DNA from: Pseudomonas putida
Lineage (GTDB): Bacteria; Pseudomonadota; Gammaproteobacteria; Pseudomonadales; Pseudomonadaceae
Assembly: GCF_001636055.1 (NCBI RefSeq)
Contig: NZ_CP011789.1
Span: forward strand, 3,162,001-3,226,000
DNA length: 64,000 bases
Reading direction: 5' to 3'
Shown here: piece by piece, positions 1 to 64,000 of the stretch
How the letters are laid out: every line of letters starts with the position of its first letter
Numbering within the stretch: position 1 is the stretch's first letter
Made by a program: the position numbers and the translations under genes
The notes under the pieces: model-generated
What the model was told of the DNA's origin: nothing
The model's input: the letters and a program-made list of their open reading frames with translations, nothing else
The model's database searches: none

Positions 1-1
1 G

Positions 2-715
2 GGCATGGAAGACTACATCGCCCAGCGTCCGGACGTGTTCTTCACCGGGCGCGACGGTTCGATGCGCTCCAACCGGCTGATGTGCCAGCTGGCGGGGCAG
101 TACGCGGTGGACCTGTTCATCGGCGCCACCTTGCAGGTCGATGGCGACGGGCATTCTTCGACGGTCACCCGTGGCCGCCTGGCCGGTTTCGGCGGGGCAC
201 CGAACATGGGCCACGACCCACGCGGGCGACGCCACGCGACACCGGCCTGGCTGGACATGACCGTGCCCGAAACCCTGCTCGAGCGCGGGCGCAAGCTGGT
301 GGTGCAGATGGTCGAGACCTACCAGGAGGGCGGTAAACCGACCTTCGTCGAAACCCTGGATGCGGTCGAGGTGGCGAAGAAGGCCGGCATGCCGCTGGCA
401 CCCGTGATGATCTACGGCGATGACGTCACCCACCTGCTCACCGAAGAGGGCATCGCCTACCTGTACAAGGCGCGCAGCCTGCAGGAACGCCAGCAGATGA
501 TCGCGGCGGTGGCCGGGGTCACCGCCATTGGCCTGCGCCATGAGCCCAAGGATACCGAGCGCCTGCGCCGCGAAGGGTTGGTGGCCTTGCCCGAAGACCT
601 GGGCATCCGCCGTACCGACGCCACCCGTGAGTTGCTCGCCGCACGCAGTATCGCCGACCTCGTGGAGTGGTCCGGTGGCCTGTATAACCCGCCCGCACGC
701 TTCAGGAGCTGGTGA
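2..715 (+). CDS. mdcA: Malonate decarboxylase alpha subunit, C-terminal part (5' end outside window)
   Basis: The frame is open from the first bases of the window and encodes the last ~237 residues; full-length MdcA is roughly 550 residues, so more than half lies upstream. MdcA is the acetyl-ACP:malonate ACP transferase: it swaps acetyl for malonyl on the thiol of the MdcC prosthetic group. Visible family-like stretches include [14 protein letters not shown], characteristic of the CoA-transferase-like fold. The assignment rests strongly on the following genes, which are mdcB, C, D, E, G and H in the usual Pseudomonas order. The stop codon overlaps the mdcB ATG (TGATG), so translation is probably coupled. 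Confidence 0.95.
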
Positions 716-1560
716 TGAAAGCACTTTGCCTACAGCCCCTGGCCTTGCCCGACCAATTGGCGGACCTGGCCGTCGAAGCCCTGATCGATGAGGCCGACCT
801 CTCGCCCAAGCCTGGGCTGGTGGACCGGCGCGGCAGCGGCGCCCATGGCGACATGAACCTGGCCTTGATGCACGCCTCGGCGCTGTCGCTGTGGCCGTGC
901 CTGCGACAGATGGCCGAAGCGGCGCAACGCCATGGCGAGATCGCTGCGCCGCTGCGCGCCGAGCTGGGACGCCTTGGGCGCGAAGGCGAGGCGACAATGC
1001 TCGCCACCACAGCCGGAGTGAATACCCATCGTGGTGCTATCTGGGCGCTGGGACTGCTGGTTGCGGCGCGGGCGCTGAGCCCGCTGAGCAGCGACCCGCA
1101 TACCCTTGCCGCCCTTGCCGGGCGCCTTGCGCTGATCGATGATCCGGCCGCCCCCGCACAGGACAGCCACGGCACCCAGGTGCGCCGCCGCTATGGCGCA
1201 GGTGGAGCGCGCGAGCAGGCCCAGCAAGGCTTTCCGGCGATCACCGGTCACGCTCTGCCGCAACTCTGGCGCAGCCGCGCCGCTGGCGCCAGCGAGACCC
1301 ATGCACGCCTGGATGCGCTGCTGGCGATCATGGCTTCGCTGAGCGACACCTGCGTGCTCTGGCGTGCCGGTCAGCAAGGCCTGGATGCCCTGCAGCAAGG
1401 GGCCCGTGCGGTGCTTGATGCAGGCGGCAGCGCGAGTTTGGCGGGTCGCCGTCAACTGCGCGCCCTGGATGCGCGCCTGCTGCAACTCAATGCCTCTCCA
1501 GGCGGTGCTGCCGATCTGCTGGCCGCCTGCCTGTTCCTCGACAAAGCCGGGAGCCTGTGA
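715..1560 (+). CDS. mdcB: Triphosphoribosyl-dephospho-CoA synthase
   Basis: 281 residues. MdcB makes 2'-(5''-triphosphoribosyl)-3'-dephospho-CoA, precursor of the MdcC prosthetic group. The motif [22 protein letters not shown] near residues 27-48 is typical of the CitG/MdcB family, as is [10 protein letters not shown] near 100. A GTG three bases upstream (712) is also in frame, but the ATG at 715 overlaps the mdcA stop and is preferred. The mdcC ATG follows one base after the stop. Synteny makes the call secure. Confidence 0.93.
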
Positions 1561-1561
1561 C

Positions 1562-1861
1562 ATGGAAACCCTGAACTTTCAATTCCCCGCTGCGCAACCG
1601 GGCCGTGGCCGTGCCCTGGTCGGCTGCGTCAGCTCCGGCGACCTGGAGGTGCTGATCGAGCCCGGCCAGGCCGGCAGCCTCGATATCCAGGTCGTGACCT
1701 CGGTCAACGGCAGCCAGGCACGCTGGAGCCAGCTGTTCCAGCGCCTGTTCGACGGCCGCAGCTTGCCTGCGCTGAAGATCGACATCCATGATTTCGGCGC
1801 CACGCCCGGCGTAGTGCGCCTGCGCCTGGAACAAGGCTTCGAGGAGATCGGCCATGACTGA
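1562..1861 (+). CDS. mdcC: Malonate decarboxylase acyl carrier protein (delta subunit)
   Basis: 99 residues, the normal size. It carries the phosphoribosyl-dephospho-CoA arm on which malonyl and acetyl groups are shuttled. The segment VGCVSSGDLEVLIEP (residues 20-34) is the expected attachment region; Ser24 or Ser25 is the likely modified residue by family analogy. The same frame is open further upstream inside mdcB, but the ATG at 1562, just after the mdcB stop, gives the family N-terminus. The 3' end overlaps mdcD by 8 bases. Confidence 0.95.
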   Translation: METLNFQFPAAQPGRGRALVGCVSSGDLEVLIEPGQAGSLDIQVVTSVNGSQARWSQLFQRLFDGRSLPALKIDIHDFGATPGVVRLRLEQGFEEIGHD

Positions 1862-2699
1862 TAACGAACGCCTGTTGCACAGCCGCAGTTTCGTCGAACT
1901 GGGGGCCCGCCAGCGTGCCAGGGCCTTGCTCGATGCGGGCAGTTTCCGCGAGCTGCTTGGCCCCTTCGACCGCCTGATGTCGCCCTGGCTGCCACGCCAA
2001 GGCATCGTGCCGCAGGCCGATGACGGCGTGGTCATCGCCAAGGGCACGCTCGACGGCCGTCCCGCCGTGGTCGCAGCCATCGAAGGCGGGTTCCAGGGCG
2101 GCAGCATGGGCGAGGTGGGGGGCGCGAAGATCGCCGGCGCCTTGGAACTGGCCGTCGAAGACAACCGTAACGGTGTCCCCACCTGCGCCGTGCTGTTGCT
2201 GGAGACCGGGGGCGTGCGCCTGCAGGAGGCCAACCTGGGCCTGGCGGCGATTGCCGAGATCCAGGCCGCGATCGTCGAACTGCGTGCCTACCGGCCGGTC
2301 ATTGGCGTGATCGCGGGTTCAGTCGGCTGCTTCGGCGGCATGTCCATTGCCGCCGGGCTGTGCAGCCATCTGCTGGTAACCCGCGAAGCACGCCTGGGCC
2401 TCAATGGCCCACAGGTGATCGAGCAGGAAGCGGGGATCGGTGAGTACGACTCGCGTGACCGGCCTTTCATCTGGAGCCTGACCGGTGGCGAGCAGCGCCA
2501 CGCCAGCGGCTTGGCGGACGGCTACGTCGCCGATGACGTCGAGGCTGTTCGCAGCCAGTTGCTGGCGTTGCTGGACGCACCTTCTGCGCAGCGTGCCAGC
2601 CGCCATCAGTGGTTTCTTGAGCGCCTGGCGCAACTGGGTGATGACTGCCCGCAACTCGATGCCGCCGCCGTGCGTGCCCTGTATCAAGGAGATGCCTGA
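1854..2699 (+). CDS. mdcD: Malonate decarboxylase beta subunit
   Basis: 281 residues. With MdcE it forms the carboxyltransferase-like part that decarboxylates malonyl-MdcC to acetyl-MdcC. The glycine-rich stretch GGFQGGSMGEVGGAKI (about residues 78-93) and LLLETGGVRLQEAN fit the crotonase/carboxyltransferase fold of the family. The start lies inside mdcC (8-base overlap) and the stop overlaps the mdcE start (TGATG), indicating coupled translation and a fixed stoichiometry. Confidence 0.95.
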   Translation: MTDNERLLHSRSFVELGARQRARALLDAGSFRELLGPFDRLMSPWLPRQGIVPQADDGVVIAKGTLDGRPAVVAAIEGGFQGGSMGEVGGAKIAGALELAVEDNRNGVPTCAVLLLETGGVRLQEANLGLAAIAEIQAAIVELRAYRPVIGVIAGSVGCFGGMSIAAGLCSHLLVTREARLGLNGPQVIEQEAGIGEYDSRDRPFIWSLTGGEQRHASGLADGYVADDVEAVRSQLLALLDAPSAQRASRHQWFLERLAQLGDDCPQLDAAAVRALYQGDA

Positions 2700-3490
2700 T
2701 GAACCGTGCCCAGAACTGGTTGCAGGGCCTTGCCAGCGGCGAGTCGCTGCCAGGCTTCCCCGCCTCGGTGCAGGTGGTCGATGGCGAGCTGGACAATCGC
2801 CTGGCGCGCTTTATCGCCGTGGTGCCCGATGCGCGCAATCCCTTTGTACGCGCCCGTAGCGGCGAGGTTGGCCTGCTTGAAGGCTGGGGCCTGGCCAAGG
2901 CGGTCGCCGAGGCGGTGGAGGCCGACCGCGACAGTGAGAAGCGCGTGCTGGTTGCGCTGATCGATGTACCCAGCCAGGCCTACGGGCGGCGTGAGGAAGC
3001 GCTGGGCATCCACCAGGCCCTGGCCGGTGCGGTGGAAGCGTATGCCCAGGCGCGCCTGGCCGGGCATCCGGTGATCGGGCTGCTGGTGGGCAAGGCGATG
3101 TCCGGGGCGTTTCTTGCCCACGGCTACCAGGCGCAGCGCCTGATCGCGCTGGATGACAGTGGCGTCATGGTGCATGCGATGGGCAAGGCGGCAGCGGCGC
3201 GTATCACCCTGCGCAGTGTCGAGGACCTGGAAGCCTTGGCCGCCGAAGTGCCACCGATGGCCTACGACCTGAAAAGCTACGCCTCACTGGGGCTGCTGCA
3301 CACGCGTCTTGCCGTGGATAACGCGCAGGCGCCGACCGCCCGGGATCTGGTACAGGTCCGTGCCTGCCTGATCGATGCCGTGCGCGACATTGGCGATACC
3401 ACCGACCTGCGTAGTCGCCTGAACGGCGAGCATCGCAGCGCCTCCCGCGAGGTGCGTCAGCGCCTGCGCAGCCAATGGCAGGAGGCCTGA
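2699..3490 (+). CDS. mdcE: Malonate decarboxylase gamma subunit
   Basis: 263 residues, the partner of MdcD in the decarboxylation step. The segments LVALIDVPSQAYGRREEALGIHQ and VGKAMSGAFLAHGYQA are typical of MdcE and supply part of the carboxyltransferase active site. It starts in the TGATG overlap with mdcD and ends one base before mdcG, so it is an internal operon gene. Confidence 0.94.
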   Translation: MNRAQNWLQGLASGESLPGFPASVQVVDGELDNRLARFIAVVPDARNPFVRARSGEVGLLEGWGLAKAVAEAVEADRDSEKRVLVALIDVPSQAYGRREEALGIHQALAGAVEAYAQARLAGHPVIGLLVGKAMSGAFLAHGYQAQRLIALDDSGVMVHAMGKAAAARITLRSVEDLEALAAEVPPMAYDLKSYASLGLLHTRLAVDNAQAPTARDLVQVRACLIDAVRDIGDTTDLRSRLNGEHRSASREVRQRLRSQWQEA

Positions 3491-3491
3491 G

Positions 3492-4106
3492 ATGTACGCC
3501 CCGCGCCCACATGACCTGCTCTGGGGCATGACTCCGGCCATGCTGCCTGCCGATGCGCCTGCCTGGGTGCACTCGGTGCTGGCAGCCGGCGAGCCGGTGG
3601 TAGTGCGCCGGGCGCTGGTGGCACCGGACCAGGTGGCGGTCGGGGTACGCGGGAGAGGGCGCGAGCAGCGTTTTGCCTGGCAGATGCGCCTGCTGGACAT
3701 CGAGCGCTGGGTCAGCCCCGAAGCGCTGCGCTGGGAGGGCGAGTTGTCGTCGCCAGCCTTGCGTGCGTTATCGCAGGTCAGCGCTTGGTTGAACGATCGC
3801 GAGTGGCTGTGGGGACCTACCGGCAGCACGGGTTTCCAGCTCGCGACGGGAATCGAGGTGCTGCACGCTGGCAGCGATCTTGATCTGCTGCTGCGTGCCC
3901 CTGTGTCGATACCTCGTGAGCAGGCCGCTCGACTGCTGAAACAGTTGGAAGGCGCGGCCTGTCGCGTCGATGCGCAACTGGAAACGCCCGAGGGGGCGGT
4001 TGCCTTGCGCGAATGGGCCAGCGGGGCGCGTCGGGTGCTGCTCAAGTCGGCGGCTGGCGTGCGTCTGGTGAGTGATCCGTGGCAACTGCAGGAGGATGCG
4101 GCATGA
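3492..4106 (+). CDS. mdcG: Phosphoribosyl-dephospho-CoA transferase (MdcC modification)
   Basis: 204 residues. MdcG transfers the prosthetic group made by MdcB onto the serine of MdcC, releasing pyrophosphate. The nucleotidyltransferase-like acidic motif GSDLDLLLR lies near residues 135-143, and the N-terminus RPHDLLWG resembles the family start. The stop overlaps the mdcH ATG (ATGA). Function is by family and operon position. Confidence 0.92.
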   Translation: MYAPRPHDLLWGMTPAMLPADAPAWVHSVLAAGEPVVVRRALVAPDQVAVGVRGRGREQRFAWQMRLLDIERWVSPEALRWEGELSSPALRALSQVSAWLNDREWLWGPTGSTGFQLATGIEVLHAGSDLDLLLRAPVSIPREQAARLLKQLEGAACRVDAQLETPEGAVALREWASGARRVLLKSAAGVRLVSDPWQLQEDAA

Positions 4107-5023
4107 GCAGCCTGTTCGCGTTCCCGGGGCAGGGCGCCCAGCAGGTGGGGATGCTTCATTGCCTGCCGGAGGGCAGTTCGGATCTGCTCGAAGCGGCCAG
4201 CGAGGCGCTGGGCGAGCAGGTGCTCACGCTCGACAGCGCCGAGGCGTTGCGCCATACCCGCGCCGTGCAGCTGTGCCTGCTGTTGACCGGCGTGGCATGG
4301 GCGCGCTGGCTGATGCGACGCAGCCCGGCACCGGAGTATGTGGCCGGGTTGTCGATCGGTGCCTATGCCGCGGCGGTCACCGCCGATGCGCTGGCACTGG
4401 AGGACGCCGTACGCCTGGTGTCGCTGCGCGGCGGGCTGATGCAGCAGGCTTATCCGACAGGCTACGGCATGACGGCCTTGAGCGGCCTGGACCTGCCCAG
4501 TGTCGAGCGTTTGCTGGAAGCGGTCGGGGGTGAGGTGTACCTCGCCAACCTCAACAGCGACAACCAGATCGTCATCGCCGGCAGCGATGCCGCGATGACA
4601 GCGGTCGCCGCGCGCGCGCGCAGCCTGGGGCAGGGCGTGGCCCGGCGCCTGGCGGTCAGTGTGCCGTCGCATTGCCCTCTGTTGGCGGCGCCTGCGGCTA
4701 CCCTGGCCGCAGCGTTCTGCGAGGTCGAATTGCGTCGCCCACGCATCACCTACCTCAGCGGCAGCACGGCACGACCGATTTTCGATCCGGCACGCCTGCG
4801 CGACGACCTGGCCGGCAACATGGCCCGCATCGTCGACTGGCGCGCGACCCTGCGCGGCGCCTGGGAGCGCGGTGTGCGCCTGCACCTCGAATTGCCGCCG
4901 GGCAGCGTACTCACGGGTCTTGCCAGGCGAGTCTTCGAGCCTGGAAAGGTGCTGAGCGTGGAGTCCACCCGTGCCGACAGCATCGATGCACTGTTGCGTC
5001 AGGAGGTGGCCGACAACCGATGA
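4103..5023 (+). CDS. mdcH: Malonate decarboxylase epsilon subunit, malonyl-CoA:ACP transacylase
   Basis: 306 residues. It charges the holo-ACP MdcC from malonyl-CoA, activating the decarboxylase. The FabD-like signatures FAFPGQGAQQVGM at the N-terminus and AGLSIGAYAAA with nucleophile Ser84 are present, as is a downstream VPSHCPLL segment carrying the likely catalytic His. The ATG at 4103 overlaps the mdcG stop; an in-frame codon at 4079 would add eight unconserved residues and is rejected. Last enzyme gene before the transporter. Confidence 0.95.
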   Translation: MSSLFAFPGQGAQQVGMLHCLPEGSSDLLEAASEALGEQVLTLDSAEALRHTRAVQLCLLLTGVAWARWLMRRSPAPEYVAGLSIGAYAAAVTADALALEDAVRLVSLRGGLMQQAYPTGYGMTALSGLDLPSVERLLEAVGGEVYLANLNSDNQIVIAGSDAAMTAVAARARSLGQGVARRLAVSVPSHCPLLAAPAATLAAAFCEVELRRPRITYLSGSTARPIFDPARLRDDLAGNMARIVDWRATLRGAWERGVRLHLELPPGSVLTGLARRVFEPGKVLSVESTRADSIDALLRQEVADNR

Positions 5024-5044
5024 CCGCGCTGTAGCTCGAAGGAC

Positions 5045-5084
5045 AACAACAAACAACTTCGATACAACCTGAGGACAACAACAA
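5045..5084 (+). promoter_or_regulatory. Tandem A-rich (AANAANAA) motifs at the madL ribosome-binding site
   Basis: The 61-base mdcH-madL gap contains the 12-mer GGACAACAACAA twice, at 5041-5052 and 5073-5084. Each copy contains AACAACAA, matching the AANAANAA catabolite-activity motif bound by Hfq/Crc in Pseudomonas. The second copy runs from the Shine-Dalgarno (GAGGA) into the first base of the madL ATG, exactly where Hfq/Crc blocks translation. Carbon catabolite repression of malonate uptake is the inference; the motif itself is seen directly. Confidence 0.6.
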
Positions 5085-5506
5085 TGATCATCTATGGTGT
5101 GGCTCTGCTGGCGGTGTGCACGCTGGCCGGCGTTATCGTCGGCGACTTCCTGGGCGTGCTGCTGGGCGTCAAATCCAATGTGGGCGGGGTCGGCATCGCC
5201 ATGATCCTGCTGATCTGTGCGCGGCTGTACATGCACCGCAAGGGTGGCATGAGCAAAGAGTGCGAGTTCGGTGTCGGTTTCTGGGGCGCGATGTACATCC
5301 CGGTGGTGGTGGCCATGGCGGCCCAGCAGAATGTGGTCACTGCCCTGCACGGCGGGCCTGTGGCCGTGGTGGCCGCGGTCGGTGCGGTGCTGGTGTGCGG
5401 CGCGACCATCGCGCTGATCAGCCGCAGTCACCGCGGCGAGCCGCTGCCGGCGCTCGATGCGACACCGCCAGCCTCGGTGCAGCCTGCACCTGCGGGAGGT
5501 CGTTGA
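5084..5506 (+). CDS. madL: Malonate transporter subunit MadL
   Basis: 140 residues with about four hydrophobic segments (residues ~2-25, 38-55, 72-90, 95-118) and a short polar tail. MadL and MadM together import malonate in Malonomonas and pseudomonads. The segment GVALLAVCTLAGVIVGDFLG and the short conserved loop after the second helix fit MadL. It starts at an ATG preceded by GAGGA and ends one base before madM, so the two subunits are translated together. Confidence 0.92.
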   Translation: MIIYGVALLAVCTLAGVIVGDFLGVLLGVKSNVGGVGIAMILLICARLYMHRKGGMSKECEFGVGFWGAMYIPVVVAMAAQQNVVTALHGGPVAVVAAVGAVLVCGATIALISRSHRGEPLPALDATPPASVQPAPAGGR

Positions 5507-5507
5507 T

Positions 5508-6272
5508 ATGTGGCCACTCATTGAGAAAGCCCTGGAACACAATGACCTGATCACCGCTTTCGCCGTCGTCGGTGCGGTGATGTGGGTATCGGTGATGCTC
5601 TCCAAGTACCTCACCTTCGGCCGTGTGCACGGCTCGGCCGTCGCCATCGTCATCGGCCTGGTGCTGGCCTGGATCGGCGGCAACCTGACCGGCGGCCAGA
5701 AAGGCCTGGCGGACGTGACGCTGTTTTCCGGGATCGGGCTGATGGGGGGAGCGATGCTGCGCGATTTCGCTATCGTCGCCACCGCCTTCGAAGTGCAGGC
5801 CACCGAAGCGCGCAAGGCCGGGATGATTGGCGCGGTGGCGCTGTTGCTGGGAACTGTGCTGCCGTTCATCGTCGGCGCGGCGGTGGCCTGGGCCTTTGGT
5901 TATCGCGATGCGGTCAGTATCACCACCATCGGCGCGGGCGCGGTGACCTATATCGTCGGACCGGTGACCGGGGCGGCGCTGGGGGCAAGCTCCGATGTGA
6001 TGGCCTTGTCGATTGCAACAGGCCTGATCAAGGCGATCCTGGTGATGGTGTTCACGCCAGTGTCGGCACGTATGCTGGCCCTGGACAACCCGCGCTCGGC
6101 GATGGTGTTCGGCGGCCTGGCCGGGACCGTTTCCGGTGTGACGGCCGGGCTGGCTGCAACGGATCGGCGCTTGGTGCCTTATGGTGCGCTGACCGCCACT
6201 TTCCATACCGGGCTGGGGTGCCTGATGGGGCCGTCGATCCTGTATTTCTGTGTACGCGGCCTGGTGGGATGA
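5508..6272 (+). CDS. madM: Malonate transporter subunit MadM
   Basis: 254 residues, strongly hydrophobic throughout with several membrane helices and glycine-rich turns such as FSGIGLMGGAMLRDFAI. It is the larger malonate transporter subunit. The ATG at 5508 follows the madL stop by one base; the open frame upstream of it is not conserved. It ends 22 bases from the convergent mdcR stop. Confidence 0.92.
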   Translation: MWPLIEKALEHNDLITAFAVVGAVMWVSVMLSKYLTFGRVHGSAVAIVIGLVLAWIGGNLTGGQKGLADVTLFSGIGLMGGAMLRDFAIVATAFEVQATEARKAGMIGAVALLLGTVLPFIVGAAVAWAFGYRDAVSITTIGAGAVTYIVGPVTGAALGASSDVMALSIATGLIKAILVMVFTPVSARMLALDNPRSAMVFGGLAGTVSGVTAGLAATDRRLVPYGALTATFHTGLGCLMGPSILYFCVRGLVG

Positions 6273-6294
6273 GGAGGACAGTCGGCCTGGGCTG

Positions 6295-7206
6295 TCACCC
6301 TTCGCGACTGTACATCCGGCATTCAGCCAGTAGCGCCAGCAGGTTCGGCTCGCGCTCGCGGGCCTTGAGAAACACCGCACCGATGTGCTGCTGCAACCGG
6401 TAGCGCGGTTGCAGCGCGATCAAGCGCACGCGGTTCTCGTACACCGCGGCGATACGTCCCGGCAGCAGCGCATAGCCCACCCCGGAACTGACCATGCTCA
6501 GCAGGGTGAAGATATCGTTGACCTGCATCGCCACTTTCGGTTCGAAGCCGGCCTGCTCGAACACCCGCGCGCCGTCACGGTGGGTGGCGAAACCCTGGGT
6601 AAGGGTGATGAAGGTGGAGTCGGCCAGGTCCGCCAGGTCGACTTCGGCCTGCTCGGCGAACGGCGAATCGGTCGGCACGGCCAGGAAGATATCGTCGGAA
6701 AACAGCGCCAGGTGTTCGCAGGCCGGATCGTTGATGCTGTCGTCGAGCGAGACCAGGATGGCGTCCAGTTCATGGTTCTTGAGACGGTGCAGCAAGTCGA
6801 CGTTCGAGCCGAGCGTGAGGTCGATGTTCAGCTCGCTGCGGCGCAGCTTCAGGCCCATAACCAGCTTGGGCACGGTCTTGACCGTGAGCGAGTACAGCGC
6901 CCCGAGGCGAAAGCGTTCGGCATAGAAACCTGCGGCCTCGCGGGTCTGGCGCACCATCTGCTCGGCGTCCTGCAGCAGTTGTCGGGCCTTTTTCTCCAGC
7001 ACATAGGCGCTTTCCAGCGGGATCAGCTGGCGGCCTTCGTGCTTGAACAGCGGGCAGCGAAGGGCGTTTTCCAGCGAGTGGATCGCCCGGTGCACGCTGA
7101 CCGCGCTGGTCGACAGTTCGCTGGCGGCACGGCCCAGGTTGCCGCTGCGCATGAAGGCGAGAAAGGTCTCGAGCTTCTTCAGGGTCAGTTCTTCGTCGAT
7201 CAGCAT
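6295..7206 (-). CDS. mdcR: LysR-family regulator of malonate catabolism
   Basis: 303 residues. The N-terminal winged helix-turn-helix (LTLKKLETFLAFMRSGNLGRAASELSTSAVSVHRAIHSLE, split over residues ~8-47) is LysR-type, followed by the effector-binding domain. MdcR activates the mdc operon with malonate as likely effector. The ATG at 7206 puts the helix-turn-helix at the normal distance; the frame continues open upstream without family resemblance. Transcription is convergent with madM and divergent from the ClpP-like gene. Confidence 0.92.
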   Translation of the reverse strand: MLIDEELTLKKLETFLAFMRSGNLGRAASELSTSAVSVHRAIHSLENALRCPLFKHEGRQLIPLESAYVLEKKARQLLQDAEQMVRQTREAAGFYAERFRLGALYSLTVKTVPKLVMGLKLRRSELNIDLTLGSNVDLLHRLKNHELDAILVSLDDSINDPACEHLALFSDDIFLAVPTDSPFAEQAEVDLADLADSTFITLTQGFATHRDGARVFEQAGFEPKVAMQVNDIFTLLSMVSSGVGYALLPGRIAAVYENRVRLIALQPRYRLQQHIGAVFLKAREREPNLLALLAECRMYSREG

Positions 7207-7456
7207 GCACAGGCGCTCGCGGGCGGTCGGAGCGTCGATGATGCCACAGCACGGCGCGGCCCAGGCAGCCTTGCACAGGGGCGCGTCGCCGTCGGTGTCC
7301 ACCGGCAGGCGCAGGGCTGGGTGTTGCGGGGGAACTTTGCCGGGCCAGACGATTCCACCGAATGCCGGACCTTCTGCAGCGGCTGCACGCTGCCTCCGGT
7401 ATCGCCAGCCCGACCGACTGAACCATCGTCTTCGATGGACGACCCTGGAGGTATGC

Positions 7457-8008
7457 ATGGCCCGACATATCATTCACTTCACCGGCCCGATCAATTCCTC
7501 GACCTGTGGCAACCTGATCAGTACCTGCTCACGTGCCGTGCAGCAGGGCGCCGAGGTGTTGCAGATCAACATCGCCACCATGGGCGGCGAGTGCAGCTAT
7601 GGCTTCACGCTGTACAACTTCCTGCTTGGCCAGCCGGTGCCGGTGCACACCCATAACCTCGGCACCGTCGAGTCGATGGGCAATATCCTGTTTCTTGCCG
7701 GCAGCCATCGTACGGCTTGCCAGTACAGCAAGTTCCTCTTTCACCCGTTCCACTGGACCCTGCACGGCTCGGTGGACCACTCGCGCATGGCCGAGTACGC
7801 CATGAGCCTGGACTACGACCTGCGTCTGTATGCCGAGATCGTCGCCGAACGTACGCAAGGCTCGGCCGAGGACCTGGATGTGGTGCGCTACCTGATGGCC
7901 TATCCACGCATCCTGGGGCCACGTGAGGCCCTGTCCAGCGGAATGATCCATGCGATCGATGAACTGCCGGTCGCGGCCGATGTGGTGCAGTGGAGCGTGC
8001 ATGCCTGA
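7457..8008 (+). CDS. ClpP-like serine hydrolase / Clp protease proteolytic-subunit family protein
   Basis: 183 residues with the ClpP/crotonase fold pattern: VLQINIATMGGECSYGF (oxyanion-type glycines), GTVESMGNILFLAG with putative nucleophile Ser73, and FLFHPFHW with putative His96. The region matching the catalytic-Asp segment of true ClpP reads RYLMAYPRIL and has no obvious aspartate, so the triad looks incomplete. The C-terminal REALSSGMIHAI matches the ClpP SAEEA-GLID segment. It is a solitary gene without a ClpA/X partner nearby, transcribed divergently from mdcR across a 250-base gap. The substrate is unknown and it may be a non-proteolytic homologue. Confidence 0.75.
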   Translation: MARHIIHFTGPINSSTCGNLISTCSRAVQQGAEVLQINIATMGGECSYGFTLYNFLLGQPVPVHTHNLGTVESMGNILFLAGSHRTACQYSKFLFHPFHWTLHGSVDHSRMAEYAMSLDYDLRLYAEIVAERTQGSAEDLDVVRYLMAYPRILGPREALSSGMIHAIDELPVAADVVQWSVHA

Positions 8009-8065
8009 AGCCTGCGCTGGAGGGCGGCCAAGAGGTTGGTGCGCAAGCGTTCGCTATCGCCGCCT

Positions 8066-8136
8066 TTTAGCGCCGCCGGTCAGTCCGTCTGCAATGTGAT
8101 GGAGCAGATGGTCGCACATCCGCTCGGAACTCTTGT
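8066..8136 (+). promoter_or_regulatory. Promoter elements shared with the second KGG gene (copy 1)
   Basis: TTTAGCGCCGCCGGTC at 8066-8081 and GCTCGGAACTCTTGT at 8122-8136 recur as an identical 16-mer and a near-identical 15-mer upstream of the other KGG gene (59915-59930 and 59971-59985). Distances to the respective ATG differ by only 2 bases (about 105/103 and 64/62). The GGAACT core resembles an extracytoplasmic-function sigma (AlgU/RpoE-type) -35 element; a fitting -10 is not clear. Confidence 0.5.
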
Positions 8137-8185
8137 GGGGCGCGTATTCGTGCCTTACGCCACAGACCCGTAAAGGAGAAATGAC

Positions 8186-8395
8186 ATGGCACACGACCAG
8201 GATCGCCCAAGCCAACGTGGTGGCACCAAGGAAACCAACCCTGGCAACTTCGCCAACGACCGCGAGCGGGCTTCCCGTGCAGGCCAGAAGGGCGGCAAGA
8301 ATTCGGGGGGCAACTTCGCCAATGATCGAGCTCGTGCTTCCGAAGCCGGGCGCCGGGGTGGCCAGAACAGCCACGGCGGTGGTCGCAGTCAATGA
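8186..8395 (+). CDS. KGG-repeat general stress protein (YciG/ConJ-like)
   Basis: 69 residues, very hydrophilic, made of repeats of the pattern NFANDR-x-RAS-x-AG-x-KGG: one at residues ~17-39, a second at ~41-60. This is the KGG (stress-induced, YciG/Con-10-like) family; the role is unknown but linked to stationary phase and desiccation or osmotic stress in other bacteria. The Shine-Dalgarno TAAAGGAG precedes the ATG at 8186 by seven bases. A paralogue lies at 60033 with similar upstream DNA. Confidence 0.85.
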   Translation: MAHDQDRPSQRGGTKETNPGNFANDRERASRAGQKGGKNSGGNFANDRARASEAGRRGGQNSHGGGRSQ

Positions 8396-8523
8396 GCAAG
8401 CGGCTGCTCAGCTGCAGACGGTGCAGCCTTGGCAGGGTTTTTCAGCGGGTTCGATAATCTTTTGAATCTTCACGGAAAACCCTGATCAATCAGTAGTCAT
8501 CCATGGAGAAGAGGAGGCCCGTG

Positions 8524-8802
8524 ATGCCAGCCCCACAGTTGTACATCATCGAATACACGCTGCACGACGAGGCGCGCAGCTTCATCATTCGATCGGAGCG
8601 AATGGACAATGCCGAGGCTTGGCATTGGGCCAGTTGTGATGCAGGGGTCGGGATCATTCCGAAGTTCGGACGAGAGAAGATCAAGAAGGTGAGTCGACCC
8701 ATGGCCGAGCGTTATGGGGTGACCGGGGTGAGTTGGCGGTTGTCCGGGAGCAAGCCTGCACCTGCTCAAGGCGAACGCAAACCCGATCACGCAGCGGGAT
8801 AA
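8524..8802 (+). CDS. Small conserved Pseudomonas-type protein of unknown function
   Basis: 92 residues, no membrane segment or signal peptide. It has a compact core, LYIIEYTLHDEARSFIIR and AEAWHWASCDAGVGIIPKFGR, followed by a positively charged and low-complexity tail. I recognise the pattern as that of small proteins common in Pseudomonas but cannot assign a function. The start at 8524 is chosen because GAGGAGG (8511-8517) sits six bases before it; an ATG at 8503 has no ribosome-binding site. Confidence 0.7.
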   Translation: MPAPQLYIIEYTLHDEARSFIIRSERMDNAEAWHWASCDAGVGIIPKFGREKIKKVSRPMAERYGVTGVSWRLSGSKPAPAQGERKPDHAAG

Positions 8803-8842
8803 CGGCTTCGCAGCTGAACCTGCTTTCACAGAGCTAGCGCCT

Positions 8843-8868
8843 GCAGGCGCGGTCAAGTCCGCGCCTGC
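8843..8868. terminator. GC-rich hairpin between convergent genes
   Basis: A perfect 10-bp stem (GCAGGCGCGG at 8843-8852, CCGCGCCTGC at 8859-8868) with a six-base loop, extended outward by GAGCTA/TAGCTC. It lies between the small plus-strand gene and the minus-strand ene-reductase, where a bidirectional terminator is expected. There is no U-tract, so it may instead be a REP-type palindrome. Confidence 0.45.
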
Positions 8869-8880
8869 ATAGCTCCGGTA

Positions 8881-9987
8881 TCAAGCCCGGCGCAACGCGG
8901 GGTAGTCCGTATAGCCTTCGGCGCCATTGGCGTAATCGAACTGTGCGCGGTGCTCGTTCAAAGGCGCTTGCTGCTGCAGGCGTTCCACCAGGTCCGGGTT
9001 GGCGATATAGCTGCGCCCGAAGGCCACCGCATCGATCAGCCCACGCGCAATCAGCGCCTCGGCTTTTTCCGGGGTGTAGCCGCCAGCCGCTACGATCACC
9101 CCCGGATACACGGCGCGAATCGCCTCGCGGAATTCGTCACGCAGCGGCTTGCCACCGGCCCAATCCGGCTCCGAAAGATGCAGGTAAGCCAGGTTGCGCT
9201 TGGCCAGTTCTTCGATCAGGTACAGCGCTGCGGCTTCCTGATCCTCACCGTTGTCGACCCCATTGAACGGCCCCAGCGGGAAGATGCGGATCGCCACGCG
9301 GTCGGCGCTCCAGGCGGCGATGGCGGCGTCCACCGCTTCCAGCACGATCCGTGCGCGATTCTCGACGCTGCCGCCGTAGCGGTCTTCACGCACGTTGGCG
9401 CTGGGCGAGAGGAACTGGTGCAGCAGGTAACCATGGGCGGCGTGCAGTTCGATCAGGTCGAAGCCTGCGTGCTGCGCATTGTGGGCGGCCTGGCCGAAGT
9501 CAGCGACGATGTCGGCGATTTCGGCTTCGCTCAACGCCCGCGGCGCGGAGGTTTCGACGCGAATGACATTGCCCTGTGCGTCGCGCAGCGAGGTGCGGGC
9601 ATCAGCGGGCAATGCCGAGGGCGCGACCGGCGCGGCCTGGCCGGGCTGTAGCGAGGTGTGGGAAATACGTCCGGTATGCCAGACCTGTACCGCGCTGTGC
9701 CCACCTGCTGCGTGGATGCGTTCGTTGATCAGGCGCCAACCGGCGATCTGCTCGTCGGTGTGGATACCGGGTGATCCCGAATAGCCTTTGGCCTGGAAGG
9801 AAATCTGTGTCGCTTCGCTGATGATCAACCCGGCACTGGCACGCTGGCTGTAGTACTCGGCCATCAGCGGCGTGGGTACATCGCCCGGTTCCAGGCTGCG
9901 CAGGCGTGTCAGGGGCGCCATGAAGACGCGGTTTGGCAGGGTGAGGGGGCCGACTTGAACGGGGCGGAACAGGTGCTCGAGTGTCAT
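8881..9987 (-). CDS. Old-yellow-enzyme family ene-reductase (NemA/XenB-like)
   Basis: 368 residues, usual family length. It is an FMN-dependent TIM-barrel reductase using NAD(P)H to reduce activated alkenes, N-ethylmaleimide, nitrate esters or nitroaromatics. Diagnostic segments are [23 protein letters not shown] at the N-terminus (FMN binding), [14 protein letters not shown] (substrate-binding HxxH region) and [10 protein letters not shown]. The ATG at 9987 gives the family N-terminus MTLEHLF; the longer upstream frame is not conserved. Stand-alone gene; the physiological substrate cannot be told from sequence. Confidence 0.92.
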
Positions 9988-10224
9988 TGAAGCCTCTGGG
10001 TGCAGTAAATACGATGGGCTGCACCATACCTGTCCCATTGGGGAAAGGGGGGACCGGTATCCCCGCTTATCGCTCCCCAATGGCCTGCAATAGAGCGTTT
10101 ACGGCGTATCCAGTAGCAGAAAGTCGCCTATCCGGGAGGCTATCTGTAGTACCTGAGCCGCCGACGAGTGTCGACGGCGTCACGGGCGATCATCGATTTC
10201 GTTCGGGAGGAACGGCGGCGCACT

Positions 10225-11232
10225 TCAGCGCGCCAAGCGTCCGCTGACAAAGTGTGCGACGTCATTGAACCCCGGCGTCGAGGCATGCCCCGGTGTTACC
10301 AGCGAATCGATGAAGGCTTCGTCCTCGGCGGTGATGTTGACCTCCAGCGCTCCGGCGTAGGTTTCCCACTGCGCCTCGGTACGCGGCCCGACGATGGCCG
10401 AACTGACCAGTTGGTTGTTGAGCACCCAGGCGATGGCGAATTCGACGATACCTACGCCCTTGGCGTCGGTGTAGGCGTGGATCTTCTGGGCGATGGCCAG
10501 CGACTCCTGACGCCACTCCACCTCCATGATCCGCTTGTCCTGGCGCCCGGCGCGGCTGCCGGCGTCAGGGGTCGAGCCTGGCGCATACTTGCCGCTGAGC
10601 ACGCCTCGGGCCAGGGGACTGAAGGGCACCACGCCCAGCCCGTGGTAGGCCGCGGCGGTCAGTTGCTCGGGCTCGGCCTGGCGGTTGACGATGTTGTACA
10701 GCGGCTGGCTCACCACAGGCTTGGGCACCCCGAGGCGTTCGGCCAGGTTGCAGATCTCGGCGATGCGCCAGCCGCGGAAGTTGGACACGCCCCAATAGCG
10801 GATCTTGCCTTGCTGCAGCAGATCACCGATGGCTCGCACGGTCTCTTCCAGCGGTACCTTGTGGTCTTCGCGGTGCAGGTAGTAGATGTCCAGGTAGTCG
10901 GTGTCCATGCGCGTCAGTGTTGCCTCCAGCGCATTGAACAGGTGCTTGCGTGACAGCCCGCTGCGGTTGGGCAGGCCGTCTGCCGGACCGTAGCCGGCCT
11001 TGGAGGCAACGATCCAGTCCTGGCGATGGCGTGCCACCGCCTCGCCGACGATCTCCTCGGAGCGCCCGGCGTTGTAGACATCGGCGGTGTCGATGAAGTT
11101 GATGCCCTGGTCCCAGGCGCGGTCGATGATGCGCAGCGAAGCCTCGGTATCGGTCTGTTCGCCGAACATCATGCTGCCCAGGGTCAGGGCTGAGACTTGC
11201 AGGCCGGAGCGGCCGAGAGGGCGGTAGCGCAT
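10225..11232 (-). CDS. Aldo/keto reductase
   Basis: 335 residues. An NADPH-dependent oxidoreductase of the YghZ/voltage-gated-channel-beta-like AKR branch. The tetrad is visible in order: Asp and Tyr in FIDTADVYNAGRSE, Lys in IVASKAGYG and His in YYLHREDH. The start is MRYRPLGRSGLQVS at 11232, the standard family beginning. It is monocistronic; the substrate (aldehydes or methylglyoxal are common) is not determinable. Confidence 0.9.
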   Translation of the reverse strand: MRYRPLGRSGLQVSALTLGSMMFGEQTDTEASLRIIDRAWDQGINFIDTADVYNAGRSEEIVGEAVARHRQDWIVASKAGYGPADGLPNRSGLSRKHLFNALEATLTRMDTDYLDIYYLHREDHKVPLEETVRAIGDLLQQGKIRYWGVSNFRGWRIAEICNLAERLGVPKPVVSQPLYNIVNRQAEPEQLTAAAYHGLGVVPFSPLARGVLSGKYAPGSTPDAGSRAGRQDKRIMEVEWRQESLAIAQKIHAYTDAKGVGIVEFAIAWVLNNQLVSSAIVGPRTEAQWETYAGALEVNITAEDEAFIDSLVTPGHASTPGFNDVAHFVSGRLAR

Positions 11233-11527
11233 GCTGGAGGTCCTTGCGTCGAAGAAGATGGTTGGACCGTTTTTACACACAAGCCCCGGGCTTTGAAAGG
11301 GCGGAGGATAGGGTTCGCCGCGATGTGCCGATGCCAGGGCAAAGAGAATTTCTGGCCGAGCGCAATCCTTGTGCTACTACTTGATATCGACACGCGCGAT
11401 TGCAGATGGACGGTCGCAGAGGCAGGGAATTCGCCAGCGCTGATGTCTTGCCAGCCCCCGCTATAGCCGTCTTCCTGCTGCGTGTGAATGAATCCGAGCT
11501 GTTTCATCACCACAAGGAAGGCTACAC

Positions 11528-11998
11528 ATGACCGAAGTCACCCTGATCGAAACCGTGAGCGCCGATTCCCTGACCAAGCTGCTGCAGGATGCCGGCTGCC
11601 GGGTCAATCGTAGCGAGCAGAATGCCGTCGTGCAGCTGCTCAGCGCCAGCCAGGGCGTGGGTTACGCAGTACGGTTCGGCAATCGAGCCAAGGACCAGGA
11701 GGGCGAGTTCCTCGACTTTACCTTCAGTTGCGCGTTGCGCATCCAGGGCGAGCTGCCGGTCGGGCTGGCCGAGCGCTGGAACGCCAGCCGTCGTTTCGCC
11801 CGGCTGTCGGTGCAGGGCGAGTTCCTGGTGATGGAAAAGGACGTGGTGGTGGCCGATGGCGTCAGCGAGAAGCATCTGCTGGGTAGCCTGGTGCTGTGGG
11901 ATCGTCTGCTGCAGGAGTTCATCGTCTACCTGCGCGACTACAGCCGCACTGTCGCCGACCAGACCGAACAGGTGGCTGGCGCGGCGACTGCTTCGTGA
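11528..11998 (+). CDS. YbjN-domain protein
   Basis: 156 residues, soluble. The pattern SLTKLLQDAGCRVNRSEQNAV followed by a beta-rich segment and a C-terminal helix matches the YbjN (sensory-transduction-regulator-like) family, whose fold resembles type III secretion chaperones. The Shine-Dalgarno AAGGAAGG precedes the ATG. The stop overlaps the GTG start of the following prolyl isomerase, so the two are probably co-translated. Confidence 0.75.
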   Translation: MTEVTLIETVSADSLTKLLQDAGCRVNRSEQNAVVQLLSASQGVGYAVRFGNRAKDQEGEFLDFTFSCALRIQGELPVGLAERWNASRRFARLSVQGEFLVMEKDVVVADGVSEKHLLGSLVLWDRLLQEFIVYLRDYSRTVADQTEQVAGAATAS

Positions 11999-12930
11999 CT
12001 TCCCGTACCTTCTGGGCCGGCGCGGGTGCGCTGGCCGTCGTTGCCGTGGCTGTCGCCCTTGTTCTACGTCCGGGGGAGGAGCCGATCGCCGCAGCGCACC
12101 CGGCGGCGACCGAGGTCAAAGGACCGGTGTTGGCCAGCCTGGGCGAACAGAGGGTCGGCAGCGACGAGCTGACGACGCTGCTGGCGCAGTTACCGGAGCC
12201 GACCCGCGAGCACCTGCGTGGCGATCGTCCGGCACTGGAGGCATGGATTCGCGCCCGCCTGGCAGAAAAGGCGCTGTATCGCCAGGCCGAAGCCAAGGGC
12301 TGGCCACAGCGTCCAGATGTCGAGGCGCAGACCCGTGCGGTGAGCGAACAGATCGTATTGCGCGACTACCTCGCTTCGGTCACGCAAGTGCCTGACGATT
12401 ACCCGAACCAGGCAGAGCTTGAGCAGGCGTACCAAGCCAACAAGGACGAACTGCGCCTGCCGGTACGCTATCGCTTGAGCCAGATTTTCCTGCGGGTCGA
12501 AAATCCCAAGGACGACGAGGCAGTGGTCAAGCAGGCCCAGGCCCTGGCCAAGCAGGCACGCGACGGCAATTTCGCCACGCTCGCCCGCGAGCACTCCCAG
12601 GACACCGGCACTGCCGCCCAAGGCGGCGACAGCGGGCTGCAGGCGCTCGACCAGTTGCTACCTGAAGTGCGTGAGGTGGTGACGCGGCTCAAGGTCGACG
12701 GAGTGAGTGAACCGGTGCGCACGGCGGCGGGCCTGCACATCATCAAGTTGGTCGAACAGCAACCGGCGCGGGCGGCAACCCTGGAGGAGGTGACACCGCA
12801 ACTGACCCAACTGCTCAGGGCACAACGCCAGGAGCAACTGGTGCGCAATTACGTCAACGGCATGTTCGATTCGGCGACCTTGAGTATCGACGGGGCGGCA
12901 TTGAACCAGGTGCTGGAGGCCAGTCGCTGA
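11995..12930 (+). CDS. Membrane-anchored PpiC-type peptidyl-prolyl isomerase
   Basis: 311 residues. An N-terminal hydrophobic anchor (residues ~5-22, FWAGAGALAVVAVAVALVL) is followed by a helical SurA/PrsA-like segment and a parvulin domain at about residues 155-265 (LSQIFLRVENPKDDE..., SGLQALDQLLPEVREVV, PVRTAAGLHIIKLVE). It should act in the periplasm as a folding helper. The start is GTG at 11995, overlapping the ybjN stop; this is an inference from frame and anchor position. No nitrogenase cluster is nearby. Confidence 0.85.
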   Translation: MTSRTFWAGAGALAVVAVAVALVLRPGEEPIAAAHPAATEVKGPVLASLGEQRVGSDELTTLLAQLPEPTREHLRGDRPALEAWIRARLAEKALYRQAEAKGWPQRPDVEAQTRAVSEQIVLRDYLASVTQVPDDYPNQAELEQAYQANKDELRLPVRYRLSQIFLRVENPKDDEAVVKQAQALAKQARDGNFATLAREHSQDTGTAAQGGDSGLQALDQLLPEVREVVTRLKVDGVSEPVRTAAGLHIIKLVEQQPARAATLEEVTPQLTQLLRAQRQEQLVRNYVNGMFDSATLSIDGAALNQVLEASR

Positions 12931-12934
12931 TGCT

Positions 12935-13110
12935 CTAGGTCTGTATGAAAAGTCTTGAGACGAAGGTCAGGCAAGGCGAAAACAGCCGAGGAACGGTCGG
13001 AGTCGCGCTCGACTTTACGGGTTGTAAATGAGCATTCCGACCGGGCTGGCGCACCAGGCTGTTTTCAACGCAGCATCACCGAGTATCAAGGCTTTTCGTA
13101 CAGAGCCTAG
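12935..13110. mobile_element. MITE-like palindromic element, ~176 bp, bounded by CTAG
   Basis: The element starts CTAGGTCTGTATGAAAAGTC and the reverse complement of its right end starts CTAGGCTCTGTACGAAAAGC, giving imperfect terminal inverted repeats of about 25 bp. Subterminal arms also pair (GCGAAAACAGCC near 12978 with GGCTGTTTTC near 13053; GGTCGGA with TCCGACC). It has no coding capacity. CTAG ends and GGTCTGT-type termini recall IS5/IS427-group elements, so it may be a non-autonomous derivative; the family link is inference. It sits between two convergent genes. Confidence 0.65.
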
Positions 13111-13112
13111 GG

Positions 13113-13146
13113 GTGATCGTGCCGAATCTGCATTCGGTACGGTCAC
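13113..13146. terminator. Strong hairpin at the alkB 3' end
   Basis: A 15-bp stem (13113-13127 with 13132-13146) with a four-base loop and only two G-U pairs, ending exactly at the alkB stop codon. It lies between the MITE-like element and alkB. It is a candidate terminator for alkB on the minus strand, though without a U-tract. Confidence 0.45.
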
Positions 13147-13791
13147 TCAACCTGCCTTGCGCAGGGTCAGGTTGATCCGTCGTTCCCCCATCCGCTCATG
13201 CTTGCCCGGCTTGATCGGCAGCACGCCATGGAAGCGCAGGCGATCCTCGCCACCCCATACCATGACATCGCCATGACTGAGCGGCACATGCTGCGGCCGG
13301 TCGCTGCGTTGCATGCCGCCGAGCAGAAAGACGGCGGGCAGCCCCAGCGAGATCGACACGATAGGCTGGCTGAAATCCTGCTCGTTGCGATCCTGGTGGA
13401 GGCTCAGGCGTGTACCGGGCAGGTAGTGGTTGACCAGGCACGCATCCGGCACGAACCCCTCGAAGCCAGCTTGGGAGGCGGCTCGCGCAGCCAGCGTCAA
13501 CAGCACCTCGGGCAGCGCCGGCCAGGGCTTGCCGCTCAGCGGATCCAACGGGCTGTAGCGGTAGCCACGCGCGTCGCTGACCCAGCCCAGGCTGCCGCAA
13601 TTGCTCAGCGCGACGGCCATGTGCAGCCCGCCGGGCGTCTGCATGTGTCGAAAGGGTGCCGCGCGCAACACTGGGCGCAGGGCATCGAGCAGGGCTTCGA
13701 CCTCGGGCAGGGCAAAGCCTGGCAACAGCATGACCTGGCTGGCCAGCGATTGCGGCTGAGAACCGAAGAGGTCGAGGTCTGACTGGATCAT
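13147..13791 (-). CDS. alkB: Alkylated-DNA repair dioxygenase AlkB
   Basis: 214 residues, matching E. coli AlkB (216). A Fe(II)/2-oxoglutarate dioxygenase that removes methyl groups from 1-methyladenine and 3-methylcytosine. Iron ligands are visible as His132 and Asp134 in SLHQDRNEQD and His188 in RLRFHGV, and the 2-oxoglutarate-binding arginines lie in RRINLTLR near the C-terminus. NHYLPGTRLSLHQD is the usual signature. The start at 13791 (MIQSDLDLFG) gives the family length; an upstream extension is open but not conserved. No ada or alkA gene is adjacent. Confidence 0.92.
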   Translation of the reverse strand: MIQSDLDLFGSQPQSLASQVMLLPGFALPEVEALLDALRPVLRAAPFRHMQTPGGLHMAVALSNCGSLGWVSDARGYRYSPLDPLSGKPWPALPEVLLTLAARAASQAGFEGFVPDACLVNHYLPGTRLSLHQDRNEQDFSQPIVSISLGLPAVFLLGGMQRSDRPQHVPLSHGDVMVWGGEDRLRFHGVLPIKPGKHERMGERRINLTLRKAG

Positions 13792-14148
13792 GGCGGGCAC
13801 TGGCGTGGGTAAGCCTGGATTGTATCGCTGTTGATTCGTCCAGCCCATGGCAAATGGTCGGAGGGCGCCCTGAGCGCAGATTTGGTCGGTCCCAGCAAGC
13901 GACCCTGTGCACCCGCGGATCGAAAAAGGAACCGCGGCGCCCGGGAGCGGGGTGCTACGGTCCAAGGGGGAGTGGCTATCGCTGGGTCACGGTCGCGCTG
14001 TTGCCGTTGCCGCAGATCCTCCTGCAAACGGGCCATGGTTTGGGGCGTCTGCACAGGGATCGTCTATGGCATGACCGAGAACAGCCCGTTGTCGTTGCAG
14101 GCCGGCCCGGAGGACGAACGGGGAAGAACTGGGTGGGGTGTCAGCCGC
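13792..14148. other. Intergenic stretch between alkB and mobA
   Basis: 357 bases with no gene I can support. The minus strand stays open for about 88 codons from 14054, with an internal Shine-Dalgarno-like AGGAGG, but the translation is proline/arginine-rich without recognisable pattern, so I do not call it. The alkB promoter should lie at its left end. Confidence 0.5.
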
Positions 14149-14721
14149 TCAGCGTAACCACTCCGGGCTGTTGAAGTTGCCGAGCCGTTCATCGTCGACG
14201 GCACATTCCAGCCCCTGCAGCGATTCACGCGACAAGGCGCGCTGCAGGCTCCGCTCACCGGCCTGCCAGGCCTGTTCAAACTGTGGCAACAGGCGCGTCG
14301 GCAATACGCTGAACATCGGCTGCCAATAGCCTCCCTGGCGCACCATCGCAGCGCTGTCATGGCGGGCAGCCAATCCGCGCAACCCATCGATCAGCGCCTG
14401 GTCGACCCGCGGTGAATCGCAGGCCAGCACCACCACCCACGGGTGTCTGGCCACCTTGAGCCCGGCGATGACCCCAGCCAGAGGCCCGGGATAATCCGCC
14501 TCGGCATCGCCCACGCATTGGTCGGCATAGGCGGCATAGGCGTCCTGGTTGCGGTTGCAGGAAATCACCAGGTCGTCGCTCAACCCCCGCACCACCCGGT
14601 GGATGTGTGCGATCAGTGGTTCGCCCCGCCATGGCACCAGGCCCTTGTCACGCCCGCCCATGCGTTGGCCACGGCCACCGGCGAGGATGAGGATGGAGCA
14701 GGGGGGCAGGGCGGCAGGCAT
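14149..14721 (-). CDS. mobA: Molybdenum cofactor guanylyltransferase MobA
   Basis: 190 residues. It attaches GMP to molybdopterin to form the MGD cofactor. The N-terminal GTP-binding signature ILILAGGRGQRMGGRDKGL (residues ~10-28) and VVVLACDSPRV near residue 95 are typical. The ATG at 14721 is chosen because it gives the standard MobA N-terminus. There is no Shine-Dalgarno; instead a terminator-like hairpin and T-run end one base before the start codon. A longer in-frame start at 14805 overlaps the RND gene. No moa/moe genes are nearby. Confidence 0.9.
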   Translation of the reverse strand: MPAALPPCSILILAGGRGQRMGGRDKGLVPWRGEPLIAHIHRVVRGLSDDLVISCNRNQDAYAAYADQCVGDAEADYPGPLAGVIAGLKVARHPWVVVLACDSPRVDQALIDGLRGLAARHDSAAMVRQGGYWQPMFSVLPTRLLPQFEQAWQAGERSLQRALSRESLQGLECAVDDERLGNFNSPEWLR

Positions 14722-14722
14722 G

Positions 14723-14756
14723 AAAAAGGGTCCCGGGCAGTCGATGCCCGGAACCC
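14723..14756 (-). terminator. Rho-independent terminator after the RND efflux operon
   Basis: On the minus strand a 12-bp stem with one mismatch (arms 14745-14756 and 14728-14739, loop GTCGA) is followed directly by TTTTT (14723-14727). It is downstream of the RND permease stop and directly upstream of the mobA ATG, so it would end the efflux transcript and separate, or attenuate, mobA. Confidence 0.8.
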
Positions 14757-14782
14757 TCTCATTCAACGCCTGGCTTGTCCAG

Positions 14783-17700
14783 TCAGGCGTCGTGGGGTAC
14801 TGCATGATCCGGTTCAGCGCGGCGCTTGCCGGCCAACCGCATCACCACCACGAAGAACACCGGTACGAACACCACCGCCAGTGTTGCGCTGAGCATCCCG
14901 CCGATCACGCCGGTGCCGATCGCCTGCTGGCTGGCTGAGCTTGCGCCGCGTGCGATGGCCAGCGGCACGACGCCGAGGATGAACGCCAACGATGTCATGA
15001 CGATCGGGCGCAGGCGCAGGCGGGCGGCCTGCATCGCCGCATCCGCAGCGTCGACCCCCTGATCCACCAGGCTCTTGGCGAATTCGATGATCAGGATCGC
15101 GTTCTTTGCCGACAGGCCAATCAGGGTGATCAGGCCGACCTTGAAGAACACGTCGTTGGGCATGCCGCGCAGGGTTACCGCAAGCACGGCGCCGAGCACA
15201 CCCAGCGGAACCACCAGCAACACTGCGGTAGGGATCGACCAACTCTCGTAGAGCGCTGCCAGGCACAGGAACACCACCAGCAGCGACAGGGCCAGTAGCA
15301 AGGGCGCCTGGCTACCCGAAAGACGCTCCTGCAACGACAGGCCGGTCCATTCCAGTGCGCTGCCGGTTGGCAGTCGATCGACCAGGCGCTGGATTTCCGC
15401 CATTGCCTCACCAGAGCTGTAGCCGCTTGCCGGTTCCCCGGAAATAGACACTGCCGGGTAGCCGTTGTAGCGGGTCAGTTGCACCGGGCCGCTGAGCCAG
15501 CGGGCCTGGACGAACGCCCCCAGTGGCACCATCTTGCCGCTGCTGTTGCGCACGTGGATCTTCAACAAGTCCTCGACCTGGCTGCGCTGGTCACCCTCGG
15601 CCTGCACCACCACGCGCTGCATGCGGCCCAGGTTGGGGAAGTCGTTGACATAGTTCGAGCCTACCGCGGTGTTGAGCACGGCGCCGATGTCGGCAAAGGA
15701 AACCCCGAGGGCGTTGGCCTGGCGTCGGTCGATTTCCAGTTGCACCTGCGGGCTTTCGGCCAACGATGCCTCGCGCACGTTGGCCAGCACCTTGCTCGTG
15801 CGTGCGTTGGCCAGCAGTTCGTCACGGGCGGCCATCAGCCCGGCATGACCCAGGCCGCCGCGATCCTGCAGGCGGAACTCGAAACCTGTGGACTCGCCCA
15901 GGCCATCGACTGGCGGCGGCAGCACGGCATAGGCCACGGCATCCTTGAGCGCGGCGAAGGCCATCGTGGCACGGTCGGCGATCGATTGTGCGCTGTCGTC
16001 GGCGCCGCGTTCTGACCAGTCCTTCAGCGTGGTGAACGCCAGCGCGGCGTTCTGCCCGCTGCCTGAGAAGCTGAAACCGAGAATCAGCGTGGTGTTACCC
16101 ACCCCGGGTTCTGCGGCATTGTGCGCCTCGATCTGCGCCGCCACCTGCTCGGTACGCATGCGACTGGCGCCTGGCGGAAGCTGGATATCGGTGATGGTGT
16201 AGCCTTGGTCTTCGGTCGGCAGGAAAGCGCTGGGCAACTGGCTGAAGCCATAGGCCAGCACCGCCACCAGCAGCCCGTAGAGCAACAGGTAGCGCCCGCT
16301 ACGTGCCAAGGCGTGGGCAACCCAGCGTTGGTAGCCATTGCTCATGCCCTCGAAGCGGCGGTTGAACCAGCCGAAGAAGCCTCTGCGTACGTGATGCTCA
16401 CCCTTGGCCACTGGCTTGAGCAGCGTGGCGCACAGTGCCGGGGTGAGGCTCAGGGCGAGGAAGGCCGAGAACAGGATCGACACCGCCATCGACAACGAGA
16501 ACTGCTGGTAGATGACGCCCACCGAGCCTTTCATGAAGGCCATCGGCAGGAACACCGCGACCAGCACCAGCGTGATGCCGACGATAGCCCCGCTGATCTG
16601 GCCCATGGCCTTGCGCGTCGCGGCCTTCGGCGACAGGCCTTCCTCGGCCATGATCCGTTCGACGTTCTCCACCACGACGATGGCGTCGTCCACCAGGATA
16701 CCGATGGCCAGCACCATGCCAAACAGGGTCAGCACGTTGATCGAGAAACCCAACGCCAGCATCACCGCGAAGGTGCCCATCAGCGCCACCGGAACCACCA
16801 GCGTAGGGATCAGCGTGTAGCGGATGTTCTGCAGGAACAGGAACATCACCGCAAACACCAGCAGCATGGCTTCGAACAGCGTGCTGATGACCTGCTGGAT
16901 CGAGACCTTGACGAACGGCGAGGTGTCGTAGGGGATGTCGTACTTCACGCCGGCCGGGAAGTAGCGTGCCAGCTCATCCATCTTCTGGCGTACCAGGGTC
17001 GCGGTTTCCATGGCGTTGGCCCCCGGCGACAGCTTGACGCTGAAGGCACTGGTGGGCTTGCCGTTCAGGCGTGTGCCGTACTGGTATTCCTGGGCACCGA
17101 TCTCGACCCGCGCCACGTCACCCACGGTGACCACCGAGCCATCCGGGTTGGCCCGCAGCACGATGGCCGCGAACTCCTCTGGCGTGCTCAGTTGGCCCTT
17201 GACCACCACGTTGGCGGTGATTTCCTGGGTCGCACGGGCGGGCAGGTCTCCGATGCTGCCGGGTGCAACCTGGGCGTTCTGCGCGGCGATGGCGTCGGCG
17301 ACGTCCTGGGGTGTGAGCTTGAAGCCGACCAGCTTCGCCGGGTCGATCCAGATGCGCATGGCCCGCTCCGAACCATACAACTGTGCCTTGCCGACGCCTT
17401 TGAGCCGGCGAATCTCGTTCATCACGTTGCGCGCCAACAGGTCGCTGAGGGCAATCTCGTCGTAGCTGCCGTCCTCGGAGGTGAGGGTGCCCAGCAGCAG
17501 GAAGCCGGTGGAGACTTTTTCCACCTGCAGGCCTTGCTGCGTGACGGGCCGCGGCAGGCGCGACTCGACCACCTTGAGGCGGTTCTGTACATCGACCTGG
17601 GCCAGGTCAGGGATGGTGCCCGGCTCGAAGGTGGCGGTGATGGTCGCGCTGCCCAGGCTGCTCTGGGACTCGAAGTACAGCAGGTTGTCCGCACCATTGA

Positions 17701-17905
17701 GCTCCTGCTCGATCACGCTGACCACGCTTTCGTCCATGGTCTGCGCCGAGGCACCGGGGTAGACGGCGTACACCTCCACTTGCGGCGGTGCGACATCGGG
17801 GTACTGCGCCACGGGCAATTGCGGGATGGCCAAGGCACCGGCGAGCAGGATGAACAACGCAACCACCCAGGCGAAGATCGGGCGGTCGATGAAGAATTGC
17901 GGCAT
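14783..17905 (-). CDS. RND multidrug efflux permease (HAE1 family)
   Basis: 1040 residues, full RND length. A proton-driven inner-membrane exporter with 12 predicted helices and two large periplasmic loops. It opens with MPQFFIDRPIFAWVVALFILLAG. The TM4 signature GILVDDAIVVVENVERIM carries the paired aspartates of the proton relay, and GYTITDIQLPPGASRMRT follows after the central cytoplasmic segment. The adaptor gene lies just upstream (11-base gap). No outer-membrane channel gene follows, so it probably borrows a TolC/OprM-type channel. Substrates are unknown. Divergent from a two-component system that may control it. Confidence 0.95.
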   Translation of the reverse strand: MPQFFIDRPIFAWVVALFILLAGALAIPQLPVAQYPDVAPPQVEVYAVYPGASAQTMDESVVSVIEQELNGADNLLYFESQSSLGSATITATFEPGTIPDLAQVDVQNRLKVVESRLPRPVTQQGLQVEKVSTGFLLLGTLTSEDGSYDEIALSDLLARNVMNEIRRLKGVGKAQLYGSERAMRIWIDPAKLVGFKLTPQDVADAIAAQNAQVAPGSIGDLPARATQEITANVVVKGQLSTPEEFAAIVLRANPDGSVVTVGDVARVEIGAQEYQYGTRLNGKPTSAFSVKLSPGANAMETATLVRQKMDELARYFPAGVKYDIPYDTSPFVKVSIQQVISTLFEAMLLVFAVMFLFLQNIRYTLIPTLVVPVALMGTFAVMLALGFSINVLTLFGMVLAIGILVDDAIVVVENVERIMAEEGLSPKAATRKAMGQISGAIVGITLVLVAVFLPMAFMKGSVGVIYQQFSLSMAVSILFSAFLALSLTPALCATLLKPVAKGEHHVRRGFFGWFNRRFEGMSNGYQRWVAHALARSGRYLLLYGLLVAVLAYGFSQLPSAFLPTEDQGYTITDIQLPPGASRMRTEQVAAQIEAHNAAEPGVGNTTLILGFSFSGSGQNAALAFTTLKDWSERGADDSAQSIADRATMAFAALKDAVAYAVLPPPVDGLGESTGFEFRLQDRGGLGHAGLMAARDELLANARTSKVLANVREASLAESPQVQLEIDRRQANALGVSFADIGAVLNTAVGSNYVNDFPNLGRMQRVVVQAEGDQRSQVEDLLKIHVRNSSGKMVPLGAFVQARWLSGPVQLTRYNGYPAVSISGEPASGYSSGEAMAEIQRLVDRLPTGSALEWTGLSLQERLSGSQAPLLLALSLLVVFLCLAALYESWSIPTAVLLVVPLGVLGAVLAVTLRGMPNDVFFKVGLITLIGLSAKNAILIIEFAKSLVDQGVDAADAAMQAARLRLRPIVMTSLAFILGVVPLAIARGASSASQQAIGTGVIGGMLSATLAVVFVPVFFVVVMRLAGKRRAEPDHAVPHDA

Positions 17906-17916
17906 GGATCAGGCCC

Positions 17917-19086
17917 TCACTGGCCGTTGCGCTGGACGATGGGATTGGCGGCCTTGTCGGCATCGACCCGGACCTGATCACCGACCTTGACGTGCTGCAG
18001 CCCCTCGATCACCACCCGTTCGCCGGGGGCCAGGCCTTCGCTGACGATCCAGCGGTCGCCCTGGGCATTGCCCAGTACCACCTGGCGTTCCTCGATGCGC
18101 TGCTGGGCGTCGACCACCAGGACCTTGGGCACGCCTGCGCTGTCACGCAGGATCGCCCGCTGCGGCACGCTGATGCCCTTGGGCTGCAGGGCCTGTTCGA
18201 GGCGCACACGCACGTAGCTGCCGGGCAACAGATCGAGGTCGGGGTTGGGAAATTCGCTGCGCAGGGTGATCTGGTTGGTGCTCGGGTCGACGCTGATATC
18301 GGAGAACAGCAGCTTGCCCGGCAGCGGATAGGCACTGCCGTCGTCCTGGATCAGGGTGGCGCGGGCCTGGTCCTGGCCGACCTGCTGCAGCTCGCCAGCG
18401 CGCATGGCGCGGCGCAGGGCGTTGAGGTCGCGGGTCGACTGGGTGACGTCGGCGTGGATCGGGTCCAGTTGCTGGATGACGGCCAACGCGGTGGTTTCGT
18501 TCTGTCCGACCAGCGCCCCTTCGGTGACCAGCGCGCGGCCAACCCGTCCGGAGATCGGTGCGGTGACCGTGGCATAGCCCAGGTTGAGTCGCGCGCGTTC
18601 GAGTGCGGCCCGGGCTTCGGCAACCTGGGCGTCCGCCTGGAGGAAGGCGGCACGGGCATTGTCATATTCCTGGCGGCTCACGGCCTTGTCGTCGACCAGA
18701 TCGCGGTAGCGTTGTTCCTGCAGGCGCGCCTGGTACAAGGTGGCTTCGGCCTTGGCCAGCGCGGCGCGGGCACTGTCATGGTCCGCCTTGAACGGCGCCG
18801 GGTCGATGAGGAACAGCACATCGCCCTGCTTGACGTCGCTGCCCTCGCGATACACCCGCTTGAGCACCACGCCGGCAACCCGGGCGCGGACTTCGGCGGT
18901 GCGTGGCGCGAGAATCCGCCCGCTGAGTTCGGTGCTGATCGCCATGGCTTGCAACTGCACGGTTTCGACCCGCACCTGGGGGGCGGGTGCCTGCGCGTCC
19001 TGTTCGGGGGCGTCGTTGCAGCCGGTCAGGGCCAGTGTAAGCAAAGCGAGAATCGCCAAAGGGCGCTTGGAGAAGGGAATGGACAT
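17917..19086 (-). CDS. RND efflux periplasmic adaptor (membrane fusion) lipoprotein
   Basis: 389 residues. The signal peptide ends in a lipobox, LALTGC, with Cys at about residue 23, so it is anchored in the inner membrane. It has the HlyD/MexA architecture: barrel-sandwich halves (VEVRARVAGVVLKRVYREGSDVKQGDVLFLIDPAPF type segment and ATVTAPISGRVGRALVTEGALV) around an alpha-helical hairpin at residues ~95-165. It pairs with the permease 11 bases downstream. First gene of the operon; its promoter lies in the divergent region with the response regulator. Confidence 0.93.
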   Translation of the reverse strand: MSIPFSKRPLAILALLTLALTGCNDAPEQDAQAPAPQVRVETVQLQAMAISTELSGRILAPRTAEVRARVAGVVLKRVYREGSDVKQGDVLFLIDPAPFKADHDSARAALAKAEATLYQARLQEQRYRDLVDDKAVSRQEYDNARAAFLQADAQVAEARAALERARLNLGYATVTAPISGRVGRALVTEGALVGQNETTALAVIQQLDPIHADVTQSTRDLNALRRAMRAGELQQVGQDQARATLIQDDGSAYPLPGKLLFSDISVDPSTNQITLRSEFPNPDLDLLPGSYVRVRLEQALQPKGISVPQRAILRDSAGVPKVLVVDAQQRIEERQVVLGNAQGDRWIVSEGLAPGERVVIEGLQHVKVGDQVRVDADKAANPIVQRNGQ

Positions 19087-19236
19087 ACGGATCTTCCGGA
19101 TAGGATCGCCCCTATGCTAAGGCAGGCGCTCGCGCATGGGCTGTTAAGCTGTGTACGCCGTGTGTGAAAAAGTGTAAGGCTCGTGCCGTGTGGAGCGTAG
19201 GATTCTATATCCTGCGAGCAACTGACTGCACTGGCC

Positions 19237-19304
19237 CCATCGCCGGACAAGCCCGCTTCCACAGGTAGTCGCAGCCTCTGTAGGCGCGGGCTTGTCCGGC
19301 AATG
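19237..19304. repeat. Inverted REP pair (REPIN)
   Basis: Two oppositely oriented copies of a Pseudomonas REP-type sequence: CGCCGGACAAGCCCGC... at about 19241 and GCGGGCTTGTCCGGC at about 19286-19300, separated by about 20 bases. The pair can fold into one long hairpin. It sits in the divergent region between the efflux operon and the two-component system and covers the in-frame ATG at 19302, arguing against that codon as the regulator start. Confidence 0.75.
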
Positions 19305-19334
19305 ACGACGGTAAGGTCTCAAGCCTATCTGTTC

Positions 19335-20048
19335 ATGACGACCCACATGCCAAACATCCTTCTGGTCGAAGACGACAGCGCGCTGTCCGAACTGATTGCC
19401 AGCTACCTGCAGCGCAACGACTTCCACGTCCGGGTCATCGCCCGTGGCGATCATGTGCTCGACGAGTTTCGTCGTCAGCGCCCCGACCTGGTGGTGCTCG
19501 ATCTGATGCTGCCCGGCCTTGACGGCCTGCAGGTGTGCCGCCTGCTGCGCCAGGAGTCGCAAAGCCTGCCGATCCTGATGCTGACCGCCCGTGACGACAG
19601 CCATGACCAGGTGCTGGGCCTGGAAATGGGCGCCGACGACTACGTCACCAAGCCATGCGAGCCCCGCGTACTGCTGGCCCGGGTCCGCACCTTGCTGCGC
19701 CGCAGCAATGTCAACGAACCACGGCTCGATAGCGAGCTGATCCAGGTCGGTGGCCTGAGCATCAATCTGGCCGAGCGCAGCGTGAGCTGGCGCGGCTGCG
19801 AGGTGGAGCTGTCCAGTGGCGAATACAACCTGCTGGTGGTGCTGGCACGCAATGCCGGTGAAGTGCTCAGCCGCGACCGCATCCTCCAGCAACTGCGCGG
19901 CATCGAGTTCAACGGTACCGACCGTTCGGTAGACGTGGCCATCTCCAAGCTGCGGCGCAAATTCGACGACAATGCCGGCGAAGCCCGCAAGATCAAGACC
20001 GTGTGGGGCAAGGGCTATCTGTTCAGCCGGGTCGAGTGGGAGTACTGA
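19335..20048 (+). CDS. OmpR-family response regulator (RstA-like)
   Basis: 237 residues from the ATG at 19335. Receiver domain at ~5-118 with acidic pocket Asp13/Asp14, phospho-acceptor Asp56 (LVVLDLMLPGLDG) and Lys in DDYVTKPCEP; winged-helix DNA-binding domain at ~135-232 (GTDRSVDVAISKLRRKF, KTVWGKGYLF). The start could also be the ATG at 19347 (MPNILLVEDD); 19302 is inside the REP pair. The sensor kinase follows after six bases. Divergence from the RND operon suggests it controls efflux, an inference. Confidence 0.93.
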   Translation: MTTHMPNILLVEDDSALSELIASYLQRNDFHVRVIARGDHVLDEFRRQRPDLVVLDLMLPGLDGLQVCRLLRQESQSLPILMLTARDDSHDQVLGLEMGADDYVTKPCEPRVLLARVRTLLRRSNVNEPRLDSELIQVGGLSINLAERSVSWRGCEVELSSGEYNLLVVLARNAGEVLSRDRILQQLRGIEFNGTDRSVDVAISKLRRKFDDNAGEARKIKTVWGKGYLFSRVEWEY

Positions 20049-20054
20049 GGCGCC

Positions 20055-21353
20055 ATGCTCAAGATCCTGGTGCGCCTGTACCTGGTGATCATCGTCGCCT
20101 ATGCCGGTGCCTTGCTGCTGATCCCCGACGCTATCGTCGGGGCGTTCCACGAACGCTTCATGGCGTACAACCTCGATCAGGCCAAGGGCGTGCAGTCGTT
20201 GATCGTCCGCCAGTTCCACCAGGCCCCTCGCGAGCAATGGCCTTCGGTGGAGCAGGACCTGGCCTCGGCCTTTGCGCCCCTGCAGGTGCAACTGCTGCGC
20301 ATGGACGCCGCCGACCTTGCGCCGCAGGAGCGGGCGAGGCTGGAGCACGGGCTGTATGCAGTGCGCATCGCCGACTGGGGCTATTACGAAACCGTGCTGG
20401 CGCCGCTGGACAAGGACTGGCTGGTGCGCCTGCACTCGCCGCCGGATCCGCTCGACATCAACGTGTTGTCGTGGGGCGTCACGGTACTGATCGGTGCCGC
20501 CATGCTGGGTTGCCTGCTGCTGTGGGTCTGGCCGCACTGGCGCGACCTGGAACGGCTCAAGGAAACCGCGCGGCGCCTGGGGCGCGGGGAGATGGCGGAG
20601 CGTACGCAGATCTCGCCGCGCTCGAACATCGGCGAGCTGGCCGGGGTGTTCGACACCATGGCAGGCGACCTGGAGCGCCAGGTCAACCAGCAACGCGAGC
20701 TGCTCAATGCGGTCTCGCATGAGCTGCGTACCCCCCTGACGCGCCTGGACTTCGGCCTGGTGCTGCTGTTCGATGAAGTGCCGCCGGCCAGCCGCAAGCG
20801 TTTGTTGGAACTGGTGGGGCATGTGCGGGAGCTGGACGAGCTGGTGCTTGAGCTGCTGTCGTACAGCCGCCTGGAAAACGCCGACCAGGTGCGCGAACGG
20901 GTCGAGGTGTCGTTGCTGGAGCTGGTCGACAGCGTGCTGGGCAGCTTTGCCGAAGAACTCGATGGTCGCGGGATCAGATGGGAGGTGCGCGCTGACGACA
21001 GGCTGCCACGTTTCGTCCTCGATCCTCGCTTGACCGCGCGGGCGGTGCAGAACCTGGTGCGCAATGCCATGCGCTATTGCGATGAAAGCCTGCTGCTGCG
21101 ACTCAAGCTCGAGGCGGATGGCGCTTGCCTGCTGACGGTAGAGGATGACGGGATCGGTATCCCGCCTGAGGAGCGCGAGCGGATCTTCCAGCCGTTCTAC
21201 CGCCTGGACCGCAGTCGGGACCGCAGTACCGGTGGTTTTGGCTTGGGGCTTGCGATCAGCCGCAGGGCGATCGAAGGGCAGGGCGGGACGCTGACCGTGG
21301 CGCAGTCGTCATTGGGTGGGGCGCAGTTCAGGATTCGCCTGCCGGCGGGATGA
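20055..21353 (+). CDS. Sensor histidine kinase (RstB-like)
   Basis: 432 residues. Two membrane segments (~6-25 and ~140-160) bracket a periplasmic sensor domain of about 110 residues. HAMP at ~160-213, HisKA with phospho-accepting His222 in AVSHELRTPLTR, and an HATPase domain with N-box LVRNAMRYC, G1 DDGIGIP and G2 GFGLGLAISRR. It forms a pair with the regulator just upstream. The signal is unknown; family members respond to divalent cations or acid. Confidence 0.93.
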   Translation: MLKILVRLYLVIIVAYAGALLLIPDAIVGAFHERFMAYNLDQAKGVQSLIVRQFHQAPREQWPSVEQDLASAFAPLQVQLLRMDAADLAPQERARLEHGLYAVRIADWGYYETVLAPLDKDWLVRLHSPPDPLDINVLSWGVTVLIGAAMLGCLLLWVWPHWRDLERLKETARRLGRGEMAERTQISPRSNIGELAGVFDTMAGDLERQVNQQRELLNAVSHELRTPLTRLDFGLVLLFDEVPPASRKRLLELVGHVRELDELVLELLSYSRLENADQVRERVEVSLLELVDSVLGSFAEELDGRGIRWEVRADDRLPRFVLDPRLTARAVQNLVRNAMRYCDESLLLRLKLEADGACLLTVEDDGIGIPPEERERIFQPFYRLDRSRDRSTGGFGLGLAISRRAIEGQGGTLTVAQSSLGGAQFRIRLPAG

Positions 21354-21430
21354 TCAAAGGTACGGGATCGTCTCGCGACCGGCCGTAACCAGCGGAACCG
21401 CTCTCACCGCAATTCCACCGCCGCCTCACG

Positions 21431-21451
21431 GGCACCGCATTGCACGGTGCC
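21431..21451. terminator. Hairpin between convergent kinase and ABC-F genes
   Basis: GGCACCG (21431-21437) pairs with CGGTGCC (21445-21451) around a seven-base loop, with outer CCTC/GAGG support. It sits between the stops of the plus-strand kinase and the minus-strand ABC-F gene. No U-tract, so a modest candidate. Confidence 0.4.
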
Positions 21452-21469
21452 TCGATGAGGCTTGCCGCT

Positions 21470-23056
21470 TTAGATCACCACACCCTGGCTACGCAGGTAG
21501 TCGTCATAGGTGCCGCTGAAGTCGACCACGCCATCGGCCGACAGCTCGATGATCCGCGTGGCCAGCGACGACACGAACTCACGGTCATGGCTGACGAACA
21601 GCAGGGTGCCCGGATAGTTCTCCAGCGCCAGGTTCAGCGCTTCGATCGATTCCATGTCCAGGTGGTTGGTCGGTTCGTCCATTACCAGCACGTTGGGCTT
21701 TTGCAGGGTCAGCTTGCCGAACAGCATGCGGCCCTGTTCACCCCCGGAAATCACCTTCACCGACTTGAGGATCTCGTCGTTGGAGAACAGCATGCGCCCC
21801 AGCGTGCCGCGAATCACCTGCTCGCCGCTGGTCCACTGGCCCATCCAGTCGAACAGGGTGACGTCGTCTTCGAAGTCGTGGGCGTGGTCCTGGGCGTAGT
21901 AACCGACCTCGGCGCTGTCGGTCCACTTGACCGAGCCTGCATCGGGCTGCAGCTCGCCGACCAGGGTGCGCAGCAAGGTGGTCTTGCCGATGCCGTTGGG
22001 GCCGATGATCGCTACGCGCTCGCCGGCTTCGACGGTAATGTCGAAGTTCTTGAACAGCACCTTGTCGTCGAAGGCCTTGGCCATCTTTTCCACGACCACG
22101 GCCTGGCGGTGCAGCTTCTTGGTCTGCTCGAAGCGGATGAACGGGCTGACCCGGCTCGACGGCTTGACCTCGGCCAGCTGGATCTTGTCGATCTGCTTGG
22201 CGCGCGAAGTGGCCTGCTTGGCCTTGGAGGCGTTGGCCGAGAAGCGGCTGACGAAGGTCTGCAGCTCGGCGATCTGGGCTTTCTTCTTGGCATTGTCCGA
22301 CAGCAACTGCTCGCGCGCCTGGGTGGCGGCGGTCATGTACTCGTCATAGTTGCCCGGGAACAGGCGCAGCTCGCCGTAGTCCAGGTCGGCCATGTGGGTG
22401 CAGACGCTGTTGAGGAAGTGACGGTCGTGGGAAATGATCACCATGGTGCTGTTGCGTGCGGTGAGTACGTTTTCCAGCCAGCGGATGGTGTTGATGTCCA
22501 GGTGGTTGGTCGGTTCGTCGAGCAACAGCACGTCCGGATCGGAGAACAGCGCCTGTGCCAGCAGCACCCGCAGTTTCCAGCCTGGCGCCACTTCGCTCAT
22601 CGGCCCGAAGTGTTGCTCCAGCGGAATGCCCAGGCCCAGCAGCAGCTCGCCGGCGCGCGATTCGGCGGTGTAGCCGTCCATCTCGGCGAATTCGGTTTCA
22701 AGCTCGGCGACGGCCATGCCGTCTTCTTCGGTCATTTCCGGCAGCGAGTAGATGCGGTCGCGTTCGGCCTTGACCTTCCACAGTTGGCCGTGGCCCATGA
22801 TCACCGTGTCGATGACGCTGAACTGCTCGTAGGCGAACTGGTCCTGGCGCAGCTTGCCCAGGCGGGTGTTGGGCTCGAGCATGACCTGGCCGGCGGACGG
22901 CTCCAGGTCGCCACCGAGGATCTTCATGAAGGTCGACTTGCCGCAGCCGTTGGCCCCGATCAGGCCGTAGCGGTTGCCGTTGTTGAATTTGACCGAGACG
23001 TTCTCGAAGAGCGGCTTGGAGCCGAACTGCATCGTGATATTGGCTGTAGAAATCAA
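21470..23056 (-). CDS. ybiT: ABC-F family ATPase (YbiT-like)
   Basis: 528 residues, close to E. coli YbiT (~530). Two fused nucleotide-binding domains without membrane segments: Walker [10 protein letters not shown] (domain 1) and GPNGIGKTT (domain 2), each with DEPTNHLD; signature ISGGEQGR in domain 2, degenerate APGWKLR in domain 1. The linker (~residues 240-315) is the basic helical P-site tRNA-interaction motif. ABC-F proteins act on the ribosome. The start appears to be TTG (complement of 23054-23056), with AGGA upstream and the standard family N-terminus; the first ATG is several residues inside. Confidence 0.92.
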
Positions 23057-23565
23057 GTACTTGTCCTGCGGGAGTTCCAGAGGTGTATGTATGGCCTTTC
23101 GTCATGCCTGAACGCTTGTAGAGCGGCTTGACGCTAGGCGGCAGCTTTCCCGCTCACCCGAGGCCTGGGAGGAGCGGCAGTCCATTCGAGTGGTGTCGCG
23201 GGCGACATGCAAGTGCCGGGGCCGGTGGCAGCGATGCCGGTATCAGGCTCGCGCAAGGCGTACTGGCAATGTTCACGGAGGCTCAGCGCTTCGTGCGCTG
23301 ATTCGAGGGCGCGGATTGTATCACCTGGTTGATCAATCTACAGCCCACTTTGCCGGGGGAGCGGATAAATAGCCTGCCAGTGCGGGGAGAGCGGGGCGCC
23401 ATCCCGAGACTTGCGAAAGGGCGCCTGCAGTGACGATCACGCCATCCAGGACGCCTTGCCGCAGTTCGACGCCCACTCGCTGGAGTATCGGCTGTAGCCA
23501 TCAATATTTGAAGTTTTCAGCCCTTTTTTAACCGTCCGAGGAGATGGACTAGAACCCGACAGACC
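23057..23565. other. Intergenic stretch upstream of ybiT and downstream of the ehu operon
   Basis: 509 bases with no supportable gene. The right end is the left edge of the ectoine block. There is a short T-run and A/T-rich patch near 23500-23530. I see no tRNA or integrase that would mark an insertion point. Confidence 0.5.
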
Positions 23566-24360
23566 CTAGTTAGCTTCTTTCACCGCACTGAGAAACGCAC
23601 GCGTACGCTCCTGTTGCGGATGCTCGAAGACCTGCGTTGGTGTGCCCTGTTCGTGGATCTGCCCCTTGTAGAAGAAGCACACGCGATCAGCGAACTCCCG
23701 GGCGAAGCCCATCTGGTGAGTGACCATCAGCATCGTCAGGTTGTGCTCGGCGCCGAGCTTGCGGATCACGTTGAGCACTTCACCGCACAGCTCAGGATCG
23801 AGCGCTGAAGTCACTTCGTCGAACAGCATGACCTTCGGCCGCATCGCCAAAGCCCGCGCAATCGCCACCCGCTGCTGCTGTCCACCGGACAACTGCGAAG
23901 GGTAGTGCCCCAGCTTGCTGCCCAGCCCCACCAGCTCCAGCAGATCCGCTGCTCGCTCACGGGCTTCGGCAGGCTTCATGCCCAGCACCTGCACCGGCGC
24001 CTCGATGACGTTCTGCAACGCGGTCATGTGCGGGAACAGGTTGAAACTCTGGAACACCATGCCGATCTTGCCGCGCACGCGACGGATATGCCGGTCATTG
24101 GCTGGCACCAACACGCCATTGCGGTTGGGCATGTGGGTCAGCAGGTCGTCTTCGATGCGGATCACCCCGTCGTCGATGCCTTCCAGGGTCATCAGCACCC
24201 GCAACAACGTGGATTTTCCCGAGCCGCTGGGGCCGATGATCGCGACTTTCTCGCCCGGCGTGACATCCAGGTTCAAGTGGTCGAGCACCGTGAAGCTGCC
24301 ATAACTCTTGGTGACATCCTGGAAGCTGACGATCGGCTGGACTGCCTTCGGTTGATGCAT
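23566..24360 (-). CDS. ehuA: Ectoine/hydroxyectoine ABC transporter ATPase
   Basis: 264 residues. Polar-amino-acid-type ATPase: Walker A GPSGSGKST, Q-loop MVFQSFNLFPHMT, signature LSGGQQQRVAIARAL, Walker B VMLFDEVTSALDPE and switch His in MVTHQMG. It powers the EhuC/EhuD permease. The ATG at 24360 is preceded by AGGAGG eight bases away; an alternative ATG at 24441 overlaps the ehuD stop and would add 27 unconserved residues. Last gene of the ehuB-C-D-A operon. The Ehu identity comes from the neighbouring eut/doe genes. Confidence 0.88.
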   Translation of the reverse strand: MHQPKAVQPIVSFQDVTKSYGSFTVLDHLNLDVTPGEKVAIIGPSGSGKSTLLRVLMTLEGIDDGVIRIEDDLLTHMPNRNGVLVPANDRHIRRVRGKIGMVFQSFNLFPHMTALQNVIEAPVQVLGMKPAEARERAADLLELVGLGSKLGHYPSQLSGGQQQRVAIARALAMRPKVMLFDEVTSALDPELCGEVLNVIRKLGAEHNLTMLMVTHQMGFAREFADRVCFFYKGQIHEQGTPTQVFEHPQQERTRAFLSAVKEAN

Positions 24361-24440
24361 GGCCGTGGCCTCCTGCAAATGCAGCGGTGTCAGATTGCCG
24401 CGCCGGGAAAGGTCATGGGAAGTCGAGAGTGGAGAAGTCA

Positions 24441-25097
24441 TTAGCGTAGCTCCAGGCGCAGTTCGAGGCGCCGTACCAGATAAGCCAGGGCGATGCTCAG
24501 GGCGAGGAAAAACAGGCCGACCATGGTGATCGGTTCCAGGTATCGGAAGTTCTCGGAGCCGATGTTCTTGGCCTGCTGCATGATTTCCACCACGGTAATG
24601 GCCGACAGCACCGGTGTGTCCTTGAGCATCGCCACCAGATAGTTGCCCAGTGGCGGCAGAATCGGCCGAAGGGCCTGGGGCAGGATGATGTTGCGGTAGG
24701 CGCTGTACGGCGCGATGTTCAGCGCGGTGACGGCTTCCCATTGCGCCCGTGGCACCGCGTCCAGCCCACCGCGGTAGACCTCTGCGATGTAGCAGGCGTA
24801 ATGCACGCCGATGCCGGTGATCCCCACTTGCATGGCGGTCATGCTCACCCCGTAGTTGGGCAGTACGTAGTAGAGGAAATACACCTGGATCAGCAGCGGC
24901 GTGCTGCGGATGAACTCGATCGTCCCGGCGATCGGCCACGACAGCCAGTACAGGCGGCTGCGCCGGCCGATGGCGAGGAACAGCCCCAGCACGATGGCGA
25001 TGAGGAAGCCGATCAGGGTAATGCCCACGGTGTTGAGCGAGGCGCGCAGCAGATCGGGCAGGATCTGCCAGGCATACGTCCAGTCGAACAGATTCAT
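24441..25097 (-). CDS. ehuD: Ectoine/hydroxyectoine ABC transporter permease
   Basis: 218 residues, about five membrane helices, with the EAA-loop pattern EVYRGGLDAVPRAQWEAVTALNIAPYSAYRNIILPQALR typical of polar amino-acid permeases (segments of residues ~95-135). It pairs with EhuC to form the channel. The start overlaps the ehuC stop (ATGA). Named by context with EhuB and the degradation genes. Confidence 0.87.
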   Translation of the reverse strand: MNLFDWTYAWQILPDLLRASLNTVGITLIGFLIAIVLGLFLAIGRRSRLYWLSWPIAGTIEFIRSTPLLIQVYFLYYVLPNYGVSMTAMQVGITGIGVHYACYIAEVYRGGLDAVPRAQWEAVTALNIAPYSAYRNIILPQALRPILPPLGNYLVAMLKDTPVLSAITVVEIMQQAKNIGSENFRYLEPITMVGLFFLALSIALAYLVRRLELRLELR

Positions 25098-25753
25098 GAC
25101 AGGCCTCCACGCATCCGGCCACGTGCCAGGCGACGCTCAATTGCGCGCATGCCGAGGTTGATCGCCTGGGCGAGGATGAAATACATCACCAGTGCCAGGC
25201 TGAAAATTTCCAGGGTCTGGAAGGTAGCCTGATCCAGTTGCCGAGCGCGGAAGCTCAGGTCGGACAGGGTAATCAGCGACACCAGCGAGGTGTTTTTCAG
25301 CAGCTCGATCAGCAGGTTGGTGCCGGGGGGAATCGCGGCCAGCAGCGCCTGGGGCAGAATGATCCGGCGAAAGCGCTTGTAGGCACTGAAGTTCAACGCG
25401 GTCGCCGCTTCGTATTGACCCTTGGCCACGGAGCTGATCGCACCGCGCATCACCTCCGCACCGTAAGCGCCGATGTGCAGGCCAAGCCCGACAATCGCCA
25501 CGGCGTAGGGGCTCAGCTCCAGGTTGAACGGCGGCAGCGGCAACACGAAAAACAGCCAGAACAGTTGCACCAGCAACGAAGTACCGCGAAACACTTCGAT
25601 GTAGGTGACCGAAAACCAGCTCACCAGCCGCCACGGCGACATGCGCCCGAGTGCCGCAAGAATGGCCGCGACGATCGCGAGCAGCGAACCGAAGAACGTC
25701 ACCTGGATAGTGACCCAGGCGCCCTGTATCAATAGCGGAAGTAACTCACCCAT
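25094..25753 (-). CDS. ehuC: Ectoine/hydroxyectoine ABC transporter permease
   Basis: 219 residues with several membrane helices and the EAA loop (AEVMRGAISSVAKGQYEAATAL, IILPQALLAAIPPGTN). It is the second half of the membrane channel. It lies between the binding-protein gene (65-base gap) and ehuD (4-base overlap). Confidence 0.87.
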   Translation of the reverse strand: MGELLPLLIQGAWVTIQVTFFGSLLAIVAAILAALGRMSPWRLVSWFSVTYIEVFRGTSLLVQLFWLFFVLPLPPFNLELSPYAVAIVGLGLHIGAYGAEVMRGAISSVAKGQYEAATALNFSAYKRFRRIILPQALLAAIPPGTNLLIELLKNTSLVSLITLSDLSFRARQLDQATFQTLEIFSLALVMYFILAQAINLGMRAIERRLARGRMRGGLS

Positions 25754-25818
25754 GGTTCAGCATCCCGATTAAGCAGGGAAATAGGCATCGCGCCATGCCA
25801 GCGCCATGCCTGTTTCGA

Positions 25819-26676
25819 CTATTGAGCGCAGAGCTCTGCAGCCGTTTTGCTTGTCACGTTGGATTTGTCGAAACCGAACGGCGCGACCGCCTTGAGGTGC
25901 TCTTCGGAGCCCAGCCACTTTTTCAGTTCGGCGTTGACCGCATCGCGCAGGTCCTTGTCTTCCGGGCGGAAGGCGAGGGCGCCGTAGCCGGTGTGTGACG
26001 GATCGTCCTTGAACTCGGTGACCGCTTCGACCTTCTCACCGCCCTTGGCGGCCAGGCCCTTCATGGTCAGCTGAGTGCCCACGGCGGCATCGGCGCGGCC
26101 GGCGCGCACGGCTTGCAACTGGGCGGTGGTGTCCGGTACCTGGAGGATCTGGGCCTCTTTCACGCCGGAATCCCGGGCATATTTCAGGTTAACGGTACCG
26201 GCCATGATCGCCAGTTTCACCTCCGGATTCTTCACGATGTCTTCATAGCTGTGCAGATTCTTCGGGTTGCCTTTGGCGGTCAGAAGCGCATCGGGCAGCT
26301 GGTATTGCGGGTCGGTGAAAATCACCTGTTTGCAGCGTTCCGGGGTGATGTACATACCGGCGGCAATCACATCGAAACGCCCGGCACGCAGGCCCGGGAT
26401 CAGGGAGCCCCATTCGGTCAACACGCCGTCGACCTGCTTGATGCCCATCTTGGCGAAGATGGCCTTGGCAATTTCCGGCGATTCACCGGTGACCCGGCCG
26501 TCTGTTTCGGTGAAGGCGAACGGGGTTTCGTTGGCGTAGCCGATCCGGATTTTGCTGTTTTTGGTGATGGTTTCCAGCGTCGTGGCGGCGTGGGCGCCGG
26601 CGGCGAGGCCGAACATTGCGCACGCCACGAACAGGTGGCGTAAACCATTGGGCTTGCGGGGAAAGGAATTGCTCAT
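25819..26676 (-). CDS. ehuB: Ectoine/hydroxyectoine substrate-binding protein
   Basis: 285 residues. Sec signal peptide with cleavage near residue 30 (VACAMFGLAAGAHA-A), then a type-II periplasmic binding fold (SKIRIGYANETPFAFTE..., GLRAGRFDVIAAGMYITPER, GTVNLKYARDSG). EhuB binds ectoine and hydroxyectoine and delivers them to EhuCD. The start at 26676 has AGGAG on the upstream side. It is the first gene of its operon and is divergent from enuR across 280 bases, where control sequences must lie. Confidence 0.88.
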   Translation of the reverse strand: MSNSFPRKPNGLRHLFVACAMFGLAAGAHAATTLETITKNSKIRIGYANETPFAFTETDGRVTGESPEIAKAIFAKMGIKQVDGVLTEWGSLIPGLRAGRFDVIAAGMYITPERCKQVIFTDPQYQLPDALLTAKGNPKNLHSYEDIVKNPEVKLAIMAGTVNLKYARDSGVKEAQILQVPDTTAQLQAVRAGRADAAVGTQLTMKGLAAKGGEKVEAVTEFKDDPSHTGYGALAFRPEDKDLRDAVNAELKKWLGSEEHLKAVAPFGFDKSNVTSKTAAELCAQ

Positions 26677-26875
26677 CGATAAAATCTCCTGTTTCTTGTG
26701 GACCCGTCGATGACGGCTCTGTGTTAGGAGGCAGTGTGACAAGAGCAAAGCGCACGAAAGCTGATACCAGGGCTTGGGCACTGCAGCCGTACAGATCGAT
26801 TGGTTTTATTTTTCGGGCTTGCCGAGAAGTCCGGGCATCGACCTTGGAACGAGCATACAAAAGCCCTACACGACA

Positions 26876-26904
26876 TTGCATTGCACTAGGACAATTGCTT
26901 TGCA
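26876..26904. promoter_or_regulatory. Direct repeats in the ehuB-enuR divergent region
   Basis: TTGCATTGCA (26876-26885) and TTGCTTTGCA (26895-26904) are direct repeats with one difference and a 19-base period, about two helical turns. They lie 53-81 bases upstream of the enuR ATG in the 280-base shared control region. MocR-type regulators often bind direct repeats, so this is a candidate EnuR site; binding is inferred. Confidence 0.4.
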
Positions 26905-26956
26905 CGGATTCTCGCGGGATGCTGTCGACACTGGGGAACACGCGGGTTCTACGCCG

Positions 26957-28351
26957 ATGGACAAGTGGAAAGCAGCACTGGAAATCGCCCGCAGCGGCGA
27001 GTCGAAATACAAGATTCTGGTTCAGGCGATTGCCGACGACATCGAACAGGGCTTGTTGGCCAACGATCAACGCCTGCCTGCGCAGCGCAGTGTGGCCGAT
27101 GCCATGGGCATCAGCGTGCAGACCGTGACCAATGCCTACAAGGAGCTTGAGCGCCAGGGCCTGGTGCGTTGTGAAGTAGGGCGCGGCAGCTTCGTTTCGC
27201 GGCGCATGAGCGACCGGGTCGCGACTTACATTCTCGACAGCCCCGAGCGAGCGCTGGTGGATTTTTCCATCGCACGCATCCTCCATACCCGCGAGCACGA
27301 CCAGGTCTGGCGCGATACCTGCCGGGAGCTCAGCACCGAGGAAGATCAGCCGTGGATTCACGCCTTTCGCCCCATCGCCGGGTTCGAATCCCACCGCGAG
27401 GCGGCCATGCAATGGATCGGCCGCCTGGGCCTGCGGGTTGAACGTGACGACATCCTGATCACCAACGGGGCGGCCCATGCGATCTTCCTCGCCCTGGCTT
27501 CTCTGGCCGGGCCCGACGATGTGGTGTTGTGCGAAGGCAGAACCGATCACGGCGTCATCGGCAATTCCCAAGTGCTGGGGTTCACCCTCAAGGGGCTCGA
27601 AATGGACCGCCACGGCATCGATCCCGAGCACTTCGAAGACATGTGCAGCAATGAGCGCATCACTGCGCTGGTGTGCACGCCGAACCTGAACAACCCCACC
27701 ACCACGCTGATGCCGGACAGTCGCCGCCGGGAGATCGCCGAGATTGCCCGGCGCTTCGGCGTGCACATCATCGAGGACGATGTGTACGGCCCGTTGCTCG
27801 AAGAGCGCCACGCTCCGCCGATCAGTCATTACCTGCCGGAGCTGTCCTTCTACTGCACCAGCATGACCAAGTCGGTGCTGACCGGTTTGCGCGTGGGTTA
27901 TCTGGTGATGCCCAAGCGCCTGGCACTGCGTACCGAAAGCATCCTGCGGGTCAACAGCTGGATGGGCACGCCGATGGTCTCGGAGATTGCCACGCGCTGG
28001 ATTCGCGATGGTCGCGCCGACACGCTGCTGCGCTTGCAGCGCCAGTTGCTCTCGGTGCGCCAGGCGATGGTCAGCGAATACCTGGGGGAGTTCGTGCTGG
28101 GCCAACATCCCCATGCCTTGAATGCCTGGGTTGGTATCCCGCCGCATTGGGAGGTCGACAGCCTCGTGCGGGCCCTGCGCCATCGGCATATTGCCGTCAC
28201 GCCGCCTGACCCGTTCACCGTGCGTGGCACACCCAGGGCACGGGCGGTGAGGGTGTGTGTTGGCGCCGAATGCAGCGACGAGGACGCGCGCGAAGCCTTG
28301 ATCAACATGCGTGAAATCTTTGGTCAGTACCCACGTATCCATGACTTTTGA
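26957..28351 (+). CDS. enuR: MocR/GntR-type regulator of ectoine catabolism
   Basis: 464 residues. N-terminal GntR winged helix (~14-82: LPAQRSVADAMGISVQTVTNAYKELERQGLV) fused to an aminotransferase-I-like domain (~110-455). PLP lysine is Lys305 in TSMTKSVLTG. EnuR binds PLP and senses catabolic intermediates such as N-acetyl-diaminobutyrate, derepressing uptake and breakdown genes. The ATG at 26957 gives the normal N-terminus. It is divergent from ehuB and precedes eutB by 106 bases. Confidence 0.88.
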   Translation: MDKWKAALEIARSGESKYKILVQAIADDIEQGLLANDQRLPAQRSVADAMGISVQTVTNAYKELERQGLVRCEVGRGSFVSRRMSDRVATYILDSPERALVDFSIARILHTREHDQVWRDTCRELSTEEDQPWIHAFRPIAGFESHREAAMQWIGRLGLRVERDDILITNGAAHAIFLALASLAGPDDVVLCEGRTDHGVIGNSQVLGFTLKGLEMDRHGIDPEHFEDMCSNERITALVCTPNLNNPTTTLMPDSRRREIAEIARRFGVHIIEDDVYGPLLEERHAPPISHYLPELSFYCTSMTKSVLTGLRVGYLVMPKRLALRTESILRVNSWMGTPMVSEIATRWIRDGRADTLLRLQRQLLSVRQAMVSEYLGEFVLGQHPHALNAWVGIPPHWEVDSLVRALRHRHIAVTPPDPFTVRGTPRARAVRVCVGAECSDEDAREALINMREIFGQYPRIHDF

Positions 28352-28382
28352 GCGGGAAAACAGACGCCGAAAAAAGTTGTCC

Positions 28383-28403
28383 TGAATTGACCTAGTACAT
28401 TCA
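28383..28403. promoter_or_regulatory. Dyad upstream of eutB
   Basis: TGAAT (28383-28387) and ATTCA (28399-28403) are inverted around 11 bases, with outer TTGTC (28377) and GACAA (28408) also inverted. It lies about 55-75 bases before the eutB start. It is a candidate operator for EnuR or DoeX; only the symmetry is seen. Confidence 0.35.
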
Positions 28404-28457
28404 GCGCGACAATCCTGGCCTCTTAGACTGCGCCCAATATCTTATCGGGACGCGGTC

Positions 28458-29429
28458 ATGCCAACGCCACAGCTCAACGATATCTACCTCGCCCGCCAGC
28501 GTATCGAAGCGCTGGTGCGACGCACGCCCATGGAGCATTCGCCCAGCCTGTCTCGGCTGGTGGGCGTGCCGGTCTACCTCAAGCTCGAGTCCCAGCAGAT
28601 CACCGGCAGCTTCAAGTTGCGCGGTGCGAGCAATGCCGTGGCGCAACTCAGTGCTGAAGAAAAACAACGAGGTGTTGTGGCGGCGTCGACCGGTAATCAC
28701 GGTCGCGCATTGGCTTACGCGGCTTCCCGCCAGGGCGTGAAGGCGACGATCTGCCTGTCGCAACGGGTACCGGCAAACAAGGTGCGGGCGATTCGCGATC
28801 TTGGGGCCCACGTATGCATCGTCGGCAACTCCCAGGATGATGCCCAGCGCGAAGCCGAGCGCCTTGCCGCCGAGCAGGGTGCGATCCTGCTGCCGCCGTT
28901 CGATCATCCGGCGATCATCGCCGGCCAGGGCACGTTGGGGCTGGAGATCCTCGAGCAGCGACCGGACGTCGCCCAGGTCCTGGTGCCGTTGTCCGGCGGT
29001 GGTCTGTTCGCCGGCGTGGCGCTGGCGCTGAAAACCGCCAACCCGCAGATCGTCACCCACGGCATCAGCATGCAGCGTGGCGCGGCGATGCACGCCAGCC
29101 TGGCAGCCGGCCATCCGCTGGAAGTCGAAGAGCTGCCGACGCTGGCCGATTCCCTCGGCGGCGGTATCGGTCTGGACAACCAATACACCTTCAGCATGAC
29201 CCGCGACACCTGCGATCACCTGCATTTGCTCAGCGAAACCTCCATCGCCAACGCTATCCGCCACGCCTATCGCGAAGAGCGCCAGGTGCTGGAAGGCGCG
29301 GCTGCTGTGGGAATCGCCGCGCTGCTCGAAGGCCTGATCGAGCCTCGTGGCCCTGTGGTGGTGGTGATCAGCGGACGTAACGTCGACACCGATCAGCATC
29401 TGCGGGTACTTGCCGGAGCCGAGGCATGA
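28458..29429 (+). CDS. eutB: Hydroxyectoine utilization dehydratase EutB (threonine-dehydratase-like)
   Basis: 323 residues, fold-type II PLP enzyme. PLP lysine is Lys53 in GSFKLRGASN; the phosphate loop is VPLSGGGLFAGVAL and STGNHGRAL binds the substrate carboxylate. EutB is proposed to act with EutA and EutC in converting hydroxyectoine to ectoine. The assignment over a housekeeping threonine dehydratase rests on adjacency to eutC, doeA and doeB. EutA is not present in this window. Confidence 0.87.
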   Translation: MPTPQLNDIYLARQRIEALVRRTPMEHSPSLSRLVGVPVYLKLESQQITGSFKLRGASNAVAQLSAEEKQRGVVAASTGNHGRALAYAASRQGVKATICLSQRVPANKVRAIRDLGAHVCIVGNSQDDAQREAERLAAEQGAILLPPFDHPAIIAGQGTLGLEILEQRPDVAQVLVPLSGGGLFAGVALALKTANPQIVTHGISMQRGAAMHASLAAGHPLEVEELPTLADSLGGGIGLDNQYTFSMTRDTCDHLHLLSETSIANAIRHAYREERQVLEGAAAVGIAALLEGLIEPRGPVVVVISGRNVDTDQHLRVLAGAEA

Positions 29430-29465
29430 AACCGAACAATAACGACGTCATGGGAGCGCCCGTTG

Positions 29466-30458
29466 ATGAGTGAAATCACCCTGTTGAGCGAAGCCGATCT
29501 GCGCGCCTGTGTGGCGCTTGATCTGCCCAGTATCGAAGCCGTCGAGCAGGCCTTCGTGCTGCTGGCCACCGCCGCCGTGGAGATGCCACCGATCCTGCGT
29601 CTGGACATCCCCGAGCACAACGGCGAAGTGGACGTGAAGACCGCCTACCTGCCGGGGCTGGAGCGCTTTGCGATCAAGGTCAGCCCGGGCTTTTTCGACA
29701 ACCCGAAACTCGGTCTGCCCAGCCTCAACGGCATGATGATGTTGTTGTCGGCGCGCACCGGTCTGCTGGATGCCTTGTTGCTGGATAACGGTTACCTGAC
29801 GGCGGTACGTACGGCCGCTGCCGGGGCGGTGGCGGCGCGGGCATTGTCGCGATCGGACAGCCGCAGCGTGGCGCTGATCGGCGCTGGCGAGCAAGCTGCG
29901 TTGCAGTTGCAGGCCCTGCGCCTGGTGCGCCCCATCGACAACGTGCGGGTGTGGGCGCGGGACTTGGCCAAGGCGCAGGCCTTCAGCGTGGAATTGACCC
30001 GTGACACCGGTCTGGCGGTCAAGCCCTGCGCCACCCTCGACGAAGCCATGGTCGAGGTGGATATCGCCATCACCTGCACGCCAAGTCGCGAGCCGTTGAT
30101 CGATGTGCGCCATCTGCATCCCGGTCTGCACATCACCGCCATGGGCTCGGATGCCGAGCACAAGAACGAAATCTCCCCACAGGCGCTGGCACAGGTCGAC
30201 CGCTACGTGGCCGATCGACTGAGCCAGACCCGCATCCTCGGCGAGTTGCATCACGCCCTCGCGGCGGGCGTCGTCAGCGACGAATCGAACTTCGCCGAAT
30301 TGGGCCAGGTGCTGGCCGGTCAACGCCCCGGTCGCACGGACGCCTCGCAGGTCACCCTGTGCGACCTCACCGGTACCGGCGCCCAGGATACCGCCATGGC
30401 CAATCTCGCGTTCGAGCGAGCGCGCTCGGCGGGCAAGGGCGTCCAGTTCGGCAGCTAA
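29466..30458 (+). CDS. eutC: Ectoine utilization protein EutC (ornithine cyclodeaminase family)
   Basis: 330 residues. Ornithine-cyclodeaminase/mu-crystallin fold with dinucleotide-binding LIGAGEQAALQLQAL at ~140-154 and substrate-binding AIKVSPGF. A role with EutB in hydroxyectoine processing is proposed in the literature. The ATG at 29466 is chosen over a TTG one codon upstream. The gap to eutB is 36 bases and contains AACAATAA (29435-29442), a single possible Crc-type motif. Confidence 0.87.
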   Translation: MSEITLLSEADLRACVALDLPSIEAVEQAFVLLATAAVEMPPILRLDIPEHNGEVDVKTAYLPGLERFAIKVSPGFFDNPKLGLPSLNGMMMLLSARTGLLDALLLDNGYLTAVRTAAAGAVAARALSRSDSRSVALIGAGEQAALQLQALRLVRPIDNVRVWARDLAKAQAFSVELTRDTGLAVKPCATLDEAMVEVDIAITCTPSREPLIDVRHLHPGLHITAMGSDAEHKNEISPQALAQVDRYVADRLSQTRILGELHHALAAGVVSDESNFAELGQVLAGQRPGRTDASQVTLCDLTGTGAQDTAMANLAFERARSAGKGVQFGS

Positions 30459-30511
30459 GGGTTTTTGTCCGCGCGTCATTTACCCCGCTTCATCTACAAG
30501 AGGGCAGGTGC

Positions 30512-31702
30512 ATGTCTCAGATAGTCGTCAATCTCCCGTTCAGCCGGGAGGAATACGCCCAGCGGCTGGCCAAGGTGCGAATGGCCATGCAGGCCCAGGG
30601 CATCGAGCTGTTGCTCGTCACCGATCCGTCGAACATGGCGTGGCTGACCGGCTACGACGGTTGGTCGTTTTATGTTCACCAGTGCGTGCTGCTGGCGATG
30701 GATGGCGAGCCGGTCTGGTTCGGCCGCGGCCAGGACGCCAACGGCGCCAGGCGCACGGTGTTCATGCAGCAGGACAACATCGTCGGTTACCCGGACATCT
30801 ACGTGCAGTCCCGGGAGCGGCATCCCATGGACTACCTGTCGCGGGAAGTGATCGCTGCCCGTGGTTGGGACGCGCTGACCATCGGCGTCGAAATGGATAA
30901 CTACTATTTCAGCGCCGCAGCCTTCCTGTCGTTGCAGAAACATCTGCCCAAGGCCCGGCTGATCGATGCGGCCGGGTTGGTGAACTGGCAGCGGGCAGTC
31001 AAGTCGCCGCAGGAAATCGCCTACATGCGCATTGCCGCACGCATCGTGGAAAACATGCACGGGCGGATCCTTGAACGGATCGAACCGGGCCTGCGCAAGA
31101 ACGAATTGGTGGCCGAAATCTACAGCAGCGGCATCCAGGGTGCCGATGGCCATGGCGGTGATTACCCAGCCATCGTGCCCTTGTTGCCGACCGGTGCCGA
31201 CGCCAGTGCGCCGCACCTGACCTGGGATGATTCGCCGTTCGAAAAGGGCGCGGGGACCTTCTTCGAGATTGCCGGTTGCTACAAGCGTTACCACTGCCCG
31301 CTGTCGCGCACGGTATTCCTGGGCAAGCCGCCGCAGCATTTCCTCGAGGGCGAGAAAGCCGTGGTCGAAGGCATCGCCGCCGGCCTGGAAGCGGCCAAGC
31401 CGGGCAACACCACCGGTGACATCGCCGTAGCGTTCTTCAAGGTGCTGGAGAAATTCGGCATCCACAAGGACAGCCGTTGTGGCTACCCGATCGGTATCAG
31501 TTATCCGCCGGATTGGGGCGAGCGCACCATGAGCCTGCGTCCTGGCGACACCAGCGTGTTGCAACCGGGCATGACCTTCCACTTCATGCCGGGCCTGTGG
31601 ATGGACGATTGGGGCCTGGAAATCACCGAAAGTATTCTGATCACCGACACGGGGGTCGAAACCCTGTGCAACGTGCCACGCCAACTGTTCGTGAAGGATT
31701 GA
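30512..31702 (+). CDS. doeA: Ectoine hydrolase
   Basis: 396 residues, M24 aminopeptidase/creatinase fold. It opens the ectoine ring to N-acetyl-2,4-diaminobutyrate. An N-terminal creatinase-like domain (LLLVTDPSNMAWLTGYDGWSFY) is followed by the pita-bread domain (GHGGDYPAIVPLLPTG, FEIAGCYKRYHCPLSRTVFLG, and LEITESILIT). The start at 30512 gives the typical MSQI N-terminus. Followed after 4 bases by doeB. Also named eutD in rhizobia. Confidence 0.92.
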   Translation: MSQIVVNLPFSREEYAQRLAKVRMAMQAQGIELLLVTDPSNMAWLTGYDGWSFYVHQCVLLAMDGEPVWFGRGQDANGARRTVFMQQDNIVGYPDIYVQSRERHPMDYLSREVIAARGWDALTIGVEMDNYYFSAAAFLSLQKHLPKARLIDAAGLVNWQRAVKSPQEIAYMRIAARIVENMHGRILERIEPGLRKNELVAEIYSSGIQGADGHGGDYPAIVPLLPTGADASAPHLTWDDSPFEKGAGTFFEIAGCYKRYHCPLSRTVFLGKPPQHFLEGEKAVVEGIAAGLEAAKPGNTTGDIAVAFFKVLEKFGIHKDSRCGYPIGISYPPDWGERTMSLRPGDTSVLQPGMTFHFMPGLWMDDWGLEITESILITDTGVETLCNVPRQLFVKD

Positions 31703-31706
31703 GCCA

Positions 31707-32708
31707 ATGAGCGATCTGCCTGCCAACCCGATCAGCGCCACGGTGGATTTGTGCCGTGAAGGCGTGCAGCACGGGTATCTCAAGTTGCCGTATTCGCGGG
31801 ATGATTCGGCCTGGGGCGCGGTCATGATTCCGATCACGGTGATCGCGCGGGGGGAGGGGCCGACGGCCCTGCTCACCGGTGGCAACCACGGTGACGAATA
31901 CGAAGGTCCGGTGGCCCTGAGCAAGCTGGCTCAGGGCCTGGCGGCCGCCGAGGTCAGCGGGCGGGTCATCATCATTCCGTTCATGAACACCCCGGCGTTC
32001 CGTGCCGGGCGACGCACGTCGCCCATCGACAGGGGCAACCTCAACCGCAGTTTTCCCGGCAGGCCGGACGGCACGGTGACCGAGAAGATCGCCGACTATT
32101 TCACCCGCACTTTGCTGCCTCTGGCGGACTTCGTGCTGGACATTCACTCCGGCGGGCGCACCCTGGATTTCCTGCCATTCGCCGCCTGCCATGTGCTGCC
32201 GGACAAACACCAGCAGGCGCGATGTGAGGCGGGCATGCGCGCGTTCAATGCGCCATACAGCATGCGGATGCTGGAGCTGGATGCCGGGGCGATGTACGAC
32301 ACGGCTGCCGAGTCTCAGGGCAAGGTCTTCGTCACCACGGAACTGGGCGGTGGCGGTTCCTCCACCGCGCGCAGTGTGGCGATTGCCGAGCGCGGCGTGC
32401 GTAACGTGCTGGTGCATGCGGGGATTCTTCAGGGCGAGGTGCAGAGGGGGCCGTCGGTCATGCTCGACATGCCGGACGGTGATTGCTTCATCGCCAGCGA
32501 ACATGACGGCCTGCTGGAAATGTGTCGCGACCTGGGCGACAGCGTGGACAAGGGCGAAGTCATCGCCCGGGTCCACGACGCTACCCGCAGCGGCGTGGCC
32601 CCGGTGGAGTATCGTGCTGCACGCAGCGGCCTGCTGGCGGCGCGGCATTTTCCAGGGTTGGTGCAGTGTGGCGATACCCTTGCCGTGATCGCGGACATAC
32701 TGGAGTAA
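31707..32708 (+). CDS. doeB: N-acetyl-L-2,4-diaminobutyrate deacetylase
   Basis: 333 residues, M14/aspartoacylase-type zinc hydrolase. It removes acetate from the DoeA product to give 2,4-diaminobutyrate. Zinc-binding GGNHGDEYEG (residues ~58-67) and the second ligand in VLDIHSGG (~148-155) are visible, with the catalytic-type Glu in VTTELGGGG. Also named eutE. It is four bases after doeA. Confidence 0.92.
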   Translation: MSDLPANPISATVDLCREGVQHGYLKLPYSRDDSAWGAVMIPITVIARGEGPTALLTGGNHGDEYEGPVALSKLAQGLAAAEVSGRVIIIPFMNTPAFRAGRRTSPIDRGNLNRSFPGRPDGTVTEKIADYFTRTLLPLADFVLDIHSGGRTLDFLPFAACHVLPDKHQQARCEAGMRAFNAPYSMRMLELDAGAMYDTAAESQGKVFVTTELGGGGSSTARSVAIAERGVRNVLVHAGILQGEVQRGPSVMLDMPDGDCFIASEHDGLLEMCRDLGDSVDKGEVIARVHDATRSGVAPVEYRAARSGLLAARHFPGLVQCGDTLAVIADILE

Positions 32709-32768
32709 TACACTGCCACTGGGTTGATTTCCTCAGGGGTTTCCATTCATTCAGGAGCTTCTTGGCAC

Positions 32769-33248
32769 ATGCACAAACTCGATCGCTATGACCTGAAAAT
32801 CCTGCGGATCCTCGCTGGCGACGGGCGTATCACCAAGTCGAGCCTGGCCGAGGCGATCAACCTGTCGGTTACCCCGGCCTGGGAGCGCGTGCGCAAGCTC
32901 GAAACCCTCGGCCTGATCAAGGGCTACCGCGCGCAGATCGATTGGGGCGCGGTGTTCAAGAGCCAGCAAGTGCTGGTGGAAATCACCCTGGCCCGACACA
33001 CCGCGCAGGACATGCGGCGCTTCGAACAGCGGATGAACGACGCGCCGGAAGTGGTGTTCTGTTACGCCACCGGTGGCGGGGTGGATTACATGGCGATGAT
33101 CCAGGCGCCGGACATTGATCACTACCAGCGATTCATCGATCAGTTGCTGCTCGATGACCTGGGGATCGAGCGGTACTTCACCTACATCGTCACCAAGACC
33201 ATCAAGACGGCCGGCGCCTTGCCTGCGGAGTTGTCTCAGGACTACTGA
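32769..33248 (+). CDS. doeX: AsnC/Lrp-family regulator of ectoine catabolism
   Basis: 159 residues. N-terminal helix-turn-helix (LDRYDLKILRILAGDGRITKSSLAEAINLSVTPAWERVRKLE, in residues ~4-45) and C-terminal RAM ligand-binding domain. DoeX binds near ectoine genes in Halomonas. The ATG at 32769 gives the normal Lrp N-terminus. It lies between doeB and doeC, 60 bases after doeB; a 189-base gap follows. Confidence 0.88.
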   Translation: MHKLDRYDLKILRILAGDGRITKSSLAEAINLSVTPAWERVRKLETLGLIKGYRAQIDWGAVFKSQQVLVEITLARHTAQDMRRFEQRMNDAPEVVFCYATGGGVDYMAMIQAPDIDHYQRFIDQLLLDDLGIERYFTYIVTKTIKTAGALPAELSQDY

Positions 33249-33437
33249 AACCTGCAACACCCCCGATCAAACTGTGCGAGCGAGCCTGCAGGGTGGGGGG
33301 GTAGCCTCGCCGCAAAAACTTCCGAATGACCCCGCTCAATCAGAAAAAACCACCTGCATACCCCCCTGCAAACCGCAATTCCCCGACGCCTCGCTGCCCT
33401 AGCATGAACTCCACGCACACGGTTCGGAGTGAATGCC

Positions 33438-34910
33438 ATGACCTACAAACATCCCCTGCTGTTCAAAGCCCTCTGCTACGTCGATGGCCATTGGTTGCAC
33501 AGCGACAGTGGCAACAGCATCGCCGTGCACAACCCGGCTGATCAGAAACTGATCGGCCATGTGCCGATGCTCGATCAACCGCAGATCGTCGCCGCCGTGG
33601 ATGCCGCGCACCGGGCATTTGCCGATTGGCGTGAGCAGAGCCTGGAGACTCGCGGGACGATTCTTCGGCGCTGGGCGGCGTTGATCCTGGAACATCAGGA
33701 AGACCTGGCGCGGATTCTCAGCCTGGAGCAGGGCAAGTCCCTGGCCGAATCCCGGGGTGAAATCGCCTACGCCGCGAGCTTCATTCCGTGGTTCGCCGAA
33801 GAAGCCCGGCGCCTCTATGGACAGAACATTCCCAGCCACATTCCCGGCGCTCATCTGGGTACGGTCAAGGAGCCGGTCGGCGTTTGTGCACTGCTGACAC
33901 CGTGGAATTTCCCCTCGGCCATGATCACCCGCAAAGCCGCTGCCGCATTGGCCGCCGGTTGCACCGTGGTCGTCAAGCCGGCCCACGAAACCCCTTACTC
34001 GGCATTCGCCCTGGCGCAACTCGCGGAAGAGGCCGGGTTCCCCGCCGGGGTCTTCAACGTGGTGCTGGGTGAACCACAGATGGCCATGCAAACCCTGGTG
34101 CAGGACACCCGCGTGCGCTCGGTGAGCTTCACCGGTTCCACCCGCGTCGGCAAGTTGGTCCTGCAAGCGGCTGCTCATGACGTGAAGAAAGTCTCGCTGG
34201 AACTGGGGGGCAACGCGCCATTCATTGTCTGCGCCGATGCCGATCTGCAACGGGCGGTGAAAGTCGCGGTGGCCGCCAAGTTCCAGACTTCCGGCCAGGA
34301 TTGCTGCGCCGCCAACCGGATCATGGTCGAGCGTTCGGTCTATCCGGCGTTTCTCGAGCGCTTTGCCGAGGCCGTGCGTGAGCTACGGGTCGGTCCGGCG
34401 ATGATCGGCGAGCGGGAACAACAGGTGGAGGTGGGTCCGTTGATGCACCAGGCCGCCTTCGATGTGACTGCCGAGCGCGTGGCCGATGCGTTGCAACAGG
34501 GTGCGCAACGGCTGGTGGGCGGCGAAGCCCATGCCCTCGGCGGCTTGTTCTACCAGCCCACGGTGCTGGCCGACGTCACGCCGCAAATGCGCATTTACCG
34601 TGAAGAGAACTTCGCGCCGATTGCCGGGGTGATGCCGTTCGACACCCTCGACCAGGCCATCGAGATGGCCAACGACACCGAGTACGGTCTGGCGGCCTAC
34701 GTTTGCTCGAATCGCCTGGATCTGATCTACCCGCTGATCCGTCGACTCGACCACGCCATGGTCGGGGTCAACGGCGTCAAGTTCACCGGCCATCCGATCC
34801 CGTTCGGTGGCATGAAAGCCTCGGGGCTGGGCCGTGAAGGCGGCACCGAGGGCTTCGAAGCCTTTGTCGAAACCAAATACTTTTGCTTGCACCATCAAGG
34901 CCAGTTCTAA
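33438..34910 (+). CDS. doeC: Aspartate-semialdehyde dehydrogenase of ectoine catabolism
   Basis: 490 residues, NAD(P)-dependent aldehyde dehydrogenase. It oxidises the aspartate-semialdehyde produced by DoeD to aspartate. Motifs are TPWNFPSAMITRKAAAAL, FTGSTRVGK (cofactor), catalytic Glu in LELGGNAPF and catalytic Cys in SGQDCCAANR. It closely resembles succinate-semialdehyde dehydrogenases; the substrate is taken from context. The ATG at 33438 is preferred over an in-frame GTG at 33429. The gap to doeD is 22 bases. Confidence 0.88.
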   Translation: MTYKHPLLFKALCYVDGHWLHSDSGNSIAVHNPADQKLIGHVPMLDQPQIVAAVDAAHRAFADWREQSLETRGTILRRWAALILEHQEDLARILSLEQGKSLAESRGEIAYAASFIPWFAEEARRLYGQNIPSHIPGAHLGTVKEPVGVCALLTPWNFPSAMITRKAAAALAAGCTVVVKPAHETPYSAFALAQLAEEAGFPAGVFNVVLGEPQMAMQTLVQDTRVRSVSFTGSTRVGKLVLQAAAHDVKKVSLELGGNAPFIVCADADLQRAVKVAVAAKFQTSGQDCCAANRIMVERSVYPAFLERFAEAVRELRVGPAMIGEREQQVEVGPLMHQAAFDVTAERVADALQQGAQRLVGGEAHALGGLFYQPTVLADVTPQMRIYREENFAPIAGVMPFDTLDQAIEMANDTEYGLAAYVCSNRLDLIYPLIRRLDHAMVGVNGVKFTGHPIPFGGMKASGLGREGGTEGFEAFVETKYFCLHHQGQF

Positions 34911-34932
34911 GGCCCGTTCCCAGGAGATCGCC

Positions 34933-36318
34933 ATGAATCAAGAATTCGACCCGTTGTTCGAACAAGACCGTGCCCACTTCATGCACCCCTCCACCCACGC
35001 CCACGACCATGCCAGCGGTGCGCTCAAGGGGCGCATCATCACGGGCGCTTCGGGCATCCGCATCCGCGACCACGAAGGGCGCGAATTGATCGACGCCTTT
35101 GCCGGCCTGTATTGCGTCAACATCGGCTACGGCCGCACCGAAGTGGCGGACGCCATCTACAAGCAGGCCAAGGAGTTGGCGTACTACCACACCTACGTGG
35201 GCCACTCGACCGAGGCGATCATCGAACTGTCGAGCCGCATCATCGACTGGGCGCCGGAAGGGATGAAAAAGGTCTATTACGGCCTCTCCGGTTCCGACGC
35301 CAACGAAACCCAGATCAAACTGGTGCGTTACTACAACAACGTGCGAGGTCGGCCGCTGAAGAAGAAAATCATCTCTCGTGACCGTGGTTATCATGGCTCG
35401 GGCATCATGACCGGCAGCCTGACCGGCCTGCCGAGCTTCCATCAGCATTTCGACCTGCCGGCCGAGGGCATCAAGCACACCGTGTGCCCACACTGGTACC
35501 GCAAGGCACCCACCGGCATGGATGAAACGGCCTTTGTGCGTTACTGCGCCGACGAGCTGGAAAAGATGATTCTGGCCGAAGGCCCGGACACCGTGGCCGC
35601 GTTCATCGGCGAGCCATTGATGGGCACCGGTGGCATCATCGTTCCTCCGGCAGGCTACTGGGCGGCGATTCAGGCGGTGCTGAACAAATACGACGTGCTG
35701 CTGATCGCCGACGAAGTGGTCTGCGCCTTCGGTCGCCTGGGGGCGAAGATGGGCAGCCAGCGTTATGGCATGCGTCCGGACCTGATCACCACGGCCAAAG
35801 GCCTGACCAGCGCCTATGCGCCGCTTTCGGCGGTGATCGTCGGCGAAAAAGTCTGGGATGTGATCGAGAAAGCCTCCGAGTCCCACGGCCCGATGGGGCA
35901 TGGCTGGACCTACTCCGGGCATCCGATTTGTGCGGCGGCGGCCCTGGCCAACCTCGACATCCTGGAGCGGGAAAACCTCACGGCCAACGCCGACAAGGTG
36001 GGTGCCTATCTCAACCGGCGGATGCGCGAAACCCTGGAAGGTCATCCGTTGGTGGGTGAAGTGCGCGGCGACGGCATGCTCGTGGCCGTCGAATTCATGG
36101 CCGACCGTGAGCAGCGCACGCCCTTCGATGCGGCCTTGAAGGTCGGCCCGAAAGTCTCGGCAGCCTGCCTTGAGCACGGCATGATCGCCCGGGCTATGCC
36201 CCATGGCGACATCCTCGGCTTCGCCCCGCCATTGATTCTCACCGAGGCTGAAGCGGACTTGATTGTGAACATCACCAAGGGTGCCGTTGATCAAGTGGCC
36301 AATGAGCTGTTGGGCTGA
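34933..36318 (+). CDS. doeD: L-2,4-diaminobutyrate transaminase
   Basis: 461 residues, class-III aminotransferase. It converts diaminobutyrate to aspartate-semialdehyde. PLP lysine is Lys289 in TTAKGLTSAYAPL; LLIADEVVCAFGR and YYGLSGSDANETQ are class signatures. Start at ATG 34933 after CAGGAGATCGCC. Last gene of the eut/doe run, with a strong terminator 20 bases downstream. An omega-amino acid:pyruvate transaminase is the alternative reading by sequence alone. Confidence 0.88.
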   Translation: MNQEFDPLFEQDRAHFMHPSTHAHDHASGALKGRIITGASGIRIRDHEGRELIDAFAGLYCVNIGYGRTEVADAIYKQAKELAYYHTYVGHSTEAIIELSSRIIDWAPEGMKKVYYGLSGSDANETQIKLVRYYNNVRGRPLKKKIISRDRGYHGSGIMTGSLTGLPSFHQHFDLPAEGIKHTVCPHWYRKAPTGMDETAFVRYCADELEKMILAEGPDTVAAFIGEPLMGTGGIIVPPAGYWAAIQAVLNKYDVLLIADEVVCAFGRLGAKMGSQRYGMRPDLITTAKGLTSAYAPLSAVIVGEKVWDVIEKASESHGPMGHGWTYSGHPICAAAALANLDILERENLTANADKVGAYLNRRMRETLEGHPLVGEVRGDGMLVAVEFMADREQRTPFDAALKVGPKVSAACLEHGMIARAMPHGDILGFAPPLILTEAEADLIVNITKGAVDQVANELLG

Positions 36319-36337
36319 ATCCTAGGGTGAACATACA

Positions 36338-36370
36338 AACCCGCCCATTCAGTGATGGGCGGGTTTTTTT
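36338..36370 (+). terminator. Rho-independent terminator after doeD
   Basis: A perfect 11-bp stem (36338-36348 with 36355-36365, loop TCAGTG) runs into seven consecutive T (36364-36370). Textbook intrinsic terminator ending the ectoine gene run. Confidence 0.92.
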
Positions 36371-36481
36371 CGCGCGTCGAGATAAGGGGGCGGGGAGATG
36401 ATGTGGGTGCTATAGGTTTCGACGAGATTCACAATTTTGTGCGCTTCCTGCTGGAAGGACCTGCTTTTAGTAGCGTCTTGC

Positions 36482-37450
36482 TCAATGGGACGAAACATAC
36501 ACCGGTGAGCCAGTGGGGGCGGGCAGTGCATAGGTTGCCTTCATCCAGTCGATCTCGGCCTGGGGCGTACGGCCGAAGAAGCGCTTGAACTCGCGGCTGA
36601 ACTGCGAGGGGCTCTCGTAGCCGACGCTGAAGGCGGCTGCCGATGCGCTCAAGGCATCGTGCAACATCAGCAGACGTGCCTGGTGCAGGCGGGCCGACTT
36701 CAGGTACTGCATGGGCGAAGTGTTGGTCACGCTACGAAAGTGCCGATGGAAACTGGGCACGCTCATGCTGGCCTCGCGGGCCAACGACTCTACGTCCAGA
36801 TGCTCCCGGTAGCGGCTGTGAATGGTGCGCAGGGCGCGGGTCACCTTGGCGAAATGGCCGTGCCTACCCAACGCCGCCCGCAGCGAGCCGCCCTGTGCGC
36901 CAGAGAGGATGCGGTAGTAGATTTCACGCACCAGCGCCGGGCCGAGGATCTGTGCGTCGCTGGGGACGGTCATGGCTTCAAGAAAGCGCAGAGTCGTGGC
37001 CTGCAGGGCATCGTCCATGGGAGAGGCGTACATGCCCTGCGGCGGTTCGCTGCTGCTGCCCAGCAGTTCATCCACTTGCAGGGTCAGCTCGCTGGCCAGC
37101 TGCAGGTCCAGGCGTATGTAGATGGCCAGCATCGGCTCGCGTTCGCTGGCATCGGTTTCCATGGTGAAGGGCACGGGAACAGACACCACCAGGTAGTGCC
37201 GAGCGTCGTACACATATACCTGGTCACCCAGGTAGCCGCGCTTGCAGCCTTGGCAGAGGATGACGATGCCGGGCTCGTAGAGCACCGGCACATGGCTCAG
37301 CGGCCGGTTCGAGCGCAGGAAGCGCACGTCTTGCAGCGCGCTGAGGTTATAGCCTTCCACCGGCGCGAGCTGCGTGAGCAACTGCACCATGCGCGCGCTG
37401 CGGGTGTCGGTCCGTGTCACTGCCCGGTCCTCTGCCTGGCGCTCAACCAT
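36482..37450 (-). CDS. AraC-family regulator with N-terminal AraC_N domain
   Basis: 322 residues. The N-terminal AraC_N (YqhC-like) domain (~15-185) carries VPVLYEPGIVILCQGCKRGYLG; two helix-turn-helix motifs lie in the C-terminal part (~210-305), ending in GYESPSQFSREFKRFFGRTP. Its ATG overlaps the stop of the SDR gene upstream by 8 bases (ATGGTTGA), so they form one operon. Family members often control neighbouring reductases; the target is inferred. Confidence 0.88.
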   Translation of the reverse strand: MVERQAEDRAVTRTDTRSARMVQLLTQLAPVEGYNLSALQDVRFLRSNRPLSHVPVLYEPGIVILCQGCKRGYLGDQVYVYDARHYLVVSVPVPFTMETDASEREPMLAIYIRLDLQLASELTLQVDELLGSSSEPPQGMYASPMDDALQATTLRFLEAMTVPSDAQILGPALVREIYYRILSGAQGGSLRAALGRHGHFAKVTRALRTIHSRYREHLDVESLAREASMSVPSFHRHFRSVTNTSPMQYLKSARLHQARLLMLHDALSASAAAFSVGYESPSQFSREFKRFFGRTPQAEIDWMKATYALPAPTGSPVYVSSH

Positions 37451-38276
37451 CGGTCGAGCAGGTCAGGTCTTGCCATTGATCGATCTCCTTGCTCATGCGC
37501 TGCAGCTTGTCGCGCACCAGGCCCAGTGCGTCGCTGCCCAGCAACAGGTGGTCGGGCGGGCTGGGGCTGGCGATGACCTGCAGGATCGCCTGGGCGGCCT
37601 TGCGCGGATCGCCCAACTGCTTGCCGCTCTTGTCCTGGCGCGCCTTGCGAATCGGGTCGAAGCTCTGGTCATAGTCGGCGATGCTGCGCGGCGAACGCTG
37701 CATGGAGCGACCGGCCCAGTCGGTACGGAACGAGCCCGGCGCCACTGCGGTAACGGCGATGCCAAACGGGCGAAGTTCCTGGCTCAGGGTATCGGAAATG
37801 CCTTCCAGAGCGAACTTGCTGGAGCAATAGTAGGCGATGCCCGGCATCGTGATGGTGCCGCCCATGGAGGTGATGTTGATGATGTGCCCGGCCCGGCGCT
37901 CGCGAAAATACGGCACGAAGGCCTTGGTGATGGCCACGGCGCCAAACACGTTGACCTCGAACTGGCGGCGCATCTCCTCCAGTGGCGATTCCTCGAAGAT
38001 GCCTTCGTGGTCGTAGCCTGCGTTGTTCACCAACACATCGATGGGGCCGTGAAGCGCCTGCACCTGTGCAACCACCGCGTCTATGCGGGCGAAGTCGGTG
38101 ACATCGAGGATCACCGCGTGGGCGCGTTCGCTGTCCAGGGTCTGAAATGCCGTCAGCGCGCTGTCGCTGCGCACAGTGCCGATGACGCGATGGCCGGCAG
38201 CGAGCGCCGCCTGGGCCAAGGCACTGCCAAAACCACTGCTGACGCCGGTAATAAAGAGAGTCTTGCTGTCACTCAT
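37443..38276 (-). CDS. Short-chain dehydrogenase/reductase
   Basis: 277 residues. Classical SDR: nucleotide-binding TGVSSGFGSAL (residues ~9-19), NNAG in VLVNNAGYDHEG, catalytic Ser in NITSMGG and Tyr-x3-Lys in AYYCSSKFALEG. The start MSDSKTLFITG at 38276 is chosen. It is translationally coupled to the downstream AraC regulator. The substrate is unknown. Confidence 0.9.
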   Translation of the reverse strand: MSDSKTLFITGVSSGFGSALAQAALAAGHRVIGTVRSDSALTAFQTLDSERAHAVILDVTDFARIDAVVAQVQALHGPIDVLVNNAGYDHEGIFEESPLEEMRRQFEVNVFGAVAITKAFVPYFRERRAGHIINITSMGGTITMPGIAYYCSSKFALEGISDTLSQELRPFGIAVTAVAPGSFRTDWAGRSMQRSPRSIADYDQSFDPIRKARQDKSGKQLGDPRKAAQAILQVIASPSPPDHLLLGSDALGLVRDKLQRMSKEIDQWQDLTCSTDG

Positions 38277-38407
38277 GATCGCGATCCTGTGTGTGGAGTA
38301 CGCGAGCATGCTAGGTGGATTGGCTGATCGTCCCTATGCCGGGGGCTCTTGAAACCTTGCCCATTTCTATCAGAAGCGAGCGTGGTCATCCCGTGAGGGA
38401 TGCTGCA

Positions 38408-38438
38408 GGCAAAGAAAAGCCCGCTGGGGAGGGCGGGC
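38408..38438 (-). terminator. Terminator after the MetQ/sulfur operon
   Basis: On the minus strand GCCCGC (38438-38433) pairs with GCGGGC (38424-38419), followed by TTTTCTTT (complement of 38411-38418). It lies about 90 bases downstream of the metQ stop. Confidence 0.75.
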
Positions 38439-38529
38439 GAAGTATTTCACGGATGTGGCTTTACCTTGCCAAGCCCCAGGTGAAAATCTCGTGAAGATAA
38501 TGTCGAAAAGAGCTTCAGGTCATGAACAC

Positions 38530-39300
38530 TCAGAAACCGGGGGCGATCTGCCCTTTGTAGCGGGTCAGGATGAATTGACGCACTTCAGGGGAGTTCAGCG
38601 CCTTGGCCAGTTTCTGGATGCCGGGATCCTGCAGATTGTCCGGACGCGCCACGAGGTATTCCACGTACAGATCCTTGCCTTTTTCGACGATCAGCGCGCT
38701 GCTGGTATCGATACCTGCCTCCAGCGCGTAGTTGGCGAACACGAATGCCAGGTCCACCTGTTTCACCGAGCGCGCCAGCATTGCCCCTTCCAGCTCACGG
38801 ATCTTCAACTTGTGCGGGTTGGCGACGATGTCGCGCTGGGTCGACTGTGGGTTGCTGGGGGCCTTGAGTTCAATCAGCCCGGCCTCGGCCAGCAGTACCA
38901 GGGCACGACCGGTGTTCACCGGGTCATTGGGAATGGCCACGCTGGCACCGTCCGGCAGCTCCGCGAGGCTCTTGTACTTGGCCGAATAAGCACCGAACGG
39001 CTCGATGTGCACACCGACCACCGGGACCAGGTCGGTGTGTCGAGTCTTGTTGAAGTCGGCGAGGAAGGGACGGTACTGGTAGTAGTTGGCGTCCAGGTTC
39101 TTCTGCGCAAGCTGCAGGTTGGGCTGGATGAAGTCATTGAACACCTTGATGTCCAGGTCGACACCTTCCTTGGCCAGTACCGGTTTTACGAACTCGAGGA
39201 TCTCGGCGTGGGGAACGGGGGTGGCACCGACGACCAGGTGCTCGTTGGCCTGCACGTTGAGGGCGATGACCGCAGCCAGGGTGGCGAGGATTTTTTTCAT
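38530..39300 (-). CDS. metQ: MetQ/NlpA-family substrate-binding protein
   Basis: 256 residues. Sec-type signal peptide MKKILATLAAVIALNVQA without lipobox cysteine, so a free periplasmic protein. The NLPA family pattern follows: VVGATPVPHAEILEFVKPVLAKEGVDLDIKVF split over residues ~23-53, and ANYYQYRPFL. It should bind methionine or another small sulfur compound. Last gene of the SfnB-monooxygenase-MetI-MetQ operon, followed by a terminator. No MetN ATPase gene is in the cluster. Confidence 0.88.
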   Translation of the reverse strand: MKKILATLAAVIALNVQANEHLVVGATPVPHAEILEFVKPVLAKEGVDLDIKVFNDFIQPNLQLAQKNLDANYYQYRPFLADFNKTRHTDLVPVVGVHIEPFGAYSAKYKSLAELPDGASVAIPNDPVNTGRALVLLAEAGLIELKAPSNPQSTQRDIVANPHKLKIRELEGAMLARSVKQVDLAFVFANYALEAGIDTSSALIVEKGKDLYVEYLVARPDNLQDPGIQKLAKALNSPEVRQFILTRYKGQIAPGF

Positions 39301-39326
39301 GGGAATGCTCCGAAAAAGGTCGGGAA

Positions 39327-39992
39327 TCAGCGTCGGGTGAAATGTCTGACGAGGCGATCGCCACTCATCTGCAACGCCTGCACCAGCAGGATCAACAGCA
39401 GTACGGTGACGACCATCACATCGGTCTGGAAGCGTTGGTAACCAAAACGGATGGCCAGGTCGCCCAGGCCGCCGCCACCGATCACACCGGCCATTGCCGT
39501 GTAGTCGACCAGCACGATGGCGGTGACGGTGACGGCAGCGATCAGCCCGGTACGGGCTTCGGGCAGCAAGGTGTGGCGGATGATCTGCCAGGTGCTGCCA
39601 CCCATGGCCTGGGTGGCCTCGACCACGCCACGGTCGACTTCGCGCAGGGCGGTCTCCACCAGGCGCGCGAAGAACGGCGTACAGCCCACCACCAGTGGTG
39701 GAATGGTGCCGCGCACACCGAGTGAGGTGCCGACAACCAAGGTGGTCAGGGGTATCAGCACGATCAGCAGAATGATGAATGGCAACGAGCGCAGCACGTT
39801 GACCACGGCCGACATGGCCCGATAGGCCGGCGCATTGGCCAGCAGCTGGCGTTGTCCGGTGAGAAACAGCAGCACCCCCAACGGCAGCCCCAGCGCTACG
39901 GTGAAGCCCAGCGCGGCGCCGAGCATGCTCAGGGTCTCGAGGCAGGCGAGGCCGATTTCACTCCAGTCCAGGTTGGCCAACAGTGCATTCAT
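39327..39992 (-). CDS. metI: MetI-type ABC permease
   Basis: 221 residues with five membrane helices. The EAA loop ALREVDRGVVEATQAMGGSTWQIIRHTLLPEAR is typical of methionine permeases. Its ATG overlaps the monooxygenase stop (ATGA), and metQ follows after 26 bases. It needs an ATPase encoded elsewhere. Confidence 0.9.
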   Translation of the reverse strand: MNALLANLDWSEIGLACLETLSMLGAALGFTVALGLPLGVLLFLTGQRQLLANAPAYRAMSAVVNVLRSLPFIILLIVLIPLTTLVVGTSLGVRGTIPPLVVGCTPFFARLVETALREVDRGVVEATQAMGGSTWQIIRHTLLPEARTGLIAAVTVTAIVLVDYTAMAGVIGGGGLGDLAIRFGYQRFQTDVMVVTVLLLILLVQALQMSGDRLVRHFTRR

Positions 39993-41362
39993 CGCCCACG
40001 CTCCTGGCGCAACGCAGCCACCGGATGGGGCGCACGCAGGCGATCACCTTGGCCGAACAGCTTGTTGCGCAGGCTGCCTTCGGCGTACTCGCGCTTGAAC
40101 AGGCCGCGAGCCTGCAGTTCCGGAACCAACAGATCGACCACGGCAACGAAGGTTTCCGGCACGACCACGCTGGACAGGTTGAAGCCGTCCACGTCGGTCT
40201 CTTCGACCCAGGCCTGCAACTGATCGGCGACGGTCGAGGGCGATCCGACCAGCAGCGGGCCGTCGCCACCCAGGCAGCAGTATTCGGCGATCTCGGCAAC
40301 GGTCCAGGTCCGCGTCGGGTCGGCGCGGGTGAAGCCCTCGACCACCGACTGGATGGCTTCGCTGGGCACCTCGCGAAGAATCTGGTCGGGGCTGTAGGCA
40401 GCGAAATCGATGCCGGTCCAGCCCGACATCAGCGAGAGCGAGCCGCTGGCACTGGCGTACTCGCGGTACTCGCGCAGACGGGCCTGCGCGGCCTCGTCGG
40501 TTTCAGCGACGATCACCGTGAGCTGTTCGAGGATCAGGATGTCGGAGCCCTTGCGCCCGGCGGCGACCGCGGCGGCACGTAGATCGCTCACCTGCTTCTT
40601 CAGCACGGTCTTGCTCGGTGCGGCAACGAACACGCATTCGGCGTTGGCTGCGGCAAAGGCCCGTCCTCGGCTGGATGCCCCTGCCTGGTAGAGCACCGGC
40701 GTGCGCTGTGGCGACGGGGCGCTGAGGTGGAAACCCGGGACCTTGAAGTAGGTGCCGTCATGCTCGATGCCGTGGACTCTGCTCGGGTCGGTGTAGACAC
40801 CGCTGGTACGATCGGCGCGCACGGCATCCTCTTCCCAGCTGGTTTCCCAAAGCTTGTAGCAGACCTGCAGGTATTCCTCGGCCAGCGCGTAGCGCTGGTC
40901 ATGGCTCAGTTGTTCGGGCTGGCCAAGGTTGCGTGCCCCGCTGGACAGGTAGGAGGTCACGATATTCCAGCCGGCACGGCCCTGGGTCAGGTGATCGAGG
41001 GTGCTCATGCGCCGGGCGAAGGGAAAGGGATGCTCGAACGACACCGAGGCGGTGACGCCAAACCCCAGGTGGCGGGTTGCTGCGGCCATCGCCGGTACCA
41101 ATTGCAGCGGGTCGTTCAACGGTACCTGGGCGCCGCTGCGCAGCGCTTCGTCGGCATTGCCGCCGTAGACGTCATAGACACCCAGCACATCGGCGAGGAA
41201 CAGGCCGTCGATAAAGCCGCGCTCGAGGGTCTGGGCCAGTTCGATCCAGTAGTGGATATCGGTGTAACGCGTCGCCTGGTCGCGCGGATGGCGCCACAGC
41301 CCAGGCGACAGATGCCCGACCGTGTTCATGGCGAAGGCATTGAGACGGATCTGCTTGGTCAT
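39989..41362 (-). CDS. FMN-dependent monooxygenase, NtaA/SnaA/DszA family
   Basis: 457 residues, luciferase-like TIM barrel. It uses reduced FMN from a separate reductase to oxidise (typically desulfurise) organosulfur substrates. Signatures are GVTASVSFEHPFPFARRMSTLDHLTQGRAGWNIVTS (segments of residues ~100-138) and PVLYQAGASSRGRAFAA. The gene lies between an SfnB-like dehydrogenase and MetI/MetQ, pointing to sulfur scavenging from sulfones or thioether derivatives. Coupled to metI by overlap. Confidence 0.88.
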   Translation of the reverse strand: MTKQIRLNAFAMNTVGHLSPGLWRHPRDQATRYTDIHYWIELAQTLERGFIDGLFLADVLGVYDVYGGNADEALRSGAQVPLNDPLQLVPAMAAATRHLGFGVTASVSFEHPFPFARRMSTLDHLTQGRAGWNIVTSYLSSGARNLGQPEQLSHDQRYALAEEYLQVCYKLWETSWEEDAVRADRTSGVYTDPSRVHGIEHDGTYFKVPGFHLSAPSPQRTPVLYQAGASSRGRAFAAANAECVFVAAPSKTVLKKQVSDLRAAAVAAGRKGSDILILEQLTVIVAETDEAAQARLREYREYASASGSLSLMSGWTGIDFAAYSPDQILREVPSEAIQSVVEGFTRADPTRTWTVAEIAEYCCLGGDGPLLVGSPSTVADQLQAWVEETDVDGFNLSSVVVPETFVAVVDLLVPELQARGLFKREYAEGSLRNKLFGQGDRLRAPHPVAALRQERGR

Positions 41363-41371
41363 GGTGCGGCC

Positions 41372-42595
41372 TCAGTTCCAGTCGTGGCGCGTGGGACGGA
41401 TACCGTTCAGGGCCCAGTTGCCGACCAAGTGGTACTTCCAGCGCACGGGATCGTGCAGGGTATGCACCCGGGCATTGCGCCAGTGCCGGTCAAAGTTGTG
41501 CTGCAGCAACGAGGAGCGGGTCCCGCCCAGTTCGAACAGGCGATTGCTGGCCTCGATCGACACCTCCGTGGTCAGCACCTTGGCCTTGGCCACCGCCACC
41601 GAGGCAGCGGCGACGTTGTCTTCGTTCGGCGCAGGCTTGGCGGCATCCAGCACCTTGCCGGCGCGTTCGAGCAGGGCCTCGGCGGCCTCCTGGCGGATCT
41701 CCAGGGAGCCGATCTGAATGATGGTGAGCGGATCCTCGCTGGCCTTTTCAACACCGGCATCGATCCACGGACGGGCATGGTCGCGTACGAAGGCAATGGT
41801 GTCGTCCAGCGCCGCGCGGCCGATACCGGCGTCAATCGCCGCAGTGGTCAGTTGGGCGAAGGGCCCGGCGAGGGTAGGGTGCTCGTAGGAGCGGTAGCTG
41901 GGGAACAGGTTGAATGCGGGCACGCGCAATCCGTCCAGCAGCACGGTGCCGCTGGAGGTGGTGCGCTGGCCCATGCTGTTCCAGTCGTCGACGACCACCA
42001 GCCCAGGAGTGCCACGTGGCACAAAGGCCAATTGCGCCCGGTCCAGTTCGTCCAGGGCCAGGACGCCGATCCAGTGGGCATAGAGCGAGCCGGTGCAGTA
42101 GCCCTTGCGGCCGTCGATGCGGTAGCCGTCGGCTTCGGCAACCAGGCGGGTCCGGATGTCCTGGACGGTCTTGCCACCGGTTTCCGACAGTGCATTGGCA
42201 AAACGATGGCCTTTGAGCACCAAGTCGAAGAAGAAGCGCCGCTGCTCTTCGGTGCCTTGCAGGCGGATGTCTTCTAGCAGGCAGTAGTGGTTTTGTGGAA
42301 TCTGGCCAAGCGAAGGGTCGGCGGCCGAGACGATGGCGATCACCTGCGCCAGGGTGGCGAAGGACACTTCGGCACCTCCGTAGGCACGTGGCACGGTGAT
42401 GCCCCACAGACCGCTGTTGGAATAGGCATCGACCACATCGGCAGGGACTTCTCGGCGTCGGTCACGCTCGGCAGCGCCTTCGCGCAGCAGCACGGCGATC
42501 TGGTGGGCAACGGCGATGGCTTCGGCATCGTCGCGGATGACATGGGCATCCGGCTGGCGGATGTCGTAGGAGGCTGAGACGGCAGGCGTGGACAT
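41372..42595 (-). CDS. SfnB/DszC-like acyl-CoA-dehydrogenase-family flavoprotein
   Basis: 407 residues. Acyl-CoA dehydrogenase fold with the sulfur-acquisition branch pattern (VPRAYGGAEVSFATLAQVIAIVSAADPSLGQIPQNHY in residues ~67-103, SETGGKTVQDIRTRL, and C-terminal FELGGTRSSLLQHNFDRHWRNAR). Likely a flavin monooxygenase acting on a sulfur compound ahead of the NtaA-like enzyme. First gene of the operon, with AGGAA before the ATG at 42595 and a sigma-54 promoter 40-55 bases upstream. Confidence 0.87.
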   Translation of the reverse strand: MSTPAVSASYDIRQPDAHVIRDDAEAIAVAHQIAVLLREGAAERDRRREVPADVVDAYSNSGLWGITVPRAYGGAEVSFATLAQVIAIVSAADPSLGQIPQNHYCLLEDIRLQGTEEQRRFFFDLVLKGHRFANALSETGGKTVQDIRTRLVAEADGYRIDGRKGYCTGSLYAHWIGVLALDELDRAQLAFVPRGTPGLVVVDDWNSMGQRTTSSGTVLLDGLRVPAFNLFPSYRSYEHPTLAGPFAQLTTAAIDAGIGRAALDDTIAFVRDHARPWIDAGVEKASEDPLTIIQIGSLEIRQEAAEALLERAGKVLDAAKPAPNEDNVAAASVAVAKAKVLTTEVSIEASNRLFELGGTRSSLLQHNFDRHWRNARVHTLHDPVRWKYHLVGNWALNGIRPTRHDWN

Positions 42596-42634
42596 GGGTT
42601 CCTCGGGAAACTGTGCGTGTACACAGCTCACCGG

Positions 42635-42650
42635 AGCAGAAACCGTGCCA
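42635..42650 (-). promoter_or_regulatory. Sigma-54 (RpoN) promoter of the sulfur operon
   Basis: The minus strand reads TGGCACGGTTTCTGCT, matching the -24/-12 consensus TGGCACG-N4-TTGCA/T with one difference in the -12 box and the required GG-N10-GC spacing. The expected transcription start is about 30 bases before the SfnB-like ATG. In P. putida, sulfur-scavenging genes are driven by RpoN and the activator SfnR. Confidence 0.8.
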
Positions 42651-42719
42651 GTGGATTTATTTCAATAAAATCAGTGGCTTGACTTTGTTTTTTACAGAAG
42701 GTGTCGCCCTTTGGGCAAT

Positions 42720-42754
42720 CAACTGTTGGCCAGGTGTTGCTGGTCAGACAGTTG
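42720..42754. promoter_or_regulatory. Candidate upstream activator site for the sigma-54 promoter
   Basis: CAACTGT (42720-42726) and ACAGTTG (42748-42754) form inverted arms, with further partial symmetry (GCCAG/CTGGTC) inside. It is 70-104 bases upstream of the -24 box, the usual place for an enhancer-binding protein such as SfnR. Binding is inferred from symmetry and position. Confidence 0.5.
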
Positions 42755-42909
42755 CCAGGGAAACATATCGCCGTGCATGCCGACCCGCGCTGCAGCTTCG
42801 CTTGCCTACAACATTCATCCCATCTGGCCTGTGTAAGGGTTATGTAAAAAACCGTTTAAGAATTGTGAACAACTGTATTCTGAAACGACCTACACCATTG
42901 GCCAGACCC

Positions 42910-43716
42910 ATGAACCAACTTCCGTCGCAGTCAGAGGCTGCACGCGGGGCGTTCTCCAGCTTTGAGGCGTGTCGCAATACCCAGAAAGGCCCTGTGGTGA
43001 TCCTGGCGTCAGGTGCGTCAGCGAAAGATTTTCCGCTCGAAGATTTTGCCAGCGTCCCGATCATCGCCATGAATGGCTCCATTTCGATGCTGGTGGGCAC
43101 GGATGTGCGTCCGTTCTTCTACATTTGCACCGACAAGGATTTCTGCAACCAGCAACCCGAGCTTTTTGCCACGGCATTGCACAGCAGTCCGCGGCTGGCG
43201 CTGTGGCCGGAGCAGTTCGATCTGTTCGACCTGCCTGAGGACACCGAGCGCTACCCGCTGCTCAAGGCCCTGGACCCGACGTTCAGCGAATGGCTGGGGC
43301 GCGGCGATGGACGCTATGCGCGAAACCGCACGCTGTGGAGCAAGCGGGCGCGTTCGATCGGTTTCAGCAGGAACCTGTCGTACGGGTTCTTCGATGCCCG
43401 GACCGTGGCTTTTGTGGCCCTGCAACTGGCCTACCACCTGGGCTTCGATGACGTGCTACTGGTCGGCGTGGATCTGAACCAGTCGGCAGGGCGCTTTTAT
43501 GAGACCAACGGCGGCAAGCGCTCGCCCTGCGGTCTCGACCAGCATTGGGAAAGCCGTATCCTCCCGTCACTGACCCTGATGGCGCATCAAGTGGTGGGTG
43601 AGCGTTTCCGCGTTCATAACCTCTCGACCCGCTCACGCATCCCCCCGGCATTGATCCCCAGGATCGACCTGCAGCAGGCCCGCACCCTCGCGGCGCGTGC
43701 GACGGCCGCGGCGTGA
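42910..43716 (+). CDS. Putative LPS/glycan-related protein (unassigned)
   Basis: 268 residues, no signal peptide or membrane helix. The N-terminal half has a Rossmann-like pattern, GPVVILASGASAKDFPLEDFASVPIIAMNGSI (within residues ~26-57) followed by FFYICTDKDF, which resembles sialyltransferase-like or MptE-like DUF115 proteins and the LPS-core proteins of Pseudomonas. A second conserved-looking segment is LAYHLGFDDVLLVGVDLN, then HWESRILPSL. The activity is not established. Stand-alone gene with an A/T-rich upstream region. Confidence 0.6.
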   Translation: MNQLPSQSEAARGAFSSFEACRNTQKGPVVILASGASAKDFPLEDFASVPIIAMNGSISMLVGTDVRPFFYICTDKDFCNQQPELFATALHSSPRLALWPEQFDLFDLPEDTERYPLLKALDPTFSEWLGRGDGRYARNRTLWSKRARSIGFSRNLSYGFFDARTVAFVALQLAYHLGFDDVLLVGVDLNQSAGRFYETNGGKRSPCGLDQHWESRILPSLTLMAHQVVGERFRVHNLSTRSRIPPALIPRIDLQQARTLAARATAAA

Positions 43717-43800
43717 GCATTGCACGTCAAGAAAGCGGATGCAGCGCTAGCACGCGATCGGTAGAGTGCCGGGGTCGTCAGCCAGCATCAGGATCTGCCC

Positions 43801-44298
43801 ATGTCGAGCGCTTTCACCCTCATGTCATCGCCAGTCGGCACCCTGACACTGGTCGCCCGTGGCGAGTGCCTGGCCGCCGTGCTATGGGAAGAGGAGCGTG
43901 CCAATCGGGTGCGCCTTGGCGAACTGCACCGTGATGACCAGGTGCCCGTACTGCGGGAAGCTGCCCGTCAGTTAGGCGAGTATTTCGCCGGCCAGCGCCA
44001 GCGCTTCGAGCTGCCGCTGGACTTCGATGGCACGGAATTCCAGCGCCAGGTCTGGGAGGCGCTGCTGACCATTCCTTTCGGCCAGACTCGCAGCTACAGC
44101 GATATCGCCCGACAGATCGGCAACCCCACGGCAGTGCGTGCGGTAGGGGCAGCCAATGGGCGCAACCCGATCTCGATCATCGCACCCTGCCATCGGGTGA
44201 TCGGTGCCTCGGGCAGCCTGACAGGCTTTGCTGGCGGCTTGCCGGCAAAGCAGTATCTGCTGGCGCTCGAGGGCAGGCAGAGCCTGTCGCTGTTCTGA
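43801..44298 (+). CDS. ogt: Methylated-DNA--protein-cysteine methyltransferase
   Basis: 165 residues. Suicide repair enzyme taking methyl groups from O6-methylguanine. The acceptor cysteine lies in IIAPCHRVIG, followed by GSLTGFAGGL; the helix-turn-helix FGQTRSYSDIARQIGNPTAVRAVGAANGRNP positions DNA. It lacks an Ada domain, so Ogt-type. Together with alkB this window carries two direct alkylation-repair genes, not adjacent. Confidence 0.93.
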   Translation: MSSAFTLMSSPVGTLTLVARGECLAAVLWEEERANRVRLGELHRDDQVPVLREAARQLGEYFAGQRQRFELPLDFDGTEFQRQVWEALLTIPFGQTRSYSDIARQIGNPTAVRAVGAANGRNPISIIAPCHRVIGASGSLTGFAGGLPAKQYLLALEGRQSLSLF

Positions 44299-44302
44299 GC
44301 GC

Positions 44303-44545
44303 TCAGCTCAACCACCACGCCAACGCGCACAGCACCAGCGCGAGTACCGAGCCTGCGAACAGGCTGTAGTGCCGCTGCGCCCGTCGGGCATGGCGTTCGA
44401 CCTCACGCAGGTATTGGCCGGGTGTCGGTGCATCCGGGCGATGGCGCAACCCTTCGGCGATGTCTGCCAGCCTGCCGCGAATCAGCAAGCCAACCAGGTA
44501 GTAGCAGGAGGCATAGCTGGCGAATGCCAGCAGCAGGTACTTCAC
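44303..44545 (-). CDS. Small membrane protein of unknown function
   Basis: 80 residues with hydrophobic segments at each end (~1-22 and ~61-79) and a charged middle (RLADIAEGLRHRP, EVERHARRAQRHY), a helical-hairpin layout. I do not recognise the family. Convergent with ogt, with a 4-base gap between stops. The ATG at 44545 is followed by a clear hydrophobic start. Confidence 0.65.
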   Translation of the reverse strand: MKYLLLAFASYASCYYLVGLLIRGRLADIAEGLRHRPDAPTPGQYLREVERHARRAQRHYSLFAGSVLALVLCALAWWLS

Positions 44546-44613
44546 GGGGATCCTTCCTTGGGTGATACAAAGGGAGAGGATACCCTCAGCCGCTCGCCGT
44601 TAACCAGCAAAAC

Positions 44614-45126
44614 TCAGGACGCCGGCCGTGCAGCGAAACGCTGGCGGAACCAGTCATCGAGCATGGCCTTCTCGGCATACAGGCGATCGCTGCTGCCCAC
44701 GCGGCCCGGGCGGCTCAGGTACATCTTGTCGCTGACGCGTTCCTCGGCCTTGCGCTCGGGCTGGCCGGGTTGAACGAGGGTGTAGCTCAGGTCGATGGTC
44801 GGCCAGGTGATTTCGCGCATGAAACGTACGTTGTAGGCCTGACTATTCCAGGGTTCGTAGCGGCCGGCCAGATCGATGTCGCGGATGTCGATGTGTACTC
44901 GCTGACCAGGCTGAAGGTAGCGCTGGCCAAGTTTTTCCAGGTGCCGGGTGAGTGCCTTCATCACTTCTGGGTCGGCGCCGCGCTCATAGCCGGGGCTGTT
45001 CAGGCTGGCATCGCGGAATTTTTCCGGGTGATCGAAGCTGACCTGGACCTGCGCGGGCGGGATGCCTTGTGCCATGCTGTCGTATGCCAGCACCATCAGT
45101 GCAGCGCAGGCGAGGGTAGAGCGCAT
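44614..45126 (-). CDS. DUF3016-family secreted protein
   Basis: 170 residues with a signal peptide (cleavage near residue 19, MVLAYDSMA-Q). The mature part, VQVSFDHPEKFRDASLNSPGYERG at the start, then VHIDIRDIDLAGRYEPW, fits DUF3016, a periplasmic family of unknown role. Divergent from the phosphatase gene with a 78-base gap. Confidence 0.75.
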   Translation of the reverse strand: MRSTLACAALMVLAYDSMAQGIPPAQVQVSFDHPEKFRDASLNSPGYERGADPEVMKALTRHLEKLGQRYLQPGQRVHIDIRDIDLAGRYEPWNSQAYNVRFMREITWPTIDLSYTLVQPGQPERKAEERVSDKMYLSRPGRVGSSDRLYAEKAMLDDWFRQRFAARPAS

Positions 45127-45204
45127 GATGCATCTCCGCGTTAGGATCGTCGTTGTCGCGCCATTCTACGCCTGGTGCCGGCGACACAGCAGAGGAATGA
45201 TGTA

Positions 45205-45888
45205 ATGGCGCGTTTTCGGCAGCTAGCTGCCAACGACAAAGGGCGCGACTTGGCGATCGGCGATATCCACGGGCACTTCCAACGCCTGCAGGCCGCGCTC
45301 GAGCAGGCGGCATTCGATCCCGAGGTCGATCGGCTGTTCAGTGTCGGTGACCTGGTCGACCGGGGCCCGGCCAGCGAAGAGGCCCTGAACTGGTTGGCGC
45401 AACCCTGGTTTCATGCCGTGCAGGGCAATCATGAAGCATTGGCCATCAGCCACTATCGCGGTGGCCGTGTTGATCTGGACATGTACCGTGCGGCTGGCGG
45501 GGGCTGGTTTCTCGACTTGCCCAAGGCTGAGCAGGCGCGCTTCGTCGAGCAGTTCGAACGCCTGCCGGTCGCGCTCGAAGTAGAGACTGCCCACGGCTTG
45601 GTCGGCATGCTGCATGCAGACAGTCCGTTCGCCGACTGGGCTGAGCTGCGCGCCTGCCTGCAGACGAGGGACGACCCTGCCGTGCGCGAGGTCTGCCAAT
45701 GGTCGCGCCGGCGCCTGAAGAGCGGCGATAGCCAACCCATCCAGGGGCTGCGTGCGCTGCTGGTCGGCCACACCCCGGTGCTCACGCACAAGGTATTGGG
45801 CAACGTATGGCACCTGGATACCGGTGGCTGGAGCAGCGGTTTTTTCAGCCTGCTGGATATCGGCACGCTGACGCTGATCAACCAGTGA
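45205..45888 (+). CDS. PPP-family metallophosphatase (PrpA/PphA-like)
   Basis: 227 residues. The phosphoesterase motifs appear in order: GDIHGHFQRL (metal ligands), GDLVDRGPASEEAL, GNHEALAI, and the final His in LLVGHTPV. It hydrolyses phosphoserine/threonine/tyrosine proteins or diadenosine polyphosphates; bacterial members cannot be told apart by sequence alone. The ATG at 45205 with GAGGAA upstream is chosen. Confidence 0.85.
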   Translation: MARFRQLAANDKGRDLAIGDIHGHFQRLQAALEQAAFDPEVDRLFSVGDLVDRGPASEEALNWLAQPWFHAVQGNHEALAISHYRGGRVDLDMYRAAGGGWFLDLPKAEQARFVEQFERLPVALEVETAHGLVGMLHADSPFADWAELRACLQTRDDPAVREVCQWSRRRLKSGDSQPIQGLRALLVGHTPVLTHKVLGNVWHLDTGGWSSGFFSLLDIGTLTLINQ

Positions 45889-46007
45889 CACATCTGCGAC
45901 CTTCCCAAAAACGACCACCCACACATTCGGGGTATGTCTGCAGCCAGCCAGACCTCCCATAGTGACCCCATCGGCTCAATCCGGAGCAGTCACACGATGG
46001 AGTTGCT

Positions 46008-47114
46008 ATGCGCAAGGCACTGAAGGTGATTGGCGGTCTGCTGCTGGTGTCCTCGACGGCACTGGTGCAGGCAGCGGCAGAGGGGGACAGCAGCAACACG
46101 CTCAGGCTGTACAACTGGACTGACTACATCGGTGAAACCACCTTGGCCGACTTCGAAAAGGCCACCGGCATCAAAGTGGTTTACGACACCTTCGATGGCT
46201 ATGAAACGGTCCAGACCAAACTGCTCACCGGCCGCTCCGGCTACGACCTGGTCATGCTCAATGCGTCGCTGGTGCCACCGCTGATCCAGGCCGGTGTGTT
46301 CCAGGCCCTGGACAAACAGCAACTGCCCAGTTGGCACAACCTCGACGAGCAGGTGGTCAGCAACCTGCAAGGTTACGACCCTGGCCTGAAGTACTCGGCG
46401 CCCTACACCTGGGGCAGCTCCGGCGTTACCTACAACGTCGACAAGATCAAGGCGCGCATGCCCGACGCACCGATCGGCTCGCTGGCCATGTTGTTCGACC
46501 CTGCCATTGTTTCGCGCTTCGCCGATTGCGGGGTGACTTTGATGGACGCCCCCACCGAAGTGATTCCACTGGCCCTGCAGTACCTGGGCAAGGATCCGCG
46601 CAGCGCCGCACCGGCAGATCTCAAGGCCGCCGAGCAGCTACTGCTGGGCATCCGCCCCTATATCCGCAAGTTCGACTCGGTCAACTACCTGACCAGCCTG
46701 CCCAACGGCGACGTGTGCCTGGCCTTGACCTGGTCGGGCGACTACGCCACCGCCCAGGCGCGTGCGGTGGAGGCGAAGAAGGCTATCAAGCTGGCGTTCT
46801 TCATTCCCAAGGAAGGCTCGCTGATCTGGTTCGACAACCTCTACATCCCCAAGGACGCGCCGCACGCCAGCAACGCCCATCGCTTCATCGAGTTCCTGCT
46901 GCAGCCACAGACCATGGCCAAGGTGACCAACTTCATCCACTACGCCAACAGCAATGCCGCGGCCACCGCCCTGGTAAAGGCCGATATCCGCCAGGACCCG
47001 GCGATCTACCCGGACGCCCAGACCCGCGAACGGCTGTTCGCGCAAAAGACCCAGACACCCAAGGACATGCGTGCGATCACGCGGGTCTGGAGCACGGTCA
47101 AGACCGGATTCTGA
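46008..47114 (+). CDS. Polyamine ABC transporter substrate-binding protein (SpuD/PotF-like)
   Basis: 368 residues. Signal peptide of ~23 residues (VSSTALVQAAAE), then the PotD/PotF fold: LRLYNWTDYIGETTLADFEKATGIKVVYDTFDGYE (within residues ~30-65) contains the aromatic ligand-binding residues. It should bind putrescine or spermidine. Transport partners are absent here; the next gene, 34 bases on, is a polyamine-type transaminase. Confidence 0.88.
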   Translation: MRKALKVIGGLLLVSSTALVQAAAEGDSSNTLRLYNWTDYIGETTLADFEKATGIKVVYDTFDGYETVQTKLLTGRSGYDLVMLNASLVPPLIQAGVFQALDKQQLPSWHNLDEQVVSNLQGYDPGLKYSAPYTWGSSGVTYNVDKIKARMPDAPIGSLAMLFDPAIVSRFADCGVTLMDAPTEVIPLALQYLGKDPRSAAPADLKAAEQLLLGIRPYIRKFDSVNYLTSLPNGDVCLALTWSGDYATAQARAVEAKKAIKLAFFIPKEGSLIWFDNLYIPKDAPHASNAHRFIEFLLQPQTMAKVTNFIHYANSNAAATALVKADIRQDPAIYPDAQTRERLFAQKTQTPKDMRAITRVWSTVKTGF

Positions 47115-47148
47115 ACATTTTCGAACGATCCTCGCCAAGGAGCTGCCC

Positions 47149-48561
47149 ATGGCCACCTCAAACAACGCATTCGCTATCGTCCACGATCCATTGGTGGAAG
47201 CCGACAAGGCCCATTACATGCACGGTTACCATATGTTCGACGAGCATCGCGAACAGGGCGCGCTGAACATCACCGAAGGCGAAGGCGCCTATATCCGCGA
47301 TACCCAAGGCAACCGCTTCCTCGATGCCGTTGGCGGCATGTGGTGCACCAACATTGGCCTGGGGCGCGAGGAAATGGCCTTGGCCATTGCCGACCAGGTG
47401 CGCAAGCTTGCCTATTCGAACCCGTTCTCGGACATGGCCAACGACGTGGCCATCGAGCTCTGCCGCAAGCTTGCGCAACTGGCACCGGGCGACCTGGACC
47501 ATGTCTTCCTCACCACAGGCGGCTCGACTGCCGTGGACACCGCCTACCGACTGATCCAGTACTACCAGAACTGCCGCGGCAAGCCGGGCAAGAAACACAT
47601 CATCGCCCGCTATAACGCCTACCACGGCTCGACCACCCTGACCATGCAGATCGGCAACAAGGCTGCCGACCGGGTACCTGAGTTCGACTATGCCCACGAC
47701 CTGATCCACCACATCTCCAACCCCAACCCGTACCGCGCCCCGGACAACATGGACGAAGCCGAATTCCTCGACTTTCTGGTCGCCGAGTTCGAGGACAAGA
47801 TTCTCTCCCTGGGGGCCGACAACGTCGCAGCCTTCTTCGCCGAACCTATCATGGGCTCGGGCGGGGTGATCATCCCGCCCGAGGGGTACTTCGCGCGCAT
47901 GTGGCAGCTGTGCCAGACCTACGACATCCTGTTCGTCGCCGACGAAGTAGTGACCTCGTTCGGACGCCTGGGCACCTTCTTCGCCAGCGAAGAGCTGTTC
48001 GGTGTCACCCCGGATATCATCACCACGGCCAAGGGCCTGACGTCCGCCTACCTGCCACTGGGTGCGTGCATCTTCTCCGAGCGTATCTGGCAGGTGATCG
48101 CCGAGCCGGGCAAGGGGCGTTGCTTCACCCACGGGTTCACCTACAGCGGCCATCCAGTGTGCTGTACCGCGGCGCTGAAGAACATCGAGATCATCGAGCG
48201 GGAAAGCTTGCTGGAACACGTCAAGGATGTTGGCAGCTACCTGGAACAACGCCTGCAGAGCCTGCGCGATCTGCCGCTGGTAGGCGATGTGCGCTGCATG
48301 AAGCTGATGGCCTGCGTCGAATTCGTCGCCGACAAGGCGAGCAAGGCACTGTTCGACGATGTGATCAATATTGGTGAGCGCATCCACAGCAAGGCCCAGG
48401 CCAGGGGTTTGCTGGTGCGGCCGATCATGCACCTGAACGTGATGTCGCCGCCGCTGATCGTCACCCGCGCCCAGGTCGACGAGATCGTCGAAACCCTGCG
48501 CCAGTGCATCCTCGAAACCGCGCGCGAGCTTGCTGCGCAAGGGTTGTATCAAGGGCGATGA
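47149..48561 (+). CDS. spuC: Class-III aminotransferase (SpuC-like, polyamine:pyruvate)
   Basis: 470 residues. PLP enzyme with Lys295 in TTAKGLTSAYLPLG and FVADEVVTSFGR. The resemblance is to putrescine-pyruvate transaminases, which start polyamine breakdown by making 4-aminobutanal. Following a polyamine-binding protein supports this. The substrate is inferred; beta-alanine or other omega-amines are possible. It is a paralogue of doeD 11 kb away but clearly diverged. Confidence 0.82.
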   Translation: MATSNNAFAIVHDPLVEADKAHYMHGYHMFDEHREQGALNITEGEGAYIRDTQGNRFLDAVGGMWCTNIGLGREEMALAIADQVRKLAYSNPFSDMANDVAIELCRKLAQLAPGDLDHVFLTTGGSTAVDTAYRLIQYYQNCRGKPGKKHIIARYNAYHGSTTLTMQIGNKAADRVPEFDYAHDLIHHISNPNPYRAPDNMDEAEFLDFLVAEFEDKILSLGADNVAAFFAEPIMGSGGVIIPPEGYFARMWQLCQTYDILFVADEVVTSFGRLGTFFASEELFGVTPDIITTAKGLTSAYLPLGACIFSERIWQVIAEPGKGRCFTHGFTYSGHPVCCTAALKNIEIIERESLLEHVKDVGSYLEQRLQSLRDLPLVGDVRCMKLMACVEFVADKASKALFDDVINIGERIHSKAQARGLLVRPIMHLNVMSPPLIVTRAQVDEIVETLRQCILETARELAAQGLYQGR

Positions 48562-48590
48562 GCAGCCTGCAACGGGCTGTGCGTGGGCGT

Positions 48591-48614
48591 GCCCGGCAGG
48601 CTAGACTGCCGGGC
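48591..48614 (+). promoter_or_regulatory. Perfect hairpin abutting the LuxR start codon
   Basis: GCCCGGCA (48591-48598) pairs with TGCCGGGC (48607-48614); the next base is the A of the ATG at 48615. It occupies the ribosome-binding position, so it could be an operator or a translation block. If translation starts instead at 48558 (overlapping the spuC stop), the hairpin is inside the gene. Confidence 0.5.
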
Positions 48615-49436
48615 ATGACCCAGGCCTCTCCCGACACACCGCTCACCCTCACTCTCGGCGCGCTGCAACAGTGGCATGCGGCGTTGCAAGGTGCGTTGTC
48701 CCATAGCGAATCACCACAGGCCCTGCAGCATCTGGCCAAGGCGCTGGGCCAACTGGTGGCGGTGGAGTCGATGATGATCAGCGTCGAAAGCCAGGGGCAG
48801 GCGCCGCGGCTGTTGTACCAGCAGGGTATTCCCGATGCCCATCGCGACGCCGTGCTCAACCGCTACTTTGCGGCCGGCTACCTGCTCGATCCGTTCTGCC
48901 TGGCGGTGCAGAGCGGGCTGGCCGAAGGTTTCTATCACTTGCAGGACATCGCGCCGGACAACTTCTTCGACAGTGACTACTACAAGGCTTACTACCTGGG
49001 CACTGGCTGCAGCGAAGACAGCTATTACATCACCGACCTCAGCGATGGCCGCAAGCTTTCTCTGAGCCTGTTCCAGGGCTGCAGCGGCACACGGCTGAGC
49101 GCGCAACAGATCGACCTGTTGCGCGCGGTCGAACCCATGGTGCGCGAACTGCTGGGGCGCTATGCACGGTACAACCTCGAACCAGGTTCGGCGCCGCTGG
49201 AGCACGCAAGTCTGCAGGCTGCGTTCGACAGCTTCGGCTGCCAGGTGCTGACTGATCGCGAGCGTGAGGTTGCACACATGATCCTGCGTGGCCATTCGGT
49301 GAAGTCAACGGCACAGGACCTCGGCATTTCGCCGGAGACCGTACGCATGCACCGCAAGAATCTCTATCTGAAGCTGGGTATCAATTCGCAATCGGAGCTG
49401 TTCGCGCGCTTCATCGACTGGCTGCGCCAGGGCTAA
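48615..49436 (+). CDS. LuxR-family transcriptional regulator
   Basis: 273 residues. The C-terminal LuxR helix-turn-helix (~208-265: LTDREREVAHMILRGHSVKSTAQDLG..., SPETVRMHRKNLYLKL) is clear. The N-terminal ~190 residues form a GAF-like sensor without the autoinducer-binding pattern. An alternative ATG at 48558 overlaps the spuC stop (ATGA). Operon position suggests control of the polyamine genes. Confidence 0.85.
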   Translation: MTQASPDTPLTLTLGALQQWHAALQGALSHSESPQALQHLAKALGQLVAVESMMISVESQGQAPRLLYQQGIPDAHRDAVLNRYFAAGYLLDPFCLAVQSGLAEGFYHLQDIAPDNFFDSDYYKAYYLGTGCSEDSYYITDLSDGRKLSLSLFQGCSGTRLSAQQIDLLRAVEPMVRELLGRYARYNLEPGSAPLEHASLQAAFDSFGCQVLTDREREVAHMILRGHSVKSTAQDLGISPETVRMHRKNLYLKLGINSQSELFARFIDWLRQG

Positions 49437-49482
49437 GGCCAATCCGAGTACCTGGTTCCTGGGAGCTCCTACCCTCAACACA

Positions 49483-49496
49483 TTTCGTACAGAGCC
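49483..49496. repeat. Solo end of the MITE-like element
   Basis: TTTCGTACAGAGCC matches exactly the right terminal repeat of the element ending at 13110. No partner end is visible nearby, so it is probably a relic. Confidence 0.4.
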
Positions 49497-49525
49497 CAAG
49501 AATCTGCTGGGAAAAGCTACATTTA

Positions 49526-49552
49526 TGGTATGTAATTACGGGCTACATACCA
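49526..49552. promoter_or_regulatory. Perfect palindrome upstream of the KfrA-like gene
   Basis: TGGTATGTA (49526-49534) and TACATACCA (49544-49552) are exact inverted repeats with a nine-base centre, 24 bases before the kfrA-like ATG and likely overlapping its promoter. KfrA proteins repress their own promoter, so this is the likely operator. Confidence 0.65.
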
Positions 49553-49575
49553 CGGTACGAAATCTAGGAGCGAAC

Positions 49576-50451
49576 ATGGCCCGCGGCGGCATCGACAAGG
49601 CGGCAGTACAGCAGGCACGGCAGGCGCTGATCGCCCGGGGCGAGCATCCGAGTATTGATGCAGTACGTATCGAATTGGGTAACACCGGTTCGAAAACCAC
49701 CATTCATCGCTACATGCGCGAGCTCGAAGCGCTGCAACCGCTGGCTGACAAGCGTTCACCGGCCCTCAGCGACACGCTGGGGCGTTTCGTTGGCCAACTG
49801 GCCGAGCAGTTGCGCGAGGAAGCAGAGGCCCGTATTCGCGACGCGCAGGCGGTGTTCGATGAACAGCGCGGCCAATTGCAGGTGCAGTTGCAACTTGCCC
49901 AGCAAGCACTCGCGGCTGCTCACCAGCAACAACAGATTCAGGTCAGCGCCCTTGCGGCCGAGTCGGAAAAGCTCGAGACAGCGCTGAGCACTCTGCAGGC
50001 CGAGCAACTGCGCAGCGCCAGCCTCAACCAGTCCCTGGGCGAACTGCGGCTCAGGCTGACCGACAAGGACGAGCAGTTGCAGCAGACGCAAGGGGAATTG
50101 CGTCAGTTGCAGCAGGACGCGATCGCCCGCCAGGAAGAACTGACACACCTGCACCGTGAGAATGAGCGCCTGCTGACCGAAAACCGACAGGCCAGCGCCC
50201 AGCACAAACAACTCGACGAACAATTGGAGCAGCGCGATGCCCAGGTTCAAGGGCTGCGCTCGATCCTGGCCCAGGCGCAGGGGGCGAGCGAGGAGGTACG
50301 TCGGCAGTTGGACAGCGAGCGTCAGGCGCTGGTGGGTCAGCGTGACATCTGCGCCGAACATATGCGCCTGATCGAGCGCCTGCAGGATCGTCTGACACTT
50401 AGCGAGGCGCGCTGTGCGCAGCTCGAGACCTTCCAGGCAAAGGGCGCGTAG
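49576..50451 (+). CDS. KfrA-like DNA-binding coiled-coil protein
   Basis: 291 residues. The N-terminal KfrA_N helix-turn-helix (~1-60: GIDKAAVQQARQALIARGEHPSIDAVRIELG, then TGSKTTIHRYMRELE) is followed by a coiled coil rich in Gln, Glu and Leu from ~65 to 285. KfrA of plasmid RK2 is an autorepressor and partition-linked protein; a chromosomal copy without plasmid genes nearby is unusual. AGGAG precedes the ATG at 49576. Confidence 0.85.
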   Translation: MARGGIDKAAVQQARQALIARGEHPSIDAVRIELGNTGSKTTIHRYMRELEALQPLADKRSPALSDTLGRFVGQLAEQLREEAEARIRDAQAVFDEQRGQLQVQLQLAQQALAAAHQQQQIQVSALAAESEKLETALSTLQAEQLRSASLNQSLGELRLRLTDKDEQLQQTQGELRQLQQDAIARQEELTHLHRENERLLTENRQASAQHKQLDEQLEQRDAQVQGLRSILAQAQGASEEVRRQLDSERQALVGQRDICAEHMRLIERLQDRLTLSEARCAQLETFQAKGA

Positions 50452-50512
50452 ATAAATCAAACTTCGCCAGACCCGCGCTTTCTTCTGTAGACACCGTTAC
50501 GGAGAACGCACC

Positions 50513-50683
50513 ATGAGCGAACAGAAACGTCCCCACCCTGCGCAAGGGCCTCACTCCTCCGACAAGGCGTCCAGCAAGCAGGACCTGGGTTTTGATCCGG
50601 ACTCTCCTGACCTGGAGGATCCGCAAGTCGACCCGCAAGGTCCGGCAAAGCCACCTCGCGATCACGAAAAGAAAGGTAAGTAA
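50513..50683 (+). CDS. Small hydrophilic protein of unknown function
   Basis: 56 residues, disordered-looking, rich in Pro, Asp, Lys and Ser (FDPDSPDLEDPQVDPQGP, ending DHEKKGK). GGAG sits 8 bases before the ATG at 50513. It resembles small stress or uncharacterised proteins of Pseudomonas; I cannot name a family. It follows the KfrA-like gene by 61 bases. Confidence 0.6.
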   Translation: MSEQKRPHPAQGPHSSDKASSKQDLGFDPDSPDLEDPQVDPQGPAKPPRDHEKKGK

Positions 50684-50747
50684 CCGAGTCATGATCCCTC
50701 GGGCGTGCGCACGCGGCAGCAAGTGCCGCGCCCGCAAGCCCGAGGGT

Positions 50748-50999
50748 TCAGCTGTCGAGCTGACGCGCCGCGTCTACGCCGGCACTGGACAACTTGATTG
50801 GATAACGCACGCTGATCTGGTGATCGGCATCGACATTGACGCTGCCATCATGGATCAAGCCGGCCTCCTGAAGCGTCTTGAGCATGCCGGCCACGGCCTT
50901 TTCGCCGCGGTAGTTGTCCAGTACTTCCTTACCCAGACCTTCAGGGTGGGCATGCAGTAGCCGAGTCAGTACTTCGGCGCGCAGAGCATCATTACTCAT
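50748..50999 (-). CDS. Small conserved-looking protein of unknown function
   Basis: 83 residues. The helical first half (LRAEVLTRLLHAHPEGLGKEVLDNYRGE and AVAGMLKTLQEAGLIHDG) looks like a small winged-helix, followed by a beta hairpin. No family recognised. It lies 26 bases downstream of the DUF4142 gene, same strand, possibly cotranscribed. Confidence 0.6.
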   Translation of the reverse strand: MSNDALRAEVLTRLLHAHPEGLGKEVLDNYRGEKAVAGMLKTLQEAGLIHDGSVNVDADHQISVRYPIKLSSAGVDAARQLDS

Positions 51000-51025
51000 A
51001 TCAAGCCTCTCTGATTACCTGTGGA

Positions 51026-51526
51026 TCACTTGCCGTGCTTGGCCTGAAGCTGTTTGGCATGCTCCAGGTGCTTCTCGAGGGTGGGCAGGGTTTCGCTGGC
51101 GAAGGCCTTGAGCTCCGGCTTGTCGGACGATGCGGCTTCCTTCTTGAACAGCTCCACGGCTTTCTCGTGGGCATCGACCTGATTGTTGACATAGGACTTG
51201 TCGAACGACTCGTCGCGCCATTCCAGGATCATCTTCTTGACTTTGTCGGTGAGCGCAGCCTCGTCAGGCACGCTGATATCCAGCTTGCGGGCGATATCAC
51301 CGAGCTTCTGGTTGGCCTGGGTGTGATCGGTGACCATCTGCTGGGCGAAGGTCTTGATCTCGGCGTCCTTGCTCTTTTCCAGCGCCAGGTTGCCGGTTAC
51401 GACTTCAGCGATACCGGCTTCGGTCGCGGCCTCGACGAAATCGTCGGAGGAAGCGGCCATCACCTGCATCGAGGCAAGGCCCATGGCCATGCACAGACCG
51501 GCTCGCTTGAGGAACAGAGTATTCAT
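51026..51526 (-). CDS. DUF4142-family periplasmic protein
   Basis: 166 residues with a signal peptide (cleavage near residue 24, GLASMQVMA-A). The ferritin-like helical DUF4142 pattern follows: FVEAATEAGIAEVVTGNLALEKSKDAEIKTFAQQMVTDH within residues ~29-67. Role unknown; such proteins appear in envelope stress settings. The ATG at 51526 gives the signal peptide. Divergent from the Zur-box operon. Confidence 0.85.
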   Translation of the reverse strand: MNTLFLKRAGLCMAMGLASMQVMAASSDDFVEAATEAGIAEVVTGNLALEKSKDAEIKTFAQQMVTDHTQANQKLGDIARKLDISVPDEAALTDKVKKMILEWRDESFDKSYVNNQVDAHEKAVELFKKEAASSDKPELKAFASETLPTLEKHLEHAKQLQAKHGK

Positions 51527-51649
51527 GTGTCTCTCCTTGTCCGTGGTCGCGACATCGGTGTCGCAGACGGTTGAGCGTCGGTAAGCGGCGAAAGTTTGAA
51601 ATTTCTCACCGGCGTCATGCTCGGCGGGAGGGGAAGGGGGTTGCAAGTA

Positions 51650-51670
51650 AATTGTTATAACGTAACATTT
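51650..51670. promoter_or_regulatory. Zur box upstream of the zinc-sparing operon
   Basis: The palindrome with core GTTA-TAACG-TAAC (51654-51666) inside A/T flanks closely matches the gammaproteobacterial Zur consensus (AAATGTTATAnTATAACATTT). It ends 31 bases before the GTG start of the carbonic anhydrase, overlapping the promoter. The three genes that follow are all known Zur targets in P. aeruginosa. Confidence 0.8.
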
Positions 51671-51701
51671 GCGTGAATCAGCTTGCCTCAGGAAACGCAC
51701 C

Positions 51702-52262
51702 GTGATCCGCAGAAACCCTTCCGGCCACCTCCCGCAAATCGCCGAATCGGCCTACATCGACAAGACCGCGATCATCTGCGGCAAGGTCATCATCAAGGAC
51801 AATGTGTTCGTCGGCCCCTACGCGGTCATTCGCGCCGACGAGGTGGACGGCACCGGTGACATGGAGCCGATCGTCATTGGTGCCAACTCCAACATTCAGG
51901 ATGGCGTGGTCATCCACTCCAAATCCGGCGCGGCGGTGAGTATCGGTGAATACACCTCCATCGCCCACCGCTCCATCGTGCATGGCCCCTGCGTGATCGG
52001 CGATCGGGTGTTCATCGGTTTCAACAGCGTGCTGTTCAATTGCCGCGTGGGTGATGGCAGCGTCGTGCGTCACAACTCGGTGGTCGATGGTCGCGACCTG
52101 CCGGAGCGCTTTTACGTACCGCCCACCGAACATATCGGCCCGCACACCGATCTTGACCGTTACCCACCGGTCAGCGTGTCAGCCTCGGAGTTCTCCGAGG
52201 ATGTCGCCCGCACCAACATCGACCTGGTGCAGGGCTACAAGGCCCTGCAGAACGAGTTCTGA
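51702..52262 (+). CDS. Gamma-class carbonic anhydrase (Cam-like)
   Basis: 186 residues, left-handed beta-helix of hexapeptide repeats (IIKDNVFVGPYAVIRADE, then IGANSNIQDGVVIHS). Metal-ligand histidines His72, His89 and His94 have the H-x4-H spacing of archaeal Cam. It can use metals other than zinc. The start is GTG at 51702 with AGGAA upstream; the frame upstream overlaps the Zur box. It is the homologue of the gene before pyrC2 in the P. aeruginosa Zur cluster. Confidence 0.87.
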   Translation: MIRRNPSGHLPQIAESAYIDKTAIICGKVIIKDNVFVGPYAVIRADEVDGTGDMEPIVIGANSNIQDGVVIHSKSGAAVSIGEYTSIAHRSIVHGPCVIGDRVFIGFNSVLFNCRVGDGSVVRHNSVVDGRDLPERFYVPPTEHIGPHTDLDRYPPVSVSASEFSEDVARTNIDLVQGYKALQNEF

Positions 52263-52264
52263 TC

Positions 52265-53602
52265 ATGGCCGACTTGCTGATACGCAACGCACGGCTGGTC
52301 AACGAAGGGCGCGAGTTCGAGGCTGACCTGCTGGTCGCCCGCGGGCGCATCGACAAGATCGCCTCGAGCATCGAAGGCGTGCGCGCTAAAGTCGAGATCG
52401 ATGCGCAAGGGCAATGGTTGCTGCCGGGAATGATCGATGACCAGGTGCACTTTCGTGAACCTGGGGCAGAGCACAAGGGGAACATTGCCAGTGAGTCGCG
52501 GGCTGCGGTGGCCGGCGGCATCACCAGTTTCATGGACATGCCCAACACCGACCCGCCAACCCTCACCACTGCGGCGCTGGCCGACAAGAAACGTCGCGCG
52601 GCGGCCAGCTCGCAGGCCAACTACGGCTTTCACTTCGGCGTCAGTCGCGACAACCTGGACACCATCGCCGCGCTCGACCCGAGTGAAGTCGCCGGGGTCA
52701 AGGTGTTCATGGGTGCGTCCACGGGCAATATGCTGGTGGACGACCCGCAGGTGCTCGAGCGGCTATTCATCTATTGCCCGACCATCCTGCTGGCCCACTG
52801 CGAACACACCCCGAGCATCCTGGCCAACGAGGCATTGTGGCGGGAGCGCCATGGCGAATTCATTCCTGCGGCCGCTCACCCGCTGATTCGCGATGCCGAT
52901 GCCTGCTATCGCTCCTCGTCACTGGCTGTGGACATGGCCAGGCGTTTCGGCACGCGCCTGCATGTGCTGCATCTGACCACCGCGCGTGAAGTGGCGCTGT
53001 TCGCCCCAGGGCCCGTGAGCAACAAGCACATTACCGCCGAGATCTGCGTGCATCACCTGCTGTTCGATGACAGCGACTATGCGCAACTCGGCCATCTGAT
53101 CAAATGCAACCCGGCCATCAAGACCCGTGCCGACCGCGATGCACTGCGCCAGGCGCTGGCCGGCGACGTGATCGACGTGATTGGCACCGATCATGCTCCG
53201 CACACGCTCGAGGAAAAACGCCGAGTCTATGGTCGCGCGCCCTCAGGCCTTCCACTGGTGCAGCATGCTTTGCCAGCCGCGCTGGAGCTGGTCGGCGAGG
53301 GCGTGCTGAGCCTGACCCAGGTAGTCGACAAGACCAGCCACGCCGTGGCCCGCCTGTTCGCCATCCGCGAGCGCGGCTTTCTGCGCGAAGGCTACTGGGC
53401 CGACCTGGCGCTGGTCGAGCGCCTGGCGCAACCGCGCCCGGTCGCCGACGACCCGATCCTGTCCCGCTGTGGCTGGACACCCTTTCAGCATCGACACCTG
53501 CGGCATGTGGTGCGCACCACCGTGGTATCCGGCCAGCTCGCCTGGCATCAGGGCCAGGTGCAGCCACGCTGCCAGGGCCTGCCGCTGATGTTCGATCGAT
53601 GA
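52265..53602 (+). CDS. Dihydroorotase paralogue (PyrC2-like)
   Basis: 445 residues, amidohydrolase fold. It catalyses carbamoyl-aspartate to dihydroorotate in pyrimidine synthesis. The metal motif reads DDQVHFREPG: the first histidine of the usual HxH is Gln60 while His62 is kept. Carbamylated-Lys region GVKVFMG, then AHCEHTP, LHVLHLTT and GTDHAPHT are present. It starts two bases after the carbonic anhydrase stop and belongs to the Zur operon as a zinc-starvation backup. Confidence 0.88.
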   Translation: MADLLIRNARLVNEGREFEADLLVARGRIDKIASSIEGVRAKVEIDAQGQWLLPGMIDDQVHFREPGAEHKGNIASESRAAVAGGITSFMDMPNTDPPTLTTAALADKKRRAAASSQANYGFHFGVSRDNLDTIAALDPSEVAGVKVFMGASTGNMLVDDPQVLERLFIYCPTILLAHCEHTPSILANEALWRERHGEFIPAAAHPLIRDADACYRSSSLAVDMARRFGTRLHVLHLTTAREVALFAPGPVSNKHITAEICVHHLLFDDSDYAQLGHLIKCNPAIKTRADRDALRQALAGDVIDVIGTDHAPHTLEEKRRVYGRAPSGLPLVQHALPAALELVGEGVLSLTQVVDKTSHAVARLFAIRERGFLREGYWADLALVERLAQPRPVADDPILSRCGWTPFQHRHLRHVVRTTVVSGQLAWHQGQVQPRCQGLPLMFDR

Positions 53603-53626
53603 CCCTTTATTGCACGAGTGTGCCCC

Positions 53627-54034
53627 ATGACTGAAGAAGACTTGCTCGGCCAGCCGGCCGAGGCCTACATGAACGAACCCCAGCGCCAGTACTTTCGTAA
53701 CCTGTTGCTGGGGCAGCGGGTGGAGTTGCAGGAGCGTATAGAGCAGGATTTCCAGGCGCTGCGCGAGCAGGAAGTGCACAGCGATCCGGCCGACCTGGGC
53801 AGTGCCGAGGAGGAGCGGCATTGGCAGTTGCGCACCCTTGAGCGGGAAAAGCGCCTGCTGGACAAGATCGACCAGGCGCTCGAGCGCCTGGCCAAGGGGG
53901 ATTATGGCTGGTGCGAAGAGACCGGCGAGCCGATCGGTCTGCGCCGGCTGCTGCTGCGTCCGACCGCGACCCTGTGCATCGAGGCCAAGGAGCGGCAGGA
54001 ACTCAGAGAGCGGCATTTGCGCGACGATGCTTAA
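53627..54034 (+). CDS. dksA2: Cysteine-poor DksA paralogue (DksA2)
   Basis: 135 residues. Coiled-coil domain with the DPAD tip motif (Asp53, Asp56) that enters the RNA polymerase channel. In the zinc-finger position only Cys96 and Cys117 remain; the second and fourth ligands are Thr99 and Ala120. This C-T-C-A pattern defines DksA2, which works with ppGpp without zinc. Lies 24 bases after the dihydroorotase gene; the stop overlaps the convergent mgtC by 4 bases. Confidence 0.93.
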   Translation: MTEEDLLGQPAEAYMNEPQRQYFRNLLLGQRVELQERIEQDFQALREQEVHSDPADLGSAEEERHWQLRTLEREKRLLDKIDQALERLAKGDYGWCEETGEPIGLRRLLLRPTATLCIEAKERQELRERHLRDDA

Positions 54035-54744
54035 TCGACTTCTACCGCTTGGGCATGGAGTTGCCAGCGCACCGAGCTGACGCCTTTCTCCAGGCTCACT
54101 CGGCTGACCAGACGCTCGAGTTGTGCGGGCGCCTGTGGGGTACCCAGCAGTTCGGCGCGTACTTCCAGGCGCAGCGGGTCGTGGAGGTCTTCGCTGTGCA
54201 GCGACTGCAGGCGCAGGCCTGGGTCACTGAGGCTGTGCAGCATCAGGCTGCGTACCTGGATCTCGTCTTCGGCCCGGCAGACGATGCGCACCTCGAAGCG
54301 TTGCTCGACTTCACTGGCGGGCACCACGTCCTGACGGTCCAGGCGCTGGGCGATGTCGCGCAACAGGATGTTGGCACACAGCACCACCAGGCTGCCCAGA
54401 GTGGCCTCCAGCAACAGCCCCAGGCTGCACAGCACACCAATGGCCGCGGTGCACCAGAGCGTGGCGGCCGTGTTCAGGCCGCGCACGTTGAAACCATCAC
54501 GCATGATCACGCCACCACCGAGAAAGCCGATCCCGGACACGACATACGCGGCGATGCGCGAGGCGTCGCTGGGTTCCATGCCGGGTACCGCCTGGGTCAT
54601 CAGTACGAACAGGCAGGCACCGGTGCTGACCAGCGCATTGGTGCGAAGGCCGGTCAGGCGCTGGCGCAGTTGACGTTCGGCGCCGATCAGGGCGCCGAGT
54701 ACGAGGGCCACGCTGACGCGCAGCAGAAATACTTTCCAATCCAT
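54031..54744 (-). CDS. MgtC/SapB-family membrane protein
   Basis: 237 residues. Four to five membrane helices in the first ~125 residues with the MgtC signatures GALIGAERQLRQRLTGLRTNALVS and GIGFLGGGVIMRDGFNVRGLNTAAT split by helices, followed by a ~90-residue ACT-like cytoplasmic domain. MgtC supports growth in low magnesium or in macrophages and inhibits F1Fo ATP synthase in Salmonella. Start at ATG 54744 with AGAGG. A long leader region precedes it. Confidence 0.9.
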   Translation of the reverse strand: MDWKVFLLRVSVALVLGALIGAERQLRQRLTGLRTNALVSTGACLFVLMTQAVPGMEPSDASRIAAYVVSGIGFLGGGVIMRDGFNVRGLNTAATLWCTAAIGVLCSLGLLLEATLGSLVVLCANILLRDIAQRLDRQDVVPASEVEQRFEVRIVCRAEDEIQVRSLMLHSLSDPGLRLQSLHSEDLHDPLRLEVRAELLGTPQAPAQLERLVSRVSLEKGVSSVRWQLHAQAVEVD

Positions 54745-55169
54745 AGCAAACCTCTTTCCACGGGCAATGGCCCGCGCATGCGCCACTGGCAAGCGTGACG
54801 CCGATGAAATGAATGAGCGCGCAGGACCACGACACTCGCCGGCATGAGCTGGCTGAGCGGGAAAGAAGAGGGGAGATCTGCCTTTGCAGGCGAGATGGAC
54901 CGCCGTCTACCGTATTCGGCAAGACAGCGGCAGGAATGCTGCCGGACTAGCTTGCCGTGTGGACCTGTCGCAATCGACTGGGGCTACTGTCCAATGCAGG
55001 ACTCCTGTAGGGGATGCATAAGTGCGACGCGGACCTTACGCCTGCAGTTGCGCAGAATCAAGGCCGAATTCATGACAATTGCTTCATTGCCGAAACCTCC
55101 TACCGTTTCCGATGCGTTCGTCAGCGGTGGTAACCTTGGCGCCTTTCACCATCCACGCCGGACTGTCCC
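54745..55169. other. Divergent region between mgtC and crtZ
   Basis: 425 bases without a supportable protein gene. On the minus strand there is a five-codon frame with a strong AGGAGG (ATG near 55089) whose stop overlaps the ATG of a 29-codon frame; both are upstream of mgtC and could be leader peptides, but this is weak. No M-box pattern recognised. Confidence 0.45.
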
Positions 55170-55634
55170 ATGCTGTTCAACATCGCCGTGCTGCTCGCCA
55201 CGTTGGTGGCCATGGAGGGTGTCGGTACGCTGGCCCACAAGTACGTCATGCACGGCTGGGGCTGGTGGCTGCATCGCTCGCACCATGAGCCGCACCTGGG
55301 TGTACTCGAGACCAATGACCTCTACCTGGTGGCGCTGGCCCTTATCGCTGCTGGTCTGATGGCGCTGGGCAAGGCCGGCTACGCGCCCCTGCAGTGGGTC
55401 GGCGCAGGTGTAGCGGGCTATGGTGTGCTGTACGTGCTGGCCCACGACGGTTTCTTCCATCGGCATTGGCCGCGTAAACCCAAACCCATGCAGCGCTACC
55501 TCAAACGCCTGTACCGGGCGCACCGGCTTCATCACGCGGTCAAAGGGCGCGAAGGTAGCGTGTCCTTTGGCTTTTTCTACGCGCCTCCGCTGCGCGAGCT
55601 CAAGCGCCAGTTGCGCGCGCGGCGAGGTGATTGA
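55170..55634 (+). CDS. crtZ: CrtZ-type beta-carotene hydroxylase / fatty-acid hydroxylase superfamily
   Basis: 154 residues with about three membrane helices. The di-iron histidine motifs of CrtZ are present: HKYVMHGWGWWLHRSHHEPH (residues ~23-42), then FFHRHWP and YRAHRLHHAV. CrtZ adds 3-hydroxyl groups to beta-ionone rings. No crtE, crtB, crtI or crtY gene is in the window, so the substrate is open. The ATG at 55170 has only a weak ribosome-binding site. Confidence 0.85.
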   Translation: MLFNIAVLLATLVAMEGVGTLAHKYVMHGWGWWLHRSHHEPHLGVLETNDLYLVALALIAAGLMALGKAGYAPLQWVGAGVAGYGVLYVLAHDGFFHRHWPRKPKPMQRYLKRLYRAHRLHHAVKGREGSVSFGFFYAPPLRELKRQLRARRGD

Positions 55635-55646
55635 GTCGCGCAGGAT

Positions 55647-56546
55647 TCAATTCGCGGTTTCCTGCGCGGCAATGGCTTCTTTGTGTCCCCGACTCACCCA
55701 CCAGCCAAAGGCGGCGGCCGTGAAGAACATGATCAGGCTGTAGATCGCTGCCGGCACGGCCATGGTGGCGTTGTTCAGCAGGCTGGGGCTCAGCGCCAGC
55801 GCGATGGCCAAGGTGCCATTGTGAATGCCGATCTCCATGCCGATGGCAATTGCCTGGCGTTTCGGGATGCGCAACAGGCGCGGCACCCAATACCCCAACC
55901 CCAGGCTGATCACGTTGAACAGCAGCGCGGCGACCCCCACCACCGGCGCGTACTCCACCACCGTCTGCCAGTCCTTGGCCAGTGCCAGGACGATGGTGAA
56001 GGCCAGGAACAACGCCGCTACCAGCTTCATCGGCTTCTCCATCCGCGCGGCAAAGCTCGGTGCGTAGCGGCGGATCAGCATGCCCAGGCCCACAGGCAGC
56101 AAGACGATGGCGAAGACCTGCATGACCTTGGCGAATTGCAGCGGGATGGCCTGGTCCGACTCCATGAAGTAGATCAGCGACAGGTTGACCAGCAGTGGCA
56201 TGGTGAGGATGGCGATCAGCGAGTTGACCGCCGTCAGCGTGATGTTCAGTGCCACGTCGCCATGTGCCAGGTGGCTGAACAGGTTCGCGGTAGTCCCGCC
56301 CGGCGATGCGGCCAGGAGCATCAGGCCCACTGCCAGCGCGGCCTCCAGGCCAAACCCGTTGGCGATCAGGAAGCAGATGAACGGCAGCAACAGGATCTGA
56401 CAGGCCAGGCCGACCAGTACGGGCTTGGGATACTTCACCACTCGGGCGAAGTCGGCGAGGGTCAGCGACAACCCCAGGCCCAGCATGATGATGCCCAGGG
56501 CGATGGGCAGGAAGGCAGTCAGCAAAGGGGAGGCGGTCATCGGCAT
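55647..56546 (-). CDS. BASS-family (bile acid:sodium symporter-like) transporter
   Basis: 299 residues with nine to ten membrane helices. Conserved stretches are LMLLAASPGGTTANLFSHLAHGDVALNITLTAVNS (in residues ~88-125) and GMEIGIHNGTLAIALALS. A sodium-coupled carrier for organic anions; pyruvate, pantothenate and keto-acid transporters belong here. The start may be 56546 or the ATG at 56540. Convergent with crtZ. Confidence 0.87.
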   Translation of the reverse strand: MPMTASPLLTAFLPIALGIIMLGLGLSLTLADFARVVKYPKPVLVGLACQILLLPFICFLIANGFGLEAALAVGLMLLAASPGGTTANLFSHLAHGDVALNITLTAVNSLIAILTMPLLVNLSLIYFMESDQAIPLQFAKVMQVFAIVLLPVGLGMLIRRYAPSFAARMEKPMKLVAALFLAFTIVLALAKDWQTVVEYAPVVGVAALLFNVISLGLGYWVPRLLRIPKRQAIAIGMEIGIHNGTLAIALALSPSLLNNATMAVPAAIYSLIMFFTAAAFGWWVSRGHKEAIAAQETAN

Positions 56547-56725
56547 GCTCGTGGGCGAGGGATTCCGGAGAGTGTAGGCAGGCTCCATCGATCAGCTAAT
56601 CGCAAAGTGCCAGCCTTTAGTAACTGATTATTTCCGGATGAGCCGCACCTCGCCGCGACCTGACGCGTTGCGATGGGCTGCCGAGCACAGTAGGATTCGC
56701 GCTTTTGCCGAAGGATTAGCTCGTC

Positions 56726-57604
56726 ATGTCGTTCCAGCAAGGTCTGCTCGCCACTCCGGTGCCGGCCCACGCCCGTCACCTGTTCTTTGCCCTGCATACG
56801 GGGGAGGCGCTGCCTGCCGTTCTGGATGCCTTGTTGCAGCAAGTCGACGGCCACAGCCTGATCCTGGCCGTCGGCGCGCCGCTGGCCAAGGCACTGGGGC
56901 GCGATGTCCCAGGCTTGCGCAGTTTCCCGCAGCTGGACGCGGCGGTCGAAAACCCGGCCACCCAGCATGCACTGTGGCTCTGGTTGCGTGATGACGCGCG
57001 TGGTGATCTGTTCCTGCGTGCCCAAGCCCTGGAGCAGGCCCTGGCGCCGGCTTTCACATTGGTCGACAGTGTCGATGGTTTTCTGCACCACGGCGGACAC
57101 GACCTGACCGGCTATGAAGACGGCACCGAAAACCCGCGGGACAACGATGCTGTCGACGCAGCCATCGTGGCGGGCGAGCAAGCGGGCCTGGCAGGTTCCA
57201 GTTTCGCTGCGTTCCAGCTGTGGAAACACGACCTCAACTATTTCAAGTCGCTGCCTCAGCCAGAGCAGGACGACATCATTGGCCGTCGCCTGAGCGACAA
57301 CGAGGAACTGGAAGACGCGCCGGAGTCGGCCCACGTCAAGCGTACCGCGCAGGAAAGCTATGACCCCGCGGCCTTCATGGTGCGCCGTTCGGTGGCCTGG
57401 GCCGACAACCGTGGCGCAGGGCTGGCTTTCGTTGCTCTGGGCCGTTCGTTCGATGCCTTCGAAATCCAGCTGCGGCGCATGAGTGGCCTGGAAGATGGCG
57501 TGGTCGATGCCTTGTACCGCTTCAGCCGACCACTGACCGGCGGCTACTACTGGTGCCCGCCAATGGGGGCTGAAGGCCTGGACCTGCGCCTGTTGCTCGG
57601 TTAA
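56726..57604 (+). CDS. DyP-type heme peroxidase
   Basis: 292 residues. Catalytic Asp132 lies in the GYEDGTENP motif and the proximal heme ligand is His203 in ESAHVKRT; a distal Arg follows in FMVRRSVAW. The bacterial B-type size and lack of a signal peptide suggest a cytoplasmic or encapsulated enzyme. No encapsulin gene is adjacent. It oxidises dyes, Mn or lignin-like phenolics in other pseudomonads. Confidence 0.92.
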   Translation: MSFQQGLLATPVPAHARHLFFALHTGEALPAVLDALLQQVDGHSLILAVGAPLAKALGRDVPGLRSFPQLDAAVENPATQHALWLWLRDDARGDLFLRAQALEQALAPAFTLVDSVDGFLHHGGHDLTGYEDGTENPRDNDAVDAAIVAGEQAGLAGSSFAAFQLWKHDLNYFKSLPQPEQDDIIGRRLSDNEELEDAPESAHVKRTAQESYDPAAFMVRRSVAWADNRGAGLAFVALGRSFDAFEIQLRRMSGLEDGVVDALYRFSRPLTGGYYWCPPMGAEGLDLRLLLG

Positions 57605-57686
57605 ATATCCCGATACAGAATCGCTGCGCATCGCGGGGTAGAGCGACTAGCCTTGAAGGTTTCCCCTGTAACCGGGAGCCTCCTTC

Positions 57687-58595
57687 ATGTACGCACGTCG
57701 CGATGTCCTGCGCGCCAGCGCCGCGCTTGGCGCGCTGGCCCTGAGCCCTTGGCTGCGCGCCGAGTCCGCCAGCGGCCTGCTGACCCGCAAGATCCCCTCC
57801 ACCGGGGAGGCCTTGCCGGTCATCGGTGCCGGCACTTCCGGCAGTTTCGAGGTCCAGGCCGGCTCTGCCCAGTACCAACAGCTCAAGGCTGTGCTCGAGG
57901 CGTTCTTCAAAGGCGGCGGCAAGGTCATCGACACCTCGCCCAACTACGGCGGTGCCGACGCCATTCTCGGTCAGTTGCTGGAGGAGGGCGGCTGGCACCG
58001 TCAGTGCTTCATCGCCACCAAGATCGCCGCCGACAGCCGCGACGCCGCCGAACGGCAATGGGCGCAAAGCCTGTCCAGCCTGCGCACCGACAAGGTCGAC
58101 TTGCTGCAGATCCACAACCTGCGCGACTGGCAGACTCAGCTCCCCTATGCCCGGGAGTTGAAGCAGCAAGGCAAGACGCGCTATGTGGGCATCACTCACT
58201 ATCTCAACAGCGGCCAGGATGAGGTGGCGCGCATCGTGCGCAACGAGCCGCTGGATTTCATCCAGATCAACTACTCGGTGAACGCCCCGGATGCCGCGCG
58301 CGAGCTGCTGCCGCTGTGCCAGGACAAAGGCGTCGCGGTGCTGGTCAACCGTGCTTTCGACGATGGCCGGCTGTTCGCCCGGGTCAAAGGTCAGGCATTG
58401 CCGGGGTGGGCGGCCGAGGCGGGCATCGGCAGCTGGGCGCAGATGTTCCTGAAGTTCGCCATCAGTCATCCGGCGGTGACCACGGTAATTCCTGCGACCG
58501 GCCGACCGGACCGTCAGCTTGACCAGCTCAAGGCGGGCAGCGGGCCGCTGCTGAGCGAAGCCCAGCGCCAGGCGCTGATCAAGCAATTTGCCTGA
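57687..58595 (+). CDS. Aldo/keto reductase with Tat-type signal sequence
   Basis: 302 residues. The N-terminus MYARRDVLRASAALGALALSPWLRAE has a twin-arginine and hydrophobic stretch, suggesting export of the folded enzyme. The AKR domain follows, with Asp and Tyr in VIDTSPNYGG, Lys in FIATKIAAD and His in LLQIHNLRDW. A periplasmic AKR is unusual because NADPH is cytoplasmic. The next gene starts four bases later. Confidence 0.82.
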   Translation: MYARRDVLRASAALGALALSPWLRAESASGLLTRKIPSTGEALPVIGAGTSGSFEVQAGSAQYQQLKAVLEAFFKGGGKVIDTSPNYGGADAILGQLLEEGGWHRQCFIATKIAADSRDAAERQWAQSLSSLRTDKVDLLQIHNLRDWQTQLPYARELKQQGKTRYVGITHYLNSGQDEVARIVRNEPLDFIQINYSVNAPDAARELLPLCQDKGVAVLVNRAFDDGRLFARVKGQALPGWAAEAGIGSWAQMFLKFAISHPAVTTVIPATGRPDRQLDQLKAGSGPLLSEAQRQALIKQFA

Positions 58596-58599
58596 CGCC

Positions 58600-59877
58600 A
58601 TGAACGGCTGGCGGCGGCGCCTGGACCAGAGCCTCAACATCCAACCCGGCGAAGGCCCGGCGGTGGTTGCAGGTCTTGCGCTGTTCTACCTGCTGTTCAC
58701 CGGTTATTTCATGCTGCGCCCGGTCCGTGAAACCATGGGCGTGGCCGGTGGGGTGGACAATCTGCAATGGCTGTTCACCGGTACCTTCATTGCCACCCTG
58801 GCCTGCCTGCCGCTATTCGGATGGCTTGCATCACGGGTGAAGAGGCGACGCATCCTGCCGTGGACCTACGCCTTCTTCGCCAGCAACCTGCTGTTGTTTG
58901 CTGTGCTCTTTGCCCGCGACCCGGACGACCTCTGGAATGCGCGGGCTTTTTATATCTGGCTGTCGGTTTTCAACCTGCTGGCCATCTCCCTGGCCTGGAG
59001 CGTACTGGCAGACCTGTTTTCCAGCGAGCAGGGCAAGCGCCTGTTCGGCCTGCTCGCGGCGGGTGCAAGCTTTGGCGGCCTGAGCGGGCCGATTCTTGGC
59101 ACTCTGCTGGTTTCTCCCCTCGGGCATGCGGGTTTATTGGTGCTGGCGGGCGTCTGCCTGCTTGGCAGCATAGGCGCTGCGCTGTACCTGCAACACTGGC
59201 GTGAGCTGAATCCGCTGCCGACCAGCACCGCGCATCCGGCCTCGCGGCCGCTGGGCGGCAATCCGTTTTCCGGCGCCACCGCCGTGCTGCGGTCGCGCTA
59301 CCTGTTGGGTATCGCGTTGTTCGTCGTACTGCTGGCCAGCGTCAGCACGTTCCTGTATTTCGAGCAGGCCCGTATCGTCAGCGAGACGTTCAGCGACCGG
59401 ACACGTCAGACACAGGTCTTCGGCCTGATCGATACGGTCGTGCAAACCCTGGCGATACTCACCCAGGTCTTTCTCACCGGACGCCTGGCCCGGCGCCTGG
59501 GTGTCGGCGTGCTACTGGTCGGCGTGCCCCTGGTGATGGCGGTCGGTTTCGTCTGGCTGGCGCTGGCGCCGGTATTTGCAGTGTTCGTCTTCGTGATGGT
59601 CATGCGTCGTGCTGGCGAGTACGCCCTGGTTCGCCCGGGGCGGGAGATGCTCTTTACCGTGTTGCCCGCCGAAGAGAAATACAAAGCCAAGAACTTCATC
59701 GACACCGTGGTCTACCGGGGTGGCGATGCCTTGAGCGGTTGGGTCAAGCGTGGCCTGGACCTGCTGGGCGAGCATCCGCAGTTGGCGATGTCGATTGGCG
59801 CCATCCTCGCGCTCGGTTGGGGGGGTACCGGCGCCTGGTTGGGCCGTCGCCAGCGTCGCCTCGAGAATGCTCCGTAG
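58600..59877 (+). CDS. Membrane transporter of the MFS / ATP-ADP translocase-like superfamily
   Basis: 425 residues with about 12 membrane helices. The N-terminus has a soluble lead and the pattern LFYLLFTGYFMLRPVRETMGVAGG, and later EKYKAKNFIDTVVYRGGDALSGWV, both typical of NTT-like MFS proteins of proteobacteria. The substrate is unknown. Five bases after the Tat AKR gene, so likely cotranscribed. Confidence 0.8.
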   Translation: MNGWRRRLDQSLNIQPGEGPAVVAGLALFYLLFTGYFMLRPVRETMGVAGGVDNLQWLFTGTFIATLACLPLFGWLASRVKRRRILPWTYAFFASNLLLFAVLFARDPDDLWNARAFYIWLSVFNLLAISLAWSVLADLFSSEQGKRLFGLLAAGASFGGLSGPILGTLLVSPLGHAGLLVLAGVCLLGSIGAALYLQHWRELNPLPTSTAHPASRPLGGNPFSGATAVLRSRYLLGIALFVVLLASVSTFLYFEQARIVSETFSDRTRQTQVFGLIDTVVQTLAILTQVFLTGRLARRLGVGVLLVGVPLVMAVGFVWLALAPVFAVFVFVMVMRRAGEYALVRPGREMLFTVLPAEEKYKAKNFIDTVVYRGGDALSGWVKRGLDLLGEHPQLAMSIGAILALGWGGTGAWLGRRQRRLENAP

Positions 59878-59914
59878 CGCAATGCACCTCGCGCCAAATA
59901 CACCGCCATGCACC

Positions 59915-59985
59915 TTTAGCGCCGCCGGTCTGGCGGCTCGGTAATAAACCGAATCCCCTGTTGCCGCTGAGCTCCGAACTTATGT
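59915..59985 (+). promoter_or_regulatory. Promoter elements shared with the first KGG gene (copy 2)
   Basis: The 16-mer TTTAGCGCCGCCGGTC (59915-59930) and GCTCCGAACTTATGT (59971-59985) match those at 8066 and 8122 in both sequence and distance to the start codon. GAACTT is a good ECF-sigma -35 hexamer. Common control of the two KGG genes is inferred. Confidence 0.5.
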
Positions 59986-60032
59986 ACGGCAAACGCCCGT
60001 GCATATCCCACAGCCACAAGAGGTGCAAGACC

Positions 60033-60197
60033 ATGGCCAATAACCAGAACAAGACTGGCAGTCAGGGTGGTAGCAAAAATCCTGGCAACTTCGCCAACGA
60101 CCGGGAAAAAGCGTCTGAAGCCGGTCGCAAAGGTGGCCAGCAGTCCGGTGGCAACAAGCAGAGCGACGACATGGGCCGCAAGGGCGGTCGCTCGTAA
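60033..60197 (+). CDS. KGG-repeat general stress protein (second copy)
   Basis: 54 residues. Hydrophilic, with NFANDREKASEAGRKGG (residues ~19-35) and a terminal DMGRKGGRS. It is a shorter paralogue of the protein at 8186. Preceded by AAGAGGTG at ~60019. Followed by two hairpins before the convergent rlhA gene. Confidence 0.85.
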   Translation: MANNQNKTGSQGGSKNPGNFANDREKASEAGRKGGQQSGGNKQSDDMGRKGGRS

Positions 60198-60207
60198 GCG
60201 ATGCTGC

Positions 60208-60233
60208 GCGGTGCCGGGGCAGCTCGGCACCGC
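60208..60233 (+). terminator. Hairpin downstream of the second KGG gene
   Basis: GCGGTGCC (60208-60215) pairs with GGCACCGC (60226-60233) ten bases after the stop codon. There is no U-tract, so termination is only likely. Confidence 0.45.
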
Positions 60234-60313
60234 AACAGTGCAGTAGGGTAAGGCACGAATTTCGGGTTTCTACCCGTAGTCATCTTCCGCATCAATTCGC
60301 GCTCGAGCGCCGC

Positions 60314-60336
60314 AGGCAGGCAATCCTTGCCTGCCT
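60314..60336. terminator. Perfect 10-bp hairpin upstream of the rlhA stop
   Basis: AGGCAGGCAA (60314-60323) pairs with TTGCCTGCCT (60327-60336) around a three-base loop. It lies between convergent genes and could end either transcript. Confidence 0.5.
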
Positions 60337-60378
60337 CGATACTTCACCGGGAGCCGGGGGCAGCGGTCGTGCTAGGCC

Positions 60379-62379
60379 TCAGTGCGGCGCGCGCACGATG
60401 GTCTTGAGCAGGTCTTCCGGGCTGATGTGCCCAACCACCTGGCCCACCGCACTGCCGGGGGAGGGCAGGTCGATGATGTGGCCTTTCATTCGACCGACCA
60501 CGTGCATTTCGCACGGCTTGCAGTCGAACTTCAGGGTCAGCACTTCGTCGCCATGAATCAGCTGCATTGGCGCGACCTTGGTTCGTACACCGGTAACGCC
60601 CTTGGCCTGCTTGGGGCACAGGTTGAACGAGAAGCGCAGGCAGTGCTTGGTGATCATCACCGGCACGTCGCCGTGTTCCTCATGGGCCTCGAACGCAGCA
60701 TCGATCAGCTTCACCCCATGGCGATGATAGAAATCACGGGCTTTCTGGTTGTAGACGTTGGCCAGGAACGACAGGTGCGCCTCGGGATAGACCGGTGGCG
60801 GACTGGTCTCGGCCTTGCGGCTGCCGCGAGGATGCGCCTTGACCCGCGCCTCGGTGAGCGCCTCGATAGCCTCGCGGCGCAGGGCCTTGAGCTGCGAGTT
60901 GGGAATGAAATACGCCTGCGGGGCATCGAGCTCAATGGCCTCGGCGTGGTACTGGGTGGTACCCAGTTGGCCCAGCAGGTCGTGCAACTGATCCAGCGCC
61001 TGCTGTGGCTTGTTGGCCGCACCGAACGGGCCGTCCAGGGCAACCTGCGCGGTGATGCCTTCCTCGCTGGTGACGCTCAGCGCCAGGCGTTGCTCGGTCA
61101 GCACGGCCTGCCACTGAACCGCGACGCGACGCTCGGAGGAGGTGCGTTGCAGCGCCTGCTGCCAGTTATGGTCGAGGTTGCGCGACAGGGGATGGTTCGG
61201 TCGCAGTTTGTGCAAGCCTTCGGGCATCTCGTTGGGCTCGACGCGATAACGGTAGCGTGTCTGGCCGTCTTCCTCGAACTCGCCACGCGGCTCGGCGATG
61301 TTGGCCCGGAAGCCCACCACTTCGCGCTTGACCAACACGTTCAAACCGTCGCCGTTGGTCAGCGGCACCTCGGTCACCACCATCAGGTCACGCTTGCCGA
61401 CCTTTTCCACCACACCTACCGGCAAACCAGTGAAGGTGGGCGAATCGAAGGCACCGATGTCGATCTTGCGGTCGCTGACGAAGTAGTCGGTGCTGCCGCG
61501 GTGGAAGGTCTTGTCTGGATCGGGTACGAAGAAGTGCTGGGTACGACCGCTCGACGCGCGGGCCAGGTCCGGGCGATCTTCGAGAATCGCATCCAGCTCC
61601 TTGCGGTAGTGGGCGGTAATGTTCTTCACATAACCCATGTCCTTGTAGCGCCCTTCGATCTTGAACGAGCGCACGCCGGCGTCGACCAGGTCACGCAGGT
61701 TGGCGGTCTGGTTGTTGTCCTTCATCGACAGCAGGTGCTTTTCGAAAGCGACCACCCGGCCCTGGTCGTCCTTGAGGGTGTAGGGCAGGCGACAGGCCTG
61801 TGAGCAATCGCCGCGGTTGGCGCTGCGGCCGGTCTGGGCGTGGGAGATGTTGCATTGGCCGGAGAAGGCCACGCACAACGCGCCGTGGATGAAGAACTCG
61901 ATGGCAGCATCGGTCTCGGCGGCGATGGCGCGGATCTGCTGCAGGTTCAGTTCACGCGCCAGCACCAGCTGGGAGAATCCGGCCTGGTCGAGAAACCGGG
62001 CCCGCTCGAGCGTACGGATGTCGGTCTGAGTGCTGGCATGCAGCTCGATTGGCGGGATGTCCAGCTCCATCACCCCCAGGTCCTGGACGATCAATGCATC
62101 GACACCGGCGTCGTACAGCTGGTGGATCAGCTTGCGTGCAGGCTCCAGCTCGTTGTCATGGAGAATGGTATTGATCGTGGTGAAGACCCGCGCGTGATAG
62201 CGCCGGGCGAACTCCACCAACTCGGCGATATCGCCGACCTCGTTGCACGCGTTGTGCCGCGCGCCGAAGCTTGGGCCGCCGATGTAGATGGCGTCGGCGC
62301 CATGCAGGATGGCCTCGCGGGCGATGGCCACATCGCGGGCAGGGCTGAGCAGTTCCAGGTGATTCTTTGGAAGGGACAT
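60379..62379 (-). CDS. rlhA: U32-family peptidase-like 23S rRNA C2501 hydroxylase
   Basis: 666 residues, the length of E. coli YdcP/RlhA (653). It shares with it the N-terminal ELLSPARDVAIAREAILHGADAIYIGG, the cysteine-rich U32 core SGQCNISHAQTGRSANRGDC followed by SQACRLPYTLKDDQGRVV, and a C-terminal KHCLRFSFNLCPKQAKG domain with further cysteines (FDCKPCEMH). RlhA makes 5-hydroxycytidine at position 2501 of 23S rRNA. The ATG at 62379 gives the family N-terminus. Confidence 0.92.
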   Translation of the reverse strand: MSLPKNHLELLSPARDVAIAREAILHGADAIYIGGPSFGARHNACNEVGDIAELVEFARRYHARVFTTINTILHDNELEPARKLIHQLYDAGVDALIVQDLGVMELDIPPIELHASTQTDIRTLERARFLDQAGFSQLVLARELNLQQIRAIAAETDAAIEFFIHGALCVAFSGQCNISHAQTGRSANRGDCSQACRLPYTLKDDQGRVVAFEKHLLSMKDNNQTANLRDLVDAGVRSFKIEGRYKDMGYVKNITAHYRKELDAILEDRPDLARASSGRTQHFFVPDPDKTFHRGSTDYFVSDRKIDIGAFDSPTFTGLPVGVVEKVGKRDLMVVTEVPLTNGDGLNVLVKREVVGFRANIAEPRGEFEEDGQTRYRYRVEPNEMPEGLHKLRPNHPLSRNLDHNWQQALQRTSSERRVAVQWQAVLTEQRLALSVTSEEGITAQVALDGPFGAANKPQQALDQLHDLLGQLGTTQYHAEAIELDAPQAYFIPNSQLKALRREAIEALTEARVKAHPRGSRKAETSPPPVYPEAHLSFLANVYNQKARDFYHRHGVKLIDAAFEAHEEHGDVPVMITKHCLRFSFNLCPKQAKGVTGVRTKVAPMQLIHGDEVLTLKFDCKPCEMHVVGRMKGHIIDLPSPGSAVGQVVGHISPEDLLKTIVRAPH

Positions 62380-62522
62380 GTCGTTATAGGTTCGGGCTGT
62401 CACGGTTTAGGGCGGCATTGTAGCGATGAATTGCCGCGCAGGCACCCGTGACGTTCCAGATGGGCGTACTTGCAGCGACGGGCCCGCGTCCCTCGAAGCA
62501 GGCCCGTCTGCGCGCACACCTT

Positions 62523-63953
62523 TCAGCGAGCCGGAGCAGTTTGCTCGGTTTGCCATTGCGTCCTGCTGGAGGCTTTCCCACAGATGGGCGTCAGCTGTAC
62601 GCTCAGCAATTGATCCAGGTTCGCATCAAGCACTGGAATCATCATCCGGGCACTGCAGCCAGCGACCCGGTCCTGACTGATGACATTCCCTGCGCGAATA
62701 ATCGATACCCATGTGCCTTCAGGCGACACCACCGACTCCGGAGGCGACCAAGTGACATCCACGACGCCCACTCTCGGCCGGAGCAGGGCAAGCCGTGGAG
62801 CCCCCGTGATCATCGGCACCCAATCGCCTTCTGTACCGATCCCGGACCCAGGATATGCAATGACCTGACACACCCACTTCTTGTCGGTCCTGAGCGGCGC
62901 TTTCAACGACAAGCGCGCCTGGGTCCGAGGGGCATCGACGCTCGCAGAGGCGGCGACCGTGCCGGTCTCTGGCGAAAACACCTGCACGATGTAGTGAGTG
63001 AACTGCAGACTGTTCGACATGTTCCAGGCCACATCGACGCCCTCGTTGTCCAACACCACTGAAGTGATTTCGGGCCTGGCTGCCACAACGCGCAAAGGCG
63101 TGGTCCTGATGCCTGCACCTTTTGCGGTCAGGGCCGTGAGGGTGAAGGTGAGCTCATCGAATTCCGGCAGTGGCGACGACAGTGGAAAGTCGGCGAACTC
63201 GTATTCCATGGGCAGGCTCATTTCGTAATGCTTGCCGGTAAGCGTACTGTGCAGCTTCAGTTGGTATTGCACGATCTCTGTGGGATCCAGCGTAAACCAT
63301 GCTACTGCTATGCGGTTTCCACCGCGATAAAGCGGGCTCTGCTCCAGATTCGGCGGGTTCATGGATGGCGGGAAATGAATCAGCTCCGATCGGGCGCGGG
63401 TACGCTCGCAAGCCACAGCCTCCACGCCGACTGTCCAGCCTTGGTTATTGCCTAGACCCCCGTCCAGTTGCGAATTGCTCACGACAGCACAGGCGCTGTC
63501 TGTTCCGCTGACTGGAATGACGAATGTCGTGCCGCTGACCGTTGATGACACGACGATCTCATAGCCCAGGAGAGCCTGGCTGGAGGGCTGCCAATCAATG
63601 TGCAGGGCCTCGCCATCGTATATCGCCGAGTGCAGGCCCGGCTGGAGGGTTGCCAGGGGCAGTGGGGCACTGCTCCTTGATTCCCCCTGCTCCAGCAGCG
63701 CCATCAGGATGACGCGATATTCACGCATCGCGCTCAGGGGTTCGGCCAGAGCCAATATGCCGGCGGTGGCAGCGCCGTCTGGAATGAACTGATGTTTCAA
63801 TGACGTCCAGCCACTTGCGTCCTGATGGCACAAGGTGATCACCCAACCCGCGGGCTTGACCCACTCGAGAGGGTTCCATGCCACGCTCAGGCAGTCTGCC
63901 TCGTAAACCGCCCGGACGATGGTGGGCCTGAGTGCATCGTTATCGCGCAGCAT
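62523..63953 (-). CDS. Protein of five tandem Fn3-like repeats, unknown function
   Basis: 476 residues, no signal peptide or membrane helix. Five roughly 95-residue repeats begin near residues 10, 105, 200, 294 and 386, each opening with a Pro-hydrophobic strand and a VAW/IDW/VTW tryptophan strand (for example LSVAWNPLE, LHIDWQPS, IAVAWFTL, VDVAWNMS, VDVTWSPP). This resembles fibronectin type III beta-sandwiches. AGGAG precedes the ATG at 63953 by seven bases. Function not recognised; the partner may lie upstream outside the window. Confidence 0.65.
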   Translation of the reverse strand: MLRDNDALRPTIVRAVYEADCLSVAWNPLEWVKPAGWVITLCHQDASGWTSLKHQFIPDGAATAGILALAEPLSAMREYRVILMALLEQGESRSSAPLPLATLQPGLHSAIYDGEALHIDWQPSSQALLGYEIVVSSTVSGTTFVIPVSGTDSACAVVSNSQLDGGLGNNQGWTVGVEAVACERTRARSELIHFPPSMNPPNLEQSPLYRGGNRIAVAWFTLDPTEIVQYQLKLHSTLTGKHYEMSLPMEYEFADFPLSSPLPEFDELTFTLTALTAKGAGIRTTPLRVVAARPEITSVVLDNEGVDVAWNMSNSLQFTHYIVQVFSPETGTVAASASVDAPRTQARLSLKAPLRTDKKWVCQVIAYPGSGIGTEGDWVPMITGAPRLALLRPRVGVVDVTWSPPESVVSPEGTWVSIIRAGNVISQDRVAGCSARMMIPVLDANLDQLLSVQLTPICGKASSRTQWQTEQTAPAR

Positions 63954-64000
63954 TGTCGACCTCCTGTGAAGCACCGCTTTTGTCAGAGGAACGCTGCGCC

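Follow-up and report, generated by a model that had tools for sequence, protein, structure and literature searches.

A Pseudomonas putida locus in which genes for a γ-class carbonic anhydrase, a second dihydroorotase and a DksA paralogue follow one another raises the question of whether they form a zinc-starvation operon under the control of Zur, and whether each product truly replaces a zinc protein. The locus lies in a window of 64,000 nucleotides (G000:C1:3162001-3226000), by which we mean the whole stretch of DNA that was analysed, and the genome is a single contig of 5,808,624 bases. Feature coordinates are those of the window unless given as genome positions. The sequence comparisons reported here lead us to propose that the three genes very probably constitute a zinc-starvation operon under Zur.

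The three genes are arranged head to tail on the plus strand. The first (51702..52262, GTG start) encodes a γ-class carbonic anhydrase of the PA5540/PaCAγ1 type, featuring hexapeptide repeats (Pfam Hexapep) and with both carbonic anhydrase and CcmM chains among its PDB matches. Two bases further on begins the gene of the dihydroorotase PyrC2/PyrQ (52265..53602, ATG start), which scores 698.6 bits against NCBIfam NF006688 (cut-off 535) and whose nearest solved chain is the dihydroorotase 2gwn (446 bits), a D-D-Q-V-H motif being found in both. After a gap of 24 bases comes dksA2 (53627..54034), encoding a DksA whose C4 zinc finger is incomplete (TIGR02420, 134.1 bits for a cut-off of 115.5); its start is most likely the ATG at 53627, an in-frame GTG also being present at 53618. 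The nearest solved chain, 4ijj, which we take to be the P. aeruginosa DksA2, aligns over residues 1-133 of 135 (192.8 bits) and displays the same C-x-x-T / C-x-x-A pattern, but differs in gene position. The trio and its spacing hence agree with the initial annotation of the locus. The short gap between pyrC2 and dksA2 favours a single predicted transcript for the three genes, and no terminator-like site was found in 51400-54900.

The same annotation had placed a Zur-type palindrome directly upstream of the three genes, and this element proved to be conserved and, as an exact match, unique. It is a 17-bp odd palindrome, TTGTTATAACGTAACAT (51652..51668, without strand), whose core TGTTATANNNTAACA (51653-51667) is separated by 34 bases from the GTG at 51702. 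In a genome-wide pattern scan the core was the sole exact match in 5.8 Mb, and within the 64-kb window it was the only place on either strand with ≤2 mismatches. A putative -35 element, TTGCAA (51641..51646, plus strand), is located 16 bases before a putative -10 element, TAACAT (51663-51668), which falls in the right half of the box; a -10 element inside the box is common among Zur targets, according to a review (PMC10393844). This promoter is a candidate only, since a strict sigma-70 scan scored no site at the operon. A putative ribosome-binding site, AGGAA (51690..51694, plus strand), precedes the GTG by 7 bases.

The distribution of the locus was examined by searching 298 genomes of the genus, of which 117 (the window's included, counted by hand) contain a match to PyrC2 scoring 661 bits or more. 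In each of these the neighbourhood of a single match was read; for L210 it is a contig of only 3.9 kb. The compact order carbonic anhydrase-pyrC2-dksA2 occurs in 12 of the 117. All 12 carry a box no more than 150 bases ahead of the carbonic anhydrase gene (11 exact and one with a single mismatch), and in none did the stretch read contain an upstream match to folE2. Eight more genomes have pyrC2-dksA2 without the carbonic anhydrase gene, with a box (≤2 mismatches) within 150 bases of pyrC2 in five and further up in three, and within 700 bases in all eight. Another 94 resemble P. aeruginosa in having folE2 upstream in the same orientation, and the remaining three arrangements are those of L166, L199 and the short L210. 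For 43 of the 117 genomes, dksA2 was not seen in the stretch read, possibly owing to the edge of that stretch. For background, the PyrC2 loci were divided into 12109 consecutive 150-base stretches, 196 of which contain a box with ≤1 mismatch on either strand, the true boxes being included; box counts for this background, the operon heads, dksA2, zur and the second DksA paralogue were all made on both strands.

When the upstream regions of the 12 compact genomes were aligned, the box, a TTGCA-like element and the GTGATCCGC start of the carbonic anhydrase gene were conserved, while the remaining upstream sequence diverged. The start is identical across the 12 genomes, TTGCA or a similar sequence (TTGTA, TTGCG) keeps a fixed distance ahead of the box, and relatives carry AGGA, AGGG or AAGG near the position of the putative ribosome-binding site. 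The spacing within the operon is less constant: pyrC2 and dksA2 are separated by 73-147 bases in eight of the 11 compact relatives and by 34-47 bases in the other three, in every case more than the 24 bases of the window. Eight of the ten compact relatives L149-L158 have a gap of 73-147 bases rich in strong REP-like GC hairpins. With these wider gaps and hairpins, one transcript is less certain in the compact relatives, where the hairpin-rich gap might conceivably affect dksA2.

In a tree of PyrC2 with 66 rows (five named loci and 61 of the 117), the compact genomes fell into a single supported group (13 rows, 100/100) together with L159 (G257), a close relative with no carbonic anhydrase gene before pyrC2, a box with two mismatches and a long PyrC2 branch. 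The compact operon is a lineage-specific arrangement of known parts. Its gene order is not described in the portions of the main text considered here, figures and supplements aside, of PMC4542158, PMC8531726, PMC13261364, PMC2770081 and PMC10393844. Another arrangement was seen in L008, L160, L164 and L165, in which a gene overlapping the start of pyrC2 heads pyrC2-dksA2. In L008 this gene matches phosphoribosyl-AMP cyclohydrolase (PF01502), and by eye the first genes of the three other loci look to be of the same type.

Is the box part of a wider zinc regulon? With ≤1 mismatch, the genome scan returned six places (seven rows, one place being matched on both strands), compared with one for a reversed control pattern. 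Five of the six precede genes of zinc-regulon type, namely the operon itself, cobW/folE2, an amidase, ribosomal protein L31 and a TonB-dependent receptor. The cobW/folE2 box is flanked on one side by a cobW gene and on the other by a 129-aa open reading frame and folE2 on the opposite strand; the amidase is an N-acetylmuramoyl-L-alanine amidase, and the L31 gene is presumably of the rpmE2 type. The sixth site, at genome position 4263700 before an Mrp-type antiporter gene, is probably due to chance. The statement in the initial annotation that the locus exists here in the compact three-gene form alone is therefore misleading, as folE2, two cobW-type GTPases, DUF1826 and the amidase are all encoded elsewhere in the genome, along with two further Zur-type boxes. 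The genome also encodes the counterparts of the three products: a canonical PyrC of the E. coli type (TIGR00856) at genome position 1872177, two β-class carbonic anhydrases, and a C4 DksA paralogue at genome position 1322382.

A candidate for the regulator is a FUR-family gene at G000:C1:565305-565664, the second besides a strong Fur match; its own sequence and its ZnuA- and ZnuC-like neighbours, read by eye, suggest that it encodes Zur. A search of both strands of the 14 kb surrounding zur/znu with ≤3 mismatches returned a single match, several kb from zur, and no Zur-type box near that gene, so our box pattern is an incomplete model of Zur sites.

Other explanations of the box have to be weighed against control by Zur. 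It could be an operator for Fur (iron) or another AT-rich operator, or arise by chance, in which case the operon would not be zinc controlled. Fur-family boxes are similar to one another, and Fur is present in this genome; yet other boxes of this kind precede folE2/cobW, amidase and L31 genes, and the conservation of the box in every genome with the same gene order also argues against this view, which we consider highly improbable. A chance palindrome was rejected on the strength of the genome scan and the phylogenetic footprint. The box might alternatively serve the DUF4142 gene that diverges from the operon (minus strand, start at 51526), instead of the operon or besides it, since the box sits between the two, at a distance of 126 bases from the DUF4142 start. 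However, among 10 relatives with wide flanks, no match to this DUF4142 adjoins the operon (one, in L155, is 3.6 kb off) and the box is still there, making such a role unlikely; as the main role of the box, DUF4142 control is unsupported by synteny in these relatives. Control of the operon by Zur in response to low zinc, as initially proposed, is accordingly well supported by the sequence and the phylogenetic footprint; Zur binding, repression and co-transcription are inferences, as is any metal preference of the carbonic anhydrase and PyrC2.

A further possibility accepts control by Zur and questions the role of the products: the carbonic anhydrase and PyrC2 would be added copies of metal enzymes, whose induction increases the quantity of enzyme available to capture scarce metal, leaving DksA2 as the only real substitute. 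The initial annotation had presented each product as a low-zinc substitute, which holds for DksA2 through the loss of ligands and is not firm for the two enzymes. In DksA2, Cys96, Thr99, Cys117 and Ala120 stand in place of the four cysteines of the C4 paralogue, and over 83 matched loci the pattern of the finger is CTCA in 65, CTSA in 16 and cut in two. The γ-carbonic anhydrase has lost no ligand, His72, His89 and His94 being invariant in all 87 matched loci. PyrC2 has one of six metal-ligand positions changed and five kept, the positions being deduced from the alignment together with the E. coli ligands that PMC2770081 names. Gln60 is found at the first His of the HxH of zinc dihydroorotases (2gwn alignment) in 139 of 140 loci, with His62 in the same 139 and L053 unreadable there, while Lys146, His178, His236 and Asp309 are present in all 140. 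These figures were obtained by alignment, a survey with a regular-expression motif being too strict (it missed 41 of the 140 loci), and they are not independent counts, because many species are represented twice and one of the six search patterns contains the Gln; the 60 loci that came from the genus-genome search are free of this latter dependence.

The invariance of the carbonic anhydrase histidines and of the five kept PyrC2 ligands, wherever readable, speaks for added copies, as does the copy-number idea that Haas 2009 (PMC2770081) put forward for other paralogues whose ligands are retained. Against it stand Gln60, a changed site in every one of the 139 readable PyrC2 loci, and the Methanosarcina Cam, whose activity is highest with iron (as cited in PMC2770081); for the γ-carbonic anhydrase, the portion of PMC13261364 considered here gives no metal content. 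We regard the added-copy view as a real, if somewhat doubtful, possibility. Equally tentative is the combined proposal that PyrC2 is a metal-switched dihydroorotase and that pyrC2-dksA2 is a portable Zur-controlled core, the first gene of which would have been swapped between lineages (γ-carbonic anhydrase, HisI-type or none). In this conjecture, the invariant Gln at the first ligand of a site that is otherwise unaltered would allow PyrC2 to work with a single metal or with one other than zinc. The Gln provides a precise residue through which to ask how a dihydroorotase manages without zinc.

Taking the locus as a Zur-controlled zinc-starvation operon, we propose the following mechanism. In zinc-replete cells, a Zn-loaded Zur dimer would sit on the 51652-51668 palindrome, over the likely -10 element, and block RNA polymerase. 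A drop in cytoplasmic zinc would release Zur, and one transcript would yield the three proteins. The γ-carbonic anhydrase would then back up the two β-class enzymes so that bicarbonate supply goes on, PyrC2 would back up PyrC and maintain pyrimidine synthesis, and DksA2 would back up the zinc-finger DksA and sustain the stringent response. In P. aeruginosa, a znuA deletion raises the expression of the same three genes 37.6-, 37.9- and 134.6-fold (PMC4542158), and binding of Zur to the dksA2 promoter has been reported (PMC8531726).

The closest known system is the P. aeruginosa cluster PA5532-PA5541 (Pederick 2015, PMC4542158), which contains the γ-carbonic anhydrase PA5540, PyrC2 PA5541 and DksA2 PA5536, has Zur sites within it and is induced by zinc depletion. 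There, folE2-carbonic anhydrase-pyrC2 and dksA2-cobW are separate units of one cluster, whereas in the window dksA2 lies behind pyrC2, without folE2, the cobW genes or the amidase, which occupy other parts of the genome. An analysis of Zur regulons with COG0523 and paralogues of zinc enzymes also predicted that the P. fluorescens regulon includes paralogues of Cam, PyrC and DksA (Haas 2009, PMC2770081). The present locus would extend the Pseudomonas low-zinc response to a lineage with a different operon order.

This order also bears on a published survey (PMC10393844), in which dksA2 was judged from the 150 bases before each ATG and its control by Zur seemed to be lacking in the putida and syringae groups. 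Using either our own pattern (≤2 mismatches) or the consensus of PMC10393844, on either strand and with the same result, we found a box within 150 bases of dksA2 in 53 of the 54 genomes where dksA2 stands apart and in none of the 20 where it comes after pyrC2. These 20 genomes have a box at the head of the operon instead; a survey confined to 150 bases before each gene can miss control of dksA2 by Zur. We assume from a few named members (P. mosselii, P. putida GM4FR, P. juntendi, P. bharatica) that the 20 genomes belong to the putida group. The box at the operon head may explain the reported missing control in that group, an explanation that is offered rather than established because group membership is assumed.

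Two further proteins were encountered. The genome encodes another DksA-like paralogue with an incomplete zinc finger (C-x-x-S / C-x-x-A) on the minus strand at G000:C1:4271462-4271566 (L118), and no Zur-type box with ≤3 mismatches was found on either strand of its 3-kb locus. The 129-aa protein encoded near folE2 behind a Zur-type box (L137:10359-10748 and relatives) has no Pfam match and finds a counterpart in 87 of the 117 loci read.
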